This document shows, one piece after another, positions 1 through 64,000 of a stretch of DNA of 64,000 nt; the first letter of the stretch is position 1, and the number at the start of each line of letters is the position of its first letter. Below the pieces are notes generated by a model. It was not told the origin of the DNA, searched no databases, and saw only the letters and a list, made by a program, of their open reading frames with translations. The stretch is from Miniphocaeibacter halophilus (GTDB lineage: Bacteria; Bacillota; Clostridia; Tissierellales; Peptoniphilaceae): positions 1,051,868 to 1,115,867 of the forward strand of contig NZ_CP066744.1 of NCBI RefSeq assembly GCF_016458825.1, in the 5' to 3' direction. The position numbers and the translations under genes were made by a program.

Positions 1-540
1 AGAGATACTGACGATATTGTTGAAAAAATTGGAGTAGACAGATCTTTGGACTTTGCACAAAGTGCAGATTTAATTATTGCAATTTTTGATTTGTCTAAAG
101 AACTAGATGAAGAGGATAAAATTGTACTTGATTTATTAAAGGGAAGAAAGGCTATAGTCCTTTTAAATAAAGATGATTTAGAAAGTAAACTGGATATTGA
201 CAGTTTAAATATAGATGAAAACATACCTGTTATTAGAATTTCCATTAAAAATAATAAGGGTATAGACAAATTAGAAGAAACAATTTCAAAAATGTTTTTA
301 CAAGGAGAAATAATATCAAGTAACGAAACCCTAGTAACTAATATTAGACACCAAGATATTTTAGGAAGGGCTATTAATCATTTAGAGTCATCTTTAAATG
401 ATATGAAATTAAATATTCCTATTGACTGTGTAGAAGTGGATTTAAGGGATTCTTGGGAAATATTAGGAGAAATAACAGGAGAAACTATAGAAGATGATGT
501 ACTTGATAAAATATTTAAAGATTTTTGTATTGGAAAATAA
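1..540 (+). CDS. mnmE: tRNA uridine-5-carboxymethylaminomethyl(34) synthesis GTPase MnmE, C-terminal part
   Basis: This is the 3' end of mnmE; the reading frame is open from the first base and the true start lies upstream of the window. MnmE is a GTPase that works with MnmG to modify the wobble uridine of several tRNAs. The visible part begins just after the G3 motif region, contains an NKDD GTP-specificity motif (G4), and ends with FCIGK. That C-terminal cysteine motif is the MnmE signature. The stop codon lies 8 bases before the mnmG start, so the two are co-transcribed, as in most Firmicutes. A TTG codon at 46 could look like a start but is internal. Confidence 0.95.
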
Positions 541-548
541 GGAGAAAT

Positions 549-2447
549 ATGGAAGTTATTAAATATAGAGAAGAACCTGTTGACGTAGTTGTTATAGGTG
601 CCGGTCATGCAGGTTGTGAGGCGGCTTTGGCAACAAGTAGAATGGGATTAAAAACCGTAATTTTAACAATGAGCTTAGATTCAATTGCTGACTTGCCTTG
701 TAACCCTAATATAGGAGGAACAGGAAAAGGTCATTTAGTAAGGGAAGTTGACGCACTAGGCGGTGAAATGGCCCTAATTATAGACAAGTCCTTTATTCAG
801 TCCAGAATGTTAAATACATCAAAAGGTCCGGCTGTTCATTCTTTAAGGGTACAGGCAGACAAGCCTAAGTACCATATGGAAATGAAAAAGGTTATTGAAA
901 ATCAAGAGAATTTAGATTTAGTTGAAGCTGAAGTTACAAAAATAAATGTAGAAAATAATCAAGTTACAAGTATAGAGACCATGTCCGGTGCTATTTACGA
1001 AACAAAAGCCGTTATAGTTGCAACGGGAACCTATTTAAAAGGATTAATTCTTATGGGAGAATTACAATATGAATCCGGTCCCCATGGTTTAAAGGCAGCA
1101 ACCCACCTATCTAAATCCCTAGAGGATTTAGGAATAGAGTTAAGAAGATTTAAAACAGGTACACCGGCAAGGGTCCATAGGGACAGTTTAGACTACACTG
1201 TAATGGAAGAGCAAAAGGGTGATGATGAAATAGTACCTTTTTCATTTATGAACTTCGGTAAAAAATTTGATATTGAACAAGAACTTTGTTATTTAACCTA
1301 TACAACCTTAGAAACTAAAAAAATAATAGAGGCTAATTTAGAAAGAAGTCCAATGTATGCCGGAATAGTAAAAGGTGTTGGACCAAGGTATTGCCCGTCT
1401 ATTGAAGATAAGGTTGTAAGATTTAATGAAAGGGATGAACATCAGGTATTTGTGGAACCTGAAGGTGTAGACACTAAGGAAATGTATATTCAAGGAGTAA
1501 GTTCAACCCTACCTGAAGAAATACAAAAGCAAATGTACAAGACTATAATAGGCTTTGAAAATGTTAAATTTATGCGTTCAGCCTATGGAATAGAATATGA
1601 TTGTATAGACCCAACAATATTAAAAAGAACATTGGAGCACAATGAAATTAATGGACTTTATTTTGCCGGTCAAATAAATGGTTCGTCCGGTTATGAAGAA
1701 GCAGCAGGCCAAGGTTTAGTAGCAGGAATTAATGCTACAATGAAAATAAAGGGAAGAGAGCCTTTTATTCTAGACAGGTCCGATGCCTACATTGGTGTTT
1801 TAATTGACGATTTAGTTACTAAGGGAACTAATGAACCATACAGGATGATGACTTCCCGTGCTGAATATAGACTTACCTTAAGACAGGATAATGCCGACTT
1901 AAGACTTACTGAAAAGGGCTATGAAATAGGTCTTGTTACAGAAGAAAGAATGGAAAAAACAAGAAGGAAAAAAGAAAGTATCTACACAGAATTAGATAGG
2001 CTAAAAAAAATACGGGTAAACCCTACTGAAGAAAATAATAAAAAACTAATAGAGCTTGGTTCCGGACCAATGAAGGCCTCCCATACCCTATATGATTTAA
2101 TAAAAAGACCGGAACTAACCTATGAAAGCTTAATTGTTTTTGATGAAAAAAGACCGGAACTTTTAAGGGAAGTTAGAATGCAGGTAGAAACCCATATTAA
2201 ATACGAAGGTTATATTGCTAAACAAAAACATCAAATAGAACAATTTAAAAAATTAGAAAGAAAGAAAATAGACTTTATAAAAGACTATTCAGAAGTTAAG
2301 GGACTTTCTAATGAAGCCATGCAAAAACTAAACCAAATTAAGCCAGATTCCCTAGGTCAAGCTAGTAGAATTAGCGGTGTTAGTCCGGCGGATATAAATG
2401 TTATATTAATATATTTAGAAACTAGAAAAAGGAAGAACAATGAGTAA
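549..2447 (+). CDS. mnmG: tRNA uridine-5-carboxymethylaminomethyl(34) synthesis enzyme MnmG (GidA)
   Basis: MnmG is the FAD-dependent partner of MnmE in 5-carboxymethylaminomethyl modification of tRNA wobble uridine. The protein is 632 residues, the usual family length. The N-terminal dinucleotide-binding motif GAGHAG is at residues 17-22, and the conserved GidA stretches [10 protein letters not shown] and [16 protein letters not shown] follow. The start is the ATG at 549, preceded by GGAG at 541-544; an in-frame TTG at 525 lies inside mnmE and has no ribosome site. Its 3' end overlaps rsmG by 8 bases, which suggests translational coupling. The function is standard tRNA modification and I see nothing odd. 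Confidence 0.97.
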
Positions 2448-3147
2448 ATTAGAAGAATTATTTGTAAAAAATGAATTTAAAATAGATGAAAACCAATTGG
2501 ATAATTTCGAAAAATATAGGGACTTATTAGTAGAGACCAACAAGGTTTTAAACTTAACCTCTATAACAGAAGAAGTAGAAGTAAACTACAAACATTTTTT
2601 AGATTCCATTCTTCCCTTAAAATATGTTGATATAAGGGAAAATTCTTCCTTAATAGATATAGGAACAGGAGCAGGACTGCCGGGACTACCAATTAAATTT
2701 GTCCGTAAGGACCTTAATATTGTTTTAATGGATTCATTAAATAAGAGAATTAAATTCTTAAATAAGGTTATAGGAGAATTAAAACTAGAAAAAATAGAAG
2801 CAATTCATGGTAGAGCGGAAGAAATGGGAAGGAATGCAAAATACAGGGAAAAATATGACTATGCTATTTCAAGAGCTGTTTCCAGACTTAATACCCTAGT
2901 AGAATATTGCCTACCCTTTGTAAAAGTCGGTGGATATTTTATATCTATGAAAGGCCCATCAGGCCATGAAGAATATGCAGAAGCAAAAAAGGCTATTGAA
3001 ACCCTAGGTGGAAAATTAGAAAAAATTATTGATTACAATCTGGATTACGAGGACTCTGAAAGAACATTAATAATAATTAAGAAGATAAAAAACACAAATA
3101 AGAAATACCCTAGAGCCGGTGGTAAACCGAAATCTAAACCACTATAA
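2440..3147 (+). CDS. rsmG: 16S rRNA (guanine(527)-N(7))-methyltransferase RsmG (GidB)
   Basis: RsmG transfers a methyl group from S-adenosylmethionine to N7 of G527 in 16S rRNA. The protein is 235 residues, normal for the family. The SAM-binding loop is visible as [10 protein letters not shown] around residues 73-82, and the basic C-terminus with YPRAGGKP is typical of Firmicute RsmG. It starts inside the end of mnmG (8-base overlap), completing a mnmE-mnmG-rsmG operon. No convincing terminator follows; only a weak CACTT/AAGTG pair without a T-run is seen around 3153-3170. Confidence 0.96.
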
Positions 3148-3265
3148 AAAATCACTTATAATATGAAGTGACCTAGATAATTGGGAATAAATATATGGTA
3201 AGAATCTACAGTTTTAATTGGGTGTAAATAATTATTATATAGAATAATTAGAGGAGAAGGTTAAA

Positions 3266-3643
3266 ATGCATTACCAAGAAGATTGGCTATTAAGACAGAT
3301 AAATACAGTTATAAATACATTGGCAGTACTATTTACAGGGAAAAAACTTACATCTGAATCCATAAGGGATATGGAATTACAGATTTCCTATAGTGAATAT
3401 TATAAGAAAGTATTTAAATTAGTAGAAACCGGTGATATTAATAAAGCGGAAAATTTACTATTTTCTGTCCTTAAGAATATGGAAAAAGAAGAACAATCGG
3501 AAACTCCTCTTCTTGCATTATTGTTTTATTACAAGCTTAATGAATTGTCAGATGAAGAATTAGATAAAAAGAACTTTTCAAGGAAGGAAATAATGGAAGG
3601 AATTGAGTCGGTAAAAAAATTATTTCTTAAATCTAGTTTATAA
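3266..3643 (+). CDS. Small conserved protein, DUF6483-like
   Basis: This 125-residue, probably cytoplasmic, helical protein has no signal peptide or membrane segment. Its opening (MHYQEDWLLRQI) and its length resemble the small Clostridia family DUF6483, but that assignment is from memory of the family pattern and no function is known. It starts 118 bases after rsmG with its own strong Shine-Dalgarno (GGAG near 3251) and ends at a good terminator (3652-3686). It may be transcribed alone or by read-through from rsmG. Confidence 0.6.
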   Translation: MHYQEDWLLRQINTVINTLAVLFTGKKLTSESIRDMELQISYSEYYKKVFKLVETGDINKAENLLFSVLKNMEKEEQSETPLLALLFYYKLNELSDEELDKKNFSRKEIMEGIESVKKLFLKSSL

Positions 3644-3651
3644 ATTATTAA

Positions 3652-3686
3652 AAAAAATCACTTACATATTTGTAAGTGATTTTTTA
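3652..3686 (+). terminator. Intrinsic terminator after the small DUF6483-like gene, usable from both sides
   Basis: TCACTTACA (3658-3666) pairs perfectly with TGTAAGTGA (3671-3679), with a 4-base loop and a T-run after it. An A-run precedes it, so the same hairpin can end transcription from the broken minus-strand gene to its right. Confidence 0.85.
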
Positions 3687-3696
3687 ATAAGGATAC

Positions 3697-3990
3697 TTAT
3701 TTTTCAATTTTTTCTAGAATATAGCTTAAACTTTTTAATATATAATATATCCAAATTGTTGATATAATATCTACAAAAGAGCGTATTAATAAAAATTTAA
3801 ATCCATATAATACTTGTGTTGAATAGTTAGGGTCAAAAATAACTCCTCCCCATGTTCTAAAGAAAAAATAAATTATGTATATTAAAAGGCATGTTCCTAT
3901 TAAAAGTGTAATGAGTACAATCGAATTTGAGTAAACTTTAGGAGTATAAGTTAAGGTAAAATTAAAAAGAAGACTATTAACATATTTAAT
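3697..3990 (-). pseudogene. 5'-truncated remnant of a membrane protein
   Basis: On the minus strand a reading frame stays open for 97 codons, from just after an in-frame TAA at 3991-3993 to the stop at 3697-3699, without any ATG, GTG or TTG start. The translation has two strongly hydrophobic segments (one contains LIGTCLLIYIIYFFF, the other FVDIISTIWIYYIL) and ends in a charged tail, EKIEK. It ends directly beside a bidirectional terminator. I read it as the C-terminal part of a small integral membrane protein whose 5' end has been lost. The family is not recognised. It lies at the left border of the accessory block with the pan-like genes. Confidence 0.5.
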
Positions 3991-4200
3991 TTAAAGACCT
4001 AGACTCTATAATTATATTTATTTTAGATATTTTTATTTATCTGTTTATTGTAAAATTAGATATTTTATATAAAAAAGATACTAGATAGGTATAAAGATAG
4101 TTGAGAACAAATAGAAAATCACAGATATATAAAATAGTAAAAGTTGAAAATTAGTTTAATAAAATAAAAAAACTAAAAATTAAATAATAAAATTATAAAA
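3991..4200. other. AT-rich spacer without recognisable gene
   Basis: This stretch has frequent stop codons in all frames, no ribosome site before an open frame and no repeat that I could recognise. It may be eroded sequence from the broken gene next to it. Confidence 0.4.
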
Positions 4201-4248
4201 AAACCACACTTTATGAAATAAATGAATTTACTATAAAAAGTGTGGTTT
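4193..4248 (-). terminator. Terminator of the panB-transporter-dehydrogenase operon
   Basis: AAACCACACTTT (4201-4212) and AAAGTGTGGTTT (4237-4248) form a perfect 12-bp stem. Read on the minus strand, the stem is followed by a run of seven or more T. It lies about 50 bases past the stop of the dehydrogenase gene. Confidence 0.85.
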
Positions 4249-4299
4249 TAAGCTATTTTAGCGGTTCTAAGGGAAATATTATTTTTAGATAGATTATAT

Positions 4300-5388
4300 T
4301 TACCTATCCTTAATAAAACTTTCAACTTCTAATATAGTTTTTATAAATTTCTCTTGAGAGATGTTGAAAGGACTACAAGACCATTCTAAAACTGTAGATG
4401 CTTTTTGCACAATTTTCTCCAAATTTGAATATTTTACATCAATGTCTTCTAATAGAATCGGTAGTTTAAGTTTTTTATAAAAATCTAAAGTTTTATAAAA
4501 AATTTTAGATTTTTTATCATATGCCAAAAGATATAAAACTCCTAAAGCTACAATTTCACCGTGTAAATGTTTGCTAGCCTCAGGAATGATGGTTACTCCA
4601 TAATAAAATGCATGAGCTAAGCTACTATTATAATAAAAATCATTATCAATTGTTAAATTAGAAACATAACCAGTAGTCATAATTATATCGAAGACAACTT
4701 GTTCTAATTCATAACTTACCTTATTATTCATGCAATCATCTAATGCAGATTTACCATATTCAAACAATGGCTTACTTATGGATGAACTAAGAGTTACTCC
4801 TAATAAAGCCTTATTATTTAAAACTTTATTTCTACTTGCAAACTCAACTTCGTATTCTTTTGATAATGCATCTCCTATTCCTGCCCAAAATAATTGGTAA
4901 GGTGATTCAGCTATTATTTTGGTATTTATAAAAACGTGTAGGGGACAAGTTTTTAAATTATAATATTCTTTAAATACTCCGCTATTTTCATAAATAACAG
5001 AAAGGCTGGTGCTTCCAGCACAGTTAGAAGCTAATGTAGGAAAACTGAAAAATGGTTTACTCAATTTATCAGCTACTACTTTTGCTGTGTCAATAGCTCT
5101 ACCACCTCCTACACCAAATATTATACTGCTATTTTTAATTAATTCGTTACTTGTTAAATGATTTATATTTTGATATGTAGAATCTTCTCCATAAATGATA
5201 AAATCAATGATATATGAATTTAAATTTTGGGGGATTCTTTCTTTAAAAATGCTAATAGCAGTTTTTCCACCTATTACAATAATACTTTTATTTATAATAG
5301 ATGTGTACATTGAAACTATATCCAAAATAGAATCATAAATATTTTCTCCAATACTACAATTTGATAAAAATAAATTAGTGTCTTTCAT
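4300..5388 (-). CDS. Iron-containing alcohol dehydrogenase family protein (GldA-like)
   Basis: This 362-residue protein belongs to the metal-dependent glycerol/hydroxyacid dehydrogenase family, which oxidises alcohols or reduces keto acids with NAD(P). The nucleotide motif GVGGGRAIDTAK is at about residues 92-103, and the expected metal ligands are present as D173, H259 and H276 (LHGE). The start ATG follows AAGGGGAT. It is the last gene of a minus-strand operon behind panB and a BASS transporter, 40 bases after the latter. The substrate is unknown. In this context a 2-keto or 2-hydroxy acid related to ketopantoate or ketoisovalerate, as for HcxA-type members, is my inference. Plain glycerol dehydrogenase is the alternative, but the glycerol genes lie 50 kb away. 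Confidence 0.8.
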   Translation of the reverse strand: MKDTNLFLSNCSIGENIYDSILDIVSMYTSIINKSIIVIGGKTAISIFKERIPQNLNSYIIDFIIYGEDSTYQNINHLTSNELIKNSSIIFGVGGGRAIDTAKVVADKLSKPFFSFPTLASNCAGSTSLSVIYENSGVFKEYYNLKTCPLHVFINTKIIAESPYQLFWAGIGDALSKEYEVEFASRNKVLNNKALLGVTLSSSISKPLFEYGKSALDDCMNNKVSYELEQVVFDIIMTTGYVSNLTIDNDFYYNSSLAHAFYYGVTIIPEASKHLHGEIVALGVLYLLAYDKKSKIFYKTLDFYKKLKLPILLEDIDVKYSNLEKIVQKASTVLEWSCSPFNISQEKFIKTILEVESFIKDR

Positions 5389-5428
5389 AATACTATCCCC
5401 TTAAATTAAATCAGTTAAATTGAGTATC

Positions 5429-6397
5429 TTACATTTTATTTCTTCGTACTTTTCGTTGAAAAATATTAGCTAAAATCGTAGTTAAGGCTAAATTTAACGA
5501 AACCGCTATTATGGAAGGAATTGCTACCGAAGAGTGTAAAGTTGTAAGAGTAGAAGCTATTCCAACTGATAATGCTGAGTTCTGTTCACAAGATGTAATA
5601 ATTAATGATACTGCTTTTTTTTGATCTAATTTTAACAATTTAGCTAAAATTCCATTTCCTAAAGCTGCAAAAACAAAGTTGAGAGCTACAGCTATTATGA
5701 CAATTATAGAATTTGTACTTAAAATAGTATCTCTATTTGGTGCAGTGCTCACAGAAACTATTAAAAGCAATGAAATTATAGAAATTAATCCTATAAGTTT
5801 CTGGAAAGTATTAGCTTTATCTTTAAAAATATGTTTAACGAACATTCCTAAAAGTATAGGTAACAACACAATTATAATAATATTGATAAACATAGATATG
5901 AAATTAAATTCAATCCATTGTCCTCCAAAAACAAAAGTTAAAAAAGGGGTAACAATTGGTGCTAAAAAAGTTGAAAAAATAATTATAGCTACAGAGAAAG
6001 TAATATCTCCTCCACCTAAGAAGGTAATAACACTTGCAGCTGTTCCAGGAGGCATAGAACCCAATAAAATTAAGCCAAAGGCTAAATTATTATTCAATTT
6101 TAAAAATTTGGCTATTAAAAAAGCACCAAAAATCATAAAAGTATATTTTGCAATAACACCTATTGTAATATATTTAGGTTTTTTTAACATTATAATTATA
6201 TCTTTAGGTATTAAAGTTATTCCAGTCCCAAACATTATAATAGCTAAAAGCAAACTGGGAATGGATAGATTAGCTATTTTAACATTAGCAATAGGAATAA
6301 ATATATTTGGAATAGCTAAAGCTAAGCCTGTTACAAATAGTATAAAAATTGTAAGGTTTTTGTTTAAAAAATCTGAAAGTTTTTTAATATTTTCCAT
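5429..6397 (-). CDS. Bile acid:sodium symporter (BASS) family transporter, PanS-like
   Basis: This 322-residue integral membrane protein has about nine to ten hydrophobic segments. BASS hallmarks are present: the GSMPPGTAASV loop near the middle and SCEQNSALSVGIA, matching the family QNSxLA motif. BASS proteins move organic anions with sodium, and the PanS branch transports ketopantoate. The gene sits between panB and the iron dehydrogenase in one operon (27 bases after panB), so ketopantoate, pantoate or a related acid is the likely cargo. This rests on context. The family name alone would suggest bile acids, for which I see no local support. Direction of transport cannot be read from sequence. 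Confidence 0.8.
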   Translation of the reverse strand: MENIKKLSDFLNKNLTIFILFVTGLALAIPNIFIPIANVKIANLSIPSLLLAIIMFGTGITLIPKDIIIMLKKPKYITIGVIAKYTFMIFGAFLIAKFLKLNNNLAFGLILLGSMPPGTAASVITFLGGGDITFSVAIIIFSTFLAPIVTPFLTFVFGGQWIEFNFISMFINIIIIVLLPILLGMFVKHIFKDKANTFQKLIGLISIISLLLIVSVSTAPNRDTILSTNSIIVIIAVALNFVFAALGNGILAKLLKLDQKKAVSLIITSCEQNSALSVGIASTLTTLHSSVAIPSIIAVSLNLALTTILANIFQRKVRRNKM

Positions 6398-6424
6398 GCA
6401 TTAATACCATCCTGTAAAAGATTA

Positions 6425-7255
6425 TTATAATTTAGATATTTTTACCTCTTTATTAAAAGAATATTCTTCAGAAGGGAAGGTTCCATTAACAGTTTCTTCA
6501 TGAAATTTATTCAATCCATTTACCATTTCTTGTCTTATATTAGCAAAATGTTTAACAAATTTAGGTTTAAAATCACCATACATATTTAATAAATCTTGTG
6601 TCACTAAAACTTGACAATCTACATACTTACCAGCACCTATTCCAAGAATTGGAATTTTTATTTCTTCAGCTAGTGCTTTTCCAACAACAGTAGGAACACA
6701 TTCTAATACTATTGAAAAGGCTCCTGCTTCTTCGATAGCTTTAGCATCCTCAATAAGTTGACGTGCAGATTCGGGAGTACCTCCTTGTACTTTAAATCCA
6801 CCCAAAGATGTTGCAGTTTGAGGAGTTAGACCAATATGACCCATTACAGGGATTCCGGCTTTAACAAGAGCATTAATAGTGGGTGCATAATCTACCCCTC
6901 CCTCTAATTTAATACAGTCACAATTAGTCTCCATAAGTATTCTGCTGCAACTATTAATGGCTTGTTCAATACTAGCATTATAAGAACCAAAAGGCATATC
7001 TCCAACTACAAATGTATTAGGGGCACCAAGAACTACAGGCTTAATATGGTGAATCATATCATCTAGAGTTACTCCTACAGTTGTATCTCTTCCAAGCATT
7101 ATCATAGCTAAAGAATCTCCAACTAAAATAACCTCGCAATCGCTTTCATCAACGATACTAGCAGTTGTATAGTCATATGCTGTAACATATGAAAATTTTT
7201 TTCCTTCATTTTTATATTTTTGAAAGTCGGCAATTGTAAATTTTTTCTTTGTCAT
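6425..7255 (-). CDS. panB: 3-methyl-2-oxobutanoate hydroxymethyltransferase (ketopantoate hydroxymethyltransferase)
   Basis: PanB joins 2-ketoisovalerate and the methylene group of 5,10-methylene-tetrahydrofolate to give ketopantoate; the reaction is reversible. The 276-residue length fits. Magnesium ligand positions are visible as D47 (VGDS), D86 (VGDMPFGSY) and E118 (KLEGG), with the catalytic E185 in VLECVP and the typical MGHIGLTPQ. The start is the ATG at 7255 behind GGAGG; an upstream TTG at 7270 lies in the ribosome site. It is the first gene of the minus-strand operon, with a consensus promoter at 7339-7367. panC and panD are missing nearby, which is unusual for a biosynthetic panB. 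Confidence 0.93.
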   Translation of the reverse strand: MTKKKFTIADFQKYKNEGKKFSYVTAYDYTTASIVDESDCEVILVGDSLAMIMLGRDTTVGVTLDDMIHHIKPVVLGAPNTFVVGDMPFGSYNASIEQAINSCSRILMETNCDCIKLEGGVDYAPTINALVKAGIPVMGHIGLTPQTATSLGGFKVQGGTPESARQLIEDAKAIEEAGAFSIVLECVPTVVGKALAEEIKIPILGIGAGKYVDCQVLVTQDLLNMYGDFKPKFVKHFANIRQEMVNGLNKFHEETVNGTFPSEEYSFNKEVKISKL

Positions 7256-7286
7256 TTTAATATCCTCCAAATTTTAATAATTAAAG

Positions 7287-7330
7287 AAATACTATCTAAT
7301 TAAGAAAAATAACTACAGTAATATTATCTT
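7287..7330. promoter_or_regulatory. Pair of GntR-type operator-like repeats downstream of the panB transcription start
   Basis: AAATACTATCT (7287-7297) and AACTACAGTAATATTATCT (7311-7329) share the core AATAYTATCT, spaced 32 bases, about three helical turns. Read in reverse, the family core is close to the FadR-type consensus TNGTNNNACNA. The second copy begins right at the expected transcription start of the minus-strand operon, where a repressor would block RNA polymerase. Regulator assignment is inferred from the nearby FadR-type gene. Confidence 0.6.
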
Positions 7331-7338
7331 TCATCATT

Positions 7339-7367
7339 AGTATATAACTACACACACTTGTTGTCAA
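7339..7367 (-). promoter_or_regulatory. Promoter of panB-transporter-dehydrogenase operon
   Basis: On the minus strand TTGACA (7367-7362) and TATACT (7344-7339) are separated by exactly 17 bases. This is a near-consensus sigma-A promoter. The predicted start falls near 7332, next to the operator repeat at 7311-7329. Confidence 0.8.
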
Positions 7368-7406
7368 GAAATAAATCTTGAAATATAGAGGAATATTAAT
7401 ATAATA

Positions 7407-7435
7407 TTGACATTTAACAAAAATAAAGATAAAAT
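7407..7435 (+). promoter_or_regulatory. Promoter of cyclase-panE operon
   Basis: TTGACA (7407-7412) and TAAAAT (7430-7435) are 17 bases apart. The predicted start at about 7441 lies inside the operator-like repeat at 7439-7457. Confidence 0.78.
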
Positions 7436-7438
7436 TAT

Positions 7439-7479
7439 AACTACAGTAATACTATCTCTAAAATAATAAAATACTATCT
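7439..7479. promoter_or_regulatory. Second pair of GntR-type operator-like repeats at the cyclase transcription start
   Basis: AACTACAGTAATACTATCT (7439-7457) is an almost exact copy of the repeat at 7311-7329, and AAATACTATCT (7469-7479) repeats 7287-7297 exactly. The cores are 22 bases apart, about two helical turns. In reverse the first copy reads TAGTATTACTG, matching TNGTNNNACNA except for the last base. Four copies in one intergenic region argue for a single regulator serving both operons. Confidence 0.65.
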
Positions 7480-7513
7480 CTATTTTGAATATCTATTTAA
7501 CAAGGAGGGAATT

Positions 7514-8212
7514 ATGAATACTAAGTATGTTGAATTAGGATATCCTATCAGTGAAGATATGAAAGTTTATCCTGGATTACCAGAAGTTAAAATTGAGTTA
7601 AGAGAAGATATATTAAAAAATGATGACTGGAATGGAAGTGTATTATCTATATATCTACACGCAGGAACTCATGTAGATGCTCCTTGGCATTATATGGGTG
7701 GGGACGCGCCTGGAATCGATAAAATTCCTATAGAAAAATTTTTCTATGATTATCCTTTAATTATAGATGTGCCTGCAAGTAAACCTAATGATTTAGTAAC
7801 CGTGGAGCAATTAGAGTCATATGGTGAAGAAATTTATAAAGCTGACTTATTGATATTCAATACTCATTCATATTTAAAAAGAGCTGATGATTTTATGAGT
7901 TATGCTACAAATTTTCCAGCCATAAGTCCAGAGCTTGCAATTTATATTAGAGAAAATTTGCCTAATGTAAAAGCTGTGGCAATTGATACTTTAAGTATAG
8001 AAAATATAAGCAATGGAAAAGAAAACGGATTTAAAACCCATAAAGCATTTTTAAATCCGAAATTAAAAAATGATACCATTTTAATATATGAAGATATTAA
8101 TATGGCTCCAATAATAGATAAGAAATTGATAAGTGCTTGCTGTACTCCTCTAAGAATAGTAGGAGGAGATGCTAGTATTTGCAATTTAGTAGTTAAAATT
8201 AGTGATGAATAA
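7514..8212 (+). CDS. Cyclase family protein (PF04199, kynurenine formamidase-like metal hydrolase)
   Basis: This 232-residue protein carries the family metal motif HxGTHxDxPxH at residues 49-59 (HAGTHVDAPWH). Members are metal-dependent hydrolases of amides or lactone-like rings, such as kynurenine formamidase and isatin hydrolase. No tryptophan-degradation gene is present here. The gene starts behind AAGGAGGG and is the first of a two-gene operon with a PanE-type reductase, divergent from panB. Hydrolysis of pantolactone or a related ester or lactone feeding the reductase would fit the neighbours, but this is only inference. Confidence 0.82.
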   Translation: MNTKYVELGYPISEDMKVYPGLPEVKIELREDILKNDDWNGSVLSIYLHAGTHVDAPWHYMGGDAPGIDKIPIEKFFYDYPLIIDVPASKPNDLVTVEQLESYGEEIYKADLLIFNTHSYLKRADDFMSYATNFPAISPELAIYIRENLPNVKAVAIDTLSIENISNGKENGFKTHKAFLNPKLKNDTILIYEDINMAPIIDKKLISACCTPLRIVGGDASICNLVVKISDE

Positions 8213-8224
8213 GGAGCTAAAATT

Positions 8225-9145
8225 ATGAAAATAGTAGTAGTGGGAGCTGGATCAGTTGGTACTTTGTTTGGCTCTATCTTATATGAACATGGAATGGATG
8301 TTACATTAGTAGAAATTAGAAACGAGATAGTTGAAGCAATACATAAAGATGGTTTAAAAGTAACTAGAGGGGATTCGGAAAAAGTTTTTGAGATTGATAT
8401 AACTAATAATATTATAGATGTAGAAAATCCTGATTTAATAATATTTGCTGTAAAATCATATGATAATATAACTGCTGCTTATGATTGTTTGAAAATAATA
8501 GGACCAGAAACTATAGTGTTAACATTACAAAATGGTATTGGGAATTATGAAACTATATCCAATATATTAGGGGAAAAACATACAGTAATAGGAACAACAA
8601 CATTTGGTGCTACACAGTATGCACCTGGATGTACTAGAGGAAGTGAAACTGGAGAAATTTCAATAGGTGAATATAAAGGTGGAAGTAGTGAAAGAATTAA
8701 AAATATTGCAGAAATACTTAGAAGTGGTGGTTTTACTGTAAATATAGTAAATGATGTTAATAGTTTGGTTTGGACGAAATTAGCAGTTAATGTAGGTATT
8801 AATGCAATAGGAGCATTATGCCGAATTAGCAACGGAGAAACACATTCCATTGAATCGGCTTCTATAATTCAAAAAATGGCAGTTGAGGAACTGATGAAAG
8901 TTGCTAAGAAAAAAGGTATAGACCTAGATTATAATTCTTTATATGACCATGTTGTTGATGTAACTATAACAACTAGTACAAATAAATGTTCAATGTTACA
9001 AGATGTAGAAAAAAGAAATTTAACAGAAATAAGAGCTATAAATGGAGCGATTGTTGATTACGGTAATTCAATAAATATTGATACACCGATAAATTTAGTT
9101 CTTACAAACTTAATGATAGCCACAGAGACAAGTTATAGAAAATAG
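8225..9145 (+). CDS. panE: Ketopantoate reductase family protein (2-dehydropantoate 2-reductase)
   Basis: PanE interconverts ketopantoate and pantoate with NADP(H). The 306-residue length is normal. The dinucleotide motif GAGSVG is at residues 7-12, AVKSYD at 76-80 and LQNGIGN near 101-107, and the catalytic lysine is K185 in the stretch VWTKLAVNVGINAIGALCR, with N189 following. It begins 12 bases after the cyclase and ends before a strong terminator at 9166-9206. The ApbA/PanE family includes reductases for other 2-keto acids, but the presence of panB on the divergent operon favours ketopantoate. Codons AGG and TCC, common in the housekeeping genes at both ends of the window, are scarce here. 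Confidence 0.85.
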   Translation: MKIVVVGAGSVGTLFGSILYEHGMDVTLVEIRNEIVEAIHKDGLKVTRGDSEKVFEIDITNNIIDVENPDLIIFAVKSYDNITAAYDCLKIIGPETIVLTLQNGIGNYETISNILGEKHTVIGTTTFGATQYAPGCTRGSETGEISIGEYKGGSSERIKNIAEILRSGGFTVNIVNDVNSLVWTKLAVNVGINAIGALCRISNGETHSIESASIIQKMAVEELMKVAKKKGIDLDYNSLYDHVVDVTITTSTNKCSMLQDVEKRNLTEIRAINGAIVDYGNSINIDTPINLVLTNLMIATETSYRK

Positions 9146-9165
9146 TTTAAATATTCTATGTACTT

Positions 9166-9206
9166 AAAGTCAATCAGTAGGTATAATATCTATTGATTGA
9201 CTTTTT
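9166..9206 (+). terminator. Terminator after the panE-type gene
   Basis: AAAGTCAATCA (9166-9176) pairs with TGATTGACTTT (9194-9204), followed by a T-run. It separates the reductase from the regulator gene. Confidence 0.85.
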
Positions 9207-9221
9207 ATATTGTACAATATA
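9206..9221. promoter_or_regulatory. Perfect 16-bp palindrome in front of the FadR-type regulator gene
   Basis: TATATTGTACAATATA is its own reverse complement. It lies just upstream of a TATAAT box (9224-9229) and 31 bases before the regulator start. It could be an autoregulatory site; its sequence differs from the four repeats between the divergent operons. Confidence 0.5.
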
Positions 9222-9252
9222 CATATAATAAAATTAGGAGGAATAATATTTT

Positions 9253-9945
9253 ATGATTGACAAAAAGGATAAATCACTAGGGGAGGTGGTGTCTTCTATA
9301 ATAAAAAATGATATATTTATACATGAAATATATCAACCTGGGGATAAATTACCAGTAGAAAAAGAATTAGCAAATAAATTAAAAGTTAGTCGTACAGCTT
9401 TAAGAGAAGGAATAAAAGATTTAGAATCTAAAGGAATATTAGAGATAAAAAGAGGAGTAGGAACTTTTGTATCTAAGGATTTTGGGTTTGGACTTGATAC
9501 CAAAAATTTAAAAGTAGAAGACATTCAGAGAATTTTATTGAAAGATTGGTATGAAATGAGGATTCTATTTGAAGTTCCTGCTATGTCGCTTGTGGCAGAG
9601 AGAGCAACAGATAAAGAAATAGAAGAAATAGAAAATATACAAAATGAAATAAAGATTTTGATAGAGCAAGATAAAAGTTTTTTAGAATTGGATTATTTAT
9701 TTCATAAAAAATTGACTTTAGCAACGCACAATAATGTATTGATAAAAACAATGTATGAAAATAAGGTGTGGGAATGGTCATACTACTTGATAGCCAAAAA
9801 TCAAAAAAATTTGAAGGTGAAAATGCAAAACAACGCTTTTAACAATCATACATCAATAGTTAATTTTTTAAAAGATAGAGATGGTGAAGGAGCTGAGATG
9901 GCTATGAGATATCACTTAATTACGGCAATAAATGATGTAAAATAA
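9253..9945 (+). CDS. FadR/GntR family transcriptional regulator with FCD domain
   Basis: This 230-residue DNA-binding protein has an N-terminal winged helix (about residues 8-75; LPVEKELANKLKVSRTALRE is the helix-turn-helix and KRGVGTFVS the wing) and a C-terminal all-helical FCD ligand domain (about 95-225). FadR-type proteins usually sense small organic acids and repress catabolic or transport operons. It stands alone after the panE-type gene behind its own ribosome site and ends at a terminator (10016-10049). It is the natural candidate for binding the repeated sites at 7287-7479. The effector is unknown; pantoate or a keto acid is an inference. Confidence 0.88.
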   Translation: MIDKKDKSLGEVVSSIIKNDIFIHEIYQPGDKLPVEKELANKLKVSRTALREGIKDLESKGILEIKRGVGTFVSKDFGFGLDTKNLKVEDIQRILLKDWYEMRILFEVPAMSLVAERATDKEIEEIENIQNEIKILIEQDKSFLELDYLFHKKLTLATHNNVLIKTMYENKVWEWSYYLIAKNQKNLKVKMQNNAFNNHTSIVNFLKDRDGEGAEMAMRYHLITAINDVK

Positions 9946-10015
9946 AAAATTTACCAGATATATTTAGTCTAAGAGGATATGTGTACCATTATAGTAGGTA
10001 TAAAAAATTGTTTTT

Positions 10016-10049
10016 AGAACTTTTAACAATTAAAAAAGTTCTGTTTTTT
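10016..10049 (+). terminator. Terminator after the FadR-type regulator
   Basis: AGAACTTTT (10016-10024) pairs with AAAAGTTCT (10034-10042), followed by G and six T. Confidence 0.8.
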
Positions 10050-10117
10050 ACATATTGCTAGTTTTAAAATACGTATAGAATTATTATTTATGTTGAATTG
10101 CAATAATAATTACAACA

Positions 10118-10894
10118 CTACTTCGAATTATTTAATTCGTATAAAAACGCTTCGAAAGGTGTCTTAAATTCTAGGCATCTCCTTGGTCTAGAATTTAATT
10201 CAAGCAATACTTCATTCAGCTATTCATCTTCTACTTTTTATAAATCTGTTCTCTTAGGATAATATTCCCTTTATAATCCATTGCTGTTTTTATTAGTACC
10301 TCTCTACCAAGCACTATATGGGTCTGCGAAATAACCTTTACTTTTAACTCTAGAAGATACTATTGTGTCAATTCCCAATGACCAAATTCTATTCGTTCTT
10401 TTACATGTTTAGGTAGTTGAGAAATTGATTTACCAACATTAAATTTCCCTCTATTTTCTTTTGGGTTCCTGCTGTGCCCTTTTCTACGTAATACTTTTAA
10501 TTTAACAGATAGAATGTTTGAATATATCCAATTATAGATGGTTTTAAAAGACAGTATTCCTTGTAAATTTCTATAAGCAATTTGCTCCGGAGACCATGAT
10601 TTATTTAATCTATCTCGGATGATATTTCCTAAAGTTTGTGTATATTTTAGCTTTCGATCTTTGTTTTTGGATTTTAATTCATAGTCTTCTTGAGCCTTTT
10701 TAGCTGAATACTCTCCGTTGCATCTATTTATTTTTCTACTAATTGTTTAGTTATTAAACACTAATATTTTAGCTATTTTTCTATCGGAGTAGTACTCTTT
10801 TTTAAGAATTTCTATTTTGCTTCTTTCATCTATGGTAAGATATTTATGACTTATAACAGGTTCCTTTCGTGATTGTTTTTGTTGTAATTAACAT
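10118..10894 (-). pseudogene. Degenerate IS30-family transposase
   Basis: Reading the minus strand gives clear IS30 transposase pieces in order: HKYLTIDERSKIEILK (N-terminal helix-turn-helix), SRKINRCNGEYSAKKAQEDY, WSPEQIAYRN, IYNWIYS, KGHSRNP, ISQLPKHVKERIEFGHWE, then after a frameshift DTIVSSRVKSKGYFAD, a poorly conserved gap, and finally LNSRPRRCLEFKTPFEAF at the C-terminus. At least one internal stop (around 10749-10751), a frameshift near 10365 and a damaged catalytic region show that it is dead. The ATG at 10894-10892 is out of frame with the body. TTGCA/TTACAA-rich ends near 10095-10115 and 10935-10957 may be worn terminal repeats, but I could not define them. Confidence 0.85.
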
Positions 10895-11032
10895 TTTACT
10901 CGAAAAAGAATTTGTTATAAATTTTTTATTCAATTGTTGCATTTAATTTTACAATCTATCACATAAATCAATATTTAAATTTGTGACAATAAATATATTT
11001 ATTTTACTCTTAGAAAGAATGGGCGTTTATTT

Positions 11033-11500
11033 TTACCCTCTTAAATCGGCAATTAATCTGTCTGTATATATAAATAAGTCCATGGAATCGAGTATTGAGG
11101 TTACACAAATATCTGAAATATTTACTATTTTTCCATAGGCCCCCTCCTGTCCTATTATTCCAACGGAAAGGGCAGCGATTTTTAGCATTTCCATATCATT
11201 TCTTCCATTGCCAATACAAGCACAAGTATCGGGATTTAATTCTAGGACTATGTCCCTTTTAGAAATTGAAGCATTATCGCCATTAAAAGTATGTACTTTT
11301 ACCGGCAGATTTTCGCAAATTTTCTCCACTGTTTTATAGGTGTCGGAAGTTAATATATAAAGTTCATAATTTTTTGAAAGTTCTATTAATTTAGATTTTG
11401 TAGAACTATCTATTTTTCCCTTAACTGCTAAAGTACCATTGTAATCGAATATTATTTTATCTATATTTAATTTTTTATAACCTGGAATATTTATTTTCAT
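11033..11500 (-). CDS. HAD-superfamily hydrolase, soluble P-type-ATPase-like phosphatase
   Basis: This 155-residue protein shows the HAD motifs in a compact, capless form: motif I DYNGTL (nucleophile D19), motif II TSD around residue 78, and motif IV GNGRNDMEM near 117-125. It looks like the catalytic domain of P-type ATPases without membrane parts (COG4087 type). The usual second Asp of motif I is Asn (N21), which I recall as characteristic of this subgroup. Substrate unknown. Its ATG follows AAAGGTGG and lies 9 bases after the thpR stop, so the two genes form an operon. Confidence 0.8.
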   Translation of the reverse strand: MKINIPGYKKLNIDKIIFDYNGTLAVKGKIDSSTKSKLIELSKNYELYILTSDTYKTVEKICENLPVKVHTFNGDNASISKRDIVLELNPDTCACIGNGRNDMEMLKIAALSVGIIGQEGAYGKIVNISDICVTSILDSMDLFIYTDRLIADLRG

Positions 11501-11509
11501 AATCCACCT

Positions 11510-12031
11510 TTAATTATTATTTCTATATATTTCTTTATAACTTACTTTTCTATCTATTATTTGAGACTCCATTAAACTAAGATGATTTATATTTGTAGAG
11601 AATTTTGAACTTAGTATTTGTTTTTCATTAGAAGGCATAACAACTTTTCTTGCTAGTGTAATATGAGGTGAAAAAGGTTTTTTATCTAGGATAAAATTTT
11701 CTTTTAATAAATCCTTATAGAGCTTATTTTGTATATCTAAAAGCTTTTTGTTTTCTTCTATACCAAGCCAGTAAATATCACCATTTCTACGATTGAATTT
11801 TCCGATTTTATCAAAGACCAGATTTAAGTTACTAAATTTAATACCATCCATTATATTTTTTATAGGAGGAAGTTTTTTCTTTTCTATTTCCCCTAAAAAA
11901 ATTAAGGTTAAATGGATATTTTCTATTTTTGTCGGATTGCCCTTAGAGTATAAACCTATTAAGTCCTTTTGAACTTTAAGGATTTTTTCTTTTGTTTCTT
12001 TGTTAAAATTAATTGCAATAAATAGTCTCAT
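11510..12031 (-). CDS. thpR: RNA 2',3'-cyclic phosphodiesterase (2H family)
   Basis: ThpR/LigT opens 2',3'-cyclic phosphate ends of RNA. The 173-residue protein opens with MRLFIAINF, as is usual, and has both 2H catalytic motifs, HLTLIFLG near residue 42 and HITLARK near 125. The ATG at 12031 has an AAAGGA ribosome site; the in-frame TTG at 12046 lies in that site and is rejected. The upstream region immediately runs into duplicated terminator sequence and the ISL3 element, so the original promoter context of this gene may have been altered. Confidence 0.88.
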   Translation of the reverse strand: MRLFIAINFNKETKEKILKVQKDLIGLYSKGNPTKIENIHLTLIFLGEIEKKKLPPIKNIMDGIKFSNLNLVFDKIGKFNRRNGDIYWLGIEENKKLLDIQNKLYKDLLKENFILDKKPFSPHITLARKVVMPSNEKQILSSKFSTNINHLSLMESQIIDRKVSYKEIYRNNN

Positions 12032-12047
12032 GTTTATTCCTTTCAAT

Positions 12048-12090
12048 TTTTTATATTATACCATATAAAAAAACCATTGCTGATTTTTTC
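12048..12090. repeat. Left half of a duplicated terminator region, split by the ISL3 insertion
   Basis: This segment matches the stretch ending at 15660 beside the intact hydrolase gene: both contain CCATATAAAAAAACCATTG. Together with 13589-13659 it once formed one hairpin (CCATTG ... CAATGG) that the ISL3 element now interrupts. Confidence 0.75.
12083..12090. repeat. Target-site duplication, left copy
   Basis: ATTTTTTC directly before the left end of the ISL3 element is identical to 13589-13596 directly after the right end. Eight bases is the ISL3-family length. Confidence 0.9.
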
Positions 12091-12103
12091 GGTTCTATAA
12101 TTT

Positions 12104-12151
12104 ATGGTGTTGGTGAAGAAAAATGAAAATCTTCTCCAGCACCATTTTTTT
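12104..12151 (+). terminator. Inward-facing terminator in the left end of the ISL3 element
   Basis: ATGGTG (12104-12109) pairs with CACCAT (12140-12145), and TGG/CCA and GAAGA/TCTTC extend the stem, followed by seven T. It would stop outside transcription from entering the transposase gene, a common self-restraint feature of insertion sequences. Confidence 0.75.
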
Positions 12152-12223
12152 ATAAAAAAAGAGACATAACAACCATTTTTCCGATACAATAAATTCACTA
12201 CAAAATACCAATCGGAGGTCATT

Positions 12224-13527
12224 ATGTCTACAAGTAATTATATCTTAGATTTCTTAGGAATAAAAGATAAGAATATTAAATTTATTAAATTCAGCAATAA
12301 CATGAGAAAGAACAATGTAACATATAAAGTTATAGACGCTAAACTTTCTTATACTCCTAATGCTTGTCCAATTTGTGGGAATATGGACAAGAATGCAATT
12401 ATTAAGCACGGAAATAAAATATCAAATATTAAACTTCTTCCACTAAATGGAGATCCTACTATTTTAAAATTAAGAAAACAAAGATTTTTTTGTAAAGAAT
12501 GCTCTCATACTTTTACAGCAAAAACCAATATTGTAGAGAAAAATTGTTTTATTTCAAATAGGGTAAAATTACATATAACTGAAAATCTAACTATGAAAAT
12601 AAGTCAAAAGGATATTGCTAGGTTAGATTACGTATCTTCTAATACTGTTAGTCGTTCTTTAGAGGCTAATTATAAGGCTTTTAGAGTTAACAAGTCATAT
12701 CTGCCTGAAACTTTGTGTTTTGATGAATTCAAATCCACTAAAGATGCTAAGGGCAATATGAGCTTTATCTTTTGTAATGGTGATAGGAAGAATTTTAATA
12801 TTATAGATATTGTTGAAAATCGTACTCTTCCTTATTTAACTAAATATTTTAGAAAGTTTACCTATAAAGCAAGAGCAAATGTTAAATATATTTGTATATA
12901 TATATATATAAACCTTATATGTCATTAATTAAGGATGTTTTTCCTAATGCTCAAATAGTTTTAGATAAGTTTCATATTGTAAATCTTATTGGCAGAGCTT
13001 TGTTAAAAACAAGGATTGAAATAATGAAAAACTTTAGTACTTCCTCTATTGAATATAAAAGATTAAAAAGATATTGGAAGCTAATTCAAAAGGATTCTTC
13101 TAAACTTGATATAATCCACTTTAGTAAATGGACACATTTTAGTAAGTGGAAAAGCACATCTGATGTAGTAAATGAAACTATAGCTATTGATGATAATTTA
13201 AAGAAAACATATGAGGTTTATCAAATTCTTTTATCTGATATTAGATGTGAAAATTCTAAAGGATTAAGGGAACATTTAACTTTATTTAAGGATACAGTAA
13301 GTGAGCAAATGAAAGTAGCTATAAACACTTTGTTAGAATATTTTGAATATGTGGAAAACACATTAAGTACGAACATTACAAATGGCCCCTTGGAAGGTAC
13401 TAATAATCTTATTAAAAGTATAAAAAGAATAGCTTTTGGATATAGGTCATTTTATAATTTTAGAAATAGAGTTTTTATAATTAAAAATTTAATGAAGCCA
13501 ATAAAGAATTATCAGGCAGCTATATAG
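12224..13527 (+). pseudogene. ISL3-family transposase, interrupted by a frameshift in a TA-repeat
   Basis: The first frame (12224-12928) encodes the zinc-ribbon N-terminus (CPICG near residue 46, CKEC near 85), a helix-turn-helix and the first catalytic region (CFDEFKST). The second frame (from about 12892 to 13527) encodes the rest, including VFPNAQIVLDKFHIV and NGPLEGTNNLIK with the catalytic Glu. The frames join at an eightfold TA repeat (12895-12910). The intact protein would be expected to read C-I-D-M-Y-K-P-Y there, so the repeat both shifts the frame and replaces an aspartate. The gene is therefore probably inactive. The start ATG follows a good ribosome site (CGGAGG). Confidence 0.88.
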
Positions 13528-13588
13528 CTGCCTGATATAAAAGTAGTTTGTTATTTTATTGTATACCAACACCATTTGACAAAGAACC

Positions 13589-13596
13589 ATTTTTTC
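13589..13596. repeat. Target-site duplication, right copy
   Basis: ATTTTTTC, identical to 12083-12090. Confidence 0.9.
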
Positions 13597-13605
13597 AACA
13601 ATGGT

Positions 13606-13659
13606 TTAAATATCTAGGAATAATTTAGGCTTTATAAAGTTTGAAGCTAGGAAAGCTAA
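13606..13659 (-). pseudogene. 3'-terminal remnant of a second peptidoglycan-hydrolase gene copy
   Basis: On the minus strand this encodes ASNFIKPKLFLDI followed by TAA, matching the end of the hydrolase at 15671-16822 (GSNFVNPKLFLDI). The nucleotide match continues through the stop codon into the terminator hairpin. Upstream of about 13659 the similarity ends. It is the tail of a duplicated, mostly deleted paralogue. Confidence 0.7.
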
Positions 13660-13864
13660 CAGAAATAGGAAAATATGTCCAAAATCATCTTATTACAAAC
13701 TACTACTTACTAGTAAATATTTATTTAATATAAAATACAAGATAAAAGAAAAAGTAAAGATAGATGTAAAAGTTGTACGTATATGTTATGATTAATTAAA
13801 TACTATTAGGAAAGGTTTTCTAAAAAGCCTCCTAAAAAATACGATGTAGAATGGAGAGAATATA

Positions 13865-14682
13865 ATGAACACCAATCCTCATAATATTAAGTTAGTTGCG
13901 GTAGATATGGATGGAACTTTTGTACGAAGTGATTATACTTACAACATACCAAGATTCAAGGCTATTTTATCTAGAATGAAAGAGGCGGAATGTCAATTTG
14001 TAGTTGCCAGTGGAAATCAGTATTACCAATTACGTTCTCATTTTCCTGATGACCATAATGAATTTAGCTTTATTGCAGAAAATGGTGCCTTAGTAAAGAA
14101 TAAAGAGGAGCTTATTTTTTCTGCCAATATTTCTAAAGAAGCCATTATGTTGACTATTGAGCTATGTAAAAAACATCCTGAAATAAAAAATGTCATGTGT
14201 GGACTAAAGAGTGCCTATTGTCAGCGAGGAAGGGTAAGTGATGAATTTTTTAAATTAACAAATATTTATTATCATAGATTAAAATGGGTAGATGATTTTA
14301 CACAGGTTAATGATCAAATTTTGAAGTTTGCTCCAACGGTTCCAGTAGAAAAAACAATGTATTATTATGAACTATTTCGCGATGAATTAAATGGATTGCT
14401 GGCTCCCACAACTAGTGGCCATGGCTCAATTGATTTGATTATTCCAGGTTGTCATAAGGCATCGGGTTTAAAAAAATAGTTAAGCGTTGGGGTATTACTC
14501 CTGAGCAATGTGTTGCTTTTGGTGACGGAGGAAATGATATTGAGATGCTGGAATATTGTGGAAGAAGTTATGCTATGGATAATGCACCTAGTGAGGTGAA
14601 AGAGGTTGCAGATTTTATTTGCCCATAAAATAATGAGGATGGAGTTCTAGTTACATTAGATAAGTTATTTCCCATAAAATAA
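13865..14682 (+). pseudogene. Broken Cof-type HAD phosphatase
   Basis: The frame from 13865 encodes the N-terminal three quarters (motif I VDMDGTF, LRSHFPDDHNEFSFIAENGA). It breaks at a run of seven A (about 14471-14477) followed at once by TAG. One base back the frame continues as IVKRWGITPEQC, then motif IV FGDGGNDIEML and the tail ADFICP. It then meets a TAA at 14626-14628, beyond which NNEDGVLVTLDKLFPIK runs to the stop at 14680-14682. With both lesions repaired the protein would be about 272 residues, the normal Cof length. Two independent lesions favour a pseudogene over a sequencing error. CGA/CGT arginine codons differ from neighbouring core genes. Confidence 0.85.
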
Positions 14683-14761
14683 TAAGGGAAACTTAAATAG
14701 TTGGTGTAAATTTAAGTTAAAATTTTTTTATTATATGAAGGACATAGAAGAAGGAGAAAGT

Positions 14762-15541
14762 ATGGATAATATAAAAATTATTTTTTTTGATATTGATGGA
14801 ACATTAATAGATATGAATAAAAAAAAGATTACAGATAGGATGTTAGAAACACTTAAACAATTAAAAAAGCAAAATATTATTATTTGTATTGCTACAGGAA
14901 GAAGTCCAATTGCATTGCCTCACTTTGAAAAAGTTGAATTTGATGCTTTTTTGACCTTTAATGGTTCTTATTGCTTTAGTGAAGAAGATACTATTTATAA
15001 GAATCCTATTCCAACTAGTGATGTTTATAGGATAATTGAAAATTCCAACGAATTGAATCGTCCAGTTGCAGTTGCCACAAGTAATAAAATAATTGCTAAT
15101 GGTAAGGATAAGGACTTAGTTGAATATTTTTCTTTTGCAAACCAAGAGGTTATTGTTGCTGATGAATTTGATAAAATTATAAACCATGATGAAGTATTCC
15201 AATTAATGTTAAGTTCTCGAAAAGAGGATTATTCTCAAATAATGAAAAATACAAGATATTCAAAGATTGCAGCATGGTGGGATCGTGCTATTGATATTAT
15301 TCCTTCTAGTAGTGGAAAAGGTAAAGGAATTGAAAAAATTCTAAAATATTATGGTTTAAATAAATCTGAAGCATTAGCATTTGGTGATGGCAACAACGAT
15401 ATTGAAATGTTGAAGGCTGTAGGATGGGGCGTAGCTATGGATAATGCTTCTAATGAATTAAAATCAATTGCCGATGAGGTTATAGGACATGTGGCAGATG
15501 AAGGTATATATAATTTTTGTTTAGAGCGTAGATTAATATAA
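14762..15541 (+). CDS. Cof-type HAD-IIB family hydrolase
   Basis: This 259-residue sugar-phosphate phosphatase-like enzyme has motif I FFDIDGTL (nucleophile D10, acid D12), ATGRSP for motif II, K209-region SSGKGKGIEK for motif III, and FGDGNNDIEML for motif IV. The ATG at 14762 follows GAAGGAG; an upstream in-frame ATG at 14735 has no ribosome site. Cof proteins hydrolyse a broad range of phosphorylated sugars and cofactors, so the real substrate is unknown. It stands 80 bases after a broken gene of the same family, so it may be the surviving member of a pair. Confidence 0.9.
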   Translation: MDNIKIIFFDIDGTLIDMNKKKITDRMLETLKQLKKQNIIICIATGRSPIALPHFEKVEFDAFLTFNGSYCFSEEDTIYKNPIPTSDVYRIIENSNELNRPVAVATSNKIIANGKDKDLVEYFSFANQEVIVADEFDKIINHDEVFQLMLSSRKEDYSQIMKNTRYSKIAAWWDRAIDIIPSSSGKGKGIEKILKYYGLNKSEALAFGDGNNDIEMLKAVGWGVAMDNASNELKSIADEVIGHVADEGIYNFCLERRLI

Positions 15542-15642
15542 TGGATACCGATTGAATTTTTCAAATATTAGATTTATATTATTGAATTAATACTATTCAT
15601 ATATTTTTCTAACAGGAAGTTTTTTATATTTTCCATATAAAA

Positions 15643-15672
15643 AAACCATTGTTGGTTTTTCAACAATGGTTT
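15643..15672 (-). terminator. Terminator overlapping the hydrolase stop codon
   Basis: AAACCATTGTTG (15643-15654) and CAACAATGGTTT (15661-15672) form a perfect 12-bp stem with a 6-base loop; on the minus strand a T-run follows. The stop codon (15671-15673) lies at the base of the hairpin. A partial copy exists at 12062-12090 plus 13597-13607, now split by ISL3. Confidence 0.9.
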
Positions 15673-16822
15673 AAATATCTAGGAATAATTTAGGATTTAC
15701 AAAGTTTGAACCTACAGAGGCAGCAATTGAAAAATTCAATAGGGCTTTGTTAGACTCCTTATCTCCCTTTATATTTCCTATAATATCTGTTTCTGTTACC
15801 TTATCTCCTACAGTCATGTATATATTATCTAAATTAGAGTAGTGGGAAAATAATCCATCTTCATGTTGTATTACAATAAATTTTCCATTAACACTATCTT
15901 CAGATACTTCAACTACTTCTCCCCTATTTGCAGAATAGATATATGTGTTATAGGGTAATTCAAAATCCAATCCCTTGAATTTATTTGCAGTAGTATTTTT
16001 ATTATAGTCGTTTAAAATATTAAATTCAGTAGATACAGGTACATTAAAATTTTCTTTATAGTATTCAGTTCTTAAAATTATTGTTTTGTCTTTTCTTAGA
16101 AACTTATTTTCGTCTTTTATTTCTGAGTTAAGTTCCTTTAATTCCTCTAAGGAAATACCTGTAGCCTTACTTATTGAAACTAAGTTTTCCTTGTTTTTTT
16201 CCTCAACTGTATAAGCAATAGGATAATCGAAAACAGCTAAGTTATAATCTTCAATTATTTTATTAAGCTTATCAGCATATTGACTATCTGTTGCATATTT
16301 TCCGGTTAAAGCAGCTGTTGCTTCTTGGTAGCTAGAAGCATTTGACTTCCAAGCACCTGAATAGTAATTCTCATCAAATTCAGACCCTTTAAGTAATAAG
16401 TCGGCATAATCTTCCATTGATTCTTTAAAAGAAGGATAAATCCTAAAAGTATCAACCATATCTACTCTTCCGCCATAGTCTTCCCATGTTTGGAAATCTG
16501 AAGAATTGCCCTTATAATCGCCCTTTATACCAAATAGATTATTATTTGGATCTTGTGATAGTCCACTTTTACCAAAACCAGATTCTAAACAAGCTTGAGC
16601 AATCATAACAGAAGCATATATGTTTTTTTCTTGACCAATTCTACGAGCTTCTTTTCCAAGTATATTTATAAATTGTTCAGCTGTATATTCTGATTTTTCT
16701 ATATTTTGTTCAATATTTTCCGTATTACTAGCAAAACTTTCTTCACTATTTTCTGCACTAGAAACAACAGGCGTAAAGAAAATAGCAGATGCTAATAATA
16801 ACGCCGTAATTTTTTTGTTCAT
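15671..16822 (-). CDS. Secreted peptidoglycan hydrolase: glucosaminidase + LysM-like + degenerate M23 domain
   Basis: The 383-residue protein starts with a signal peptide (about 1-23, cut near SSAEN). Residues about 46-195 form a glucosaminidase domain with the catalytic glutamate E80 in ACLESGFG. Residues about 202-252 resemble a LysM cell-wall binding module. Residues about 275-383 have the M23/LytM fold pattern (KGLDFELPYNTYIYSA, HYSNL, VGDKVTETDIIG), but the expected first zinc histidine is F282 and the HLHF position reads LLNF (N363); only D286 and H327 remain. The M23 part is thus probably a non-catalytic regulatory or binding domain. The ATG at 16822 follows a G-rich ribosome site; the TTG at 16834 is rejected. 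Confidence 0.88.
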   Translation of the reverse strand: MNKKITALLLASAIFFTPVVSSAENSEESFASNTENIEQNIEKSEYTAEQFINILGKEARRIGQEKNIYASVMIAQACLESGFGKSGLSQDPNNNLFGIKGDYKGNSSDFQTWEDYGGRVDMVDTFRIYPSFKESMEDYADLLLKGSEFDENYYSGAWKSNASSYQEATAALTGKYATDSQYADKLNKIIEDYNLAVFDYPIAYTVEEKNKENLVSISKATGISLEELKELNSEIKDENKFLRKDKTIILRTEYYKENFNVPVSTEFNILNDYNKNTTANKFKGLDFELPYNTYIYSANRGEVVEVSEDSVNGKFIVIQHEDGLFSHYSNLDNIYMTVGDKVTETDIIGNIKGDKESNKALLNFSIAASVGSNFVNPKLFLDI

Positions 16823-16940
16823 AAATTCCCCCAAATCTTTTACAAGTTGTTAGTATACCATAGAATGTAAATAAATAAAAGGAAATTAGCTTTTTATAAT
16901 AGTTTAATAGTAAATAGTTAATATTTTATAAAAAATAAAA

Positions 16941-16986
16941 AAACCGTAATAAAGCCAATTTTTTAACTTTGTTACAGTTTTTTTAT
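16941..16986 (+). terminator. Stand-alone terminator-like hairpin between divergent genes
   Basis: AAACCGTAATAAAG (16941-16954) pairs with CTTTGTTACAGTTT (16967-16980) with one mismatch and one wobble; T-runs follow on the plus strand and, by symmetry, on the minus strand. The genes on either side point away from it, so it ends no visible transcript. It could be an attenuator in the leader of 17084. Confidence 0.6.
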
Positions 16987-17083
16987 ATAATTTTTAAATC
17001 AATATCTATTTTTTGGTCTAATATTTTATATATTAAAAATTTTAAAATGATATAATATATTTTAATGGGTAAAAGAGGTAATT

Positions 17084-17677
17084 ATGAAAAAAAATGATTT
17101 AAACTTAAAAAAACTCAATGCTTTTATAGAAAATAGAGATTTTAATTTTGCAAAAAATTATATTAGGGATAATTTAAATATTTCTGACGAAGAAGCATTA
17201 AAATATTTACATAAATATATAAATGAAAACAATATAGATATAAGCAATGGTAAATTTGCTAAAGATATTAACATAGGATATGAGAAAATAGTATTTTCTT
17301 CCCTAGTAGTAGGCTTGCTTTTTATTTTTATTTTTGTCATGACTATTTATTTAATAAAGAGTATGGGTAAGAGTATTAATGTGCTTTTACTTATTATATT
17401 GTTTTTATTGAATTTAATATGCCTTCTTTACTTTATTATATTGGTTTTAGATATTTTAAAGGGAAATACCCTTGTAATAAAAGGTAATTATGAAAGCATT
17501 AAAACAAATTCAAGATTTTCAGCTAATTATATTATAAAGTTTGACAGCGGTGAAACAGTTATTGTTCCAGGAAATATTTATCAAGTATTAAAGAATTATA
17601 ATAGTTGTGAACTTGAAAGATTTAAATATAGTAAAAAAATAAAGAGTATTAAAAATATTAAAAAAAATAGATATTAA
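17084..17677 (+). CDS. Unrecognised membrane protein with two transmembrane segments
   Basis: The 197-residue protein has a charged, helical N-terminal part (1-65), two membrane segments (about 69-91 and 98-122) and a basic C-terminal part of about 75 residues with alternating hydrophobic residues (NYIIKFDSGETVIVPG). I do not recognise the family. The start is an ATG behind AAGAGG. It is followed after 10 bases by the M16C peptidase and the two probably share a transcript, so it might assist that peptidase or simply precede it. Confidence 0.75.
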   Translation: MKKNDLNLKKLNAFIENRDFNFAKNYIRDNLNISDEEALKYLHKYINENNIDISNGKFAKDINIGYEKIVFSSLVVGLLFIFIFVMTIYLIKSMGKSINVLLLIILFLLNLICLLYFIILVLDILKGNTLVIKGNYESIKTNSRFSANYIIKFDSGETVIVPGNIYQVLKNYNSCELERFKYSKKIKSIKNIKKNRY

Positions 17678-17687
17678 GGAGAATGAA

Positions 17688-20588
17688 ATGACACATGGTT
17701 TTAAATTAATTAAAGAAGAATATATTAAAGATGTAGATTCCAATATTAAAATATTTGAACATGAACAATCCGGTGCAAGGTTAATGGCAATGGAAAATGA
17801 TGATAATAACAAGGTTTTTGGTATAGGTTTTAGAACACCACCTAATAATTCAACAGGGGTGGCCCATATATTAGAGCATTCTGTTTTAAATGGTTCAAGA
17901 AAATTTAAAACAAGAGAACCTTTTATGGATTTATTAAAAAGTTCCTTACAGACTTTTTTAAATGCAATGACATTTTCAGACAAAACCATCTATCCGGTAG
18001 CAAGTAGAAATGACAAGGATTTTCATAATTTAATGGATGTTTATTTAGATGCTGTTTTCTTTCCTAGAGTGAAAACTAAAAAGGAGATATTCTTACAGGA
18101 AGGATGGCACTATGAAATAAACAGTAAAGAAGAAGATATAAAATATAAGGGTGTAGTTTATAACGAAATGAAAGGTGCTTATTCATCACCAGATGCAATA
18201 ATGTATTACGAGTTTGCTAAGGGACTTTTCCCTGACTCCATATATGGAAATGAATCCGGTGGAAATCCCTATAATATTCCTGAACTAAGTTATGAAGAAT
18301 TTTTAGATTTTTATAATAAGTTTTATCATCCGGTAAATTCCTATATATTTTTATATGGGAAAATGGATTTAGAGGAGCAATTGAAATTTATTAATGATGA
18401 ATACTTAAGTAATTTTAATAAGATAGAATTGGACTCATCTATAAAACTACAAAAGGAATTTGAAAAACCAAGGCAATTAAAAACAGAGTATTCCATAGCT
18501 TCAGAAGAAGACCCTAAAAATAAGGATATTTTGATTTATGGTGTAAGAAGTGGTAAAAAATCCAATATTCTAGAAGCCTATACAAATGAAATACTGCGTT
18601 CTGTTTTATTTTCCAACGATGGCTCCCCATTGAAGTTAGCCTTATTAAAAGAGGGAATTGGTGAGGATATAGACGATCTTTCTACAGATGGCCTAGAACT
18701 TGGACTGGGAATTACAGCAATTAATACTTCTACAGATAAGGTAGAGGAGTTTACAAAAATTATAGAAGAGGAATTAAAGAAGGTAATTGACAAGGGAATA
18801 GATAAGGAGCAATTAGAAGCTGCCTTAAATAAAATGGAATACAATTTAAGGGAAAATGGTAATTTTCCAACTAAGGGAATAATATATTTCATTTCATCCC
18901 TAGATACCTGGCTTTATGATGAAGACCCTACAATTCAATTTAAATATGAAGATGTATTAAAAGAACTAAGGGAAAATATTAAAACCGATTATTATGAAAA
19001 ATTTGTTGAAACAAATATTTTAAACAATAAAAATAAAGTTATTATTTCATTAAAGGCAACTCCGGGATTAAATGCAAAAAAAGATGTGGAAGTTGCAAAA
19101 AAATTAAAGGAATACAAGGAAAGTCTATCAGAAGAAGAGTTAAATAATTTAATTGAAGAAAACAAGGCTCTTGTAGAGTTTCAAAACAGAGAGGATAGTC
19201 AAGAGGAGAAGGACACAATTCCTTCCTTAAAATTATCGGATATAGACTCAAATGTATTGGAAATTCCTTCAATTGAAGAAAAGAAGGACAATTATACTAT
19301 CCTATATCACCCACTATTTACAGGAAAAATCAACTATATAGACTTGGTTTTTGATTTAGAATTTATAAAGGAAGAAGAAATAAAGTATTTAGCCTTATTA
19401 TGTGATTTACTAACAATGGTCGATACAAAAAAATATCCTTATACTGACTTGGATACTAGAATTTTCTTAGATACCGGTGGAATTAATATTACAGCTTCTT
19501 CAATATATAATTTTAGAAAAGAAGGCGGATACTTTAAGAAATTAATGGTTTCAAGTAAGGCCACTGTTGATAAAACTGAAAAGATGTTTGATTTAATTGA
19601 GGAGATTATCTTCAATTCTAAGTTCGATAATATAAAGAGAATTAGAGAAATCTTACAGATAATTAAATTGAAGTTTGAATCCGATATAGTGGAAAATGGC
19701 CACCAATACGGTATTAACTTAACTAATAGTTATTATTCACAACAGGGAAAATACAATGAAAACCTTAATGGAATAACTTATTATGACTTTATTGTAGACT
19801 TAGAGAAAAACTTAGAAGATAAATTCGATTCCCTACAAGAAGAATTAAAAGCCATTAGTGGAAAAGTATTTAACAGCAATAATATGATTTTTAATATTAC
19901 TACAGATGAAGAAGAAAAGGATAAGCTAATAGAATTAAGTGAAAATTTAATTTCTAAATTATCTCAAGAAAAATTGGAAAAACATGATTTAGTATTTACC
20001 TTAGAAAAGAAAAACGAGGGAATAATGACATCTTCAAATGTTAACTATGTAATTAAATCATATAATTTAAAAGAAATAGGCTATGAATATAATGGTAGTC
20101 ATGTAGTTTTATCCAATATTATTTCCAGTTCCTACCTATATAACAATATTAGAGCACAAGGTGGAGCTTATGGAACAGGAATGGGAGTAAATAATTCTGG
20201 AAACATATTCTTCTATTCCTACAGGGATCCTAATATAAAAAATACAATTGATGTATATAATAAAACAGGGGAATTTTTAAGGAATTTGGAATTAGACAGT
20301 ACAGAACTAACACAATTTATTATTGGTTCAGTTACTAAATTTGACCCACCTGCAACAAATCCTACAAAGGGAAAAGTAGCCTTAACCATGTATATATCAG
20401 GACAGACTTCCGATGATTTAAGAAAGAACTTGGAAGAAGCTATAAATACCAATTTAGATGAATTAAAGGAATTTGCAAAGGATATTGATTATGCAATGGA
20501 GAAAAATTATATGGCAACAATCGGAAACACAGAACAAATAAAGGAAAACAAAGAACTGTTTGAAGAAATAAGACAATTGAAGAAATAA
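17688..20588 (+). CDS. M16C-family zinc metallopeptidase (presequence protease-like)
   Basis: This 966-residue enzyme belongs to the PreP/insulinase group, which degrades peptides in a closed chamber. The inverted zinc motif HxxEH is H60-ILE-H64 in VAHILEHSVLNGS, with the third zinc ligand E160 in YNEMKGAYSS. An inactive second half with the GGAYG motif near residue 825 (RAQGGAYGTGMG) completes the chamber. Length and order fit bacterial PreP homologues. No signal peptide is seen, so it probably acts in the cytoplasm. It has a TAAGGAG ribosome site and ends at a strong terminator (20592-20641). Confidence 0.92.
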   Translation: MTHGFKLIKEEYIKDVDSNIKIFEHEQSGARLMAMENDDNNKVFGIGFRTPPNNSTGVAHILEHSVLNGSRKFKTREPFMDLLKSSLQTFLNAMTFSDKTIYPVASRNDKDFHNLMDVYLDAVFFPRVKTKKEIFLQEGWHYEINSKEEDIKYKGVVYNEMKGAYSSPDAIMYYEFAKGLFPDSIYGNESGGNPYNIPELSYEEFLDFYNKFYHPVNSYIFLYGKMDLEEQLKFINDEYLSNFNKIELDSSIKLQKEFEKPRQLKTEYSIASEEDPKNKDILIYGVRSGKKSNILEAYTNEILRSVLFSNDGSPLKLALLKEGIGEDIDDLSTDGLELGLGITAINTSTDKVEEFTKIIEEELKKVIDKGIDKEQLEAALNKMEYNLRENGNFPTKGIIYFISSLDTWLYDEDPTIQFKYEDVLKELRENIKTDYYEKFVETNILNNKNKVIISLKATPGLNAKKDVEVAKKLKEYKESLSEEELNNLIEENKALVEFQNREDSQEEKDTIPSLKLSDIDSNVLEIPSIEEKKDNYTILYHPLFTGKINYIDLVFDLEFIKEEEIKYLALLCDLLTMVDTKKYPYTDLDTRIFLDTGGINITASSIYNFRKEGGYFKKLMVSSKATVDKTEKMFDLIEEIIFNSKFDNIKRIREILQIIKLKFESDIVENGHQYGINLTNSYYSQQGKYNENLNGITYYDFIVDLEKNLEDKFDSLQEELKAISGKVFNSNNMIFNITTDEEEKDKLIELSENLISKLSQEKLEKHDLVFTLEKKNEGIMTSSNVNYVIKSYNLKEIGYEYNGSHVVLSNIISSSYLYNNIRAQGGAYGTGMGVNNSGNIFFYSYRDPNIKNTIDVYNKTGEFLRNLELDSTELTQFIIGSVTKFDPPATNPTKGKVALTMYISGQTSDDLRKNLEEAINTNLDELKEFAKDIDYAMEKNYMATIGNTEQIKENKELFEEIRQLKK

Positions 20589-20591
20589 ATT

Positions 20592-20641
20592 AAAAATACA
20601 TCTAAAATAGGTTTTAAAAACTTACTTTAGATGTATTTTTA
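20592..20641 (+). terminator. Terminator after the M16C peptidase
   Basis: AAAAATACATCTAAA (20592-20606) pairs with TTTAGATGTATTTTT (20626-20640), leaving a 19-base loop and T-rich end. Confidence 0.8.
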
Positions 20642-20717
20642 TATGGGAAGAAACTTTGAATTTTTGTATCTATTTAAAGGTCTTATTTTAGATATAATAT
20701 ATTTAAAGGAGGTTTTT

Positions 20718-21314
20718 ATGAAAAAAATCTTATTAATTTTATTACTAATAATTACATTAACATCATGTGGAAAAAGTAGTGATGAGGAAGTAAAGAAAGC
20801 AACTGAGGATTTTACCTTAAATACTTTTGATATATTCTTATCTATAAAAAACCCGAATTATTCTTTAATACATAAAGATGGTGACAACTTAAGAAATATG
20901 TTAGAAGCTAGAAATGAAATTGCAGGTAATAATTTAAAAGAGTATATAGAAAAAGGTATGAAATATAAAAGTAAATTTGATTTTCAGGATATTTATTTCC
21001 AAAAGGATTATGTATTGGTAAATTATAAATATACAATAGAAGAATTAAATGATAATTCAGCCTACTCATCGAATTGTTCTGCACTATTAAAAAAAGATAA
21101 TAACAGTTGGAAAGTTCTTCAATTAAATTCAGACCATGGAAATTGGGAAGAAATGTTTTTAAAGCAGGAGGATTTTGAAAAATTACATAGTAATCAACAT
21201 TTACCTGAAGAAAAAATAACCTTAGAAGAAGAAATGGAAAATTTAAAGAATTTCAAATATGATGTTTCAAAAGAGAAAATCGATGAATTAATGGAAAAGT
21301 ATAGTATTAATTAA
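20718..21314 (+). CDS. Unrecognised lipoprotein
   Basis: The 198-residue product starts with a lipoprotein signal (MKKILLILLLIITLTSC; lipidated C17). The start is the ATG at 20718 behind AAAGGAGG; an upstream in-frame ATG at 20631 lies in the preceding terminator and is rejected. The mature part is acidic and helical with no motif I can name. It stands alone between two terminators. It is probably anchored on the outer face of the membrane. Confidence 0.78.
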   Translation: MKKILLILLLIITLTSCGKSSDEEVKKATEDFTLNTFDIFLSIKNPNYSLIHKDGDNLRNMLEARNEIAGNNLKEYIEKGMKYKSKFDFQDIYFQKDYVLVNYKYTIEELNDNSAYSSNCSALLKKDNNSWKVLQLNSDHGNWEEMFLKQEDFEKLHSNQHLPEEKITLEEEMENLKNFKYDVSKEKIDELMEKYSIN

Positions 21315-21343
21315 AAAAGCCTGTTTAATAAAGCAGGCTTTTT
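21313..21343 (+). terminator. Bidirectional terminator between convergent genes
   Basis: AAAAGCCTG and CAGGCTTTT pair around a short AT loop, with T-runs on both sides. It separates the lipoprotein gene from the convergent acetyltransferase. Confidence 0.82.
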
Positions 21344-21384
21344 CTTTATCCATATTTATAAATCTATTTTCACTTGTAAAGTAA

Positions 21385-21786
21385 TTATTTTTTCCTTTTC
21401 ATAGCTACTTCAAAGTCCTTTAAATAATCGAATTTAAATTTAAAATAGAGTTTATCGGCAGGTTTATTTGCAATTAATGAAATATAAGCTTCCTCATTAC
21501 AATTTTCTTCAAAATATTTATCGATTTCTGCCATTATTATTTTGCCAAGGCCCTTTCCTTGGTAGGACTTGTCAACCATAATGTCGGAAACTACATAGGT
21601 TATTGCCCCGTCGCCAACAATTCGTCCAAAGCCTATTAATTTATTATTATCATAGATAGATACAATAAAGAGAGAATTTTTCAGAGCTATTTCCGTACGG
21701 TTAAGGCTTTTTTCTCCACCCATTCCGGAACTTTTTCTTAAATTTATATATTCAGAGGCACTTGGTTTAGTAAATAGTATTTCCAT
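21385..21786 (-). CDS. GNAT family N-acetyltransferase
   Basis: The 133-residue single-domain acetyltransferase shows the acetyl-CoA loop YQGKGLG near residues 74-80, preceded by the beta strand ISDIMVD-like VSDIMVDKSY. The length fits small bacterial GNAT enzymes. The ATG follows AGAGGAC and lies 8 bases after another acetyltransferase gene, making a two-gene operon. The substrate cannot be told from sequence. Confidence 0.85.
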   Translation of the reverse strand: MEILFTKPSASEYINLRKSSGMGGEKSLNRTEIALKNSLFIVSIYDNNKLIGFGRIVGDGAITYVVSDIMVDKSYQGKGLGKIIMAEIDKYFEENCNEEAYISLIANKPADKLYFKFKFDYLKDFEVAMKRKK

Positions 21787-21794
21787 AATGTCCT

Positions 21795-22307
21795 CTAAAA
21801 CTGTAAAGTCATTAAAATAGCGTCTCCATAGCCATCTTCATATTTAAAATAATTTTCAAAAAATCCTATTTCTTCAAATCCGAATCTTTCGTATAGGCTA
21901 ATGGCTGCGTAGTTATCTGACTTTACTTCAAGTTCTACTATTTCAATATATTCATTATTTGCTGCATAGGAAAGAAGAGCATCGATTATTTCCCTACCGA
22001 TACCCTTGTTCCAATAATCTTTTTTTACGGAAACCCCTAAAGAAACCCTATGACCTATAATAGAATCAATATTATAACCCTTTAAACTTCCCATTCCTAT
22101 TATTTCCTTATTTAATTTTGCTACTAACATTATACTTGTAGGACTATGGTTATAGGAGTCAATTATTAACCCTTCATCTTTTACATTTAATTCCTTTACT
22201 TGTTTAGGAGTTATAGTTAAATTGTTGCTTTCTCCTGTAATTATTTTCAAATATTCAATTAAATCCTTAGCATCTTCAACTTTTGCCCTATCAATTGTGT
22301 AATTCAT
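21795..22307 (-). CDS. GNAT family N-acetyltransferase
   Basis: The 170-residue protein has a GNAT fold with RVSLGVSVKKDYWNKGIG as the acetyl-CoA-binding strand and loop (WNKGIGR near 109-115) and the typical ISLYERFGFEEIGF end. It resembles RimI/YkkB-like acetyltransferases of small molecules or protein termini. It is the first gene of a pair with the shorter acetyltransferase downstream and starts behind GAGGGAG. No specific substrate can be named. Confidence 0.85.
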   Translation of the reverse strand: MNYTIDRAKVEDAKDLIEYLKIITGESNNLTITPKQVKELNVKDEGLIIDSYNHSPTSIMLVAKLNKEIIGMGSLKGYNIDSIIGHRVSLGVSVKKDYWNKGIGREIIDALLSYAANNEYIEIVELEVKSDNYAAISLYERFGFEEIGFFENYFKYEDGYGDAILMTLQF

Positions 22308-22345
22308 AAAACTCCCTCTTTTAATTTGTTTTAATAGTAGCTTTT

Positions 22346-22385
22346 AAAATAAGAGCATTTTGTATTTACAAATTGCTCTTATTTT
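22346..22385 (-). terminator. Hairpin after the FMN reductase pair
   Basis: AAAATAAGAGCA (22346-22357) pairs with TGCTCTTATTTT (22374-22385). It lies between the last FMN reductase stop and the acetyltransferase promoter region. Its T-run is short. Confidence 0.65.
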
Positions 22386-22389
22386 AATA

Positions 22390-22926
22390 TTAATTCATTT
22401 TATTTATATAATCTACAAAAATAGCAAAATTTTTATTTAAAGAACCGGCCTTATCTTCCCTTAGCATATTGTTTTCTACACTGTCTTGAACTTTTGGAAA
22501 ATAAACCTCTATTCCCGGCACAACTATCGCTTTGTGTCCGTTGGATCTTAATACTTGTCGTAAATGGCCTTGAGCTCTAATAGTTCCCCAATGGCCCATG
22601 GAACCTCCTGTTATCATAACAGGTTTATTAATAAATACCCTTTTCTTTCTGGAGCACCAGTCAAGGTAATTTTTTAAGACAGAAGGAAGGGAATAGTTGT
22701 TTTCCGGAGTTACTATAATTATGCCATCAGCCCATTCAACATCTTCTCTAGCCTTGTCTACAATAGGCCAATCATCCTTTTCTATATCCTCTGAAAACAT
22801 TGGTATTGTAGCAATGTCAGCCTGTTTAAAGGTATAATCATCCTTATATTTTTCCATAATATAATTTGCTATCATTTGATTATAAGACCCTTTTCTTGTG
22901 CTACCTACTACAAGTAAAATATTCAT
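22390..22926 (-). CDS. NADPH-dependent FMN reductase family protein (copy 2)
   Basis: This 178-residue flavodoxin-like protein begins with the FMN phosphate loop VGSTRKGSYNQ (residues 7-17) and contains TPENNYSLPSVLKNYLDW, the family's second flavin contact. Members reduce FMN, quinones or azo compounds. It is a close paralogue of the gene just upstream (22939-23523), sharing the loop RKGSYNQ and the layout SVLKN(Y/F)xDWCSR. The two are 12 bases apart and most likely arose by tandem duplication. With the pirin gene upstream it suggests a redox or quinone-stress group. Confidence 0.88.
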   Translation of the reverse strand: MNILLVVGSTRKGSYNQMIANYIMEKYKDDYTFKQADIATIPMFSEDIEKDDWPIVDKAREDVEWADGIIIVTPENNYSLPSVLKNYLDWCSRKKRVFINKPVMITGGSMGHWGTIRAQGHLRQVLRSNGHKAIVVPGIEVYFPKVQDSVENNMLREDKAGSLNKNFAIFVDYINKMN

Positions 22927-22938
22927 AAAACCTCCTGT

Positions 22939-23523
22939 TTAATTACAACTAAAACAATAACCATTGCCTGGTTTAATATAGTCAATAAAATTTATAAAGG
23001 CAGTATTTAAAGATTCTGCCTTATCCTCTAATAGTTTTCCATCTTTAATTCTGTCTTGAATTGCATTAATGTAGACTTCTGTATTTGGAACAGCTATTGC
23101 CTTAACACCAGGTGAAAGCAAGGCCTGTCTTAAATGACTTTGAGCCATTACCGTTCCTAAATGACCTAGAGTAGCACCGGTTACCATTGTTGGTTTTCCA
23201 TTTAGGACATGTTCTACTCTGGAACACCAATCTATAAAGTTTTTCATTAAAACCGACATTGTAAAATTATGCTCAGGAGTTAATAATAAAACACCGTCAG
23301 CCCAATTAACATCCTCTCGTAACTTAGTTACAGAAGGAAAGTCTTCGTTTTCAATATCTTCAGAATAAACAGGCAGTGATTTTAAATCAGCTTGTCTAAA
23401 GTCTACAATATTACCGTATTTATCCCTTAAATAGTCAGCTATTAGCTGGTTATAGGAGCCTTTTCTACTACTACCAACAACTAATAGTATTTTTACATTT
23501 TCATTTTTACTTACATTAAACAT
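22939..23523 (-). CDS. NADPH-dependent FMN reductase family protein (copy 1)
   Basis: The 194-residue paralogue of the next gene carries the FMN loop VGSSRKGSYNQ at about residues 16-26, TPEHNFTMSVLMKN, and the WCSR stretch. Unlike its twin it ends in YCFSCN, two cysteines at the very C-terminus that might bind metal or form a disulfide. It starts behind GAGAGG, 36 bases after the pirin stop. An NAD(P)H-dependent flavin or quinone reductase is the likely role. Confidence 0.87.
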   Translation of the reverse strand: MFNVSKNENVKILLVVGSSRKGSYNQLIADYLRDKYGNIVDFRQADLKSLPVYSEDIENEDFPSVTKLREDVNWADGVLLLTPEHNFTMSVLMKNFIDWCSRVEHVLNGKPTMVTGATLGHLGTVMAQSHLRQALLSPGVKAIAVPNTEVYINAIQDRIKDGKLLEDKAESLNTAFINFIDYIKPGNGYCFSCN

Positions 23524-23559
23524 ATTTTACCTCTCATATTATATTTAGTAACTATTAAA

Positions 23560-24546
23560 TTATTTTTCTTTAGGATATTCTATTATTCCATCAGAATATT
23601 TTGCATATCTTTTAGTATTTATACTATGAACAACTTCGTCATCATAAAAAGGCCAGCCACCAAATTCAGTATTTTCGTAGTCTAAATAGGCTTGCTTTAT
23701 TTCCTCCCTTGTATTCATAACAAAAGGTCCGTAAGCAACAACTGGCTCCTTAATTGGTTCACCTTCCAATAGAAGAATTTTAGCCTCTTCTTTTCCGGTA
23801 TTAGTTATTGTAAGAGTTTCATTTCCTTTTACAAAAGCATATTCCCTTTCTGAAAATGAAACATCATCAAGAGTAATTTCATTGCCAAAATAGAAATATA
23901 TAGCTCTATTTAAAGTGTTGGTTTTCTTTTGTAGGGAATATTCTGCCCCTGATTCTAAAGTGATGAATTTAATTCCTACATGGTTTTCCGGCTCATAAGC
24001 CCATGAATTTTTTGTTGGTTTTAGTGCATCAATATTATCTTCACTTCCGGCAACTAAAACTATTTTTATATTCTTATTGTTAGTATCCTTTTTTTCAATA
24101 ACAGGTATTTCTTCAGCCCATAGCATTTTATAATCAGGTTCAACCATTTTGTTCTTGCTATCTAAGTTAAGCCAAATTTGAAACAAATCTAAAGGATTAT
24201 CCCTATCTGTATTAAATAATGGAAACATTTCACAGTGCTGAAGTCCCTTGCCGGCTGTCATCCATTGAACATCGCCGTTGGCATACCTTCCATTTGAACC
24301 TAGGCCATCGGAATGGTCGACAACACCTCTTTCAACATAGGTAACAGTTTCAAATCCCCTATGGGGATGTTTAGGAAAACCGGGAACATTTTTTCCATAA
24401 TACATGCTCCATTTTCCTGTATTATCTTCAATTGGACCAAGACTTCCATTGCCCTTAGGGTATCTATCATCATGATAAGCAGCCAATATAAAAGGACTTT
24501 GGACTTCTAATCGCCTACTAAACTCACCTCTTTGTAAAATTTTCAT
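23560..24546 (-). CDS. Pirin family protein (cupin, possible quercetinase-type dioxygenase)
   Basis: The 328-residue bicupin has the pirin metal site: H60 and H62 in KHPHRGFET, H104 and E106 in GLQHCEM. Pirins bind iron or another metal; some oxidise quercetin and others act as redox-responsive regulators. The ATG at 24546 sits behind TTGGAGG; the TTG at 24558 lies in the ribosome site. It heads a likely operon with two FMN reductases. The leader carries repeated TAGTTA motifs and a 10-bp inverted repeat, suggesting inducible control. Confidence 0.9.
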   Translation of the reverse strand: MKILQRGEFSRRLEVQSPFILAAYHDDRYPKGNGSLGPIEDNTGKWSMYYGKNVPGFPKHPHRGFETVTYVERGVVDHSDGLGSNGRYANGDVQWMTAGKGLQHCEMFPLFNTDRDNPLDLFQIWLNLDSKNKMVEPDYKMLWAEEIPVIEKKDTNNKNIKIVLVAGSEDNIDALKPTKNSWAYEPENHVGIKFITLESGAEYSLQKKTNTLNRAIYFYFGNEITLDDVSFSEREYAFVKGNETLTITNTGKEEAKILLLEGEPIKEPVVAYGPFVMNTREEIKQAYLDYENTEFGGWPFYDDEVVHSINTKRYAKYSDGIIEYPKEK

Positions 24547-24570
24547 CAATGCCTCCAATATATTAAAAAG

Positions 24571-24649
24571 CTAACTATATATTTGATTTTATCCATAAAT
24601 ATAGTTAGTGTAGTTAACTTATTCACATAAAGATTATACCCCTAGTTAG
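24571..24649 (-). promoter_or_regulatory. Promoter with repeated TAGTTAG/A motifs and inverted repeat for the pirin operon
   Basis: TATAAT occurs on the minus strand at 24638-24633. CTAACTATAT (24571-24580) and ATATAGTTAG (24599-24608) form a 10-bp inverted repeat in the leader. The motif TAGTTA recurs on the plus strand at 24602, 24611 and 24643, the last just upstream of the -10 box. This clustering around the core promoter suggests an operator for an unknown repressor. Confidence 0.5.
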
Positions 24650-24670
24650 TAATAACAAACATATTGTTAC

Positions 24671-24698
24671 AAATAAAAAAAGCTAGTGTTATCACTAG
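24671..24698 (-). terminator. Terminator of the 128-residue protein gene
   Basis: CTAGTG (24683-24688) and CACTAG (24693-24698) form a short stem with TTAT loop; a T-run follows on the minus strand. Confidence 0.7.
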
Positions 24699-24711
24699 TC
24701 TGCTAAATTTA

Positions 24712-25098
24712 TTAAAGAGTAAATCCTTCAGCTTCTACCCTTAATTTATATAAATATTGTATCCACTCAGGTTCTTCATTCATTGAATTTTTAATTTTCT
24801 TAATACTGTTTTTTCCAATATCATTATTCAGCAATAATAATATTTTTTCTAAAGAGTTAGTAGAATTTATTTTATAATGAATATTATTTCTAGAGTATTT
24901 TTTAATAAACTCCTGTAAATTTAAATCCTTAGGTATAAATTCTTCAGTAATTTTTTCATTATCGGCATAAATTGTAATGCTAATTAAATTGTCATTCTCT
25001 AAATTTCGAGAAAACTCGTATTTAATTCTGCCATTTAGAGAATGACATATTAAATCCACCTCTAATAATTTTTTTATTTTATTTAAATTTTCTATCAT
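24712..25098 (-). CDS. Unrecognised 128-residue protein
   Basis: This soluble-looking protein has no signal, membrane segment or cysteine cluster. The N-terminal third is alternating beta-like (RIKYEFSRNL, LISITIYADNEKITEEF) and the rest is helical, ending in EWIQYLYKLRVEAEGF. It has a good ribosome site (AAAGGAAATGT) and its own terminator. I do not recognise a family. Confidence 0.7.
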   Translation of the reverse strand: MIENLNKIKKLLEVDLICHSLNGRIKYEFSRNLENDNLISITIYADNEKITEEFIPKDLNLQEFIKKYSRNNIHYKINSTNSLEKILLLLNNDIGKNSIKKIKNSMNEEPEWIQYLYKLRVEAEGFTL

Positions 25099-25121
25099 AC
25101 ATTTCCTTTCTATAGATTTAG

Positions 25122-25205
25122 TTAATTAATCATTAATAGTTTTAAAATTATTAATAATATAATAAAGGGAATCATAATCTTTAAAGTTAATTTAAAAGCC
25201 TTCAT
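25122..25205 (-). CDS. Small hydrophobic protein of 27 residues
   Basis: A strong ribosome site (AAAGGAGAG, about 25210-25218) precedes an ATG at 25205 and a 27-codon frame. The product starts MKAFKLTLK and continues as one hydrophobic helix (IMIPFIILLIILKLLMI), ending in Asn. A good ribosome site, a basic start and a single membrane helix make it a plausible small membrane protein. It lies 23 bases before the 128-residue protein gene and may share its transcript. No family is known to me. Confidence 0.55.
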   Translation of the reverse strand: MKAFKLTLKIMIPFIILLIILKLLMIN

Positions 25206-25301
25206 AATATACTCTCCTTTCATAGCTTAAACAGTTCCCTTATCTTTACTATATTATCTCTAAGTTTGTTTAAATCCATATTAGGACTATGTAAAATCTG
25301 C

Positions 25302-25331
25302 ATTAAAAAAATCGGTAATAAATACCGATTT
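25302..25331 (-). terminator. Terminator of the DUF4190 gene
   Basis: AAATCGGTA (25309-25317) pairs with TACCGATTT (25323-25331) with a 5-base loop; seven T follow on the minus strand. It overlaps the stop codon. Confidence 0.85.
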
Positions 25332-25608
25332 AAAATATAAAATTAAATATAGAAAAAAATGAAATTCCAAAAACAAGCATTAATATCCAAAAGATTAAAT
25401 GTCCTACTATGCCTAATATGCCGGTGATAATTCCGGCAGTTGCAAAGCCGTCACCTTCTTCATTAGAATATTTTATTTCATTTTTTGCCATAATCCCAAG
25501 AACTATTGCAATAATCCCTACAATAAAAGTAATATCAAAGATTAGGGATACTATTCCAAGAACCATGGAGATAGTTGCCTTAGTATTTGTTCCACCACGA
25601 TTATTCAT
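25330..25608 (-). CDS. DUF4190 domain membrane protein
   Basis: The 92-residue protein has two transmembrane helices (about 13-38 and 55-85) separated by a short polar loop (AKNEIKYSNEEGDGFA). The pattern ATISMVLGIVSL ... GIIAIVLGIMAKNEI ... ATAGIITGILGI is that of DUF4190, small membrane proteins of unknown function. It starts behind GAGGAAGG and ends at a terminator. It is monocistronic. Confidence 0.8.
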   Translation of the reverse strand: MNNRGGTNTKATISMVLGIVSLIFDITFIVGIIAIVLGIMAKNEIKYSNEEGDGFATAGIITGILGIVGHLIFWILMLVFGISFFSIFNFIF

Positions 25609-25667
25609 TTACCTTCCTCATTTCAGTTAATAGTATATTAATTATACCTCAAAGAAGATTAATATAT

Positions 25668-26711
25668 TTATTTTAATTCTTCTAAGAAATATTTAGTTAA
25701 GTCATAGTTTATTAAAAAAATAGTTCCACTATCCTCATAAGGATTAACGACATAGGTATATACTCCATTATTATCTATTGCTATTGAATAACTGGAATCA
25801 CTCCATAAAAATCCATAGTCATAAGTATTATATTCAAATTCTAAGTTTTGAGTTATAGTCCAATTATTAAGGTCCTGGTCTAAATCCGATCTTTTATTTA
25901 GTATATTTTTTAAAATTTCCTCAGGATTTTCTAAAACCGTATCCCTGTTTAGAAACACCATTAATTCAGCGGTATAAACTTCATTAAAATTCCAAACAAC
26001 AGGATCATCATAAACGAAAGTAAAACTTCCATTGTAAATTTGACCATCTTTAATTCCAAAATAAACTGTACCAATTTGAGCAATATAATCGAAATCATAT
26101 CCAGTATCAATATATTCTTTTTGATATTCGTCCATTTTATCTGGAGTTAATATTTCAAAAACATAGCTAGGTCCTTCCACAACGGACATTTTAATATTAT
26201 ATTTTTCTGTAATGGTATTTATAAAATAGGATACTCTGTCTTCGCTGTTTAAATCATAGACTAAATCGTCTAAGCCATTTCTTACTTTACTCAGTTTACT
26301 ACTATCAACTGAAAAAATATTTGCAGTTTCTTCGGTGCCATCTAAGCTTATTGGAGAGTTGGTTTCAACATAAAACCTAATATTTCCATTGTTTTCCAGT
26401 TCAAAATCAATAAGGCTAAAAGCGTTTATTGCTCCACCATTCAAAGAGTCGATTCTACCTTTAAAATAGTAGTTTTTATCTTCGATATAAATCCTTATGT
26501 CATTAATATTTTCTTTTTCATATTCAGGATAACTCTCTAAAAATGCTAAATATATTCTTTTTAATAAGTCATTTTTTTCTAACTCTGTAGATTTTTCCTG
26601 TGATTTTATTGTTTCCTTTGAAATATCTATATTTCTAGTAGTTAAGGAATTTTCTTTAGAGGAACAAGCTACTAAAAATATAAGAATTAAAACTAAAATA
26701 AATTTTTTCAT
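25668..26711 (-). CDS. Unrecognised lipoprotein
   Basis: The 347-residue product begins with a lipoprotein signal (MKKFILVLILIFLVAC; lipidated C16). The mature part is acidic with many aromatic residues and reads as a series of beta strands, with several WN and FxYDDP segments. I cannot assign a family. It starts behind GGGAGG. The nrdB terminator (26752-26780) lies upstream, so it has its own promoter. It is probably exposed on the cell surface. Confidence 0.78.
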   Translation of the reverse strand: MKKFILVLILIFLVACSSKENSLTTRNIDISKETIKSQEKSTELEKNDLLKRIYLAFLESYPEYEKENINDIRIYIEDKNYYFKGRIDSLNGGAINAFSLIDFELENNGNIRFYVETNSPISLDGTEETANIFSVDSSKLSKVRNGLDDLVYDLNSEDRVSYFINTITEKYNIKMSVVEGPSYVFEILTPDKMDEYQKEYIDTGYDFDYIAQIGTVYFGIKDGQIYNGSFTFVYDDPVVWNFNEVYTAELMVFLNRDTVLENPEEILKNILNKRSDLDQDLNNWTITQNLEFEYNTYDYGFLWSDSSYSIAIDNNGVYTYVVNPYEDSGTIFLINYDLTKYFLEELK

Positions 26712-26751
26712 ATATGTAACCTCCCTATTTAATTATATAATATATTTAATA

Positions 26752-26780
26752 TAAAAAAGAACTGGATTTTTCCAGTTCTT
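26752..26780 (-). terminator. Terminator of the nrdAB operon
   Basis: AAGAACTGGA (26757-26766) and TCCAGTTCTT (26771-26780) form a perfect 10-bp stem with a TTTT loop, followed by T on the minus strand. Confidence 0.88.
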
Positions 26781-26784
26781 AAGA

Positions 26785-27828
26785 TTATAAATCATCTTCT
26801 ATTATGGAGCTTTTTGCATAAGCTGTTACTTTACCTTCAAAGAAGTCTGTTTTTACTTGATTAGGGTCTGAATATTCGCTTACCCACTTCATAGATTCCG
26901 GTTCGTTTTCAAATCCAGGATATATTACCCCAAAACCTAAACCTGTTGAGCGTAAATTACCAAGGTATTTAATATATTCTTCTATCATTTTCATATTAAT
27001 TCCTTGAATATTGTCACCTAGAACATATTGTCCCCAGGCAATTTCCTCTTCTACTCCTTGTTTAATCATGTTTTTAAACATTTCTATATTTTCAGGAGTA
27101 AATATTTCAGGTTCTTCTTTTTTCAGTTCCAATAGTATGGACCTAAACAACCATAGATGTGTATTTTCATCTCTATTAATATATCTTATTTCCTGAACGG
27201 TTCCCGGCATTTTCCCAATTCTTCCAAGGCTGTAGAAGAACATAAAGCCGGAATAGAAATATATACCTTCAAGTATATAATTTGCTACCATGGTCTTTAC
27301 TAGGGAAATTTTTGACTTATTGTCTAAAAATTCATTGTATAAATCGCCTATGAATTTATTTCTTGCCAGTAGATGAGGGTCATCCCTCCATTGGTATAAT
27401 ATTTCAGATCTTTCTTCAGGTGAACAAATAGTATCTAGTATATAGCCATAACTTTGGCTGTGTACAGCTTCTTGAAAGGCCTGTATAGTCAAACACAAAT
27501 TAACTTCATTAGCTGTTATATATTCTCCAACATTAGGAAGGTTAGCTGTTTGAATACTGTCTAGAAAAACAAGGAAAGAAAGGGTTTTGTCGTAAGCTCT
27601 TCTTTCATGTTCGTCTAATTTTCTGTAGTCCTTAATGTCTTGAGTAAGATTTATTTCTTCAGGAATCCAAAAATTATTCATAGCCTGTCTGTACCAATCG
27701 GAAGTCCAAGTATATTTAATATTGTTAAAATCGTTAAGATTAGTTGTATTTCCGTTTATCATTCTTCTTTTACTAAGTTCTATGTCTCCATTTTCATTAA
27801 AGAGACCTTTTCTTTTTAAATCTGCCAT
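26785..27828 (-). CDS. nrdB: Class I ribonucleoside-diphosphate reductase, beta subunit
   Basis: The beta subunit houses the di-iron centre and radical needed by NrdA. Ligand positions are visible at D90 (LVFLDSIQ), E120 and H123 (EAVHSQSY), E187 (EGIYFY), E221 and H224 (DENTHLW). The radical tyrosine is retained as Y127 in HSQSYG. The 347-residue length is normal. It is 9 bases after nrdA in one operon and ends at a strong terminator. Regulation is probably by NrdR through the box upstream of nrdA. Class I enzymes need oxygen, which is notable for a genome that otherwise looks anaerobic. Confidence 0.93.
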   Translation of the reverse strand: MADLKRKGLFNENGDIELSKRRMINGNTTNLNDFNNIKYTWTSDWYRQAMNNFWIPEEINLTQDIKDYRKLDEHERRAYDKTLSFLVFLDSIQTANLPNVGEYITANEVNLCLTIQAFQEAVHSQSYGYILDTICSPEERSEILYQWRDDPHLLARNKFIGDLYNEFLDNKSKISLVKTMVANYILEGIYFYSGFMFFYSLGRIGKMPGTVQEIRYINRDENTHLWLFRSILLELKKEEPEIFTPENIEMFKNMIKQGVEEEIAWGQYVLGDNIQGINMKMIEEYIKYLGNLRSTGLGFGVIYPGFENEPESMKWVSEYSDPNQVKTDFFEGKVTAYAKSSIIEDDL

Positions 27829-27837
27829 TATTTCCTC

Positions 27838-30369
27838 CTATGCTGAACAAGAATCACATTCTTCTACTTCTAAAGATTTACTTCTTACATAATATATGGT
27901 TTTAACTCCTTCTTCCCAAGCCTTAATATAAAGGTTTAAAATCATACGCATTGTAAAATCCGTTGTTATATAAAGATTAATAGATTGACCTTGGTCAATA
28001 TGTCTTTGTCTTATACCTGCTGCTTTTACAACTAGACCTTGGTCAATATCGTGGGCATTTTCATAGGTCCAAAAAGTGTGAGGGTTTAGTCCCGGTGCAA
28101 CTCTTGGAACAATGGAACCCTTTTTTTCCTCTAGGAAATACCTGTTCATAACAGGGTCTACTGCAGCAGTAGTTCCGGCTATAATAGATGTTGAGCCTGT
28201 AGGAGCAACAGCCATTATATAACCATTTCTAAGTCCATATTTTCCTATATTACTTTCCAGCTCCTTCCATCTTTTAGATGTGTAGGACCTTTTTGAAAAA
28301 TATTCTCCTGTTTGCCAGTCGGATCCTTCAAAATATTCATAAGAATTTTTTTCCCTAGCTATTTTCATACTTGCTTCTATTGCATAATAATTTATATTTT
28401 CATATAATTCATTGGCAAATTCTGTGTGTTTATCAATATCGGACCACATAATTCCCTCTTTTACTAAGGCGTGGTGGTAACCGGAAGTCCCCAGTCCAAT
28501 GGAACGATATTTTTTATTTGTTATTTTAGCATATGGAACAGGATAATAGTTTAAGTCTATAACATTGTCCAATCCTCTTACAGCTGTTTCAACAATGTAT
28601 TGTAATTCTTTCTGATTATTTACATCTATATTGCCAAGGACTAAGGAAGCTAGATTACATACTACAAAATCACCGGACTTTGTTTTTGTAACAACAACAG
28701 TGTCGCCATTTTCATCTTTTATTTCCTGAGAAACTGTTTCTATTTCACTCATATTCTGTAAAATTTCTGTACAGAGGTTTGAGGAATAAATTATTCCCTT
28801 ATGTTTATTTGGATTCATTTTATTTACAGTATCTCTGTTAAAGGCAAAAGGAGTTCCTGTTTCCGATAGGGATTTAATTACCAGTCTTATTAAATCTTTA
28901 ACAGATATTATTCTCTTATCTATATTTGGATCATTTACACAGGACCAGTATTTTTCTTCCCATTCATCACCATAGGAATCCTCTAAAGACCAACCCTTAA
29001 CTGTCATAATTTCATGAGGGTCCATTAAATACCAATTAGCATTAATATCGTCTTTAGCTAACTTCCAAAATAAATCCGGATAGCAGACAGCAGGAAAAAC
29101 ATCATGGGCCTTTAATCTGTCATCACCGCTATTTGTACGAATTTGTAAAAATTCAGGTATATCCTTATGCCAAACATCTAAATAAACAGCAACAGAACCC
29201 TGCCTAACCCCTAGTTGGTCTACAGCTACAGCAGTATCATTTGCAAGTTTAATCCAACGAATAACACCGCCGGCAACACCTTTAAAACCTCTAATATCCG
29301 AACCGGTAGCTCGAACTTTTCCGAAATACATTCCCATACCACCACCGTGTTTTGAAACCTGGGCAAAGTTATCAATTGAGCGATAAATTCCTGTAAGGCT
29401 GTCAGGTACAGTGTCAATAAAACATGAACTTAACTGGTGGAATGGCTTTCTAGCATTACTCATAGTAGGCGTAGCTACAGTAACTTGTAATTTACTGTAT
29501 ATATCATAAAATCTTTTAGCCCATTCAACCTTATTATTACCTTCCGGAAGGGCTAAATGCATTGCTATTCCCATAAACATCTCCTGAGGTGTTTCCATAA
29601 TTTTATTATCGTGAGTTTTTATTAAGTATCTTTTAGAAATTAACTCAATAGAACTATAGGTAAACAAGCTGTCTCTTGAACTGTTCATATATTTGTCGAG
29701 AATGTCTATTTCGTCATTAGTATAATTTTCTCTTATATATTTTCCATAAAGACCTTCTTCTTCCAGGAATTTAATTTTTCCTTTAAAATCGTGAATATCG
29801 TATCTTATACACTCTTCTTCAATGGAAATATTTAAATCATAGCAAAAAAATCTGGCAGAAATATATTCCCAATCCGGTGCTTCCTTGCTGGTTAATTCAG
29901 AAGAAGCCCTAATTAAAACCTTTAAGTAATCCTTGTTATTCATTCCTGACTTAACAAAGGAAGTAAATTTTATATATAATTGTTCAATTTCATATCTTGT
30001 TCTATCATAATCGTCTTGAATACTTTTTATTATTTCTAAAATATTTTGATCTGTAATATAATCTTCAAATTGTTCAACGACTTTTCTGTCCATACTATGT
30101 TGAGCCCTGTAAAGAATATAGCTTTTAACAACAGCATAATGGTTGTGGTCAATTAAAGTTAACTCTACTAAGTCTTGAATTTCTTCTACCGTAGGAATAT
30201 GTCCCTTAGGATATTTTGTTTTAAGAGTATTTTCCACAATATTTGCCATTGTTTCCAACTCTTGACGAGAAATAGTTTTATTTACAGAATTAAAGGCTTT
30301 TTCCATAGCACGAATTATCTTTTCAATGTCAAATTCTACATGGCTGCCATCTCTTTTTATAATTTCCAT
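27838..30369 (-). CDS. nrdA: Class I ribonucleoside-diphosphate reductase, alpha subunit
   Basis: NrdA reduces ribonucleotides to deoxyribonucleotides. The 843-residue protein has an N-terminal ATP-cone (about 1-90, MEIIKRDGSHVEFD onward), the central ten-stranded barrel with the active-site region SSCFIDTVPDSL and NLCTEILQN, and a C-terminal redox pair C838/C841 in CDSCSA. The start ATG follows AGGAG. Together with nrdB it forms an operon behind a NrdR box at 30394-30409, so it is probably induced when deoxynucleotides run short. Confidence 0.95.
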   Translation of the reverse strand: MEIIKRDGSHVEFDIEKIIRAMEKAFNSVNKTISRQELETMANIVENTLKTKYPKGHIPTVEEIQDLVELTLIDHNHYAVVKSYILYRAQHSMDRKVVEQFEDYITDQNILEIIKSIQDDYDRTRYEIEQLYIKFTSFVKSGMNNKDYLKVLIRASSELTSKEAPDWEYISARFFCYDLNISIEEECIRYDIHDFKGKIKFLEEEGLYGKYIRENYTNDEIDILDKYMNSSRDSLFTYSSIELISKRYLIKTHDNKIMETPQEMFMGIAMHLALPEGNNKVEWAKRFYDIYSKLQVTVATPTMSNARKPFHQLSSCFIDTVPDSLTGIYRSIDNFAQVSKHGGGMGMYFGKVRATGSDIRGFKGVAGGVIRWIKLANDTAVAVDQLGVRQGSVAVYLDVWHKDIPEFLQIRTNSGDDRLKAHDVFPAVCYPDLFWKLAKDDINANWYLMDPHEIMTVKGWSLEDSYGDEWEEKYWSCVNDPNIDKRIISVKDLIRLVIKSLSETGTPFAFNRDTVNKMNPNKHKGIIYSSNLCTEILQNMSEIETVSQEIKDENGDTVVVTKTKSGDFVVCNLASLVLGNIDVNNQKELQYIVETAVRGLDNVIDLNYYPVPYAKITNKKYRSIGLGTSGYHHALVKEGIMWSDIDKHTEFANELYENINYYAIEASMKIAREKNSYEYFEGSDWQTGEYFSKRSYTSKRWKELESNIGKYGLRNGYIMAVAPTGSTSIIAGTTAAVDPVMNRYFLEEKKGSIVPRVAPGLNPHTFWTYENAHDIDQGLVVKAAGIRQRHIDQGQSINLYITTDFTMRMILNLYIKAWEEGVKTIYYVRSKSLEVEECDSCSA

Positions 30370-30393
30370 TCTTTTCTCCTAACTAATTAAAAT

Positions 30394-30409
30394 ACACTAT
30401 ATATAGTAC
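30394..30409 (-). promoter_or_regulatory. NrdR box upstream of nrdA
   Basis: ACACTATATATAGTAC matches the NrdR consensus ACACTATATATAGTGT except at the penultimate-but-one and last positions. NrdR boxes usually come in pairs about 31 bases apart; a clear second copy is not visible, only a weak ACATATTGTAC near 30430. The box is 25 bases before the nrdA start. Confidence 0.8.
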
Positions 30410-30616
30410 CATATTTAAAGGTTCATAAAACATATTGTACTTTTATAAAACAATATTAGTAAAAATCTTATAAAATAAAAAAATATTTTTAAAGCAATGA
30501 CTAAATTTCAAGTTTTTAAAAAACAAATTACAGTAATATTCTTCCATTATCTATTTTATAACAATTATATAAACAATAAAAATATTTTTATTAATAGATA
30601 AAACAATAAATATTTA
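30410..30616. other. AT-rich intergenic region between nrdA and the envelope locus
   Basis: No open frame with a ribosome site is seen. It must contain the nrdA promoter on its left side; the A/T runs prevent a confident -35/-10 call. Confidence 0.4.
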
Positions 30617-30644
30617 TTGACTTACGATAAATAATTGTTATACT
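30617..30644 (+). promoter_or_regulatory. Promoter of the envelope-protein locus
   Basis: TTGACT (30617-30622) and TATACT (30639-30644) are 16 bases apart, 26 bases before the first start codon. Confidence 0.65.
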
Positions 30645-30669
30645 ATAATAAAAGAGAGGAACTATTCTA

Positions 30670-31173
30670 ATGTTTATAAAATTATTTGAAGTTATATTTT
30701 TAAATATAATTAAATTTATTTTCATACCCATTATTTTATTATCGTCATTAGGGAATACATTTTCAAATGTACCAAATAGTGAGCATACAAAAAACTTAGT
30801 TAATAGGACTATAGCAAAAGAAAAATTAAATGATTTTTATGTAGATTATGAGGAATTAATAAACACTAAAGATAACTGGTTAGGAGATGGAGATGTATTT
30901 ATAAAAATTAAAGTAGATGGAGAAATATATGAATATATAAAAAATGATTCTTCATGGGAAAGTCCATGTGAGGTAGATGAGAATAAGGAATATGTACTTT
31001 CTATATTAACTTATGAACTTGGTAATTCTATTATTGAAATAATGAAAGAAAGTTACTGGAAATTTGAAAATAGAACTGAAAATATTGGGGAAGATAATAC
31101 TATAAGGAATTTTACCTTTACTTTTTTCCATAGTGAAGAAAATTACATATATGTTTTCCAATTTGATAGTTAG
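30670..31173 (+). CDS. Unrecognised secreted or membrane-anchored protein
   Basis: This 167-residue protein opens with a long hydrophobic stretch (about residues 5-28) that is a signal peptide or anchor. A soluble acidic domain with beta-like and helical parts (FIKIKVDGEIYEYIK; YELGNSIIEIMKESYWKFEN) follows. No family is recognised. It is the first gene of a tightly spaced group running to 35946 and is 17 bases from the next gene. The ribosome site GAGAGGA is somewhat distant from the ATG. Confidence 0.7.
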   Translation: MFIKLFEVIFLNIIKFIFIPIILLSSLGNTFSNVPNSEHTKNLVNRTIAKEKLNDFYVDYEELINTKDNWLGDGDVFIKIKVDGEIYEYIKNDSSWESPCEVDENKEYVLSILTYELGNSIIEIMKESYWKFENRTENIGEDNTIRNFTFTFFHSEENYIYVFQFDS

Positions 31174-31190
31174 AAGTGAAGGAGTAAAAT

Positions 31191-31664
31191 ATGAAAAAGG
31201 AAGTTAAATATAAAAAGACAAAAATATTTTTTGTGATTTTATTAGTTTATCTTGTATTACTTATTATAGAAAAACCTATATATGAGCATCTAGCAAATAA
31301 TGCTATAGACAGGTATATAGAAACGCAAGGATTAAAAAATGAAGAGGTTTTAAGTGATACAGGGTTAAGTGATGACCACCTATTCGCCTATGTTAATGTA
31401 TGTAGGAGGACTATAATTTTTAAAAATAATCCTAAGGAAGAGTATGAATATTCAATTTTAGGTAGAAGATTTAAGTATCTTCCTTTTATATTAATACCAT
31501 TTCAGAACACTATACGCTTATTAAATTCAAATATTTATGAAGAAGTTATGTTTTCCGTAATAAATTTGGAAACCTTAGAATTGGAAATAGATGAAAATCA
31601 AATATCTGAGGGAGATTTGGACAAAAATGGGAAATTATTAAGAGAAATACCTTGGAAAGATTAA
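31191..31664 (+). CDS. Single-pass membrane protein, paralogue of the next gene
   Basis: The 157-residue protein has a short cytoplasmic basic start, one transmembrane helix (about 10-27) and an outer domain. It shares with the following gene the patterns Y-x-E-x-QGLKNE near residue 45, GRRF near 93 and DKxGxLLxExPW near the C-terminus, so the two are tandem duplicates that have diverged. It resembles DUF3139-type small membrane proteins only loosely. Function unknown. It starts behind GAAGGAG. Confidence 0.72.
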   Translation: MKKEVKYKKTKIFFVILLVYLVLLIIEKPIYEHLANNAIDRYIETQGLKNEEVLSDTGLSDDHLFAYVNVCRRTIIFKNNPKEEYEYSILGRRFKYLPFILIPFQNTIRLLNSNIYEEVMFSVINLETLELEIDENQISEGDLDKNGKLLREIPWKD

Positions 31665-31676
31665 GAGGAGTACATT

Positions 31677-32420
31677 ATGAAAAAGTTTTTAAAAAACAAT
31701 AAAATTAAAATAATAATAATTTTAATGTTTACATATATTATTTTATTACTTGTAGATTTATATTTTTATAGGAAATTTGTTAATGCTAGTTTTGATGAAT
31801 ATGTAGAGGCCCAAGGTTTAAAAAATGAAGCTACAACTGAAAAACCTGAATTAACTAACGATAATTTCTTTTTAAGAGGAAAATTAAAAAGGGAAATTAT
31901 ATATACGGAAAATTTTAGAACCCATTTTGTCTATGAAACTTCAGGAAGAAGATTTCCGGCACTACCACTGGTTAATTTAATAGATTATAAATCAAACATA
32001 GAGAAGAACCCTAATCTGTATAAGGGAGTTAATTTTTATAATTTAAACTATAAAGGTGAAATTATATTTGGGGAATTTGGCAAGGAAGAAGAAAAAATAC
32101 ATGAAGGTCAATTGGATAAAAGTGGTAATTTATTGACAGAACTACCATGGATAAAGGATTATGAATACGATGAAAATTCAGAAGAGGTACAAGAATTTAT
32201 ACAGGATACTAATGATTTAATGGACTATTATTATGAGGATGGTCAAGTAGATGAAATAAAAACATATAATAATTTAAGAGAACTATATAAAGACCTAGTT
32301 AAAGAGGGGACTTTAGAAAGTACATTTACCTATGAAGATTATCTAGAATATATTGTTGATTCAAAGATGGCCGAAAAGAAATTTTTAGAGGATATAGAAG
32401 AAAGTAGTAATGGCAATTAA
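31677..32420 (+). CDS. Single-pass membrane protein with C-terminal extension, paralogue of the preceding gene
   Basis: The 247-residue protein has a transmembrane helix at about residues 10-30, then the same outer domain as its upstream neighbour (YVEAQGLKNE, SGRRF, LDKSGNLLTELPW ending near residue 158). About 90 extra residues follow that are very acidic and helical. It lies 12 bases after its paralogue. The acidic tail could interact with the basic wall or with a partner, but this is a guess. Confidence 0.72.
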   Translation: MKKFLKNNKIKIIIILMFTYIILLLVDLYFYRKFVNASFDEYVEAQGLKNEATTEKPELTNDNFFLRGKLKREIIYTENFRTHFVYETSGRRFPALPLVNLIDYKSNIEKNPNLYKGVNFYNLNYKGEIIFGEFGKEEEKIHEGQLDKSGNLLTELPWIKDYEYDENSEEVQEFIQDTNDLMDYYYEDGQVDEIKTYNNLRELYKDLVKEGTLESTFTYEDYLEYIVDSKMAEKKFLEDIEESSNGN

Positions 32421-32431
32421 AGGAGCGGATT

Positions 32432-32884
32432 ATGAAAAATAAAAAATTAATGGTTTTAGGAGTAGTTTTTATTCTGTTTGCCATTAGCTTATTTGCAGTA
32501 TTTTATACAAGAAACAATAAATATAGTGAATATGTCTATCTTGAGCTTAGTCCTTTAGACTACTCTACAGAATATGGAGAATTTTCATTAGATAATAAAA
32601 ATTTAAAGGCATATAAAATAAAAACAACAGATGATAGTTCTGAAAAGATTTTAGAGTCTAAGGATTGGGTTCAGTGGGAAGAACATAGTAAGGATAAAGT
32701 TTTTGATGATTTAGAAAGGAATTTATTAGCCGTTGGTGATAATGAACTTACTACAAGTTATACAATTGCCCATACTTGGACATACTACATTCCAAAGGAT
32801 AGTAAGGGAAAAATAGTTCTTTCATATTTTATAGAATATGATAATTTGCTTTATATTGTTGAATATGAAGATAAAGAGGTGTAA
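32432..32884 (+). CDS. Unrecognised membrane-anchored protein
   Basis: The 150-residue protein has an N-terminal membrane helix (about 6-24) followed by an extracytoplasmic domain rich in tyrosine and tryptophan (EYVYLELSPLDYSTEYGEF, YTIAHTWTYYIP). It starts behind AAAGGAG, 11 bases after the preceding gene, and ends one base before the DUF2975 start. No family is recognised. Confidence 0.7.
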   Translation: MKNKKLMVLGVVFILFAISLFAVFYTRNNKYSEYVYLELSPLDYSTEYGEFSLDNKNLKAYKIKTTDDSSEKILESKDWVQWEEHSKDKVFDDLERNLLAVGDNELTTSYTIAHTWTYYIPKDSKGKIVLSYFIEYDNLLYIVEYEDKEV

Positions 32885-32885
32885 G

Positions 32886-33368
32886 ATGAAACTTAAAAAA
32901 CTTACAAATATATTACAGGTTGTTTCAGTTATTCTATGTTTGGCTATAATATATATTCTTTTTAACTTTGCACCTAGAATTTCCGTTCAAATAGTTGCTG
33001 ATTATAAACAATTTCAACAATTTATTTATCCTTGGCTTATAATGTTTTGGGTTGAAGGATTGCCAATTGTTCTATGTGGATTAATTTGTATTAAGTTATA
33101 TGAAAATATTGGAAATAACGAGATTTTTACAAGGGAAAATCTTAGATTAATAAGACTAATAGATAAAATAGTTTTTATTTTAGTTTTAATAGTTCTACTT
33201 GCCAATATTTTGTCCATATATTTCTACCTAGTCTACAACATAGGTTTTATAATTTTACACCTTGCCTATTTACTAATACTTCTTATTGTTCACCTGGTGC
33301 TAAAAATAGTAATTGAAATAATGGAAAATGGCGTGGAATTAAAAGAAGACCAGGATTTAACGGTATAG
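32886..33368 (+). CDS. DUF2975 family membrane protein
   Basis: The 160-residue protein has four transmembrane helices (about 9-28, 50-70, 90-110 and 120-142) and the DUF2975 layout, including the cytoplasmic loop NEIFTRENLRLIRLIDKI between helices two and three. Such proteins are usually encoded directly beside a small Cro/CI-type regulator, as here (33377). The ATG at 32886 follows AGAGGTG; the in-frame ATG at 32838 lies inside the preceding gene and is rejected. The function of the pair is unknown. Confidence 0.82.
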   Translation: MKLKKLTNILQVVSVILCLAIIYILFNFAPRISVQIVADYKQFQQFIYPWLIMFWVEGLPIVLCGLICIKLYENIGNNEIFTRENLRLIRLIDKIVFILVLIVLLANILSIYFYLVYNIGFIILHLAYLLILLIVHLVLKIVIEIMENGVELKEDQDLTV

Positions 33369-33376
33369 GTGATAAT

Positions 33377-33589
33377 ATGATAAGAGTTAATATAGATGTA
33401 ATGTTGGCAAAGAGAAAGATGTCTGTAACGGAACTTTCTGAAAGGGTAGGAATTACTATGGCAAATATATCCATTTTAAAAAATGGCAAGGCAAAGGCCT
33501 TTCGTTTTGAAACTATGGATAAAATTTGTAAAGCCTTAGACTGTCAGCCGGGAGATATTTTAGAATATATTCCCGATGAAGAAGAATAG
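33377..33589 (+). CDS. Small Xre/Cro-type transcriptional regulator
   Basis: The 70-residue protein is one helix-turn-helix domain (MSVTELSERVGITMANISIL, then KNGKAKAFRFETMDKICKAL), ending with the CQPGDILEY pattern of YozG-like regulators. It starts 8 bases after the DUF2975 gene, and this pairing is common in Firmicutes. It probably regulates its own operon, possibly with the membrane partner. Confidence 0.88.
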   Translation: MIRVNIDVMLAKRKMSVTELSERVGITMANISILKNGKAKAFRFETMDKICKALDCQPGDILEYIPDEEE

Positions 33590-33598
33590 GAGGACCTT

Positions 33599-34192
33599 AT
33601 GATAAAGAAAAATTTCAAATTAAGCTTTGTATTACTAATATTGTTGTTGGCTTTTACCTTAACTGCTTGTAAAAATAATACTAAAGAAGAAATTAATAAT
33701 GATTTAAGTTTACAATGGAATGCCTTAAGCCTTTATCCATCTTCAGGGGATAAAAATCAGGATGGAATGATAGCCGGGCATACTATGCAGATTTTTGCAT
33801 CAGATGATGATTCTGATAATAAGGAAATAATAAAATTAAAGGATTTTAAAAAAATTCTAAAAAAGGATTATCCGGATTTATTAGAAGCCTATGAAAATAA
33901 AGAATCTGAAATTGCAGAGATTATAATCGGCCTTGAATATGATGTTAAGGATTCAAATAAACAATATGTTAGATTAAATTTATATGAAAATAAGGATTAT
34001 ATTATTTACGATGCAAAAATGGGTGATTATTCAAATATAGAATTTATGTATTTATTCAACAATAATGAAAATTTAATTATTGTTCATGGAGGATTTTCTC
34101 CAGAAGATTTTAGAGTAACTCATGGATTACTTTATAATAAGGAATATAGCTTGAAGGATTGGCAAAAAATACATGAAACTAATAATAAATAA
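33599..34192 (+). CDS. Unrecognised lipoprotein
   Basis: This 197-residue product has a lipoprotein signal (LLLAFTLTAC; lipidated C24). The mature part carries a segment SSGDKNQDGMIAGHTMQIFA and a helical middle (KDFKKILKKDYPDLLEAYEN). It starts behind AGGAGG, 9 bases after the Xre gene, and precedes the first DUF4153 gene. No family is recognised; the context suggests an envelope role. Confidence 0.73.
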   Translation: MIKKNFKLSFVLLILLLAFTLTACKNNTKEEINNDLSLQWNALSLYPSSGDKNQDGMIAGHTMQIFASDDDSDNKEIIKLKDFKKILKKDYPDLLEAYENKESEIAEIIIGLEYDVKDSNKQYVRLNLYENKDYIIYDAKMGDYSNIEFMYLFNNNENLIIVHGGFSPEDFRVTHGLLYNKEYSLKDWQKIHETNNK

Positions 34193-34218
34193 AGCTAATA
34201 GACTTGCAAGGAGCAAAT

Positions 34219-35946
34219 ATGACTATTAAAGATATTTTGAGAAACAGTTTAGATAATTTTAAGTTAATCTTTAAAAGATTTCCCTTGTCAATAATTTCTT
34301 CAATACTTTTAAGTTCTGTTTATGCTATTGGCACAATTAAAAGTGGTGGAGGAATTATGGCAAGTAGAAGCAGTATGTCACTTTTATTGGAGCGGGTACT
34401 TTTTATAGCTGTATTTATGTTTATATTTATAGCTTTATTAAATAGTTTTTTGGAGTCTATATTTAAAAAGTCCTATTATAAATTTATAACTAATATAGTT
34501 GGTATTGCTTTTATTATAGGGTTATTTTTTATAACAAGGAGACAGGGGCATGTATATGGAACTAAAATTTATTTGATACATTCGGGTATTGTAATATTTT
34601 TTATACTAAGTTCCTTATATATTGAAATTTTAAATAACCCAAAAAGTTTAGATGTATATTTATATGGAATTATTAGGTCTTTTTGTATTTCAATGTATTG
34701 TTCTATTATAATCTTAATAGGAACAATATTAATAGCATACATTATAATTTCATTATTTTTCGAACCTACTTGGGCACCTTATGATATAGCATGTTTTGTA
34801 ATAATGAATACAGTAAATTTATTTATATTTTTAAGTTTTTTTCCCAAGGCAAAAAAATATGAAGAATATAATATTCCAAACTATATAGAATTAATTGTAG
34901 GAGTTATAGTTCCAATTATTATTACAATCTTTGGAATTATACTGTATTTTAGGTCTATAATAGACTTAATACAGAAAAAAATTTCCATGGAGACGACTAA
35001 TTATTTTATAATATTTTATTGCATTCTAGCAATATTAAATTTAATGATGTTTAGACTTAAAAAAAGTAATAGGGAAATTAACCTTTATTCTAAAATTCTA
35101 CCAATAACTATGATTCCTTTAGTTGGATTATTGCTTTTTTCAATGTGGACAAAAATTAAAGATTTTGGAGTAATTGAAAATAGATATTTTCTTATTATAA
35201 TAGGAATCTGGATTTTATTTTCTGCAATATATTTTATTTTTAATAAATATAAAAACAATATCCCAATAATAATAATGGCGTCTATTTTAGTATTAATAAG
35301 TTCTATTGGACCAGCTTCAGCCTATAATATTTCTTTAAACAGTCAGGAAAAAAGACTTGAGCATTACTTAAGTAAAAACAATATGATTAAAGATGGAAAA
35401 ATTATATCTAATAATATTACCTCTATGGAATATATAAGAGAAATAAGAAATATTTTGTTTTATTTTTATGGTATTGATAATTGGTTTAATAAAGATATTA
35501 AGGATATAGATTTAATTTATAATACTGATAAAAAATTTTACGAAAATACTTTAAAATATTTTGGATTTGATATATTTTATTATGACCCTGATTTAACAGT
35601 AGAGGAAAATCATGCTCAAAGATACATAGAATTTGGTGATGAATATTTTAAAATAGAAAATATTGAAGAATTTAAAAACTCAATAGAAATAAGTATTCCA
35701 GGAGATAGTGTTGATGGTTATTATATAGATGTTGAAAACAATAATTTGTTTGTAGAAAAAAATGGAGATAAAAAATATATTAGTTTTGAGGATATTGAAA
35801 AGAAGTTACTGGAAAGAAATAATGATTATACCATTGATTTTGACTTAATTATAGATGGAAAAGATATTAAAGTAGCTATAAGATCCTTGTATGTACAATT
35901 TGGTAACACAAGACTTGATGCTAAAATAAAAATATTTGAAAAATAG
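34219..35946 (+). CDS. DUF4153 domain membrane protein (copy 1)
   Basis: The 575-residue protein has about ten transmembrane helices in the first 370 residues, then a soluble C-terminal domain of about 200 residues beginning GPASAYNISLNSQEKRLEHY. The N-terminus (IKDILRNSLDNFKLIFKRFP) and helix pattern match DUF4153. The ATG at 34219 follows AAGGAG; the TTG at 34204 is rejected. A second copy follows at 36054 with the same ribosome site and near-identical first codons. Function unknown. Confidence 0.82.
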   Translation: MTIKDILRNSLDNFKLIFKRFPLSIISSILLSSVYAIGTIKSGGGIMASRSSMSLLLERVLFIAVFMFIFIALLNSFLESIFKKSYYKFITNIVGIAFIIGLFFITRRQGHVYGTKIYLIHSGIVIFFILSSLYIEILNNPKSLDVYLYGIIRSFCISMYCSIIILIGTILIAYIIISLFFEPTWAPYDIACFVIMNTVNLFIFLSFFPKAKKYEEYNIPNYIELIVGVIVPIIITIFGIILYFRSIIDLIQKKISMETTNYFIIFYCILAILNLMMFRLKKSNREINLYSKILPITMIPLVGLLLFSMWTKIKDFGVIENRYFLIIIGIWILFSAIYFIFNKYKNNIPIIIMASILVLISSIGPASAYNISLNSQEKRLEHYLSKNNMIKDGKIISNNITSMEYIREIRNILFYFYGIDNWFNKDIKDIDLIYNTDKKFYENTLKYFGFDIFYYDPDLTVEENHAQRYIEFGDEYFKIENIEEFKNSIEISIPGDSVDGYYIDVENNNLFVEKNGDKKYISFEDIEKKLLERNNDYTIDFDLIIDGKDIKVAIRSLYVQFGNTRLDAKIKIFEK

Positions 35947-36053
35947 TTCTTGGAAGAATTATTTTTCTGATTATAAATAAAAAAATTAATATTATCTGTT
36001 TACAAAAAATATATTAAACTTGCTTAAATATATTAAGCTTATAAGGAGCAAAT

Positions 36054-37799
36054 ATGACTATTAAAGATATTTTGAAAAATAATTTTTCAGATTTAAAATA
36101 TACAATTTTAAGATTTCCCCTAGCTATATTATCGGCTATACTCCTTACTATTGTAACGATTTATGGTAATTTCCAAGAGGAGATTACCTACAGATACACA
36201 GTTTTACTAGCTGTTTTTACTGTGGGAATATTTCTCTTTATTTTTATATCCCTACTAAATAGTTTTCTACAGACTGTTTTCAACAAGGCATATTATAAGT
36301 ATTTAACTAATTTACTAGGAATAGTAATATTAATAGGGCTATATTATTTTGGGAAAAATAGTAATTTAACTAATTATATATACCCTAGTGTATTCTTTAT
36401 AGACTTATTATACTTAACTAAAAAATTTGGAACCATAGTGTATGGATTAATAGTCTTTTTTATAGTTTCATCCCTATACATAGAAAAGCTAAATAATCCA
36501 AGGGGAACTGATATTTACATTTATAAGATTATAAGGGCAATTGGTATATCTGTAATATTTTCTATAGTTATACTAGTAGGAACACAGCTAATACTCTATG
36601 CCCTATCTATCTTGTTTTTTGATTTTATAGACTATAGGTATTTTATGTCCAATATTAATTTAATTATGATTTTAGTTAACTTAATAGTATTTTTGTCTAA
36701 TTATCCAAAGGCAAGCATATACGAGGACTATATTGTACCTAAATTTTTTAAAAAACTATTAATTAACATAGTAGTTGTTTTGTTAATAATATTTGGTTTA
36801 ATTTTATATATTTATTTTGCAATGATTTTAATTCAAAGGCGTATTTTAGTAAGGCAAATTGCATACCTAGTAATTGTTTATGGTGGTTTTACCATAGGAA
36901 CCTTAATGCTTTTAAATATTGTAGATAATAATAAATTTAAAACGACCTATATGAAAATAGCGCCAATATCCATAATTCCACTATTGGGAATGTTGTTTTA
37001 CTCAATGGGAGGAAGAATAAATAATTATGGTGTAACAGAAAACAGATACTTTGTAGTTTTAATAGGATTATGGCTCTTGTTTTCATCGATTTATTTTATT
37101 GTTAATAAATATAAAAATAACTTGCCCGTTTTAATGGTATTTTCCCTACTTACCTTAATTGGAACTGTTGGACCATTAAGTGCCTATAATATTTCAACAA
37201 GGAGTCAAAAGTCCAGACTGGAATATTATTTAAATAAAAATAACATGTTACAAGATGAAAAACTGGTTCCAAATAGTGATGTTTCCAAGGAAGATAAACT
37301 TGAAATAACAAATATTTTAGAGTATTTTATTTATAATAAAGATGAAAAAGAATTACCTTATATTGTAGAAATTGGCGATGATTTTACGCTAGATACAGGT
37401 AAGTATTTAGGCTTTGATTTCTACTACTCCTATGAATATGAAATGGAAGAAAATCCGGAACCGGAAACCGGAATAGGAATAAGCTACCAGCCGGATAAGG
37501 TAGAAGTGGACAATATTGAAGAATATAAGCATATGGACTTACAGACTGTTTTTAACAATAGTATTATTGGAGATTATACCTTTGTTGTTAAGGATGATAA
37601 TTTAGAAATTCATAAAAATGAAGAAATACAAGCTATTTCCTTTGATGAAATAAATGAGAAAATCAATACAAGTATTTCATCCTTAGAATTTGAATTGGAA
37701 TTTTCAGATGGGAAAATAAAAATATTATTTTATATGATAAATGCCTCATCAAATGAGCCTGAAAGCTTTATGGCAACCTTACTTTTATTTACAGATTAA
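36054..37799 (+). CDS. DUF4153 domain membrane protein (copy 2)
   Basis: This 581-residue paralogue of the preceding gene has the same helix pattern and the same hinge, GPLSAYNISTRSQKSRLEYYL near residue 377. It also shares NRYF(V/L)xxIGxWxLFSxIYFI(V/F)NKYKNN before that. The C-terminal domains differ strongly, so the membrane part is conserved and the soluble part has diverged. The 107-base gap between the copies holds no gene. A strong terminator at 37808-37837 closes the whole locus. Confidence 0.82.
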   Translation: MTIKDILKNNFSDLKYTILRFPLAILSAILLTIVTIYGNFQEEITYRYTVLLAVFTVGIFLFIFISLLNSFLQTVFNKAYYKYLTNLLGIVILIGLYYFGKNSNLTNYIYPSVFFIDLLYLTKKFGTIVYGLIVFFIVSSLYIEKLNNPRGTDIYIYKIIRAIGISVIFSIVILVGTQLILYALSILFFDFIDYRYFMSNINLIMILVNLIVFLSNYPKASIYEDYIVPKFFKKLLINIVVVLLIIFGLILYIYFAMILIQRRILVRQIAYLVIVYGGFTIGTLMLLNIVDNNKFKTTYMKIAPISIIPLLGMLFYSMGGRINNYGVTENRYFVVLIGLWLLFSSIYFIVNKYKNNLPVLMVFSLLTLIGTVGPLSAYNISTRSQKSRLEYYLNKNNMLQDEKLVPNSDVSKEDKLEITNILEYFIYNKDEKELPYIVEIGDDFTLDTGKYLGFDFYYSYEYEMEENPEPETGIGISYQPDKVEVDNIEEYKHMDLQTVFNNSIIGDYTFVVKDDNLEIHKNEEIQAISFDEINEKINTSISSLEFELEFSDGKIKILFYMINASSNEPESFMATLLLFTD

Positions 37800-37807
37800 T
37801 TAGAAGT

Positions 37808-37837
37808 GCCGGTCTTAAGATTAAGACCGGCGGTTTT
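37808..37837 (+). terminator. Terminator of the DUF4153 locus
   Basis: GCCGGTCTTA (37808-37817) pairs with TAAGACCGGC (37822-37831), followed by GG and five T; it is unusually GC-rich for this window. Confidence 0.9.
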
Positions 37838-37944
37838 TAATTTATCTAGCTAAAACATATAAATAAAAACATATAAATAGTTTTAAGTTGACAGTGTAAA
37901 ATATTAGCAATATAGTAGTAGTAATATATTTTTTGAGGTGTAAA

Positions 37945-38634
37945 ATGTTGTGGATACTGATTAATGCAGTAGGAATTGCTATTGCCGGTACTTTTGGTAT
38001 GATATTAAATAAATTTATTTCAAAAAAACAAGGGGAGTCCCTTATTTTAATTTTAGGTTTAGTAATAATAGTAATGGGAATTCAAGGAGCCTTAGAAATT
38101 AACAGTATGTTGTTAATGTTGGTTTCCTTAACAGTAGGTACATTTATTGGAACTAGCTTAAAAATACATGACCGAACTGAAAATTTAGCCAATAAATTTT
38201 CTTCAGCTAAGGTTAATAGCGACGTTATAAAAAATGCAATTACTATAATTATTATTCAATGTTCAGGTTCCTTAAGTATATTAGCAGCAATGAATATGAG
38301 CTTAAAGGGGGATCCTAGTTTACTACAATTTAAGACTATATTGGATTCAGTTAGCGGTTTAATCTTTGCCTCTATTTATGGTGTTTCTATTTATATTGCA
38401 GCCTTTGCCCTATTTATCTATCAAGGTTCAATTTTTTTACTAGCAAATATTTTAGGGAACTTCTTAACTCCGGAAGTTATAAACGAATTTTCAGCAATAG
38501 GTTCTGTTCTTTTAATAGGAATGGGACTAGGACTTATGAAAATTAAGGATTTTAAAACCCTGGACTACCTGCCGGCTATGTTTATTCCAATAGTATGGTA
38601 TGGAGTACAAAGTCTATTTGGATTTATATTTTAA
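37945..38634 (+). CDS. DUF554 family membrane protein
   Basis: The 229-residue protein has six or seven hydrophobic helices and conserved DUF554 stretches: GTFGMILNKFISKKQGESLI at the start and IQCSGSLSILAAMNMSLKGDPSLLQFKTILDS in the middle (in pieces IQCSGSLSILA and GDPSLLQFK). Members (YqgA/YdfK) are putative transporters without known substrate. The ATG at 37945 is preceded by GAGGTG. It is monocistronic with its own terminator. Confidence 0.88.
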   Translation: MLWILINAVGIAIAGTFGMILNKFISKKQGESLILILGLVIIVMGIQGALEINSMLLMLVSLTVGTFIGTSLKIHDRTENLANKFSSAKVNSDVIKNAITIIIIQCSGSLSILAAMNMSLKGDPSLLQFKTILDSVSGLIFASIYGVSIYIAAFALFIYQGSIFLLANILGNFLTPEVINEFSAIGSVLLIGMGLGLMKIKDFKTLDYLPAMFIPIVWYGVQSLFGFIF

Positions 38635-38667
38635 AAAGCTACTCTCAAGTAAGAGAATAGCTTTTTC
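38633..38667 (+). terminator. Terminator after the DUF554 gene
   Basis: AAAAGCTA and TAGCTTTT pair, with TCTC/GAGA continuing the stem, followed by T. Confidence 0.82.
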
Positions 38668-38758
38668 TTATTTATTGTATTGAAGAATACTTTTGTAGCT
38701 TATATATAAAAATATGGCAATTATTATTACAGCATATAAGGTTAAGAGTCAAGTTTTA

Positions 38759-39022
38759 TTATAGGTTAAGTAAAATATTAGGAATAATAATTAAAAAATT
38801 ATATGGTTTTTTATCCTTAATTTTAAGCTTATATTTTTTATACAAATATTTTTCCATTATAAAATTGGAAGATAAAAGAATAGCTAACAGAATTAAGACC
38901 ATAATTATATTAGAGTAAATATTATTATAAACATATAGCAAGGTTGTTAGTAATATTACTAATATAATATTAAATAAGACATACAAAACATGGCCCTTTG
39001 AATATTTTAAATTTTTCTTCAT
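38759..39022 (-). CDS. Small membrane protein at the end of the sigma-factor operon
   Basis: The 87-residue protein has two or three hydrophobic segments (about 12-32, 36-55 and 72-87) with a basic loop KYLYKKYKLKIKDKK. It starts behind AGGAG, 8 bases after the anti-sigma-like gene, so it belongs to that operon. Family not recognised. Confidence 0.7.
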   Translation of the reverse strand: MKKNLKYSKGHVLYVLFNIILVILLTTLLYVYNNIYSNIIMVLILLAILLSSNFIMEKYLYKKYKLKIKDKKPYNFLIIIPNILLNL

Positions 39023-39030
39023 TTTTTCTC

Positions 39031-39729
39031 CTATTCAAATATACTTATAAACATTTTTTCCAGTTCTTCTAGGGGAATGTTTCCATCTAGTAGGTATATA
39101 TAATTATTATATTCAACTAAAATAGTATTAAAATCTCCTTTTTCAATAATAAAAGCTTTTTTATCGTCTATTTTCTTTTCATAAGTTTTAGCATCCTCGG
39201 TATCTAAAGTTACGCTATCTTTACTAACAATTCTTTGAATATAGGAAATATGTTTTTCGGTTTTTTTGTTTATATAATATGCATCATATTCTCTTGGAAT
39301 TTCTTTAATATTGTTTTCTTCAACTAATTCAAATCCTTCTGGAATATAATTTAATTTCTGTACAATAAATTTCTTACTTGAAAAATCATCCTTGTAGTTA
39401 ATATTTGTTCCTTCCTTAAAGACAGTTACTATTTTATTGTATATATAGTCGGCATAAGTAGCTACCCTACTTGGACCAATAAGAATTACAGCAAATATTA
39501 AGGAAGCTACTAGGGTTAAGGCCAGTTTCTTTCTCTTTTTTCTTATTATAGTCGGACTATTTTCATACTTACTCCTATTTTCCCAAAACTCCTTAAAGGA
39601 AATATCCATACTAAGATTTTCTTCTTCTAGCTTATTTAAATAATGGTCTATTTCACTTTCATATTTATCATCTAAGGCTTTTTCTGCATATTGGTAGAGT
39701 AAACTATCTAGGGAGTCTTTTTTATTCAT
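39031..39729 (-). CDS. Probable anti-sigma factor with extracytoplasmic DUF4367-like domain
   Basis: The 232-residue protein has an acidic cytoplasmic N-terminus (1-70), one transmembrane helix (about 72-92) and an outer domain (about 100-232) ending in NTILVEYNNYIYLLDGNIPLEE, which resembles DUF4367. This layout directly behind an ECF sigma gene is typical of anti-sigma factors that hold the sigma factor at the membrane. The ATG at 39729 overlaps the sigma gene by 8 bases. The signal sensed is unknown. Confidence 0.78.
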   Translation of the reverse strand: MNKKDSLDSLLYQYAEKALDDKYESEIDHYLNKLEEENLSMDISFKEFWENRSKYENSPTIIRKKRKKLALTLVASLIFAVILIGPSRVATYADYIYNKIVTVFKEGTNINYKDDFSSKKFIVQKLNYIPEGFELVEENNIKEIPREYDAYYINKKTEKHISYIQRIVSKDSVTLDTEDAKTYEKKIDDKKAFIIEKGDFNTILVEYNNYIYLLDGNIPLEELEKMFISIFE

Positions 39730-40273
39730 AGATTTCAACTCCTTCTTCTATTAATATTTTCCTTAACTTTTCCTTTCCCCGACTTATTCTTTGACGTACA
39801 TTTCCAACTGATATATTTAATAATTTGGAAATTTCAGAATTACTGTAGCCTAGAACATACTTGCAATATATAACATCGGAATAAATACTAGGAAGACTTT
39901 TTATAGCACCTTCTACTTCATTTTCTATATTGTCGTAGTCAAGTTGGCTCTTAGGGTCTTTTAAATTGTTAAAAATACTTTCCTCTAAATTTATAGCAGC
40001 CTTATTTTTTCTGGAATTATACATATTAATAGAAATGTTCTTACAAATTAATACAAATAGATTTCTTGTTTTGTTACAATTTTCAAATTCTATTTTATTA
40101 AATATTTCAATTATTTTTATAAAGGCTTGTTGAACAGCATCTTCAGCAAGCATTTTATCCTTTAAAATATAAAAGGAAACAGAAAACATTAAATTTTTAT
40201 ATTGCTTATAAACCTTTTCAAATTGTTTTATATCTATGCCATTCTCATCGGCTAAAGACAATAAAATAAACAT
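39722..40273 (-). CDS. RNA polymerase sigma factor, ECF (sigma-70 family)
   Basis: The 183-residue protein has sigma region 2 (YKNLMFSVSFYILKDKMLAE, then AVQQAFIKI) and region 4 (LPSIYSDVIYCKYVLGYSNS, then SNSEISKLLNISVGNVRQRI and SRGKEKLR). The start is the ATG at 40273 behind GGAGG; an upstream in-frame start at 40372 has no ribosome site. It forms an operon with a probable anti-sigma factor and a small membrane protein. ECF factors of this type usually control envelope or antimicrobial stress genes, and the divergent lipoprotein at 40537 could be a target. Confidence 0.88.
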   Translation of the reverse strand: MFILLSLADENGIDIKQFEKVYKQYKNLMFSVSFYILKDKMLAEDAVQQAFIKIIEIFNKIEFENCNKTRNLFVLICKNISINMYNSRKNKAAINLEESIFNNLKDPKSQLDYDNIENEVEGAIKSLPSIYSDVIYCKYVLGYSNSEISKLLNISVGNVRQRISRGKEKLRKILIEEGVEIYE

Positions 40274-40536
40274 AAACTTCCTCCAAACTTCCCTTATGAC
40301 TTCATTATATATTAAAAAAATAATCCTATATAGTAGTAAATAAAAAATATTTACTTTTGTAACAAAAGTCATATTGGATTTGTATTAATTTATAGGACTG
40401 TATGAAGGAGTAAGATATGAAAAAGATTATGGGATAAATGTATTAGAAGAAATATGAAGGGTTTTAATATTCAAACTAACAAAACTGTTAGTCTACAAGA
40501 ATATATATGAATTATACTTATAGTTAAGGAGGGAAG

Positions 40537-41598
40537 ATGAGAAAGAATTATTTATTACTAGTAGTGTGTATCTTTACCTTTTTTAGTTTAGCAAGTTGTA
40601 AAGGAAGAGACTTTGACAAGAACTTCGAATGTGGAGTTATTGAAACAAGAGGTGACAAAAATAAAACTATAATTACATTTTATAATGAAGATAACCATAT
40701 TGTAAATATAAAAAAATTAGACTATGGGGATTCATCTGACTATTTTCAAAATGCAAAGATAGATAATGATAATTTAATTATGATACCGAGAGGTTTATTT
40801 AAGAAAAAAGATTTAGGCAAATTGATAAATTTGAATCTTAATTCTGGAGAAATTATTGAATATAAAACAGGAATCTTAGCACCTGTTTCGTTTTCATTTG
40901 ACTCAAATAATTATTATGTATCTAATACTTTTAATGGGGTTTCTACTCTTACTCAAATAAGTAAAGATAAGCAAAAAACAAACACCTTAAATTTAAAAGA
41001 TGAATTTATCGAAAGTATAAATAACTATGAAAAAAATGATGAAAGTAAAGTAATATTATTTACAGCTACAATTAACAATGATTTGTATAATAAAAGTTAC
41101 ATGTATATTTTAAGCAATAATTTAGAAATAGAAGAAAAAATCGATACTACAGAATATGGTTTTTCAAGGCATAAATCTATCGTCATTGATAGTAGTATAT
41201 ATTTTTTAAATTCAACAGATAAATTTGATAATTTTAATAACATTATAGGAATTTATAATTTTCAAAGTAAGGATTTTTCAAAAATTGTTACAAAAGAAAA
41301 TAAACTTGGAGATGTGGCCTATTATAAGAATAATCTATATGTAACCCATACAGATTTAGTAGATGGTAGTGGTTCAAAGGTTTCTATTATCGATATAAAA
41401 AATGGTTCTATTAAGGAAATTTCTACAGAGAGCCCTAGTATACAAATAGAAATAAAAAATGATATTTTATATATTTTTAGTGGGGAAACTATTAGTAAGT
41501 ATTTATTATCTTTAAATAAAGTAGAAAAACTTGAAGAAGTTAATATTAGAAGCCAAACTGAGGAACAGTTTTACCCCTCTAGTTTTTTTGTAAATTAA
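40537..41598 (+). CDS. Lipoprotein with a probable beta-propeller-like domain
   Basis: The 353-residue protein has a lipoprotein signal (FTFFSLASC; lipidated C21). The rest is a series of beta strands with a repeated pattern of short hydrophobic strands separated by charged turns (YYVSNTFNGVSTLTQIS, IYFLNSTDKFDN, GDVAYYKNNLYVTHT, KVSIIDIKNGSIKEIS), which looks like a seven-bladed propeller. No family is certain. It starts behind AAGGAGGG, divergent from the ECF sigma operon. Confidence 0.72.
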   Translation: MRKNYLLLVVCIFTFFSLASCKGRDFDKNFECGVIETRGDKNKTIITFYNEDNHIVNIKKLDYGDSSDYFQNAKIDNDNLIMIPRGLFKKKDLGKLINLNLNSGEIIEYKTGILAPVSFSFDSNNYYVSNTFNGVSTLTQISKDKQKTNTLNLKDEFIESINNYEKNDESKVILFTATINNDLYNKSYMYILSNNLEIEEKIDTTEYGFSRHKSIVIDSSIYFLNSTDKFDNFNNIIGIYNFQSKDFSKIVTKENKLGDVAYYKNNLYVTHTDLVDGSGSKVSIIDIKNGSIKEISTESPSIQIEIKNDILYIFSGETISKYLLSLNKVEKLEEVNIRSQTEEQFYPSSFFVN

Positions 41599-41635
41599 TA
41601 AGTTGACTTGGTTCATTATACAAGGAGAGAAGATT

Positions 41636-42031
41636 ATGAGCAATAAAAATAAAAGAATTATAGGAACAATTTGTTTTATAATTCCGACACTATATTATTT
41701 AGTTGATTTTATAATAGCAATGGTATTTAATATTGATATTTATGATACCTTTCTTGGAAATATTTATGTTGGAAAACATATAAATATAATTATTACAGCA
41801 CCTTATATATTATATGTATTATTTTTTGTTTTCATACTAACCTACAATAAATTTATTATGAGATGGATATTTTATATTATGTTGGTAATTAATGCTTTTT
41901 ATCAAATGGTTGTTATTATGGGAATGACTACAGCAAAGGATTTTTTATATTTTGTCCCCCATATAATAATAAATATATTGTTAATTTGGTACAGTGCCCA
42001 CAAAGGCTATAATAAGAAAATAGAAAATTGA
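41636..42031 (+). CDS. Membrane protein with four predicted helices
   Basis: The 131-residue protein has four hydrophobic segments (about 9-31, 46-66, 72-92 and 98-120) and basic ends. The ATG at 41636 follows AAGGAGAG; an earlier in-frame ATG at 41603 lacks a ribosome site. It follows the propeller lipoprotein by 37 bases and may be co-transcribed. Family not recognised. Confidence 0.7.
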   Translation: MSNKNKRIIGTICFIIPTLYYLVDFIIAMVFNIDIYDTFLGNIYVGKHINIIITAPYILYVLFFVFILTYNKFIMRWIFYIMLVINAFYQMVVIMGMTTAKDFLYFVPHIIINILLIWYSAHKGYNKKIEN

Positions 42032-42113
42032 AAAATTATTTTATAATATACTATTTGCCTAATATATACTAAAATATAGTAAAGGAATAAATTTTATTAT
42101 ACAAGGAGAAATT

Positions 42114-42326
42114 ATGGAAAAGAAACAATATATTTGTGAAAAATGTGGTAATGAACATTATATTTCAGACCAGTTTCAAGCTACCGGTGGAAATTTTGCA
42201 AAGATTTTTGATGTTCAAAACAAGAAATTTGTAACTGTTAGTTGTTCCAGATGTGGTTATACGGAGCTTTACAAGTCAGAAACATCAGACGGCTGGAATA
42301 TTTTAGACTTTTTAATAGGAGGTTAA
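42114..42326 (+). CDS. Zinc-ribbon nucleic-acid-binding protein, DUF2082 type
   Basis: This 70-residue protein has two CxxC pairs, C8/C11 (CEKC) and C44/C47 (CSRC), separated by a loop with FQATGGNFAKIFDVQNKKF. That is the DUF2082 (COG3478) zinc-ribbon pattern. It may bind nucleic acid, but no role is established. It starts behind AAGGAG and ends at a terminator. Confidence 0.85.
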   Translation: MEKKQYICEKCGNEHYISDQFQATGGNFAKIFDVQNKKFVTVSCSRCGYTELYKSETSDGWNILDFLIGG

Positions 42327-42367
42327 ATACTGATTTATATATTTTTTAATATAAGTAAAATATTTTT

Positions 42368-42405
42368 AAAACAAGCAGATATAATACCTGCTTGTTTTAA
42401 TTTTT
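42368..42405 (+). terminator. Bidirectional terminator between the zinc-ribbon gene and the convergent dehydrogenase
   Basis: AAAACAAGCAG (42368-42378) pairs with CTGCTTGTTTT (42388-42398), with T-rich tail. Confidence 0.85.
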
Positions 42406-42446
42406 CTTATATTATTCGGAATCGTATTTATTTGAAAATATTGAAA

Positions 42447-43244
42447 TTATCTTTTTTCTTTCATTAAAAGCATATCGCCATATACTGGAGTTGGTAGTCC
42501 AAAGCCACCTGATACATCTACTATCTGTCCTGTTGTATATGCTGAGTCATCACTAGCAAAATAAGCAACTGTGCCTGCTATTTCTTTAGGATCTCCCATA
42601 CGTTTAATTGGTGTATGTTTTAAGAAAAATTCTTTAAATTCTGGTGTTAAATTATCTTTAACAGCATCTGTAGCAGTCATACCAGGAAGTACAGCATTTA
42701 CACGAATATTATATTTAGCAAGTTGAACTGCCATTTCTTTTGTAAGATAGTTAATTGCTGCTTTTCCTGTACCATATCCAAGTTGTGAAATATCTGGAAC
42801 AAGACCAGCGATACTTGAAATATTAATAATACTTCCACCACCTTGTTTCTTCATATGTGGAATAACAGCTTGTGATGATAGGAATACACTTGTTAGATTT
42901 ACATTTACAGTATTAATAAAGTCTTCATAGGAAATAGATTCAATATCTAAATCTTTTTTCAGATTACTTGTTCCAAAATTGTTTACAAGAATATCAATTT
43001 TACCTTCATTTTTTATAACTTCCTCAATCATATCAACATAGGATTCGTTTTTATAAGCATCGTTGTATACCGTTTTAACCTTAAGACCCTGATTATTAAG
43101 TATACTGGCTTTCTCTTTAGCAAGTTCCATATTTCTTGCTGCAATATAAACTAAAGCACCATCTTTAGCGAAACGTTCTACAATAGCGTAACCTATTCCT
43201 CTAGTACTTGCAGTTACAATAGCTACTTTATTTTGTAAATTCAT
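42447..43244 (-). CDS. Short-chain dehydrogenase, resembling clostridial 7-alpha-hydroxysteroid dehydrogenase
   Basis: The 265-residue SDR has the cofactor motif TASTRGIG (11-18), VNNFGTS for NNAG, and the catalytic N115, S143/S144, Y157 and K161 (YGTGK). Several stretches resemble the NADP-dependent 7-alpha-HSDH of Clostridium absonum as I remember it: STRGIG, the IDILVNN/DLD region, FFLKHTPIKRMGDP and the ending GGFGLPTPVYGD. R37 after the second strand is compatible with NADP. That enzyme oxidises the 7-alpha hydroxyl of bile acids; other SDR substrates are possible. CGT arginine codons occur here but are rare in neighbours, which hints at transfer. It is monocistronic. Confidence 0.75.
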   Translation of the reverse strand: MNLQNKVAIVTASTRGIGYAIVERFAKDGALVYIAARNMELAKEKASILNNQGLKVKTVYNDAYKNESYVDMIEEVIKNEGKIDILVNNFGTSNLKKDLDIESISYEDFINTVNVNLTSVFLSSQAVIPHMKKQGGGSIINISSIAGLVPDISQLGYGTGKAAINYLTKEMAVQLAKYNIRVNAVLPGMTATDAVKDNLTPEFKEFFLKHTPIKRMGDPKEIAGTVAYFASDDSAYTTGQIVDVSGGFGLPTPVYGDMLLMKEKR

Positions 43245-43305
43245 AATACCCCCTTCTTTCTATAGTAGTAGTTTACCATAATTAAATAAAAAATCGTAAG
43301 TATTT

Positions 43306-43899
43306 TTAAATAACCCTTATTCCCAGCAAACCAACTAACTCTATAGCCTGAAATGAATTTATTTTACTTCCCCTAAATTCCCTTAAATCTTCAGAAATTC
43401 TTAACTGCTCAATATTTGAGTCGGAAAAGTCTAAGTTGGTTAATTTTGCCTTAAATATTTCAGCTCTTTTTAAATTGACTTCCTTTATTTTGGATTTTTT
43501 AAATTTACAGCTGGAAAAAATAGACTCTGAAAAATCTGTATTCTCCAGTCTTGAATCTTCAAACAAACTGCTTGAAAAATTAGAGTATTTGAAAACGGAG
43601 TCATCTATATGTAAATTTCTAAATATAGAATTATATAAATTTGTACCAACGGCCTTAGAACTTACGATTTTTACATTTTTAAAATAAGAGTCCTTAAAGT
43701 CACTATTGGAAAGGTCACAATTATAAAATTCTGTTTGATAAAAATAAGCCTTATTAAATTTACAGTTATTAAAAATACAATTCCTAAATTCTATATTTTC
43801 AAATTCTATTTTAGAAAAATCATAGTCTGTAATTTCTAAATTATTAAAGTTTTCAAAGGATACTAATCCATCATCTATTAATTCTATTATTTCATTCAT
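43306..43899 (-). CDS. Pentapeptide-repeat protein
   Basis: The 197-residue protein is almost entirely a right-handed beta helix of five-residue repeats with F or L at every fifth position (for example FENIEFRNCIFNNCKF, YNSIF, FKYSNFSSSLFEDS, LENTDF, FKAKLTNLDF). Pentapeptide-repeat proteins often mimic DNA shape and may protect gyrase, but most have unknown roles. It starts behind TAGGAG and is monocistronic, upstream of a 300-base gene-free region. Confidence 0.9.
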   Translation of the reverse strand: MNEIIELIDDGLVSFENFNNLEITDYDFSKIEFENIEFRNCIFNNCKFNKAYFYQTEFYNCDLSNSDFKDSYFKNVKIVSSKAVGTNLYNSIFRNLHIDDSVFKYSNFSSSLFEDSRLENTDFSESIFSSCKFKKSKIKEVNLKRAEIFKAKLTNLDFSDSNIEQLRISEDLREFRGSKINSFQAIELVGLLGIRVI

Positions 43900-44204
43900 A
43901 ACTACTCCTATAATTATTTGATTTATAATATAGTATACAGCAAATAGAAAATTATATTTTAAATTAAGGAAAACTAATGGAAAAACAAGTTAACAAATTC
44001 ATAATAAATTTTTATAAAAATATATTGGAAATATTTCATGTTTAAAATAGATTTTAATAAATGGCTAAATTTCAAGGCTTTAATCTTATGTAAAAGACTT
44101 TAGACATGGAATTTTAGGTTAAAAAACTAAATGTAAAAGCATTTATTCTAGAAAAATTGTAATTTTTCTGTAGAATGGTACTTGTAAGAAAGAGGTGTGT
44201 AAGT
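43900..44204. other. Gene-free region with a 20-bp palindrome before the Xre gene
   Basis: No open frame with a ribosome site is present. AGAAAAATT (44150-44158) and AATTTTTCT (44161-44169) form a near-perfect palindrome 36 bases upstream of the regulator start and could be its operator. Confidence 0.5.
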
Positions 44205-44825
44205 TTGGAAATAGGAAAAAGTTTAAAGGAAAAACGAACAGAATTAAATTTAACTCAGGAGGAAGTTGCAAAGGAAATTATGGTTTCAAGACAGACAATA
44301 TCAAATTGGGAAAATGGAAAAAGCTACCCGGATATTGAGAATTTGGTTTTGCTGTCTCAACTATATAATATTTCTTTAGATGGGCTCTTAAAAAACAATA
44401 TTGAAGAAACTAAAAAGTTACAGGAGTCTATGGAAGATGAAGTTAGACGTAGTACAACTTTTTCAAATTTGATAATATTTTCTGTTTTAGCAATGGCTGT
44501 TTTAATAACAGGACTTATAGGAGGTAAGGATAATATGATAGATTTTTTAGATTATTTTTCAGAGATATTTGTTATTATTGTAATAATTGGCAGTATGGTT
44601 TTATCTGGACAATTAAAAAAAGATAGTATTCAATTAACTAAAAAGGCTAATAAAATTTTGAAGGTAATAGTAATTTCAGCTATGATTTCAATAGTAACAA
44701 GTATGCCTAGTATTGTACGCTCTTTTAACGAAGGATATAAAAAGGGTGTACAGTGGGACCCGATAATTTCTTCAGAGAACTCTAATATTAAAGTTAGTAG
44801 TATAAAACCAAGCCTCTTTTTTTAG
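44205..44825 (+). CDS. Xre-family regulator with C-terminal membrane domain
   Basis: The 206-residue protein has a helix-turn-helix at about 6-60 (LNLTQEEVAKEIMVSRQTIS, then NWENGKSYPDIENL) followed by three hydrophobic segments (about 81-103, 110-128 and 148-168). The likely start is the TTG at 44205 behind AGAGGTG; a distant ATG at 44175 has no site. Membrane-attached Xre proteins of this kind are known but poorly understood. Its last 54 bases overlap the end of the convergent acetyltransferase gene, with no terminator between them. Confidence 0.8.
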   Translation: MEIGKSLKEKRTELNLTQEEVAKEIMVSRQTISNWENGKSYPDIENLVLLSQLYNISLDGLLKNNIEETKKLQESMEDEVRRSTTFSNLIIFSVLAMAVLITGLIGGKDNMIDFLDYFSEIFVIIVIIGSMVLSGQLKKDSIQLTKKANKILKVIVISAMISIVTSMPSIVRSFNEGYKKGVQWDPIISSENSNIKVSSIKPSLFF

Positions 44826-45284
44826 TTCATAATATTTTAAGTCCTTATCTGTTTTTATGTATTTAAAGCCGACTTTTTCCAGTACATGTTGGCTTCTTTT
44901 ATTTCGTAAAATTGTATCGGCATAGATTATATTTAAGCCTAAGCTAGTAAAGCCGTATTCAATAATTAATTTTTCTGCCTCTGTCCCGTAGCCTAATCCT
45001 TTTACAGAGTCATTTATTAAGGCAATAGACAAGGTGGCTGATTTTTCTTTTTTATTAATGAATTTTAAAGAGATTTCCCCTATGGTCCTACCATTTAAAT
45101 CGATAGCAAAATATTTTCTGCTTTTTAGTCCTACATGGCTATTAAAAAAATCATCTACCTGGTAGGCTTTATATTCATAGGATTTATATTTTTCATTGGA
45201 AGAAAATATAGCAGGGTCTGATATGTAATTTTTATAAAATTCATGGGCTTTTTCTCTTGTATAAGGTAGTAATTTTATAGTCAT
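44772..45284 (-). CDS. GNAT family N-acetyltransferase
   Basis: The 170-residue protein has the GNAT pattern ATLSIALINDSVKGLGYG (acetyl-CoA loop VKGLGYGT near 93-100) and RNKRSQHVLEKVGFKYI, like RimJ/RimL-type enzymes. It starts behind AAGGAG. Its 3' end overlaps the convergent Xre gene by 54 bases, so the two transcripts are antisense there. The substrate cannot be inferred. Confidence 0.85.
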   Translation of the reverse strand: MTIKLLPYTREKAHEFYKNYISDPAIFSSNEKYKSYEYKAYQVDDFFNSHVGLKSRKYFAIDLNGRTIGEISLKFINKKEKSATLSIALINDSVKGLGYGTEAEKLIIEYGFTSLGLNIIYADTILRNKRSQHVLEKVGFKYIKTDKDLKYYELKKEAWFYTTNFNIRVL

Positions 45285-45330
45285 ATGTATTTCTCCTTAT
45301 ATAGATTATAGCAAAATTTAATTATAAGTA

Positions 45331-45365
45331 TTAGCTACTATATTTATAAATAATATAGTAGCTAA
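45331..45365 (-). terminator. Perfect 13-bp hairpin between FNT transporter and acetyltransferase genes
   Basis: TTAGCTACTATAT (45331-45343) and ATATAGTAGCTAA (45353-45365) pair fully with a 9-base loop. It lies 22 bases past the FNT stop. There is no T-run, so it may protect the mRNA end or bind a regulator, and not be a classic terminator. Confidence 0.55.
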
Positions 45366-45386
45366 ATACTTAAAATATGATATATA

Positions 45387-46196
45387 TTAGTCCCCTGAAT
45401 ATGGTAATTCGCAGGTATTTAAGGAATTACATTTTCTATTTGACATAAACACAGGTATTGCAACTACTATTGCTCCACCAAGGGCATTTCCAAGAAAGAC
45501 CGTTAGGAAGTTAGTTAAAAAATCTAAAATTGTTATTGTTGCTTGTCCGGAAAATATTGCTGCAGGTATTATAAAAGCATTAGCCACTGCATGTTGTAAT
45601 CCAATAACTATAAATATCATTACCGGAAACCATAGTCCAAATATTTTTCCGGCTAACGTTTTAGCTGATGTTGCAATCCAAACAGCAGTACATACAAATA
45701 TATTTCCGCCTAGTCCAGAAATTAATGCTGACATTGTAGAGGCTTCTATTTTAGAGTTAGCTATATTAAGAGTTGTTTCTAAATAGGCTCCTTCTGTTAA
45801 GCCAACAATATGGCCAAAAAAATAAGCGACTAATACAGCTCCTAAAATATTACTTATGGCTACTACTAACCAGTTATAAACAACCTGGGATATTTTTACT
45901 TTTTTGTCTAAATATCCCAAAGTCATTGTTAAGGTATTTCCTGTTGCAAGTTCTGCATTCATTAAATATATGGATATTAATCCAATAGGAAATATAGATG
46001 CTCCTAAGAACAGTCCTATTCCATTTAATTCTTTTGACATTGCACCTACTATTCTTAAGTAGGCTAAATATCCTAAGGCAATAAAGGCTCCACCAAGTAT
46101 GCCTAGTAAAAATAATCTAATAAAAGACATTTTATTTTTTTCTTCTGCCTTTTTAGATAATATATCAATTGTTTCATTTCCTTGATAGAAATTCAT
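45387..46196 (-). CDS. Formate/nitrite transporter (FNT) family channel
   Basis: The 269-residue protein has six transmembrane helices and the FNT signature GLQHAVANAFIIPAA with the central pore histidine. FNT channels pass formate, nitrite, hydrosulfide or short acids; formate is most likely in a fermenting anaerobe, but hydrosulfide cannot be excluded. The C-terminus ends with two cysteines (CNSLNTC). It starts behind TAAGGAG and appears monocistronic. Confidence 0.88.
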   Translation of the reverse strand: MNFYQGNETIDILSKKAEEKNKMSFIRLFLLGILGGAFIALGYLAYLRIVGAMSKELNGIGLFLGASIFPIGLISIYLMNAELATGNTLTMTLGYLDKKVKISQVVYNWLVVAISNILGAVLVAYFFGHIVGLTEGAYLETTLNIANSKIEASTMSALISGLGGNIFVCTAVWIATSAKTLAGKIFGLWFPVMIFIVIGLQHAVANAFIIPAAIFSGQATITILDFLTNFLTVFLGNALGGAIVVAIPVFMSNRKCNSLNTCELPYSGD

Positions 46197-46339
46197 AACA
46201 AATACTCCTTAATTATTTTATTATATTTTATATAAAAATCTACTCTTTCTATATATACACATTTTACTCTAATTGAAACAGATTATCAGTTAAGTGAGTC
46301 ACATTTGCTTTATTTAAGTGGAAAAGGAAAATTTCAATA

Positions 46340-46370
46340 TAGGCAACTGAAAGCAACCTATAGTTGCCTA
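46340..46370. promoter_or_regulatory. 9-bp inverted repeat upstream of the membrane-tethered Xre gene
   Basis: TAGGCAACT (46340-46348) and AGTTGCCTA (46362-46370) are perfect complements spaced by 13 bases, 65 bases before the regulator start. The spacing fits a dimeric DNA-binding protein, possibly the Xre regulator itself. Confidence 0.5.
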
Positions 46371-46434
46371 ATAGTTGGTGGCTTATTTTGGATAAATATA
46401 ATAGACTTATAATAAATAAAAAGGAGGTAGAAAT

Positions 46435-46797
46435 ATGACAGGCTCTATGACTTACTTAATTATTTCCATAGGAATTATAGTAGGAATTATTTTTTTAATT
46501 AAGAAATCTTTTAAGAAGTTCTTTGAAAAATATATTAAACCTAAATATTTTCAAGATAATATAGTAATGGATAAAAAGCCACTTAATGAGGTAATTAAAG
46601 AAAATCGTATTAAAAATAAAATGACTCAGGAATTTATTGCAGAAAAACTGGGAGTCAGTAGGCAGGCAGTGTCAAAGTGGGAAAATGGAAATTCTGAACC
46701 TACTATGGGTAATTTAATATTACTGGCAAATCTTTTTGATTTAAGCTTGGAAGAATTATTAAGGCAAGTGGATACTAATATATATTTAAATAAATAA
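46435..46797 (+). CDS. Xre-family regulator with an N-terminal membrane anchor
   Basis: The 120-residue protein begins with a transmembrane helix (about 6-23, YLIISIGIIVGIIFLI) and a basic linker (KKSFKKFFEKYIKPKYF), then a standard helix-turn-helix at about 50-110 (NKMTQEFIAEKLGVSRQAVS, then KWENGNSEPTMGNL). An anchor before the DNA-binding domain is an unusual order. The start at 46435 is supported by AAGGAGG; no internal ATG before the helix-turn-helix except M45 (ATGGATAAA at 46567) could bypass the anchor, and that one lacks a clear ribosome site. Confidence 0.82.
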   Translation: MTGSMTYLIISIGIIVGIIFLIKKSFKKFFEKYIKPKYFQDNIVMDKKPLNEVIKENRIKNKMTQEFIAEKLGVSRQAVSKWENGNSEPTMGNLILLANLFDLSLEELLRQVDTNIYLNK

Positions 46798-46810
46798 AAG
46801 GGAAAATGTG

Positions 46811-46873
46811 TCTTTTAAACTAGAAAAATCATCCTTGTAAGAGTACTATATATTTTTCTTTGGCTTTAAAAGA
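46811..46873. other. Two-part inverted repeat of unknown role
   Basis: TCTTTTAAA (46811-46819) pairs with TTTAAAAGA (46865-46873) and AGAAAAAT (46822-46829) with ATTTTTCT (46852-46859), leaving a 22-base loop. It lies in a 247-base gene-free stretch after the tethered Xre gene. It could be a small RNA or the 3' end of that transcript. Confidence 0.4.
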
Positions 46874-46975
46874 GCATTTGATGTTAAATTTTATTTTGAG
46901 TTGTAATATGTTTTTTCTTGTATAAAATGAAATAGATGTAAGAATAATATTTTTTATAACTGGATAATATTATTA

Positions 46976-47011
46976 AAGGACCTGATGAAAAGCAGGTCCT
47001 TAACATTTTTT
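46976..47011 (+). terminator. Terminator downstream of the tethered Xre gene
   Basis: AAGGACCTG (46976-46984) and CAGGTCCTT (46993-47001) pair fully, followed after AACA by seven T. It would also help end the convergent acetyltransferase transcript. Confidence 0.85.
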
Positions 47012-47044
47012 TAATTTTTCCCATGGTTATTGTAAGGCTATCCT

Positions 47045-47869
47045 TTACAAATCTATCCACAAGGTCATATAATTATCGTCTATAGAAAATCCCTTATTTA
47101 CATACAGGTCTATTAAGGTGCTATTTGCAGGTTTTAACATAGATAAATTTTTACTGCCTGCTTTACAGCCTAAATAGTTAGCAAAGTCAAGGATTTTATC
47201 GATATCGCCTTTTATAAAAGGAATATGAAAGGCCTTTTCAGGTTGAAATCTATATCCACCTATTAAAACATTTTCTTTGTCATCGGTATAAATCCAATTT
47301 TTACTAGCTAAAAACTCACCTAAACCGCTATTAACTGGATAAAATGTCCTATTTATAACTATATAGTCATCCATATAGTCATAATATTGAGATAAAAACT
47401 CCTCTCCATTTTCTTTTGAAACTAATTTGAATTTTTCAGGATTTGTATTTATATTTCTAATTGGCTTAAGTATTTCTGTGTATTCTGCTTTTACTTCAAA
47501 GCCATTTTTTTCAGCTAGATGTTTACTAATTGTATTGTACATTTCAGTGTACATACCAACAGATTTTAAATTTAATTTTTCTATATGTTCAAAATAAGCG
47601 TCATAGATTTTTTGTCCTATACCTAAATTTTGAAAATCCGGATGTACTCTTAATGTTTCAAGCCATCCATAATCTTTATAGAGTCTGGTTAATTTTCCCA
47701 TTCCCTGTAGTTTTCCATCTACAAAGGCGCCAATTAAATCGCCATCACTTTCATGTAGGAACATATTCCAAACGTCATTTATATAACGATTATGGGGCAT
47801 AGCACCTTTTTCAACATATATACATTCTTCTCTGTCTGAATCAGTAATTGTTCTAGTAATTATATCCAT
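47045..47869 (-). CDS. GNAT family N-acetyltransferase with extra C-terminal domain
   Basis: The 274-residue protein has an N-terminal GNAT domain (about 1-140) with WLETLRVHPDFQNLGIGQKI as acetyl-CoA strand and loop. A C-terminal half of about 130 residues resembles a second, degenerate acetyltransferase fold (ending YVNKGFSIDDNYMTLWI). Two-domain GNAT proteins of this size occur in Firmicutes, usually with unknown substrate. It starts behind AAGGAG and is monocistronic. Confidence 0.84.
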   Translation of the reverse strand: MDIITRTITDSDREECIYVEKGAMPHNRYINDVWNMFLHESDGDLIGAFVDGKLQGMGKLTRLYKDYGWLETLRVHPDFQNLGIGQKIYDAYFEHIEKLNLKSVGMYTEMYNTISKHLAEKNGFEVKAEYTEILKPIRNINTNPEKFKLVSKENGEEFLSQYYDYMDDYIVINRTFYPVNSGLGEFLASKNWIYTDDKENVLIGGYRFQPEKAFHIPFIKGDIDKILDFANYLGCKAGSKNLSMLKPANSTLIDLYVNKGFSIDDNYMTLWIDL

Positions 47870-48013
47870 TATTTTCTCCTTATTTCAGTTCTATAATTAT
47901 ATTATACTAAAATAAATAAATTTTTAATGTTTTTAAAAAAATATCTTTAAATTTAAGTATATTTTGTAGTATGCTATAGGTATATATTTTATTTTGCATA
48001 AGGGAGTTATAAG

Positions 48014-49492
48014 ATGAAAATTGGATTTGACAACCAAAAATATTTAGAATTACAGTCATCTCATATTAGAGAGAGAATAAATCAATTTGATAATAAATTG
48101 TACCTGGAATTTGGTGGTAAATTATTTGACGACTACCATGCTTCAAGGGTTTTGCCTGGATTTCAACCGGATAGTAAATTGAAATTATTAAAGGAATTGT
48201 CTGAAGAAATAGAAATTATTATAACTATTAATGCTAAGGATATAGAAAAAAACAAGGTTAGAGGAGATTTGGGAATAACATATGATACTGATGTTTTAAG
48301 GCTTATTGAGGCTTTTAAAAATAATGGACTATATGTTAGTTCTGTTGTAATTACCCAATATACCGGTCAACAAAGTGCCGACCTATTTAAGAATCATTTA
48401 ATTAATTTGGGAATTAAGGTTTATACCCACTATTTAATTGAGGGTTATCCTCAAAATATACCATATATTGTTAGTGAAGACGGCTTTGGAAAAAATGCAT
48501 ATATTGAAACTACAAAACCCTTAGTTGTTTTAACTGCACCAGGACCGGGAAGTGGGAAAATGGCAACTTGTCTTTCCCAACTTTATCATGAAAATAAAAG
48601 AGGTATCAGGGCAGGTTATGCTAAATTTGAGACCTTTCCAATATGGAATATTCCTTTAAAACATCCTATTAATTTAGCCTATGAGTCTGCTACAGCAGAT
48701 TTAAACGATATTACTATGATAGACCCATTTCATCTAGAGGCCTATGGAGAAACAGCTGTTTCATATAATAGGGATGTGGAAATATTTCCGGTATTATCGG
48801 CTATGTTTGAAATGATTTACGGAGAGAGTATGTATAAATCCCCTACTGATATGGGTGTAAATATGGCTGGTAATTGCATTAGTGATGACAAGGTATGTCA
48901 GGAAGCTTCTAAACAGGAGATTATTAGACGTTATTATAATGCTTTAAATGAATTGGCAAGAGGAAATTGCCTGGAGTCTGTTGTATATAAAATAGAGCTA
49001 TTAATGAAGCCTTTGAATATTAATGTAAATGACAGGCCTGTTGTTCCGGCTGCCTTAAAGAGAGCAAAGGAAACAGGTAAGGCAGCTGCAGCTTTGGAAC
49101 TTCCAGACGGCAGTATTATTACAGGAAAAACTTCGGATTTATTAGGACCATCGGCAGCTTTAATTTTAAATGCCTTGAAGGAACTTGCAGGCATTGATGA
49201 TGATATTCATTTAATTTCACCGGAAGCAATTGAGCCTATTCAAAAATTAAAAACTAAATATTTAGGTGGTAAAAATCCAAGACTTCATATAGATGAAACC
49301 TTAATTGCCTTGTCTATTTCAGCGGCAAGTAATCCGGTAGCACAGCTGGCCCTAGATCAAATTCCTAAACTAAAGGGATGCCAAGCCCATATTTCTGTTA
49401 TGTTAGCAGAGGTAGATATAAAATTATTTAAAAAATTATCTATTGAGGCAACTTCTGAAGCGGTTTTTGAAAATAAACCAATTTACTATTAA
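48014..49492 (+). CDS. DUF1846 family protein
   Basis: The 492-residue cytoplasmic protein matches DUF1846 along its length: the start KIGFDNQKYLELQSSHIRER, a nucleotide-like loop TAPGPGSGKMATCLSQLYHE near residue 173, and TDMGVNMAGNCI. Members are conserved in Firmicutes, are structurally known and have no established reaction. The gene follows AAGGGAG and ends at a strong terminator. It is monocistronic. Confidence 0.92.
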   Translation: MKIGFDNQKYLELQSSHIRERINQFDNKLYLEFGGKLFDDYHASRVLPGFQPDSKLKLLKELSEEIEIIITINAKDIEKNKVRGDLGITYDTDVLRLIEAFKNNGLYVSSVVITQYTGQQSADLFKNHLINLGIKVYTHYLIEGYPQNIPYIVSEDGFGKNAYIETTKPLVVLTAPGPGSGKMATCLSQLYHENKRGIRAGYAKFETFPIWNIPLKHPINLAYESATADLNDITMIDPFHLEAYGETAVSYNRDVEIFPVLSAMFEMIYGESMYKSPTDMGVNMAGNCISDDKVCQEASKQEIIRRYYNALNELARGNCLESVVYKIELLMKPLNINVNDRPVVPAALKRAKETGKAAAALELPDGSIITGKTSDLLGPSAALILNALKELAGIDDDIHLISPEAIEPIQKLKTKYLGGKNPRLHIDETLIALSISAASNPVAQLALDQIPKLKGCQAHISVMLAEVDIKLFKKLSIEATSEAVFENKPIYY

Positions 49493-49498
49493 AAAGAG

Positions 49499-49532
49499 AA
49501 AATAGAAAGCCTTTTGGGCTTTCTATTTTTCT
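49499..49532 (+). terminator. Bidirectional terminator after the DUF1846 gene
   Basis: AATAGAAAGC (49501-49510) pairs with GCTTTCTATT (49518-49527), followed by T. It overlaps the stop region of the convergent gene at 49523. Confidence 0.88.
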
Positions 49533-50065
49533 ATTAATTCTATTAATTTTTCTTCAATATAGTCATCAAAATCTACGCCACCAATTGTGATTTTGTCTTC
49601 GTCAAATATATCTACTATTACTCTAAAGAAGTTTATTATTAATTTGTTTCCATCGATATAATATTCGTCAAAATGTCCTGGTAAAAATACTATTTCAATA
49701 TTTTCATATTTATCAGCTTTTGGATTTTTATTAATTTTTTCTAGGAATTTATCGGAATGTAATGTTTTAATTGGTTTTATCATTAAATTTGTAAAACCTA
49801 AATCTTCCATCATCCACATATTATTATTCCAATATCTCATTTCCGTTTTAGTTCCGTTACTTATTAATTCTCTATTGGATATGGAAGAAAGAACTTTTCT
49901 TGCCGATTCTTCGTTAAATTCATCGTTATATAAGTATTTCATATCGGGAAATTCTACAATGCTTTTTATATAAGATTCTCCTACTTTTTCTCCTTCACTA
50001 CTAGCTTGCCAAAAATAGAGTAAGGATTCAATAATATCTAAATTTGTTGTTATATTTTTAACCAT
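49523..50065 (-). CDS. Unrecognised 180-residue protein
   Basis: This soluble protein has no signal or membrane segment. It opens with helices (LDIIESLLYFWQASSEGEKV) and ends with beta-like strands (IEIVFLPGHFDEYYIDGNKL, KLIINFFRVIVDIFDEDKIT), strongly acidic at the C-terminus. I do not recognise a family with confidence. It starts behind AAGGAGG and shares a terminator with the convergent DUF1846 gene. Confidence 0.72.
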   Translation of the reverse strand: MVKNITTNLDIIESLLYFWQASSEGEKVGESYIKSIVEFPDMKYLYNDEFNEESARKVLSSISNRELISNGTKTEMRYWNNNMWMMEDLGFTNLMIKPIKTLHSDKFLEKINKNPKADKYENIEIVFLPGHFDEYYIDGNKLIINFFRVIVDIFDEDKITIGGVDFDDYIEEKLIELIEK

Positions 50066-50182
50066 TATATAGCCTCCTTAAGCTTATGTATATTTATAAG
50101 TATAGACCATAGCGGTTAATTCTGTATATGATCTAAAACAAATAGGGAAAATGAATACTTGAAGAGTCTTATTTATTAAATT

Positions 50183-50210
50183 AAAAAGTACTCCAATTTC
50201 TTGGAGTACT
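50183..50210 (-). terminator. Terminator of the glycerol operon
   Basis: AGTACTCCAA (50187-50196) and TTGGAGTACT (50201-50210) form a perfect 10-bp stem with TTTC loop, T-run on the minus strand, just past the DUF1667 stop. Confidence 0.9.
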
Positions 50211-50213
50211 AAT

Positions 50214-50573
50214 CTATTTTACAGACCTTGTAGCTATTATATTAACATTTGTTCCTGCTACATTTTCTATTATTGTGTCACCCATTTTTACCGGTGCAGA
50301 TACTTCAACACTATTTATTTCTTTCATAACGTCAAATATTTTAGATTTAGGTATATCTAATTCAGTTTTTACACTAACTCTTTCAACTTGACCATTTTTT
50401 ACTTTTACTGTTGAAGTTACAAACCTTGTTGGATTTGTTATTTCTTTTTCAGCGTATGCTGCGCCTCTTTTACAAGTGTTTCCTTCAACTTTAGAAACTT
50501 CCTCATTATCTAAAGTCACTGTCATATGACAACCAATAGGACAACTTATACAAATTAAATTTTTTTCTTCCAT
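50214..50573 (-). CDS. DUF1667 family protein of the glycerol-3-phosphate dehydrogenase operon
   Basis: The 119-residue protein begins with the cysteine motif CISCPIGCH (about 8-16) plus C33 in NTCKRG, likely a metal or iron-sulfur site. DUF1667 proteins regularly accompany the two FAD proteins of clostridial glycerol-3-phosphate oxidation, probably as an electron-transfer or assembly partner. It begins one base after the FAD oxidoreductase stop and is the last gene of the operon. Confidence 0.9.
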   Translation of the reverse strand: MEEKNLICISCPIGCHMTVTLDNEEVSKVEGNTCKRGAAYAEKEITNPTRFVTSTVKVKNGQVERVSVKTELDIPKSKIFDVMKEINSVEVSAPVKMGDTIIENVAGTNVNIIATRSVK

Positions 50574-50574
50574 T

Positions 50575-51840
50575 TTACTTCGCCTCTACTTTAAAGGTAA
50601 TATTATCTGTATTTTGATGTTCTAGAATATAATCTTTTTTCAATTTTATTTCTTGCATTTCACCTGGTGCAAGGAATGGTTTTTTTCTGTGAATTGCTAA
50701 TTCATCGTCAAAATTCACATCTACATATGCACCTTCATATACATCAGTTACTCTAAACCTTACTGTTACATCATCAGACAAGGTTGAAAGATTTATATGA
50801 TCAGGTACTAGGTAGGAAACTCCTTTGTCCGGTATTAATTGTATTTTCTTTCCGGATGTATCTACCTTGTTCATTTTTATATATTCGGCAGCTTTTTTTC
50901 CTGCTATATTTGATTCCATTGTTACATGGTCAACTAAGTCATGAACATGAAGTACATTACCACAGGCAAAAACGCCTTCAACATTTGTCATTAGGTTTTC
51001 ACCAACTATTGGTCCACTTGTTTTACGATTCATCTTAACGCCTAAATCACGAGATATTTCGTTTTCCGGTATTAATCCAACAGACAGTAGTAGGGTGTCA
51101 CAGGAAACAAATTCTTCTGTTCCGGGTATAGCTTGTTTTTTATCGTCTACTTTAGATAATACTACACCTTCCATTCTGTCTTTACCAACTACTTTAGATA
51201 CTGTATGTTGATACAGTAAAGGAATGTCATAGTCATCTAAGCATTGTACTATATTTCTTTGTAGTCCACTGGAATATGGCTTTCTTTCGACAACGGCCTT
51301 AACTTTTGCCCCTTCTAAAGCCATTCTTCTAGCCATTATTAGTCCAATATCCCCTGAACCGAAGATGACTACTTCCTTTCCAGGTATATAGCCTTCCATA
51401 TTCATTAGACGTTGAACCATTCCGGCAGAGAATACCCCTGATGGTCTATAGCCTGGAATATTAATTGCTCCACGGGATCTTTCCCTACAACCCATAGCTA
51501 AAATTACTGCTTTAGCTTGAATTTCAAATATACCATCTTCTTCATTCATTACTGTTACTACTTTATTTTCATCAACTGATAAAACCATAGAATTTAAAAT
51601 ATATTCAATATTTTTTTCTTCTACTAAATTAGCATATCTTTCAGCATATTCTGGGCCTGTTAATTCTTCCTTAAATACATGTAAACCAAAACCGTTATGA
51701 ATACATTGATTTAAGATTCCACCAAGAATATTATCTCTTTCTATTATTAAAATATTATCTATTCCATTTTCCTTTGCAGAATAAGCTGCTGCTAAACCTG
51801 CTGGACCTCCACCAATTACTACAATATCATATTCTTTCAT
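50575..51840 (-). CDS. NAD(P)/FAD-dependent oxidoreductase of the glycerol-3-phosphate operon
   Basis: The 421-residue flavoprotein has an FAD loop GGGPAGLAAA at about 10-19, the GCRERSRG segment, a second nucleotide loop FGSGDIGL near 164-171 and the FAD end motif GVFACGNVLHVHD. It belongs to the pyridine-nucleotide-disulfide-like oxidoreductases found between glpA-like and DUF1667 genes. It probably passes electrons from glycerol-3-phosphate oxidation to NAD or another carrier. It is 13 bases after the glpA-like gene. Confidence 0.9.
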   Translation of the reverse strand: MKEYDIVVIGGGPAGLAAAYSAKENGIDNILIIERDNILGGILNQCIHNGFGLHVFKEELTGPEYAERYANLVEEKNIEYILNSMVLSVDENKVVTVMNEEDGIFEIQAKAVILAMGCRERSRGAINIPGYRPSGVFSAGMVQRLMNMEGYIPGKEVVIFGSGDIGLIMARRMALEGAKVKAVVERKPYSSGLQRNIVQCLDDYDIPLLYQHTVSKVVGKDRMEGVVLSKVDDKKQAIPGTEEFVSCDTLLLSVGLIPENEISRDLGVKMNRKTSGPIVGENLMTNVEGVFACGNVLHVHDLVDHVTMESNIAGKKAAEYIKMNKVDTSGKKIQLIPDKGVSYLVPDHINLSTLSDDVTVRFRVTDVYEGAYVDVNFDDELAIHRKKPFLAPGEMQEIKLKKDYILEHQNTDNITFKVEAK

Positions 51841-51853
51841 ATTTTATCACCTA

Positions 51854-53284
51854 TTATTCCTTAGTTCTTCCTAAAATAATTTTAGAGTTGGAATTATTTT
51901 TCATTACTTCTTCTTGTGGAATATTAAGTTCCCTAGATATTATTTCTATTACTTTAGGAGAACAAAATCCACCTTGACATCTACCAGCACCAGCTCTAAC
52001 TCTTCTTTTTAGTCCATCTAAAGTTTTTCCACCTAATGGTGAATGAATGGCTGCTACTATTTCTCCTTCAGTTATCATTTCACATCTACAGATGATTTTT
52101 GAAAATGAACTATCCTTTTCTATTAAAGCCTTATGTTCTTCAGGTGTCATTCTGTTAGTTAAAGGCAATCCTTCACGGGTTTCTTTAAAATTATCTTTTT
52201 CCTGTAAATTTAATTTATCCCTTATAAGATTTGCCATCATAAGTCCAATAGCAGGACTACTTGTTAAACCTGGAGACTCTATACCTAGCGCATCGAAGAA
52301 ATATTCTGCATCTTCAACTTCTTCTACAACAAAATCATCTTCTTCATCATGAGCTCTTAAGCCGGAGAAAGATGTAATAACAGATCCGTAAGGAAATGAT
52401 TTTAAAGTCATTTTAGATTTTTCCATAATTTCATCTAAACCTTCTTTAGTAGTATCTACTCCTTCTTTGTCTTCAATGTCTTCTGCAGTTGGTCCTATTA
52501 GTAAATTACCATCTACTGTAGGTGTTACTACTATTCCCTTTCCGAATTTTGTAGGTAATTGGAAAACAGTTCTTTTTACAGTATCTCCAACTTGTTTGTC
52601 CATTAGGAAATATTGTCCCCTTCTAGGTGTTATTGAATGTTTTTTACTGGAAACCATATTGTGTAATTCATCAGCATATACTCCAGCAGCATTAACTACT
52701 GCCTTTGCTTCGTAATCACCATTATTAGTATGAACTATCCATCTGTCTTCTTTTTTTGTAAATCCTTCTACAGCTGTATTAAAGAAGAATTCAACTCCGT
52801 TTTCATATGCATTTTCAGCTAAAGCGAAATTTAATGTAAAGGTACATATTATTCCAGCACTTTCGCACAATAAAGCTGCTACAGCATCATCGGTAATATT
52901 AGGTTCTAATTTTCTTAACTCTTCTTGATTTATTATACTTAGTCCGGGAACTCCATTTTTTTCTCCTCTTTCCTTTAGTTCTTCTAATTTAGGAATATCT
53001 TTTTCATCAAAACAAAGAACTAAAGCTCCATTTCTTTCAAAAGGAATATTTAAATCTTTCGTTAATTTATCCATCATTTTATTACCTTGAACATTTAATT
53101 TTGCTTTTAATGTTCCAGGTTTTGCGTCAAATCCACCATGAGCTAAAGCTGTATTAGCCTTTGAAGTTCCTTCACAAATATCTTCTGTTTTTTCCAAAAC
53201 TGCAATTTTAGCATTATATTTTGATAATTCTCTTGCAATAGCAGAACCGGAAAATCCGCCTCCTATTATTAAAACATCATACAT
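51854..53284 (-). CDS. glpA: Anaerobic glycerol-3-phosphate dehydrogenase-like FAD protein (GlpA type) with C-terminal [2Fe-2S] domain
   Basis: This 476-residue DAO-family flavoprotein oxidises glycerol-3-phosphate to dihydroxyacetone phosphate. The FAD loop IIGGGFSGSAIAREL is at about 6-20. The C-terminal BFD-like domain has C399, C401, C436 and C441 (CRCEM and CQGGFC), the four-cysteine pattern of GlpA. It follows the glycerol facilitator by 41 bases and precedes two electron-transfer genes. Alternative names in this family (generic NAD(P)/FAD oxidoreductase) differ only in caution. Confidence 0.88.
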   Translation of the reverse strand: MYDVLIIGGGFSGSAIARELSKYNAKIAVLEKTEDICEGTSKANTALAHGGFDAKPGTLKAKLNVQGNKMMDKLTKDLNIPFERNGALVLCFDEKDIPKLEELKERGEKNGVPGLSIINQEELRKLEPNITDDAVAALLCESAGIICTFTLNFALAENAYENGVEFFFNTAVEGFTKKEDRWIVHTNNGDYEAKAVVNAAGVYADELHNMVSSKKHSITPRRGQYFLMDKQVGDTVKRTVFQLPTKFGKGIVVTPTVDGNLLIGPTAEDIEDKEGVDTTKEGLDEIMEKSKMTLKSFPYGSVITSFSGLRAHDEEDDFVVEEVEDAEYFFDALGIESPGLTSSPAIGLMMANLIRDKLNLQEKDNFKETREGLPLTNRMTPEEHKALIEKDSSFSKIICRCEMITEGEIVAAIHSPLGGKTLDGLKRRVRAGAGRCQGGFCSPKVIEIISRELNIPQEEVMKNNSNSKIILGRTKE

Positions 53285-53325
53285 TATTTTTTCTCCTTAA
53301 AACTGAAAATATACATTAATTTTTT

Positions 53326-54042
53326 TTAAAAAATAGCACCATATAGTAAAACTGCTATAATAGCACCTATTATTGGTCCGACTATTGGAATCCAAGCATA
53401 TCCAAAATCAGGATCTTTTTTTACATTAAAAGGTAGAACTGCATAAGCTAGTCTTGGTCCAAAATCCCTTGCAGGATTTATTGCATATCCAGTCAATCCA
53501 CCTAGTGACATACCTATTGATACTATTATTCCAAACACCAAGAGTTTATCTACTCCTGGAGCTATATTGCTCACTTGTCCAATTCCTTTAATAGCGAATA
53601 CCAATACAAAGGTACCAACTATTTCACTTAATAAGTTGTATATTGGATTTCTAATTGATGGTGCAGTACAAAAACAACCTCTAATTGTTGCATTGTCATT
53701 TGTTAAATCAAAATGAGGTTTATATAGTAAATAGACTAAACAAGCACCTAGGAAAGCACCTACTAGTTGACCGATTATATAGTAAGGAATAGTCGATACA
53801 GCAATACTTCCATCTATTGCTAGTCCTATGGTTAAAGCAGGATTAAAATGAGCACCTGTTGCTTCACCAAATATAAAGGCAGGTATTAAAACTGCAAAAC
53901 CCCATGCTATTGTAATTTGAATTGGTCCAGCACTGTTCATGCCGGTTTTTTTCAAATTATTATTTGCAACAACACCATCACCTAATAGAACCAATAGAAA
54001 AGTTCCAATTAATTCACCTATTAAAATTGTAGTATTATTCAT
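53326..54042 (-). CDS. glpF: Glycerol uptake facilitator (aquaglyceroporin)
   Basis: The 238-residue MIP-family channel has both NPA boxes, HFNPAL (N67) and INPARD (N189), with the aspartate after NPAR typical of glycerol-conducting members. Six hydrophobic helices are visible. It is 9 bases after glpK in the glp operon. The length is slightly short of E. coli GlpF but normal for Firmicutes. Confidence 0.94.
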   Translation of the reverse strand: MNNTTILIGELIGTFLLVLLGDGVVANNNLKKTGMNSAGPIQITIAWGFAVLIPAFIFGEATGAHFNPALTIGLAIDGSIAVSTIPYYIIGQLVGAFLGACLVYLLYKPHFDLTNDNATIRGCFCTAPSIRNPIYNLLSEIVGTFVLVFAIKGIGQVSNIAPGVDKLLVFGIIVSIGMSLGGLTGYAINPARDFGPRLAYAVLPFNVKKDPDFGYAWIPIVGPIIGAIIAVLLYGAIF

Positions 54043-54051
54043 ATTAAACTC

Positions 54052-56125
<2,074 letters not shown>

Positions 56126-56168
56126 AGCATTTCCTTTCGCTCTTAAGCTTAGTTTGATAAAAAAGACA

Positions 56169-56210
56169 CAAAAAAAGAGCAAAGTGGTAGTGCTTACCAA
56201 CCTTTACTCT
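56169..56210 (-). promoter_or_regulatory. Leader terminator of the glp operon, target of GlpP antitermination
   Basis: On the minus strand AGAGTAAAGGTTGGT pairs with ACCACTTTGCTCT (two-base bulge), followed by seven T. It lies about 25 bases after the predicted transcription start and 44 bases before glpP. This is the arrangement seen in GlpP-controlled glpFK and glpD leaders. Confidence 0.85.
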
Positions 56211-56232
56211 CATCTCTCGGTTATATGATTGT

Positions 56233-56261
56233 ATTATACCATGAAAAACAATGTGAATCAA
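56233..56261 (-). promoter_or_regulatory. Promoter of the glp operon (extended -10)
   Basis: TTGATT (56261-56256), 17-base spacer, TATAAT (56238-56233) preceded by TGG (extended -10). Upstream, AAATACGA occurs at 56279-56286 and 56289-56296, one helical turn apart, with AAATACACGA following; these may bind an activator. Confidence 0.85.
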
Positions 56262-56369
56262 TATTTATAATGTTTATAAAATACGATGAAATACGACATA
56301 AATACACGAAATTAATATATTAATTTCATATATTTAAACTATTTTTCATGCTAATATATACCTATGTTT

Positions 56370-57452
56370 TTATTTTTCACCAGCCATAATTGTTTCTACT
56401 TCTTCTTCAGAAAGTTTATACCCATATATTTCATCATAGAATTTTTTTGTTTCATCTTCTATTGAAAGATCTTCAAATATATCCGGATACATGATTTTTC
56501 CTAAAAATAATGGCATTAATGCTCCCTCAGCAGATCTAACAGACCAAGGGTAAGTACCTGAAGGTTCAACAAAAACCTGTTCATTTTTCACTGCTTCTAC
56601 ACTTGCAAGTGCCGGATCATTTTTTATTGTTTCTCCGGATTCAGCACCCATGGTAAATATAACGTCAGGATTCCATTCTAGAATTTGTTCAGCATTTACT
56701 GTCATTTCTCCGGAAACTCCTTCATAACTATCGGAAACAAATATTCCTCCAGCAGCTTTTGCATATTCTGCTGAAATGTCTTTACCATTAACTGTTGTGT
56801 AATTTCCACCACTAGTTCTTAAATTTAACACTTTAATTTTTTCTTCTTCTTTAAGATCCTTTGTTTTTTCTTTTACAAAGGAAATATTATTATCATAGTA
56901 TTCATTGAATTCTTTTGCTTTTTCAGGAGCATCATCTCCCAGTATATCTCCTATTAAAGTTACAATATTCTTCATTTCTTCTACATTTGAGAAAGCATTC
57001 ACTTTAAGTGTAACAATATTTGCAGCTTCAAGTTGTTGCATTTGTTCTTCTGTATAATTTGGGCCATAGGTTATTTGTGCTCCTGAGGCAATAATATCTT
57101 CAATATTTGAAGTGTCATAGCCATCCGGATTTGTTTTTGGCCAAACTGTTTTAAACAAATCGCTTAAATTAGGAATTGTAGCAACTAATTTTTCACTTCC
57201 GCCTAACATGGCTGTTATATGAGCAAATGCACCAATAGTAGGAGCTACTCCTGTTATTTCTTCTGGAATTTCATATTCTGTTCCATCTACATTGGTAATT
57301 TTTCTAGTCTCTATTGTTACTTCTTGTTTTTGACTAACATCAGTAGAATTAGTTTCTTTTTCTGCTGGACTACTACAACTTGTTAGAATTAAAACTAAAG
57401 ATAAAAATATACCTAACACTTTAAACTTTAAAAAATTTTTTTTATTATTCAC
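56370..57452 (-). CDS. ABC transporter substrate-binding lipoprotein, probably for molybdate or tungstate
   Basis: The 360-residue protein has a lipoprotein signal (LSLVLILTSC; lipidated C26) and a class III periplasmic-binding fold (PF01497): TIGAFAHITAMLGGSEKLVA near the start, NIEDIIASGAQITYGPN, and EWNPDVIFTMGAE. The start is a GTG behind AAAGGGG. It forms an operon with an ATPase, a FecCD permease and a MoeA-like gene. The PF01497 fold is shared by iron-siderophore, heme, B12 and MolA-type molybdate receptors; adjacency to moeA favours molybdate or tungstate. Confidence 0.83.
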   Translation of the reverse strand: MNNKKNFLKFKVLGIFLSLVLILTSCSSPAEKETNSTDVSQKQEVTIETRKITNVDGTEYEIPEEITGVAPTIGAFAHITAMLGGSEKLVATIPNLSDLFKTVWPKTNPDGYDTSNIEDIIASGAQITYGPNYTEEQMQQLEAANIVTLKVNAFSNVEEMKNIVTLIGDILGDDAPEKAKEFNEYYDNNISFVKEKTKDLKEEEKIKVLNLRTSGGNYTTVNGKDISAEYAKAAGGIFVSDSYEGVSGEMTVNAEQILEWNPDVIFTMGAESGETIKNDPALASVEAVKNEQVFVEPSGTYPWSVRSAEGALMPLFLGKIMYPDIFEDLSIEDETKKFYDEIYGYKLSEEEVETIMAGEK

Positions 57453-57465
57453 TTTTAACCCCTTT

Positions 57466-58260
57466 CTAAATAGTATTGATTATTGGATAACAATATTTAA
57501 TTCTTTCTTCTTTTACAAAATTTTCCAATAATTTTATTTCGACGCCATAAGCCTTTGACAATTTGTTTTCCGTAATCACCTCCTCTGTTGTACCAAATAA
57601 ATAATTACCATGTCCGTAGAGAAGTACAACCTTTCCACTAAGGAGTATAGCGTGATCAGGTGTATGAGTTGTCATTACTATTCCAATATCATTTTTTGAC
57701 AATTTTAAAAGTTGTTCTAATACTTTAACTTGATTTCCAAAATCTAAGCTGGAAGTAGGTTCATCTAGCATAATAAATTTTGGCTCCTGTACTAGAGCTC
57801 TGGCAATCATAACCATTTGTCTTTCCCCACCAGATAATTCTGTAAATATTTTTTCAGCTAAAGATGAAATTTGCAGTTCTTCTAATGCATTATATGCTTT
57901 TTCAATATCTATTTTAGTTGGATTTCCAAAAGCACCTAAATGTGCAGTACGTCCCATTAAAACCACATCTATGACTTGAAAGGCAAAAGGGGTATTATGT
58001 ATTTGAGGAACATAAGCTATGAATTTTGCTAATTCTTGTTTTGAAATATTCTTTATATTTTTATTATCATATTTAATTTCCCCATTTATAGTTGGTAGGA
58101 TTCCAAGTAAAGATTTAAATAAAGTAGTTTTACCGGCTCCGTTAGGTCCAAGTAAGGAAAGAATTTCTCCGGAATTTATTTCAAGATTAAAGTTTTTCAT
58201 TATAGCTTTATTGTTATAGCCATAAGCTAAATTTTCTACATTTATTTTAATTAAGACCAC
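57466..58260 (-). CDS. ABC transporter ATP-binding protein (FecE/MolC type)
   Basis: The 264-residue ATPase has Walker A GPNGAGKT (38-45), signature LSGGE (142-146), Walker B IMLDE (163-167) and the switch histidine in TTHTPDH. It powers the adjacent FecCD-type permease. It begins with a GTG that overlaps the permease gene by 10 bases, so translation is probably coupled. Substrate is inferred from the operon (molybdate or tungstate). Confidence 0.9.
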   Translation of the reverse strand: MVLIKINVENLAYGYNNKAIMKNFNLEINSGEILSLLGPNGAGKTTLFKSLLGILPTINGEIKYDNKNIKNISKQELAKFIAYVPQIHNTPFAFQVIDVVLMGRTAHLGAFGNPTKIDIEKAYNALEELQISSLAEKIFTELSGGERQMVMIARALVQEPKFIMLDEPTSSLDFGNQVKVLEQLLKLSKNDIGIVMTTHTPDHAILLSGKVVLLYGHGNYLFGTTEEVITENKLSKAYGVEIKLLENFVKEERIKYCYPIINTI

Positions 58261-59303
58261 GCCTTTCTTCCTTTAAATAACATATAAATAAATACAGGAG
58301 CACCAATAATTGATGTAAGTATACCTAGAGGAATTTCACCTGCTGTTAAATTTCTTGCTACAGTATCCACTAGAAGCATAAATAATCCGCCTGCTAACAT
58401 AGAGCAAGGTAATAATTTTAAATAATTAGGACCAACTAAAAATCTGGAAATATGTGGCACTACTAAACCTACCCAGCCAATAACTCCACAGGTTGCAACT
58501 GAAGAAGCCGTTAATAAAGTTGAGCAGGTAATAATTATTATTCTTAATTTTTTTGTATCTATTCCCATAGTTTGAGCTTCTTCCTCTCCAAAAGCCATAA
58601 CATTTATTTTCCATCGTAAAAAATACAAGGGTATTGCACCAATTAGAAACATTATGAGTAGGACAATTACATTTTTCCACGCTCCTGTTTTTGCTAAACT
58701 TCCCATAAGCCAGAAAGTTATCTCCGGTAATTTTGTTTCTGTATCTGCAATATATTTAATTAAGGATGTAACAGCTGTACAAAGAGAGGAAATAACAGTT
58801 CCGGATAAAACCAAGGTAAGTAGATTATTACTTCCGGTTTGTGAAACTGCAGAGCTAATTAACATAACTAGTAAAACAGCTATTAATCCGGAAACAAATG
58901 CTAAAATTTGAACCTCTATACTATTTAGCGATAGGAGTAGTCCAATACAGGCACCGACAGATGCACCGGCTGCCACTCCTAGTAAATCAGGGGAAACCAT
59001 AGGGTTTTTAAACATTCCCTGATAAGCAGCGCCGGCTACCGATAAGGACGCACCTACTATTATTGCCATAATTATTCTTGGAATTCTAATTATGAATATT
59101 ACAGAAGCTTCCTTAGAATCTATGGCTAAATTGCCAAATACTACATCCTTAATAGTTGTATATACCGTTTTAAAAGGAATACCGTATCTTCCAAGGGTAA
59201 TGGAAAAAAGCGCCAATATTATAAGCATAACTAGTAAAAATATTAAAATAATATTATCCTTATTAATTTTTTTTCTTAAATTGTTGGTTTTATTTCTATT
59301 CAT
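58251..59303 (-). CDS. FecCD-family ABC transporter permease (MolB-like)
   Basis: The 350-residue membrane protein has about ten helices and FecCD hallmarks: FIIRIPRIIMAIIVGASLSV, AGAAYQGMFKNPMVSPDLLG, GVAAGASVGA, and GVIGWVGLVVPHISRFLVG. BtuC/FecCD permeases import vitamin B12, siderophores, heme or, in MolB, molybdate. The gene starts behind AAAGGATG, 10 bases after the MoeA-like gene. Confidence 0.9.
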   Translation of the reverse strand: MNRNKTNNLRKKINKDNIILIFLLVMLIILALFSITLGRYGIPFKTVYTTIKDVVFGNLAIDSKEASVIFIIRIPRIIMAIIVGASLSVAGAAYQGMFKNPMVSPDLLGVAAGASVGACIGLLLSLNSIEVQILAFVSGLIAVLLVMLISSAVSQTGSNNLLTLVLSGTVISSLCTAVTSLIKYIADTETKLPEITFWLMGSLAKTGAWKNVIVLLIMFLIGAIPLYFLRWKINVMAFGEEEAQTMGIDTKKLRIIIITCSTLLTASSVATCGVIGWVGLVVPHISRFLVGPNYLKLLPCSMLAGGLFMLLVDTVARNLTAGEIPLGILTSIIGAPVFIYMLFKGRKAWS

Positions 59304-59313
59304 CTTTCATCCT

Positions 59314-60489
59314 TTAAATCCATTCAAATTTTATTGAATCTCCTTTTCTTAAATTAGAGCCGGCAGGAACCCTGGTTATAGCATTACAAAGATGCATTTT
59401 TTCTGCATGGCGTTCTTTATTAGAAAAAGGCCTTACAACTAACTTATTTTGTAGAATATCAATCCTTAAAAGAAGATAAAGGTCTATTTTTTCGGGAGTT
59501 TTTAAGTCTGTAGCAAGCTCTCCGTAAGCAATATTCTTTAAGGGATTATTTACCTTTAAATAGTAATTAATCAAATTTTTTACACACCAATGCATAGCTG
59601 CAAAAGTAGCTATAGGTGGACCCGGTAGGTTAATAACCGGTTTATTATCAATAATACCTATTCCTATTGGAAAACCGGGAGCAACCTTGACTCTATGTTG
59701 AAAGAAACTGCTTTTATCCTCTATAATTTTAGTGTTAAAGTCCTCGCTACCTTTTGAGGACCCTCCATTTATAAGTACAATATCGGAAAAAAATAAAGCC
59801 TCATCTAATATTGAGTTTAAATTCGCCCTTATGTCCTTACAAATAGGATATGTAATTAGCCTAGCACCCCATTGTTCTATTAAATTTCTTACCATAATAC
59901 CATTACTTTCAATATTTTCCCCCCTACTTGGAGAAATACTTGGATAAATTAGTTCATTTCCCGTTGGTATGTAGGTAACTATAGGTTTTTCATAAACCGG
60001 AAGTGCATTATAACCACCACTAGCCATTAAATTTAAATGAAAAAAATTTAAGAGAGTATCTTTTTTTATTAATAATTCCTGACTTTTCAAATGACTTCCA
60101 CTTTTGTTTACACCACTGTATTTATTTAAAATAAAATCCGGAGATAATTTTATGTTTCCATCTTTTAGAAAAGTAATATTTTCAATAGGAATAACTGTAT
60201 CAAATTTTGGGTTAAAGTCATCTCCTGTATCTGCTAAACAATAATCTATATCCTTTTCCCATATTTTTCTTTCTGGATAATTTTCTTGAAAATCTGAAAA
60301 GTTGACAGCAACACCATCTAATTTTGAACTCCTTACTACCGGCAAGGTGTTTTTACTTAGCATATCTTCAGCTAAAACGCGGTTAGCAGCTTGATTTAAT
60401 GGAATATACTCCACTTTTCTTTGTAATTTCAACCTACTATACAAAGAAGATAAAACTTCATCTATTTTAGGTAGATTTTCTAAATTCAT
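59314..60489 (-). CDS. MoeA-like molybdopterin biosynthesis protein
   Basis: MoeA inserts molybdate (or tungstate) into molybdopterin. The 391-residue protein has the central MoCF domain with PTGNEL near residue 180, NGGSSKGSEDF near 245 and LPGPP for the LPGNP motif, then the C-terminal beta domain. PTGNEL and LPGPP are slightly divergent from PTGDEL and LPGNP, so it could be a relative with a changed role. It is the first gene of the operon with the ABC importer, linking metal uptake to cofactor insertion. Confidence 0.82.
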   Translation of the reverse strand: MNLENLPKIDEVLSSLYSRLKLQRKVEYIPLNQAANRVLAEDMLSKNTLPVVRSSKLDGVAVNFSDFQENYPERKIWEKDIDYCLADTGDDFNPKFDTVIPIENITFLKDGNIKLSPDFILNKYSGVNKSGSHLKSQELLIKKDTLLNFFHLNLMASGGYNALPVYEKPIVTYIPTGNELIYPSISPSRGENIESNGIMVRNLIEQWGARLITYPICKDIRANLNSILDEALFFSDIVLINGGSSKGSEDFNTKIIEDKSSFFQHRVKVAPGFPIGIGIIDNKPVINLPGPPIATFAAMHWCVKNLINYYLKVNNPLKNIAYGELATDLKTPEKIDLYLLLRIDILQNKLVVRPFSNKERHAEKMHLCNAITRVPAGSNLRKGDSIKFEWI

Positions 60490-60707
60490 AATATTTTTGC
60501 TCCTTAAATAATAATTGACTTAGACATTGGCAAACAAATAACATATAAAAAACGTTTTACTACTAGGTAAATAAAGTTATAATAAAATAAAGATACTCTT
60601 AAACGCATATTAATTGTTATTAAAATTAAACAATCTTTTAAGACGATATACTTATCTTAATACAACGAATTGGATAAATCAAACTACTTTATTAAATTAT
60701 ATATATA

Positions 60708-61406
60708 TTAATTATAATTATTTCCTATTTCCTTTTTTATTTTCCAATCTGGCATAAGTTTTTCAAGTAGCTTATAAAAATTCTTTCCATGGTTTTGATG
60801 GACTAAATGAACTAATTCATGAACCATAACATAATCTATAAAATTCAAAGGAGTTCTTATTAAATATTTATTTAAAGTAATTATTCCTGAAGGCATCCTA
60901 CAATTTCCCCAAGAAGCAGTCATTTTCCTGTATTTTAATTTAGGTTTTACCTTGGTATAGGCTGTAATTAAGGGATAGTTTCTTTTAAGGGAGTCTTTAA
61001 AAACATAATCCATTTCATTTAAGAACCAATTATCTAAAATTCTTTTCATGGTATTTGTATCCTTACTATCTTCTATATATAGGTTTAAATCATTATTTAA
61101 AATAACCTTATTTTCATTTGCTTTAATTACATTAAGACAATATTTTTCACCTAAATATAAAAACTCCTCTCCTGAGATATATTTATATTCTTTATTTTGT
61201 AAAAAAATATTTTCTTTTTTATTAAGGGCCTTTATAAGCCAATCCCATTTGGAGAAAAGTATATCTTCAATATACTTTTCAGAAACAGAATTATTTGCGG
61301 AAATATTTACTATATTATTTTTTATTCTAATATTGATGTTCTTTACATTTTTTCTTTGTAATTTATAATGAATTTTTTCGTTATTGTATTCTAGTGTTTT
61401 TATCAT
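60708..61406 (-). CDS. YgjP/M48-like zinc metallopeptidase domain protein
   Basis: The 232-residue protein has the DUF45/YgjP layout: a beta-rich N-terminus, KMTASWGNCRMPSGIITLN, LNKYLIRTPLNFIDYVMVHE in pieces, and the zinc motif H196-E197-LV-H200 with H206 nearby (HQNHGKNFY). Such SprT-like proteins are often linked to restriction or DNA-repair loci; none is next to it here. The ATG has only a weak ribosome site. Proteolytic activity is presumed, not shown. Confidence 0.86.
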   Translation of the reverse strand: MIKTLEYNNEKIHYKLQRKNVKNINIRIKNNIVNISANNSVSEKYIEDILFSKWDWLIKALNKKENIFLQNKEYKYISGEEFLYLGEKYCLNVIKANENKVILNNDLNLYIEDSKDTNTMKRILDNWFLNEMDYVFKDSLKRNYPLITAYTKVKPKLKYRKMTASWGNCRMPSGIITLNKYLIRTPLNFIDYVMVHELVHLVHQNHGKNFYKLLEKLMPDWKIKKEIGNNYN

Positions 61407-61586
61407 AAAATCTTCTACCTACTTTTAAAAATATAATCATATTATACACATATAATATGGAAAAAAGGAAATTTTGTATAACCATAATCTTTCTTTGTAA
61501 TATATATTGAAGAAATGTTTTCTAAGTGTATAACATTACTAGCTATATGCTTTTGCGTTATAGGGACTTTAATATAGGCGTATATA

Positions 61587-61615
61587 TTGATATAAGGTAT
61601 TTTTTATGAGATAAT
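61587..61615 (+). promoter_or_regulatory. Candidate promoter of the hydrogenase-type operon
   Basis: TTGATA (61587-61592) and GATAAT (61610-61615) are 17 bases apart, about 80 bases before the first start codon. Confidence 0.5.
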
Positions 61616-61695
61616 TATAGAGATTAATTCAAGTTAATTCATAGTGAATATAAATTGAAAACATTTTTAAAAAATGAGTTTTAGGAGGGGTGTTT

Positions 61696-62199
61696 ATGTC
61701 TTTTACTTTTGATTACGAAGCTAATGCAGATAGATTAGAAGAGTTTGAAAGTTTTATTGACAAGGAAAAAACAAAAAAAGGTTCCCTTATGGCAATTTTA
61801 CACAAGGGACAAAAATTATTCGGCTATTTACCAATAGAAATACAGGAAATTATATCAAAGAAAACTAAAATTCCAATTGCTGAAATATATGGAGTTGTTA
61901 CTTTTTATTCCCAGTTTTCCCTAGTTCCAAAGGGAAAGCATGAAATAGGTGTATGTTTAGGAACAGCTTGTTATGTTAGGGGAGCTCAAGATGTATTAGA
62001 TGAGGTTAAAGATCAATTAGGAATTGATGTTGGAGGTACTACATCGGATTTAAACTTTTCAATACAAGCAACTCGTTGTATAGGTGCTTGTGGACTTGCT
62101 CCAGTAATGACTATTTCCGGTGATGTTTATGGTAAGTTAAAAACAGAGGATATAAAGGAAATATTGGATTCTTATAGAAACGAAGAGGTGAAAAAATAA
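61696..62199 (+). CDS. NuoE-like [2Fe-2S] subunit of a NADH-linked hydrogenase-type complex (HndA/HydC)
   Basis: The 167-residue protein is a thioredoxin-like [2Fe-2S] ferredoxin with the four cysteines C87, C92, C128 and C132 (GVCLGTACYVRG and TRCIGACGLAP), preceded by the helical NuoE N-domain (LMAILHKGQKLFGYLP). The ATG at 61696 follows AGGAGGGG; the GTG at 61690 lies in that site. Its stop overlaps the start of the NuoF-like gene by one base. With that gene it forms the front of a HydABC/HndABCD-type complex. Confidence 0.92.
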   Translation: MSFTFDYEANADRLEEFESFIDKEKTKKGSLMAILHKGQKLFGYLPIEIQEIISKKTKIPIAEIYGVVTFYSQFSLVPKGKHEIGVCLGTACYVRGAQDVLDEVKDQLGIDVGGTTSDLNFSIQATRCIGACGLAPVMTISGDVYGKLKTEDIKEILDSYRNEEVKK

Positions 62200-64000
62200 T
62201 GGATTTACAAATGCTTAAGGAAATTAAAAATAAAACTTTACCTCAAATGGCTTTAAGGGACAATCGTTTCGCTAATATAAACAGTTTATATAATAAACAG
62301 GTTTTAATTTGTGGAGATACAGGATGTAGATCATCTAAGTCCGATGAGATGGAAGAAGAAATTAGGGAAGCTTTAAAGGAAGCTAATGCTGAGGAAAAAA
62401 TAGATGTAGTAAGAGTTGGCTGTTTTGGTTTGTGTGAAGCAGGTCCTATTGCTGTTGTTTATCCCGGAGGTAAATTTTATGCCTATTTAAAGGAAGGCGA
62501 CGGTAGGAGAATAGTTAAGGAAGATCTTTTAGGAGATAAAACCATTGATGAATTAATATATCCTGAAAGCCTTTCCGATGATATTGTAAAGTCAATTTAT
62601 GATGTATCTTTTTACACTAAGCAAAAGAAAATAGCTCATAAAAATTGTGGAGTTATTAATCCTGATTCTATTGAAGAATATATTGCTTTAGATGGATACT
62701 TGGGATTACATAAAGCATTAAATGAAATGTCACCTCAAGAAGTTATAGATGAAATTAAGGAAAGTGGATTAAGGGGCCGTGGTGGCGGAGGATTTCCAAC
62801 TGGATTGAAATGGCAATTTACTAAAGATGCAGAAGGAAGTCCAAAATATGTATTATGTAATGCTGATGAAGGAGACCCTGGTGCATTTATGGACAGGTCT
62901 ATTTTAGAGGGAGATCCTTATTCTGTTATTGAAGCTATGACTATAGCCGGTTATGCAATAAATGCAAACTATGGCTTTATATATATTAGAGCAGAATATC
63001 CTTCAGCTGTAGAAAAATTAGAATCAAGTATAAAAAAGGCAAAAGAGTTAGGATTACTCGGTAACAATATTATGGGAACGGATTTTTCTTTTGATTTAGA
63101 GTTAAGATTAGGTGCCGGTGCCTTTGTTTGTGGTGAGGAAATGGCCCTTATTGAATCCATAGAAGGAAAAAGAGGTATTCCTAGAAATAAACCACCTTTC
63201 CCAGCAAATGAAGGATTATGGGGTAAACCTACTTTAATTAATAATGTTGAAACCTATGCAAATATTGCGCAGATAATATATAAAGGCTCAGATTGGTTTT
63301 CAAGTATTGGTACTGAAAAATCCCATGGAACTAAGGTATTTACTCTTGGAGGAAATATAAAGAGAACAGGAATTATAGAAGTTCCTATGGGAACTACCTT
63401 AAGGGATATTATCTACGAAATAGGTGGAGGAATTATTGGAGATAAGGAATTTAAGGCAGTTCAAACAGGTGGTCCATCTGGTGGATGTATTACTAAGGAT
63501 TACTTAGATACTCCAATTGACTATGATAATTTAACTGCACTAGGCTCTATGATGGGTTCCGGTGGAATGATAGTTATGGATGACTCTACCTGTATGGTTG
63601 ATATTGCAAGATTTTTCCTAGAGTTTACAGTTGATGAATCCTGTGGTAAATGTACACCATGTCGTGAAGGTACTAAGAGAATGCTTGAAATTCTTGAAAA
63701 AATTGTTGCAGGAAAAGGCACTTTAGAAGATATTGACACTCTTGAAAATCTAGGCAATATGATTAAAATCAGTTCCCTTTGCGGTTTAGGTCAATCAGCA
63801 CCTAATCCTGTATTATCAACACTTAGATACTTTAGGGATGAATATGAAGCTCATGTTGTAGACAAAAAATGTCCGGCAGGACATTGTAAAGCATTACTTG
63901 AATACTATATAGACGATACATGTATAGGATGTAGAAAATGTGCTAGAAATTGTCCGGTAAATTGTATTTCAGGAAAGCCTAAGGAAGTACATGTTATTGA
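62199..64000 (+). CDS. NuoF-like flavoprotein subunit (HydB/HndC), truncated by the window end
   Basis: At least 600 residues are encoded and the frame is still open at the last base. Domains in order: a thioredoxin-like [2Fe-2S] domain (C38, C43, C75, C79), the NuoF FMN/NADH domain starting GLRGRGGGGFPTG (about 190-202), the [4Fe-4S] site C482, C485, C488 and C528 (CGKCTPCREG), and a C-terminal ferredoxin domain (C575, C578, C581, C585). This is the NADH-oxidising subunit of bifurcating or NAD(P)-reducing [FeFe] hydrogenases. The catalytic hydrogenase subunit should follow outside the window. Confidence 0.93.
   Translation, partial: MDLQMLKEIKNKTLPQMALRDNRFANINSLYNKQVLICGDTGCRSSKSDEMEEEIREALKEANAEEKIDVVRVGCFGLCEAGPIAVVYPGGKFYAYLKEGDGRRIVKEDLLGDKTIDELIYPESLSDDIVKSIYDVSFYTKQKKIAHKNCGVINPDSIEEYIALDGYLGLHKALNEMSPQEVIDEIKESGLRGRGGGGFPTGLKWQFTKDAEGSPKYVLCNADEGDPGAFMDRSILEGDPYSVIEAMTIAGYAINANYGFIYIRAEYPSAVEKLESSIKKAKELGLLGNNIMGTDFSFDLELRLGAGAFVCGEEMALIESIEGKRGIPRNKPPFPANEGLWGKPTLINNVETYANIAQIIYKGSDWFSSIGTEKSHGTKVFTLGGNIKRTGIIEVPMGTTLRDIIYEIGGGIIGDKEFKAVQTGGPSGGCITKDYLDTPIDYDNLTALGSMMGSGGMIVMDDSTCMVDIARFFLEFTVDESCGKCTPCREGTKRMLEILEKIVAGKGTLEDIDTLENLGNMIKISSLCGLGQSAPNPVLSTLRYFRDEYEAHVVDKKCPAGHCKALLEYYIDDTCIGCRKCARNCPVNCISGKPKEVHVI

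Follow-up and report, generated by a model that had tools for sequence, protein, structure and literature searches.

The nine genes at 30670-37799 of the window (the whole 64-kb stretch of Miniphocaeibacter halophilus DNA analyzed here) are read, with modest confidence, as an autoregulated envelope operon in which an Xre protein would serve as autorepressor, a DUF2975 protein as membrane sensor, and a variable set of envelope proteins as output (Table 1). Judged by sequence comparison among relatives, the conserved unit is DUF2975, Xre, and an output gene, with the output varying by lineage. Three families without assigned function (DUF2975, DUF4153, and an otherwise unnamed family that we call GDG) are tied in this reading to one regulator with a specific candidate site and a putative docking tail; both the searchable 19-bp site and the diverging sensor beside a fixed DNA-binding partner are open to direct experiment.

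Table 1. Genes and signals of the locus (positions in the window)
Feature	Position	Strand	Evidence
Candidate Xre operator TTTATTGACTTACGATAAA	30613..30631	+	Covers -35 box of operon promoter; identical in sister species G001
Operon promoter TTGACT-16-TATACT	30617..30644	+	Conserved in sister species G001; same geometry in 13/43 operator loci
Gene 1, exported, probable GDG family member	30670..31173	+	HMM from other members E=1.6e-4
Gene 2, single-pass DUF3139 protein	31191..31664	+	PF11337 9e-11
Gene 3, single-pass paralogue of gene 2, longer C-terminus	31677..32420	+	phmmer gene 2 vs gene 3 8e-25
Gene 4, single-pass exported protein	32432..32884	+	Weak similarities elsewhere
Gene 5, DUF2975 four-helix membrane protein, proposed sensor	32886..33368	+	PF11188 6.5e-14; conserved C-terminal tail
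Gene 6, Xre (HTH_26), proposed autorepressor	33377..33589	+	PF13443 2e-27
Gene 7, lipoprotein, apparently lineage-specific	33599..34192	+	Lipobox LTAC (by eye)
Gene 8, second DUF4153 copy, fast-evolving	34219..35946	+	PF13687 3.6e-8
Gene 9, DUF4153 core copy	36054..37799	+	PF13687 9.1e-14; 92% to G001
Intrinsic terminator	37807..37832	+	11-pair stem, T-rich tail

It is very likely that the nine genes form a real, co-transcribed operon, and the first-pass annotation's picture of one promoter, short spacing, and one final terminator is upheld. All nine open reading frames lie on one strand with gaps of, in order, 17, 12, 11, 1, 8, 9, 26, and 107 nt, taking ATG 32886 as the start of DUF2975 (32838 in the ORF list) and ATG 34219 as that of the first DUF4153 gene (TTG 34204 in the ORF list). 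The terminator in Table 1 is the single convincing one; the other terminator-like match in the locus is a 5-bp stem inside the Xre gene, on both strands. Promoter-like matches as such are not above shuffles (84 vs 77.7, sd 10.4), so the promoter call rests on conservation in the sister species and on the operator. The 64-kb window yielded no Rfam match; the locus is flanked on one side by a DUF554 gene and on the other by a divergent gene that we take to be nrdE.

Hydropathy and inspection by eye make eight of the nine products membrane-bound or exported, Xre alone being cytoplasmic; the annotation had counted seven facing the outside. This shared location and the co-directional, closely spaced genes between a single promoter and a single terminator are in keeping with the original proposal that the whole set makes up a single dedicated membrane complex or pathway, a new system. 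That proposal now appears improbable: at the same site the sister species (a Gallicola MAG, G001) carries only three of the nine genes, relatives keep their DUF3139 genes elsewhere, and genes 4 and 7 are weakly matched outside the window. Of 100 Peptoniphilaceae genomes, 26 have DUF3139 matches, and, with positions compared by eye, only the window's have a DUF2975 or DUF4153 match no more than 10 kb away, the nearest elsewhere lying at about 11-13 kb (G023, G096, and G109). For genes 2 and 3 at least, independent occurrence in relatives is the pattern that the annotation itself had named as contrary to a meaningful grouping, and the nine-gene neighborhood as a whole is not kept. Against PF11337 (gathering score 27.3), gene 2 scores above the threshold at 42.6 bits and its paralogue below it at 14.3 bits (0.064); genes 1, 4, and 7 have no Pfam match above cut-off. 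Gene 7 finds matches at E<=1e-3 in 4 of 100 family genomes, its own included; it was considered as a conserved partner and set aside, the stretches around its three weak matches elsewhere lacking any match to DUF2975 or Xre. The DUF3139 pair, gene 4, the lipoprotein, and the second DUF4153 gene look lineage-specific.

Since the genes retained at the sister-species site are DUF2975, Xre, and DUF4153, these three are taken as the core. They occur in the same order and on the same strand in G001, G048, G073, and G089; the trio lies at the same site in the sister species and at other sites in three Lagierella-group genomes. A class-wide survey starting from Xre found a DUF4153 protein in 29 of 56 fetched regions, a non-random sample picked by eye and drawn largely from top-scoring matches, with several close relatives and frames containing stops skipped. 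Which of the Pfam-positive polytopic proteins belong to the survey (22 of 26) was settled by elimination and with HMMs built from either half; 7 further survey DUF4153 proteins were identified solely by such HMMs. ORF calling missed Xre in 15 of the 56 regions, and among the 41 survey loci with a detected Xre, DUF4153 lies no more than three genes behind it in 22. Viewed from the other side, DUF4153 genes of the window's subfamily have DUF2975/Xre in their flanks in 3 of 80 cases and adjacent in 2 (one peptide pattern; best 80 of 272 confirmed stretches); since these genes mostly stand alone, DUF4153 can do without this regulator.

In the alignment to the sister species, the extra genes form two blocks with clean edges, one (genes 1-4) separating the operator/leader from DUF2975 and the other (genes 7-8) separating Xre from gene 9. 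Such edges would suit chance insertions behind a convenient promoter, with no shared role and with DUF2975-Xre-DUF4153 as the sole functional unit, a reading that we consider unlikely, if less so than a nine-part complex, given that every extra product is exported or membrane-bound, that gene 1 probably belongs to a family accompanying the same regulator elsewhere, and that gene 8, an old copy of gene 9, has kept its reading frame intact (sister to gene 9 plus its G001 counterpart, support 100/99, end branch 1.36). That family, GDG, was defined in this analysis as a small exported protein located after Xre in some relatives; at one survey locus where ORF calling missed Xre (L137), reading the frames gives DUF2975, Xre, and GDG consecutively. 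Gene 1 is probably a member by sequence similarity: beyond the match in Table 1, a wider model gives 1.9e-3, BLAST to L248_7 gives 2e-4, and hhalign a probability of 37%, and one further search gave no match at E<=1e-4. Gene 4 resembles GDG weakly (HMM E=0.56; hhalign to A4, probability 67% across just 49 columns). The idea that GDG is a cut-down DUF4153 C-terminal domain was ruled out (hhalign probability 0.7%), and a sequence search of solved structures with GDG returned nothing below 0.2.

The annotation's built-in regulator has gained in substance, in that the candidate Xre operator overlaps the promoter of the operon itself. From the upstream sequences, the regulator's own promoter does appear to carry a conserved palindrome, as in an SdpI/SdpR-type circuit. 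TTTATYG-N5-CRATAAA, at two or fewer mismatches, precedes DUF2975 in 43 of 52 loci (the window, 40 from the survey, and 11 others) against 0.4 expected from shuffles, with a seed derived from the same sequences later counted and with some loci being close relatives (e.g., L103 and L104); 9 of the 52 have no operator at this threshold. A -10 element stands at the right distance in 31 of the 43 (5 expected, again from shuffles), and 30 of these 31 fall into two fixed geometries. In all four trio genomes searched there is one exact site per genome, 5' of the trio, that of the window being the sole one in its genome (G000); G002, without the trio, also has one, within an ORF. A wider regulon of this Xre found no support: sites at one mismatch are no commoner in G000 than with a reversed control (7 vs 10) and are not clearly above it in the other four genomes either.

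In the proposed mechanism, Xre would bind the palindrome over the -35 box and repress the whole operon, a step put forward because of the operator's position, the operator itself being shown by conservation. DUF2975 would perceive a signal, either in the membrane or outside it, and through its cytoplasmic C-terminal tail would hold or release Xre, repression being lifted once the signal is present. The output would be the gene 9 DUF4153 protein as conserved partner, together with lineage-specific products: the probable GDG-type protein, two DUF3139-type proteins, gene 4, the lipoprotein, and the diverged second DUF4153. Both proposed regulatory proteins score above their family thresholds (gene 5, 52.4 bits against a gathering score of 27 for PF11188; gene 6, 95.6 bits against 22 for PF13443), and by sequence Xre matches the solved structures 8q86 and 3tyr at about 1e-3. 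Xre is 100% identical to its sister-species counterpart over 69 aa. DUF2975 has an invariant Phe in the TM2-TM3 loop and ends in a conserved K.ENDLTI tail, both predicted cytoplasmic and both kept at the protein level with varied codons; otherwise it is 53% identical to the sister species, against 85-100% for 18 other well-aligned shared proteins (a set that leaves out three partly aligned rows at 96, 90, and 44%, the last a domain match, and the paralogue gene 8 at 40%). In the Lagierella pair, a neighboring 119-aa protein has diverged further (63%) than DUF2975 (74%). Among these features it is the conserved tail that suggests a membrane protein sequestering the repressor on signal.

Tentatively, the cargo may protect or adjust the membrane against a membrane-active agent, for example, an antimicrobial peptide. 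A bolder, comparably speculative extension is a widespread and apparently undescribed switch in which DUF2975 would sense an envelope ligand, the ENDLTI tail would capture Xre, and exchangeable cargo (DUF4153 and GDG proteins, joined in this locus by DUF3139 proteins and a lipoprotein) would be released as an immunity response, with sensor turnover driven by ligand turnover and Xre and operator held fixed. Should the ligand prove to be an antimicrobial peptide or a bacteriocin, the module would act in anaerobic bacteria as a general switch for immunity.

The closest comparison for such a circuit is SdpI/SdpR, where SdpR is an ArsR-type protein; the operon here differs in having further envelope genes. 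In Bacillus subtilis, the repressor of this pair is described as captured at the membrane, so such circuits exist, and at circuit level the likeness lies in a polytopic membrane protein and a small autorepressor in one operon (PMC1626106). The literature search on membrane capture of Xre gave nothing specific; for the DUF2975-Xre pair, on record since 2009, no output is assigned in the papers found. We assume that YoaS is a DUF2975 protein and that YozG is its Xre. The YoaS-like/Xre pair, like the one here, has DUF2975 directly followed by an HTH_26 Xre; it was recorded as conserved in 2009, with the membrane protein a "likely permease" (PMC2701414), and in a Streptomyces peptide cluster a helix-turn-helix gene comes after a DUF2975 gene (cppC-cppD; PMC7827011). 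The third gene (DUF4153/GDG), the operator, and the tail motif described here do not figure in the excerpted accounts of these two sources.

A small, proposedly autoregulating Xre beside a membrane protein might also be an antitoxin-type repressor, with DUF2975 or DUF4153 as membrane toxin. In the toxin-antitoxin screen of Makarova et al. (2009), the YoaS-like/Xre pair came up in 32 cases, and the authors told a reviewer that membrane-protein pairs could still be novel systems; they nevertheless omitted it, since type II systems with a membrane component were not known at the time (PMC2701414, as excerpted). With that omission, and with the pair here often opening a longer operon that continues with an envelope gene, a toxin-antitoxin-like module seems very improbable. 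YozG-type Xre proteins are also described in other settings, such as restriction-modification operons, which counts against the proposed circuit. XRE.MhoVI of Mycoplasma hominis, from a YozG subfamily called barely characterized, heads such an operon and is followed by methyltransferase and restriction enzyme genes, the excerpted description, by which it is compared, mentioning no membrane partner (PMC12376442). YozG otherwise appears in one row of a transcriptome table (PMC4326333) and one row of a gene table (PMC9239279), among the parts of these sources to hand, and the term is absent from the main text of PMC12055941.

Genes 8 and 9 both exceed the PF13687 gathering score of 27 (33.4 and 51.8 bits), and gene 9 combines a multi-helix membrane part with a C-terminal domain (396-581). 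An AlphaFold2 model has pLDDT 85.4 (83.3 for the C-terminal domain modeled alone). DUF4153 is assigned no fold because Foldseek against the PDB (E<=0.001) gave no match for the model or for its C-terminal domain alone, and because the best VIA scores were Z 10.2 for the model (rmsd 6.0, 171 aligned; GPCR helices), in the range common for helical bundles, and Z 6.0 for the domain (rmsd 3.6, 95 aligned; S-layer domain). By sequence, DUF4153 found nothing among solved structures below 0.6. The annotation's remark that no family here has an established function agrees with the literature searched, where no published paper assigning one was found, and the search on DUF4153 returned no function; the family was once grouped with Cache sensors and later marked for removal from the clan as unrelated, according to the relevant part of PMC4822843. 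Bare mentions place DUF2975 in an mcr-8.6 island of Klebsiella michiganensis (PMC12708576) and DUF3139 in a Staphylococcus epidermidis gene table (PMC7186384), each in the excerpted text. On an S. epidermidis plasmid, a DUF3139 gene is described as adjoining a lactococcin-972-type bacteriocin gene, a single case that serves as a lead only (PMC8765612).

The operon, its conserved DUF2975-Xre-DUF4153 core, the operator lying on its promoter and the conserved tail of DUF2975 can all be read directly from the sequence. Re-examination bore out the nine open reading frames, promoter and terminator of the first-pass annotation, with two start codons reassigned (see table). The host assembly (G000) is a single contig of 2.39 Mb; the nearest relative carrying the locus is a Gallicola MAG of the Peptoniphilaceae (G001, DUUN01000014.1), a fragmented assembly with 9% contamination listed, whose genes agree with the window on either flank of the locus, a few excepted. 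At the same site, between DUF554 and a divergent gene that we take to be nrdE, G001 (L057, the same locus as L166) has DUF2975, Xre, one DUF4153 and nothing more. Of the proposed nine-gene grouping, G001 keeps this core and lacks genes 1-4 and 7-8.

DNA identity between window and G001 is 93% up to 30665, in the promoter leader, 75% over the DUF2975-Xre stretch, and 92% again from 36044 on; the Xre/gene 9 junction of the alignment falls at AGGAG, a ribosome-binding sequence common to both. In a maximum-likelihood tree gene 8, flagged there for letter make-up, is sister to gene 9 plus the G001 DUF4153 (support 100/99), which would date the DUF4153 duplication to before the two lineages parted, genes 7-8 having probably been lost in G001. 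Transfer of gene 8 from an unsampled species is a conceivable alternative. G002, the third genome available for this genus, gave no match to DUF2975 or DUF4153, and its DUF554 gene has different neighbours.

Across 100 Peptoniphilaceae genomes, DUF2975 is matched in 52 and DUF4153 in 44; by eye comparison of the two match tables, they are adjacent in five (G000, G001, G048, G073, G089). The last three, from one genus (Lagierella group), keep the order DUF2975-Xre-DUF4153 at another chromosomal place, and G030 has, in this order, DUF4153, a DUF2975-like protein and Xre. DUF3139 is matched in 26 of the 100; apart from the window's, none of these matches comes closer than 10 kb to DUF2975 or DUF4153. 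Xre itself is strikingly conserved: of 245 class genomes, 103 give a match at E<=1e-12, many of them 65-83% identical. At 56 of these Xre places, picked rather than drawn at random, ORF calling recovered Xre in 41, and 22 of the 41 have DUF4153 within three genes downstream on the same strand; with HMMs made from halves of the 22, the regions holding a DUF4153 protein come to 29 of 56. By Pfam, 26 of 33 polytopic downstream neighbours (all loci at that stage; 4 of the 26 preselected) are DUF4153, and four belong to known transporter families. In the reverse direction, starting from DUF4153 of the window's subfamily, DUF2975 or Xre flanks only 3 of the loci examined (the best 80 of 272 confirmed stretches) and is adjacent in two. 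The regulator thus predicts DUF4153, whereas DUF4153 can do without the regulator. At three loci (L092, L094, L097) DUF2975-Xre is followed by a polytopic protein of 414-423 aa that, by elimination, has no Pfam family at 0.01; these carry the [YF]G[VI]T.NR motif, as in DUF4153, and are possibly a distant branch of it.

AlphaFold2 gives a confident model of the gene 9 DUF4153, predicting a multi-helix membrane part and then an alpha/beta domain (residues 396-581), which was also modelled separately; comparison of model and isolated domain with the PDB found no convincing relative. Another output may be the GDG family: in several genomes, from Peptoniphilaceae and elsewhere, Xre is followed by a gene for a small protein, exported or single-pass, that carries an F.GDG motif. 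A seven-member HMM built without gene 1 finds it at 1.6e-4, together with L147_4, L137_8 and L120_7, each directly 3' of an Xre match; a ten-member HMM finds it at 1.9e-3, and it matches L248_7, a GDG protein preceded by membrane helices, at 2e-4. Gene 1 is thus a probable, not certain, member, since it did not reach the 1e-4 threshold in the GDG search of the 245 class genomes. If it is one, the window operon would combine DUF4153 and GDG outputs. Gene 4, at most a candidate member, gives E=0.56 by HMM and an hhalign probability of 67% over 49 columns. GDG matches occur in 18/245 genomes, and in 11 of the 18 our scan saw neither DUF2975 nor Xre beside them; at L248 and L249 the domain follows four or five membrane helices, distant from DUF2975-Xre.

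The operator was sought in 52 sequences upstream of DUF2975, with gene 1 standing in for DUF2975 in the window. When spaced pentamer pairs were enumerated, the best pair occurred in 29 (5 in three shuffles), and TTTATTG-N5-CGATAAA with its symmetric forms, at up to two mismatches, occurs in 43 (0.4 expected). At 13 of the 43 sites, the window's included, the TTG of the site doubles as the -35, and a -10 follows after 16-18 nt (2.0 expected); another 18 have their promoter immediately downstream (3.0 expected), and in 17 of the 18 it sits at an identical offset of 25, where by our own reading the -35 is again covered, this time by a second half-site, TATTG; the remaining 12 have no promoter by the rules applied. 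In G000, G001, G048 and G073 the sole exact site genome-wide precedes the trio operon; G002, without the trio, has one, within an ORF. One-mismatch sites against a reversed control number 7/10 (G000), 19/18 (G001), 11/10 (G002), 5/5 (G048) and 2/7 (G073). The lone exact site, with one-mismatch counts near control, points to Xre as a local autoregulator. The 1.14 Mb of the best 80 of 272 DUF4153 loci hold four exact sites, all shortly 5' of a DUF4153 gene or operon: two at a trio, two about 250 nt 5' of a lone DUF4153 in genomes recorded as Proteiniclasticum ruminis. There (L179, L184) the promoter is directed at the lone DUF4153, DUF2975 and Xre are not nearby, and control in trans is possible.

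Across 49 DUF2975 proteins, conservation peaks at a Phe of the loop behind helix 2, which is invariant, and over the final dozen positions, A...K.ENDLTI (Thr 96%, Ala 86%, Glu and Lys 82%). Threonine is encoded there by all four codons and leucine by at least five, so that the constraint acts on the protein. The four hydrophobic helices and the basic N-terminus would place both loop and tail in the cytoplasm. Outside these elements the sequence evolves quickly: between window and G001, DUF2975 is 53% identical, compared with 85-100% for 18 other well-aligned shared proteins and 100% for the adjacent Xre; sensor turnover and allele replacement are candidate readings. In a Lagierella pair (DUF2975 74%, DUF4153 82%, Xre 99%) DUF2975 is not the fastest gene: one neighbour, a protein of 119 aa, is 63% identical.

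In the circuit we propose, Xre would repress its own operon, DUF2975 would sense a membrane or external signal, its tail would relay this to Xre, and derepression would yield more envelope cargo. The logic would be that of SdpI/SdpR, a described circuit in Bacillus subtilis (PMC1626106). Our guess, as the best fit to a fast-changing sensor and all-envelope cargo, is that the cargo protects against a membrane-active agent; S. epidermidis, where a DUF3139 gene adjoins a lactococcin-972-type bacteriocin gene (PMC8765612), offers one lead from outside. Full-text searches, mostly of papers outside subscription, yielded no function for DUF4153, DUF2975, DUF4173, DUF3139 or YozG/YoaS (matches to the last being mostly unrelated abbreviations) and no description of the trio, operator or tail.

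Three genes beyond the locus, for a sigma factor, a putative anti-sigma factor and a lipoprotein, are all absent at the corresponding place in G001 (L057). Elsewhere in the window, one apparently broken gene, presumably transposase-like, spans two overlapping ORFs. A second Xre in G000 (L146), 48% identical to that of the window, has two neighbours: a polytopic protein of 331 aa and a lipobox-bearing protein of 308 aa.

Positions of the features discussed, by sequence
Feature	Sequence	Position	Remark
Broken gene	window	12224-13527	
Operator	window	30613-30631	
Nine-gene operon	window	30670-37799	+ strand
DUF2975 start	window	32886	ATG, reassigned
DUF2975 and Xre	window	32886-33589	
First DUF4153 start	window	34219	ATG, reassigned
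Putative anti-sigma gene	window	39031-39738	named by eye
ECF-type sigma factor gene	window	39722-40372	divergent; named by eye
Lipoprotein gene	window	40537-41598	named by eye
Second Xre	G000, C1	1731386-1731580	
Exact operator site	L179	7446	
Exact operator site	L184	7725	
Helices and GDG domain	L248	4236-5387	
Helices and GDG domain	L249	4277-5359
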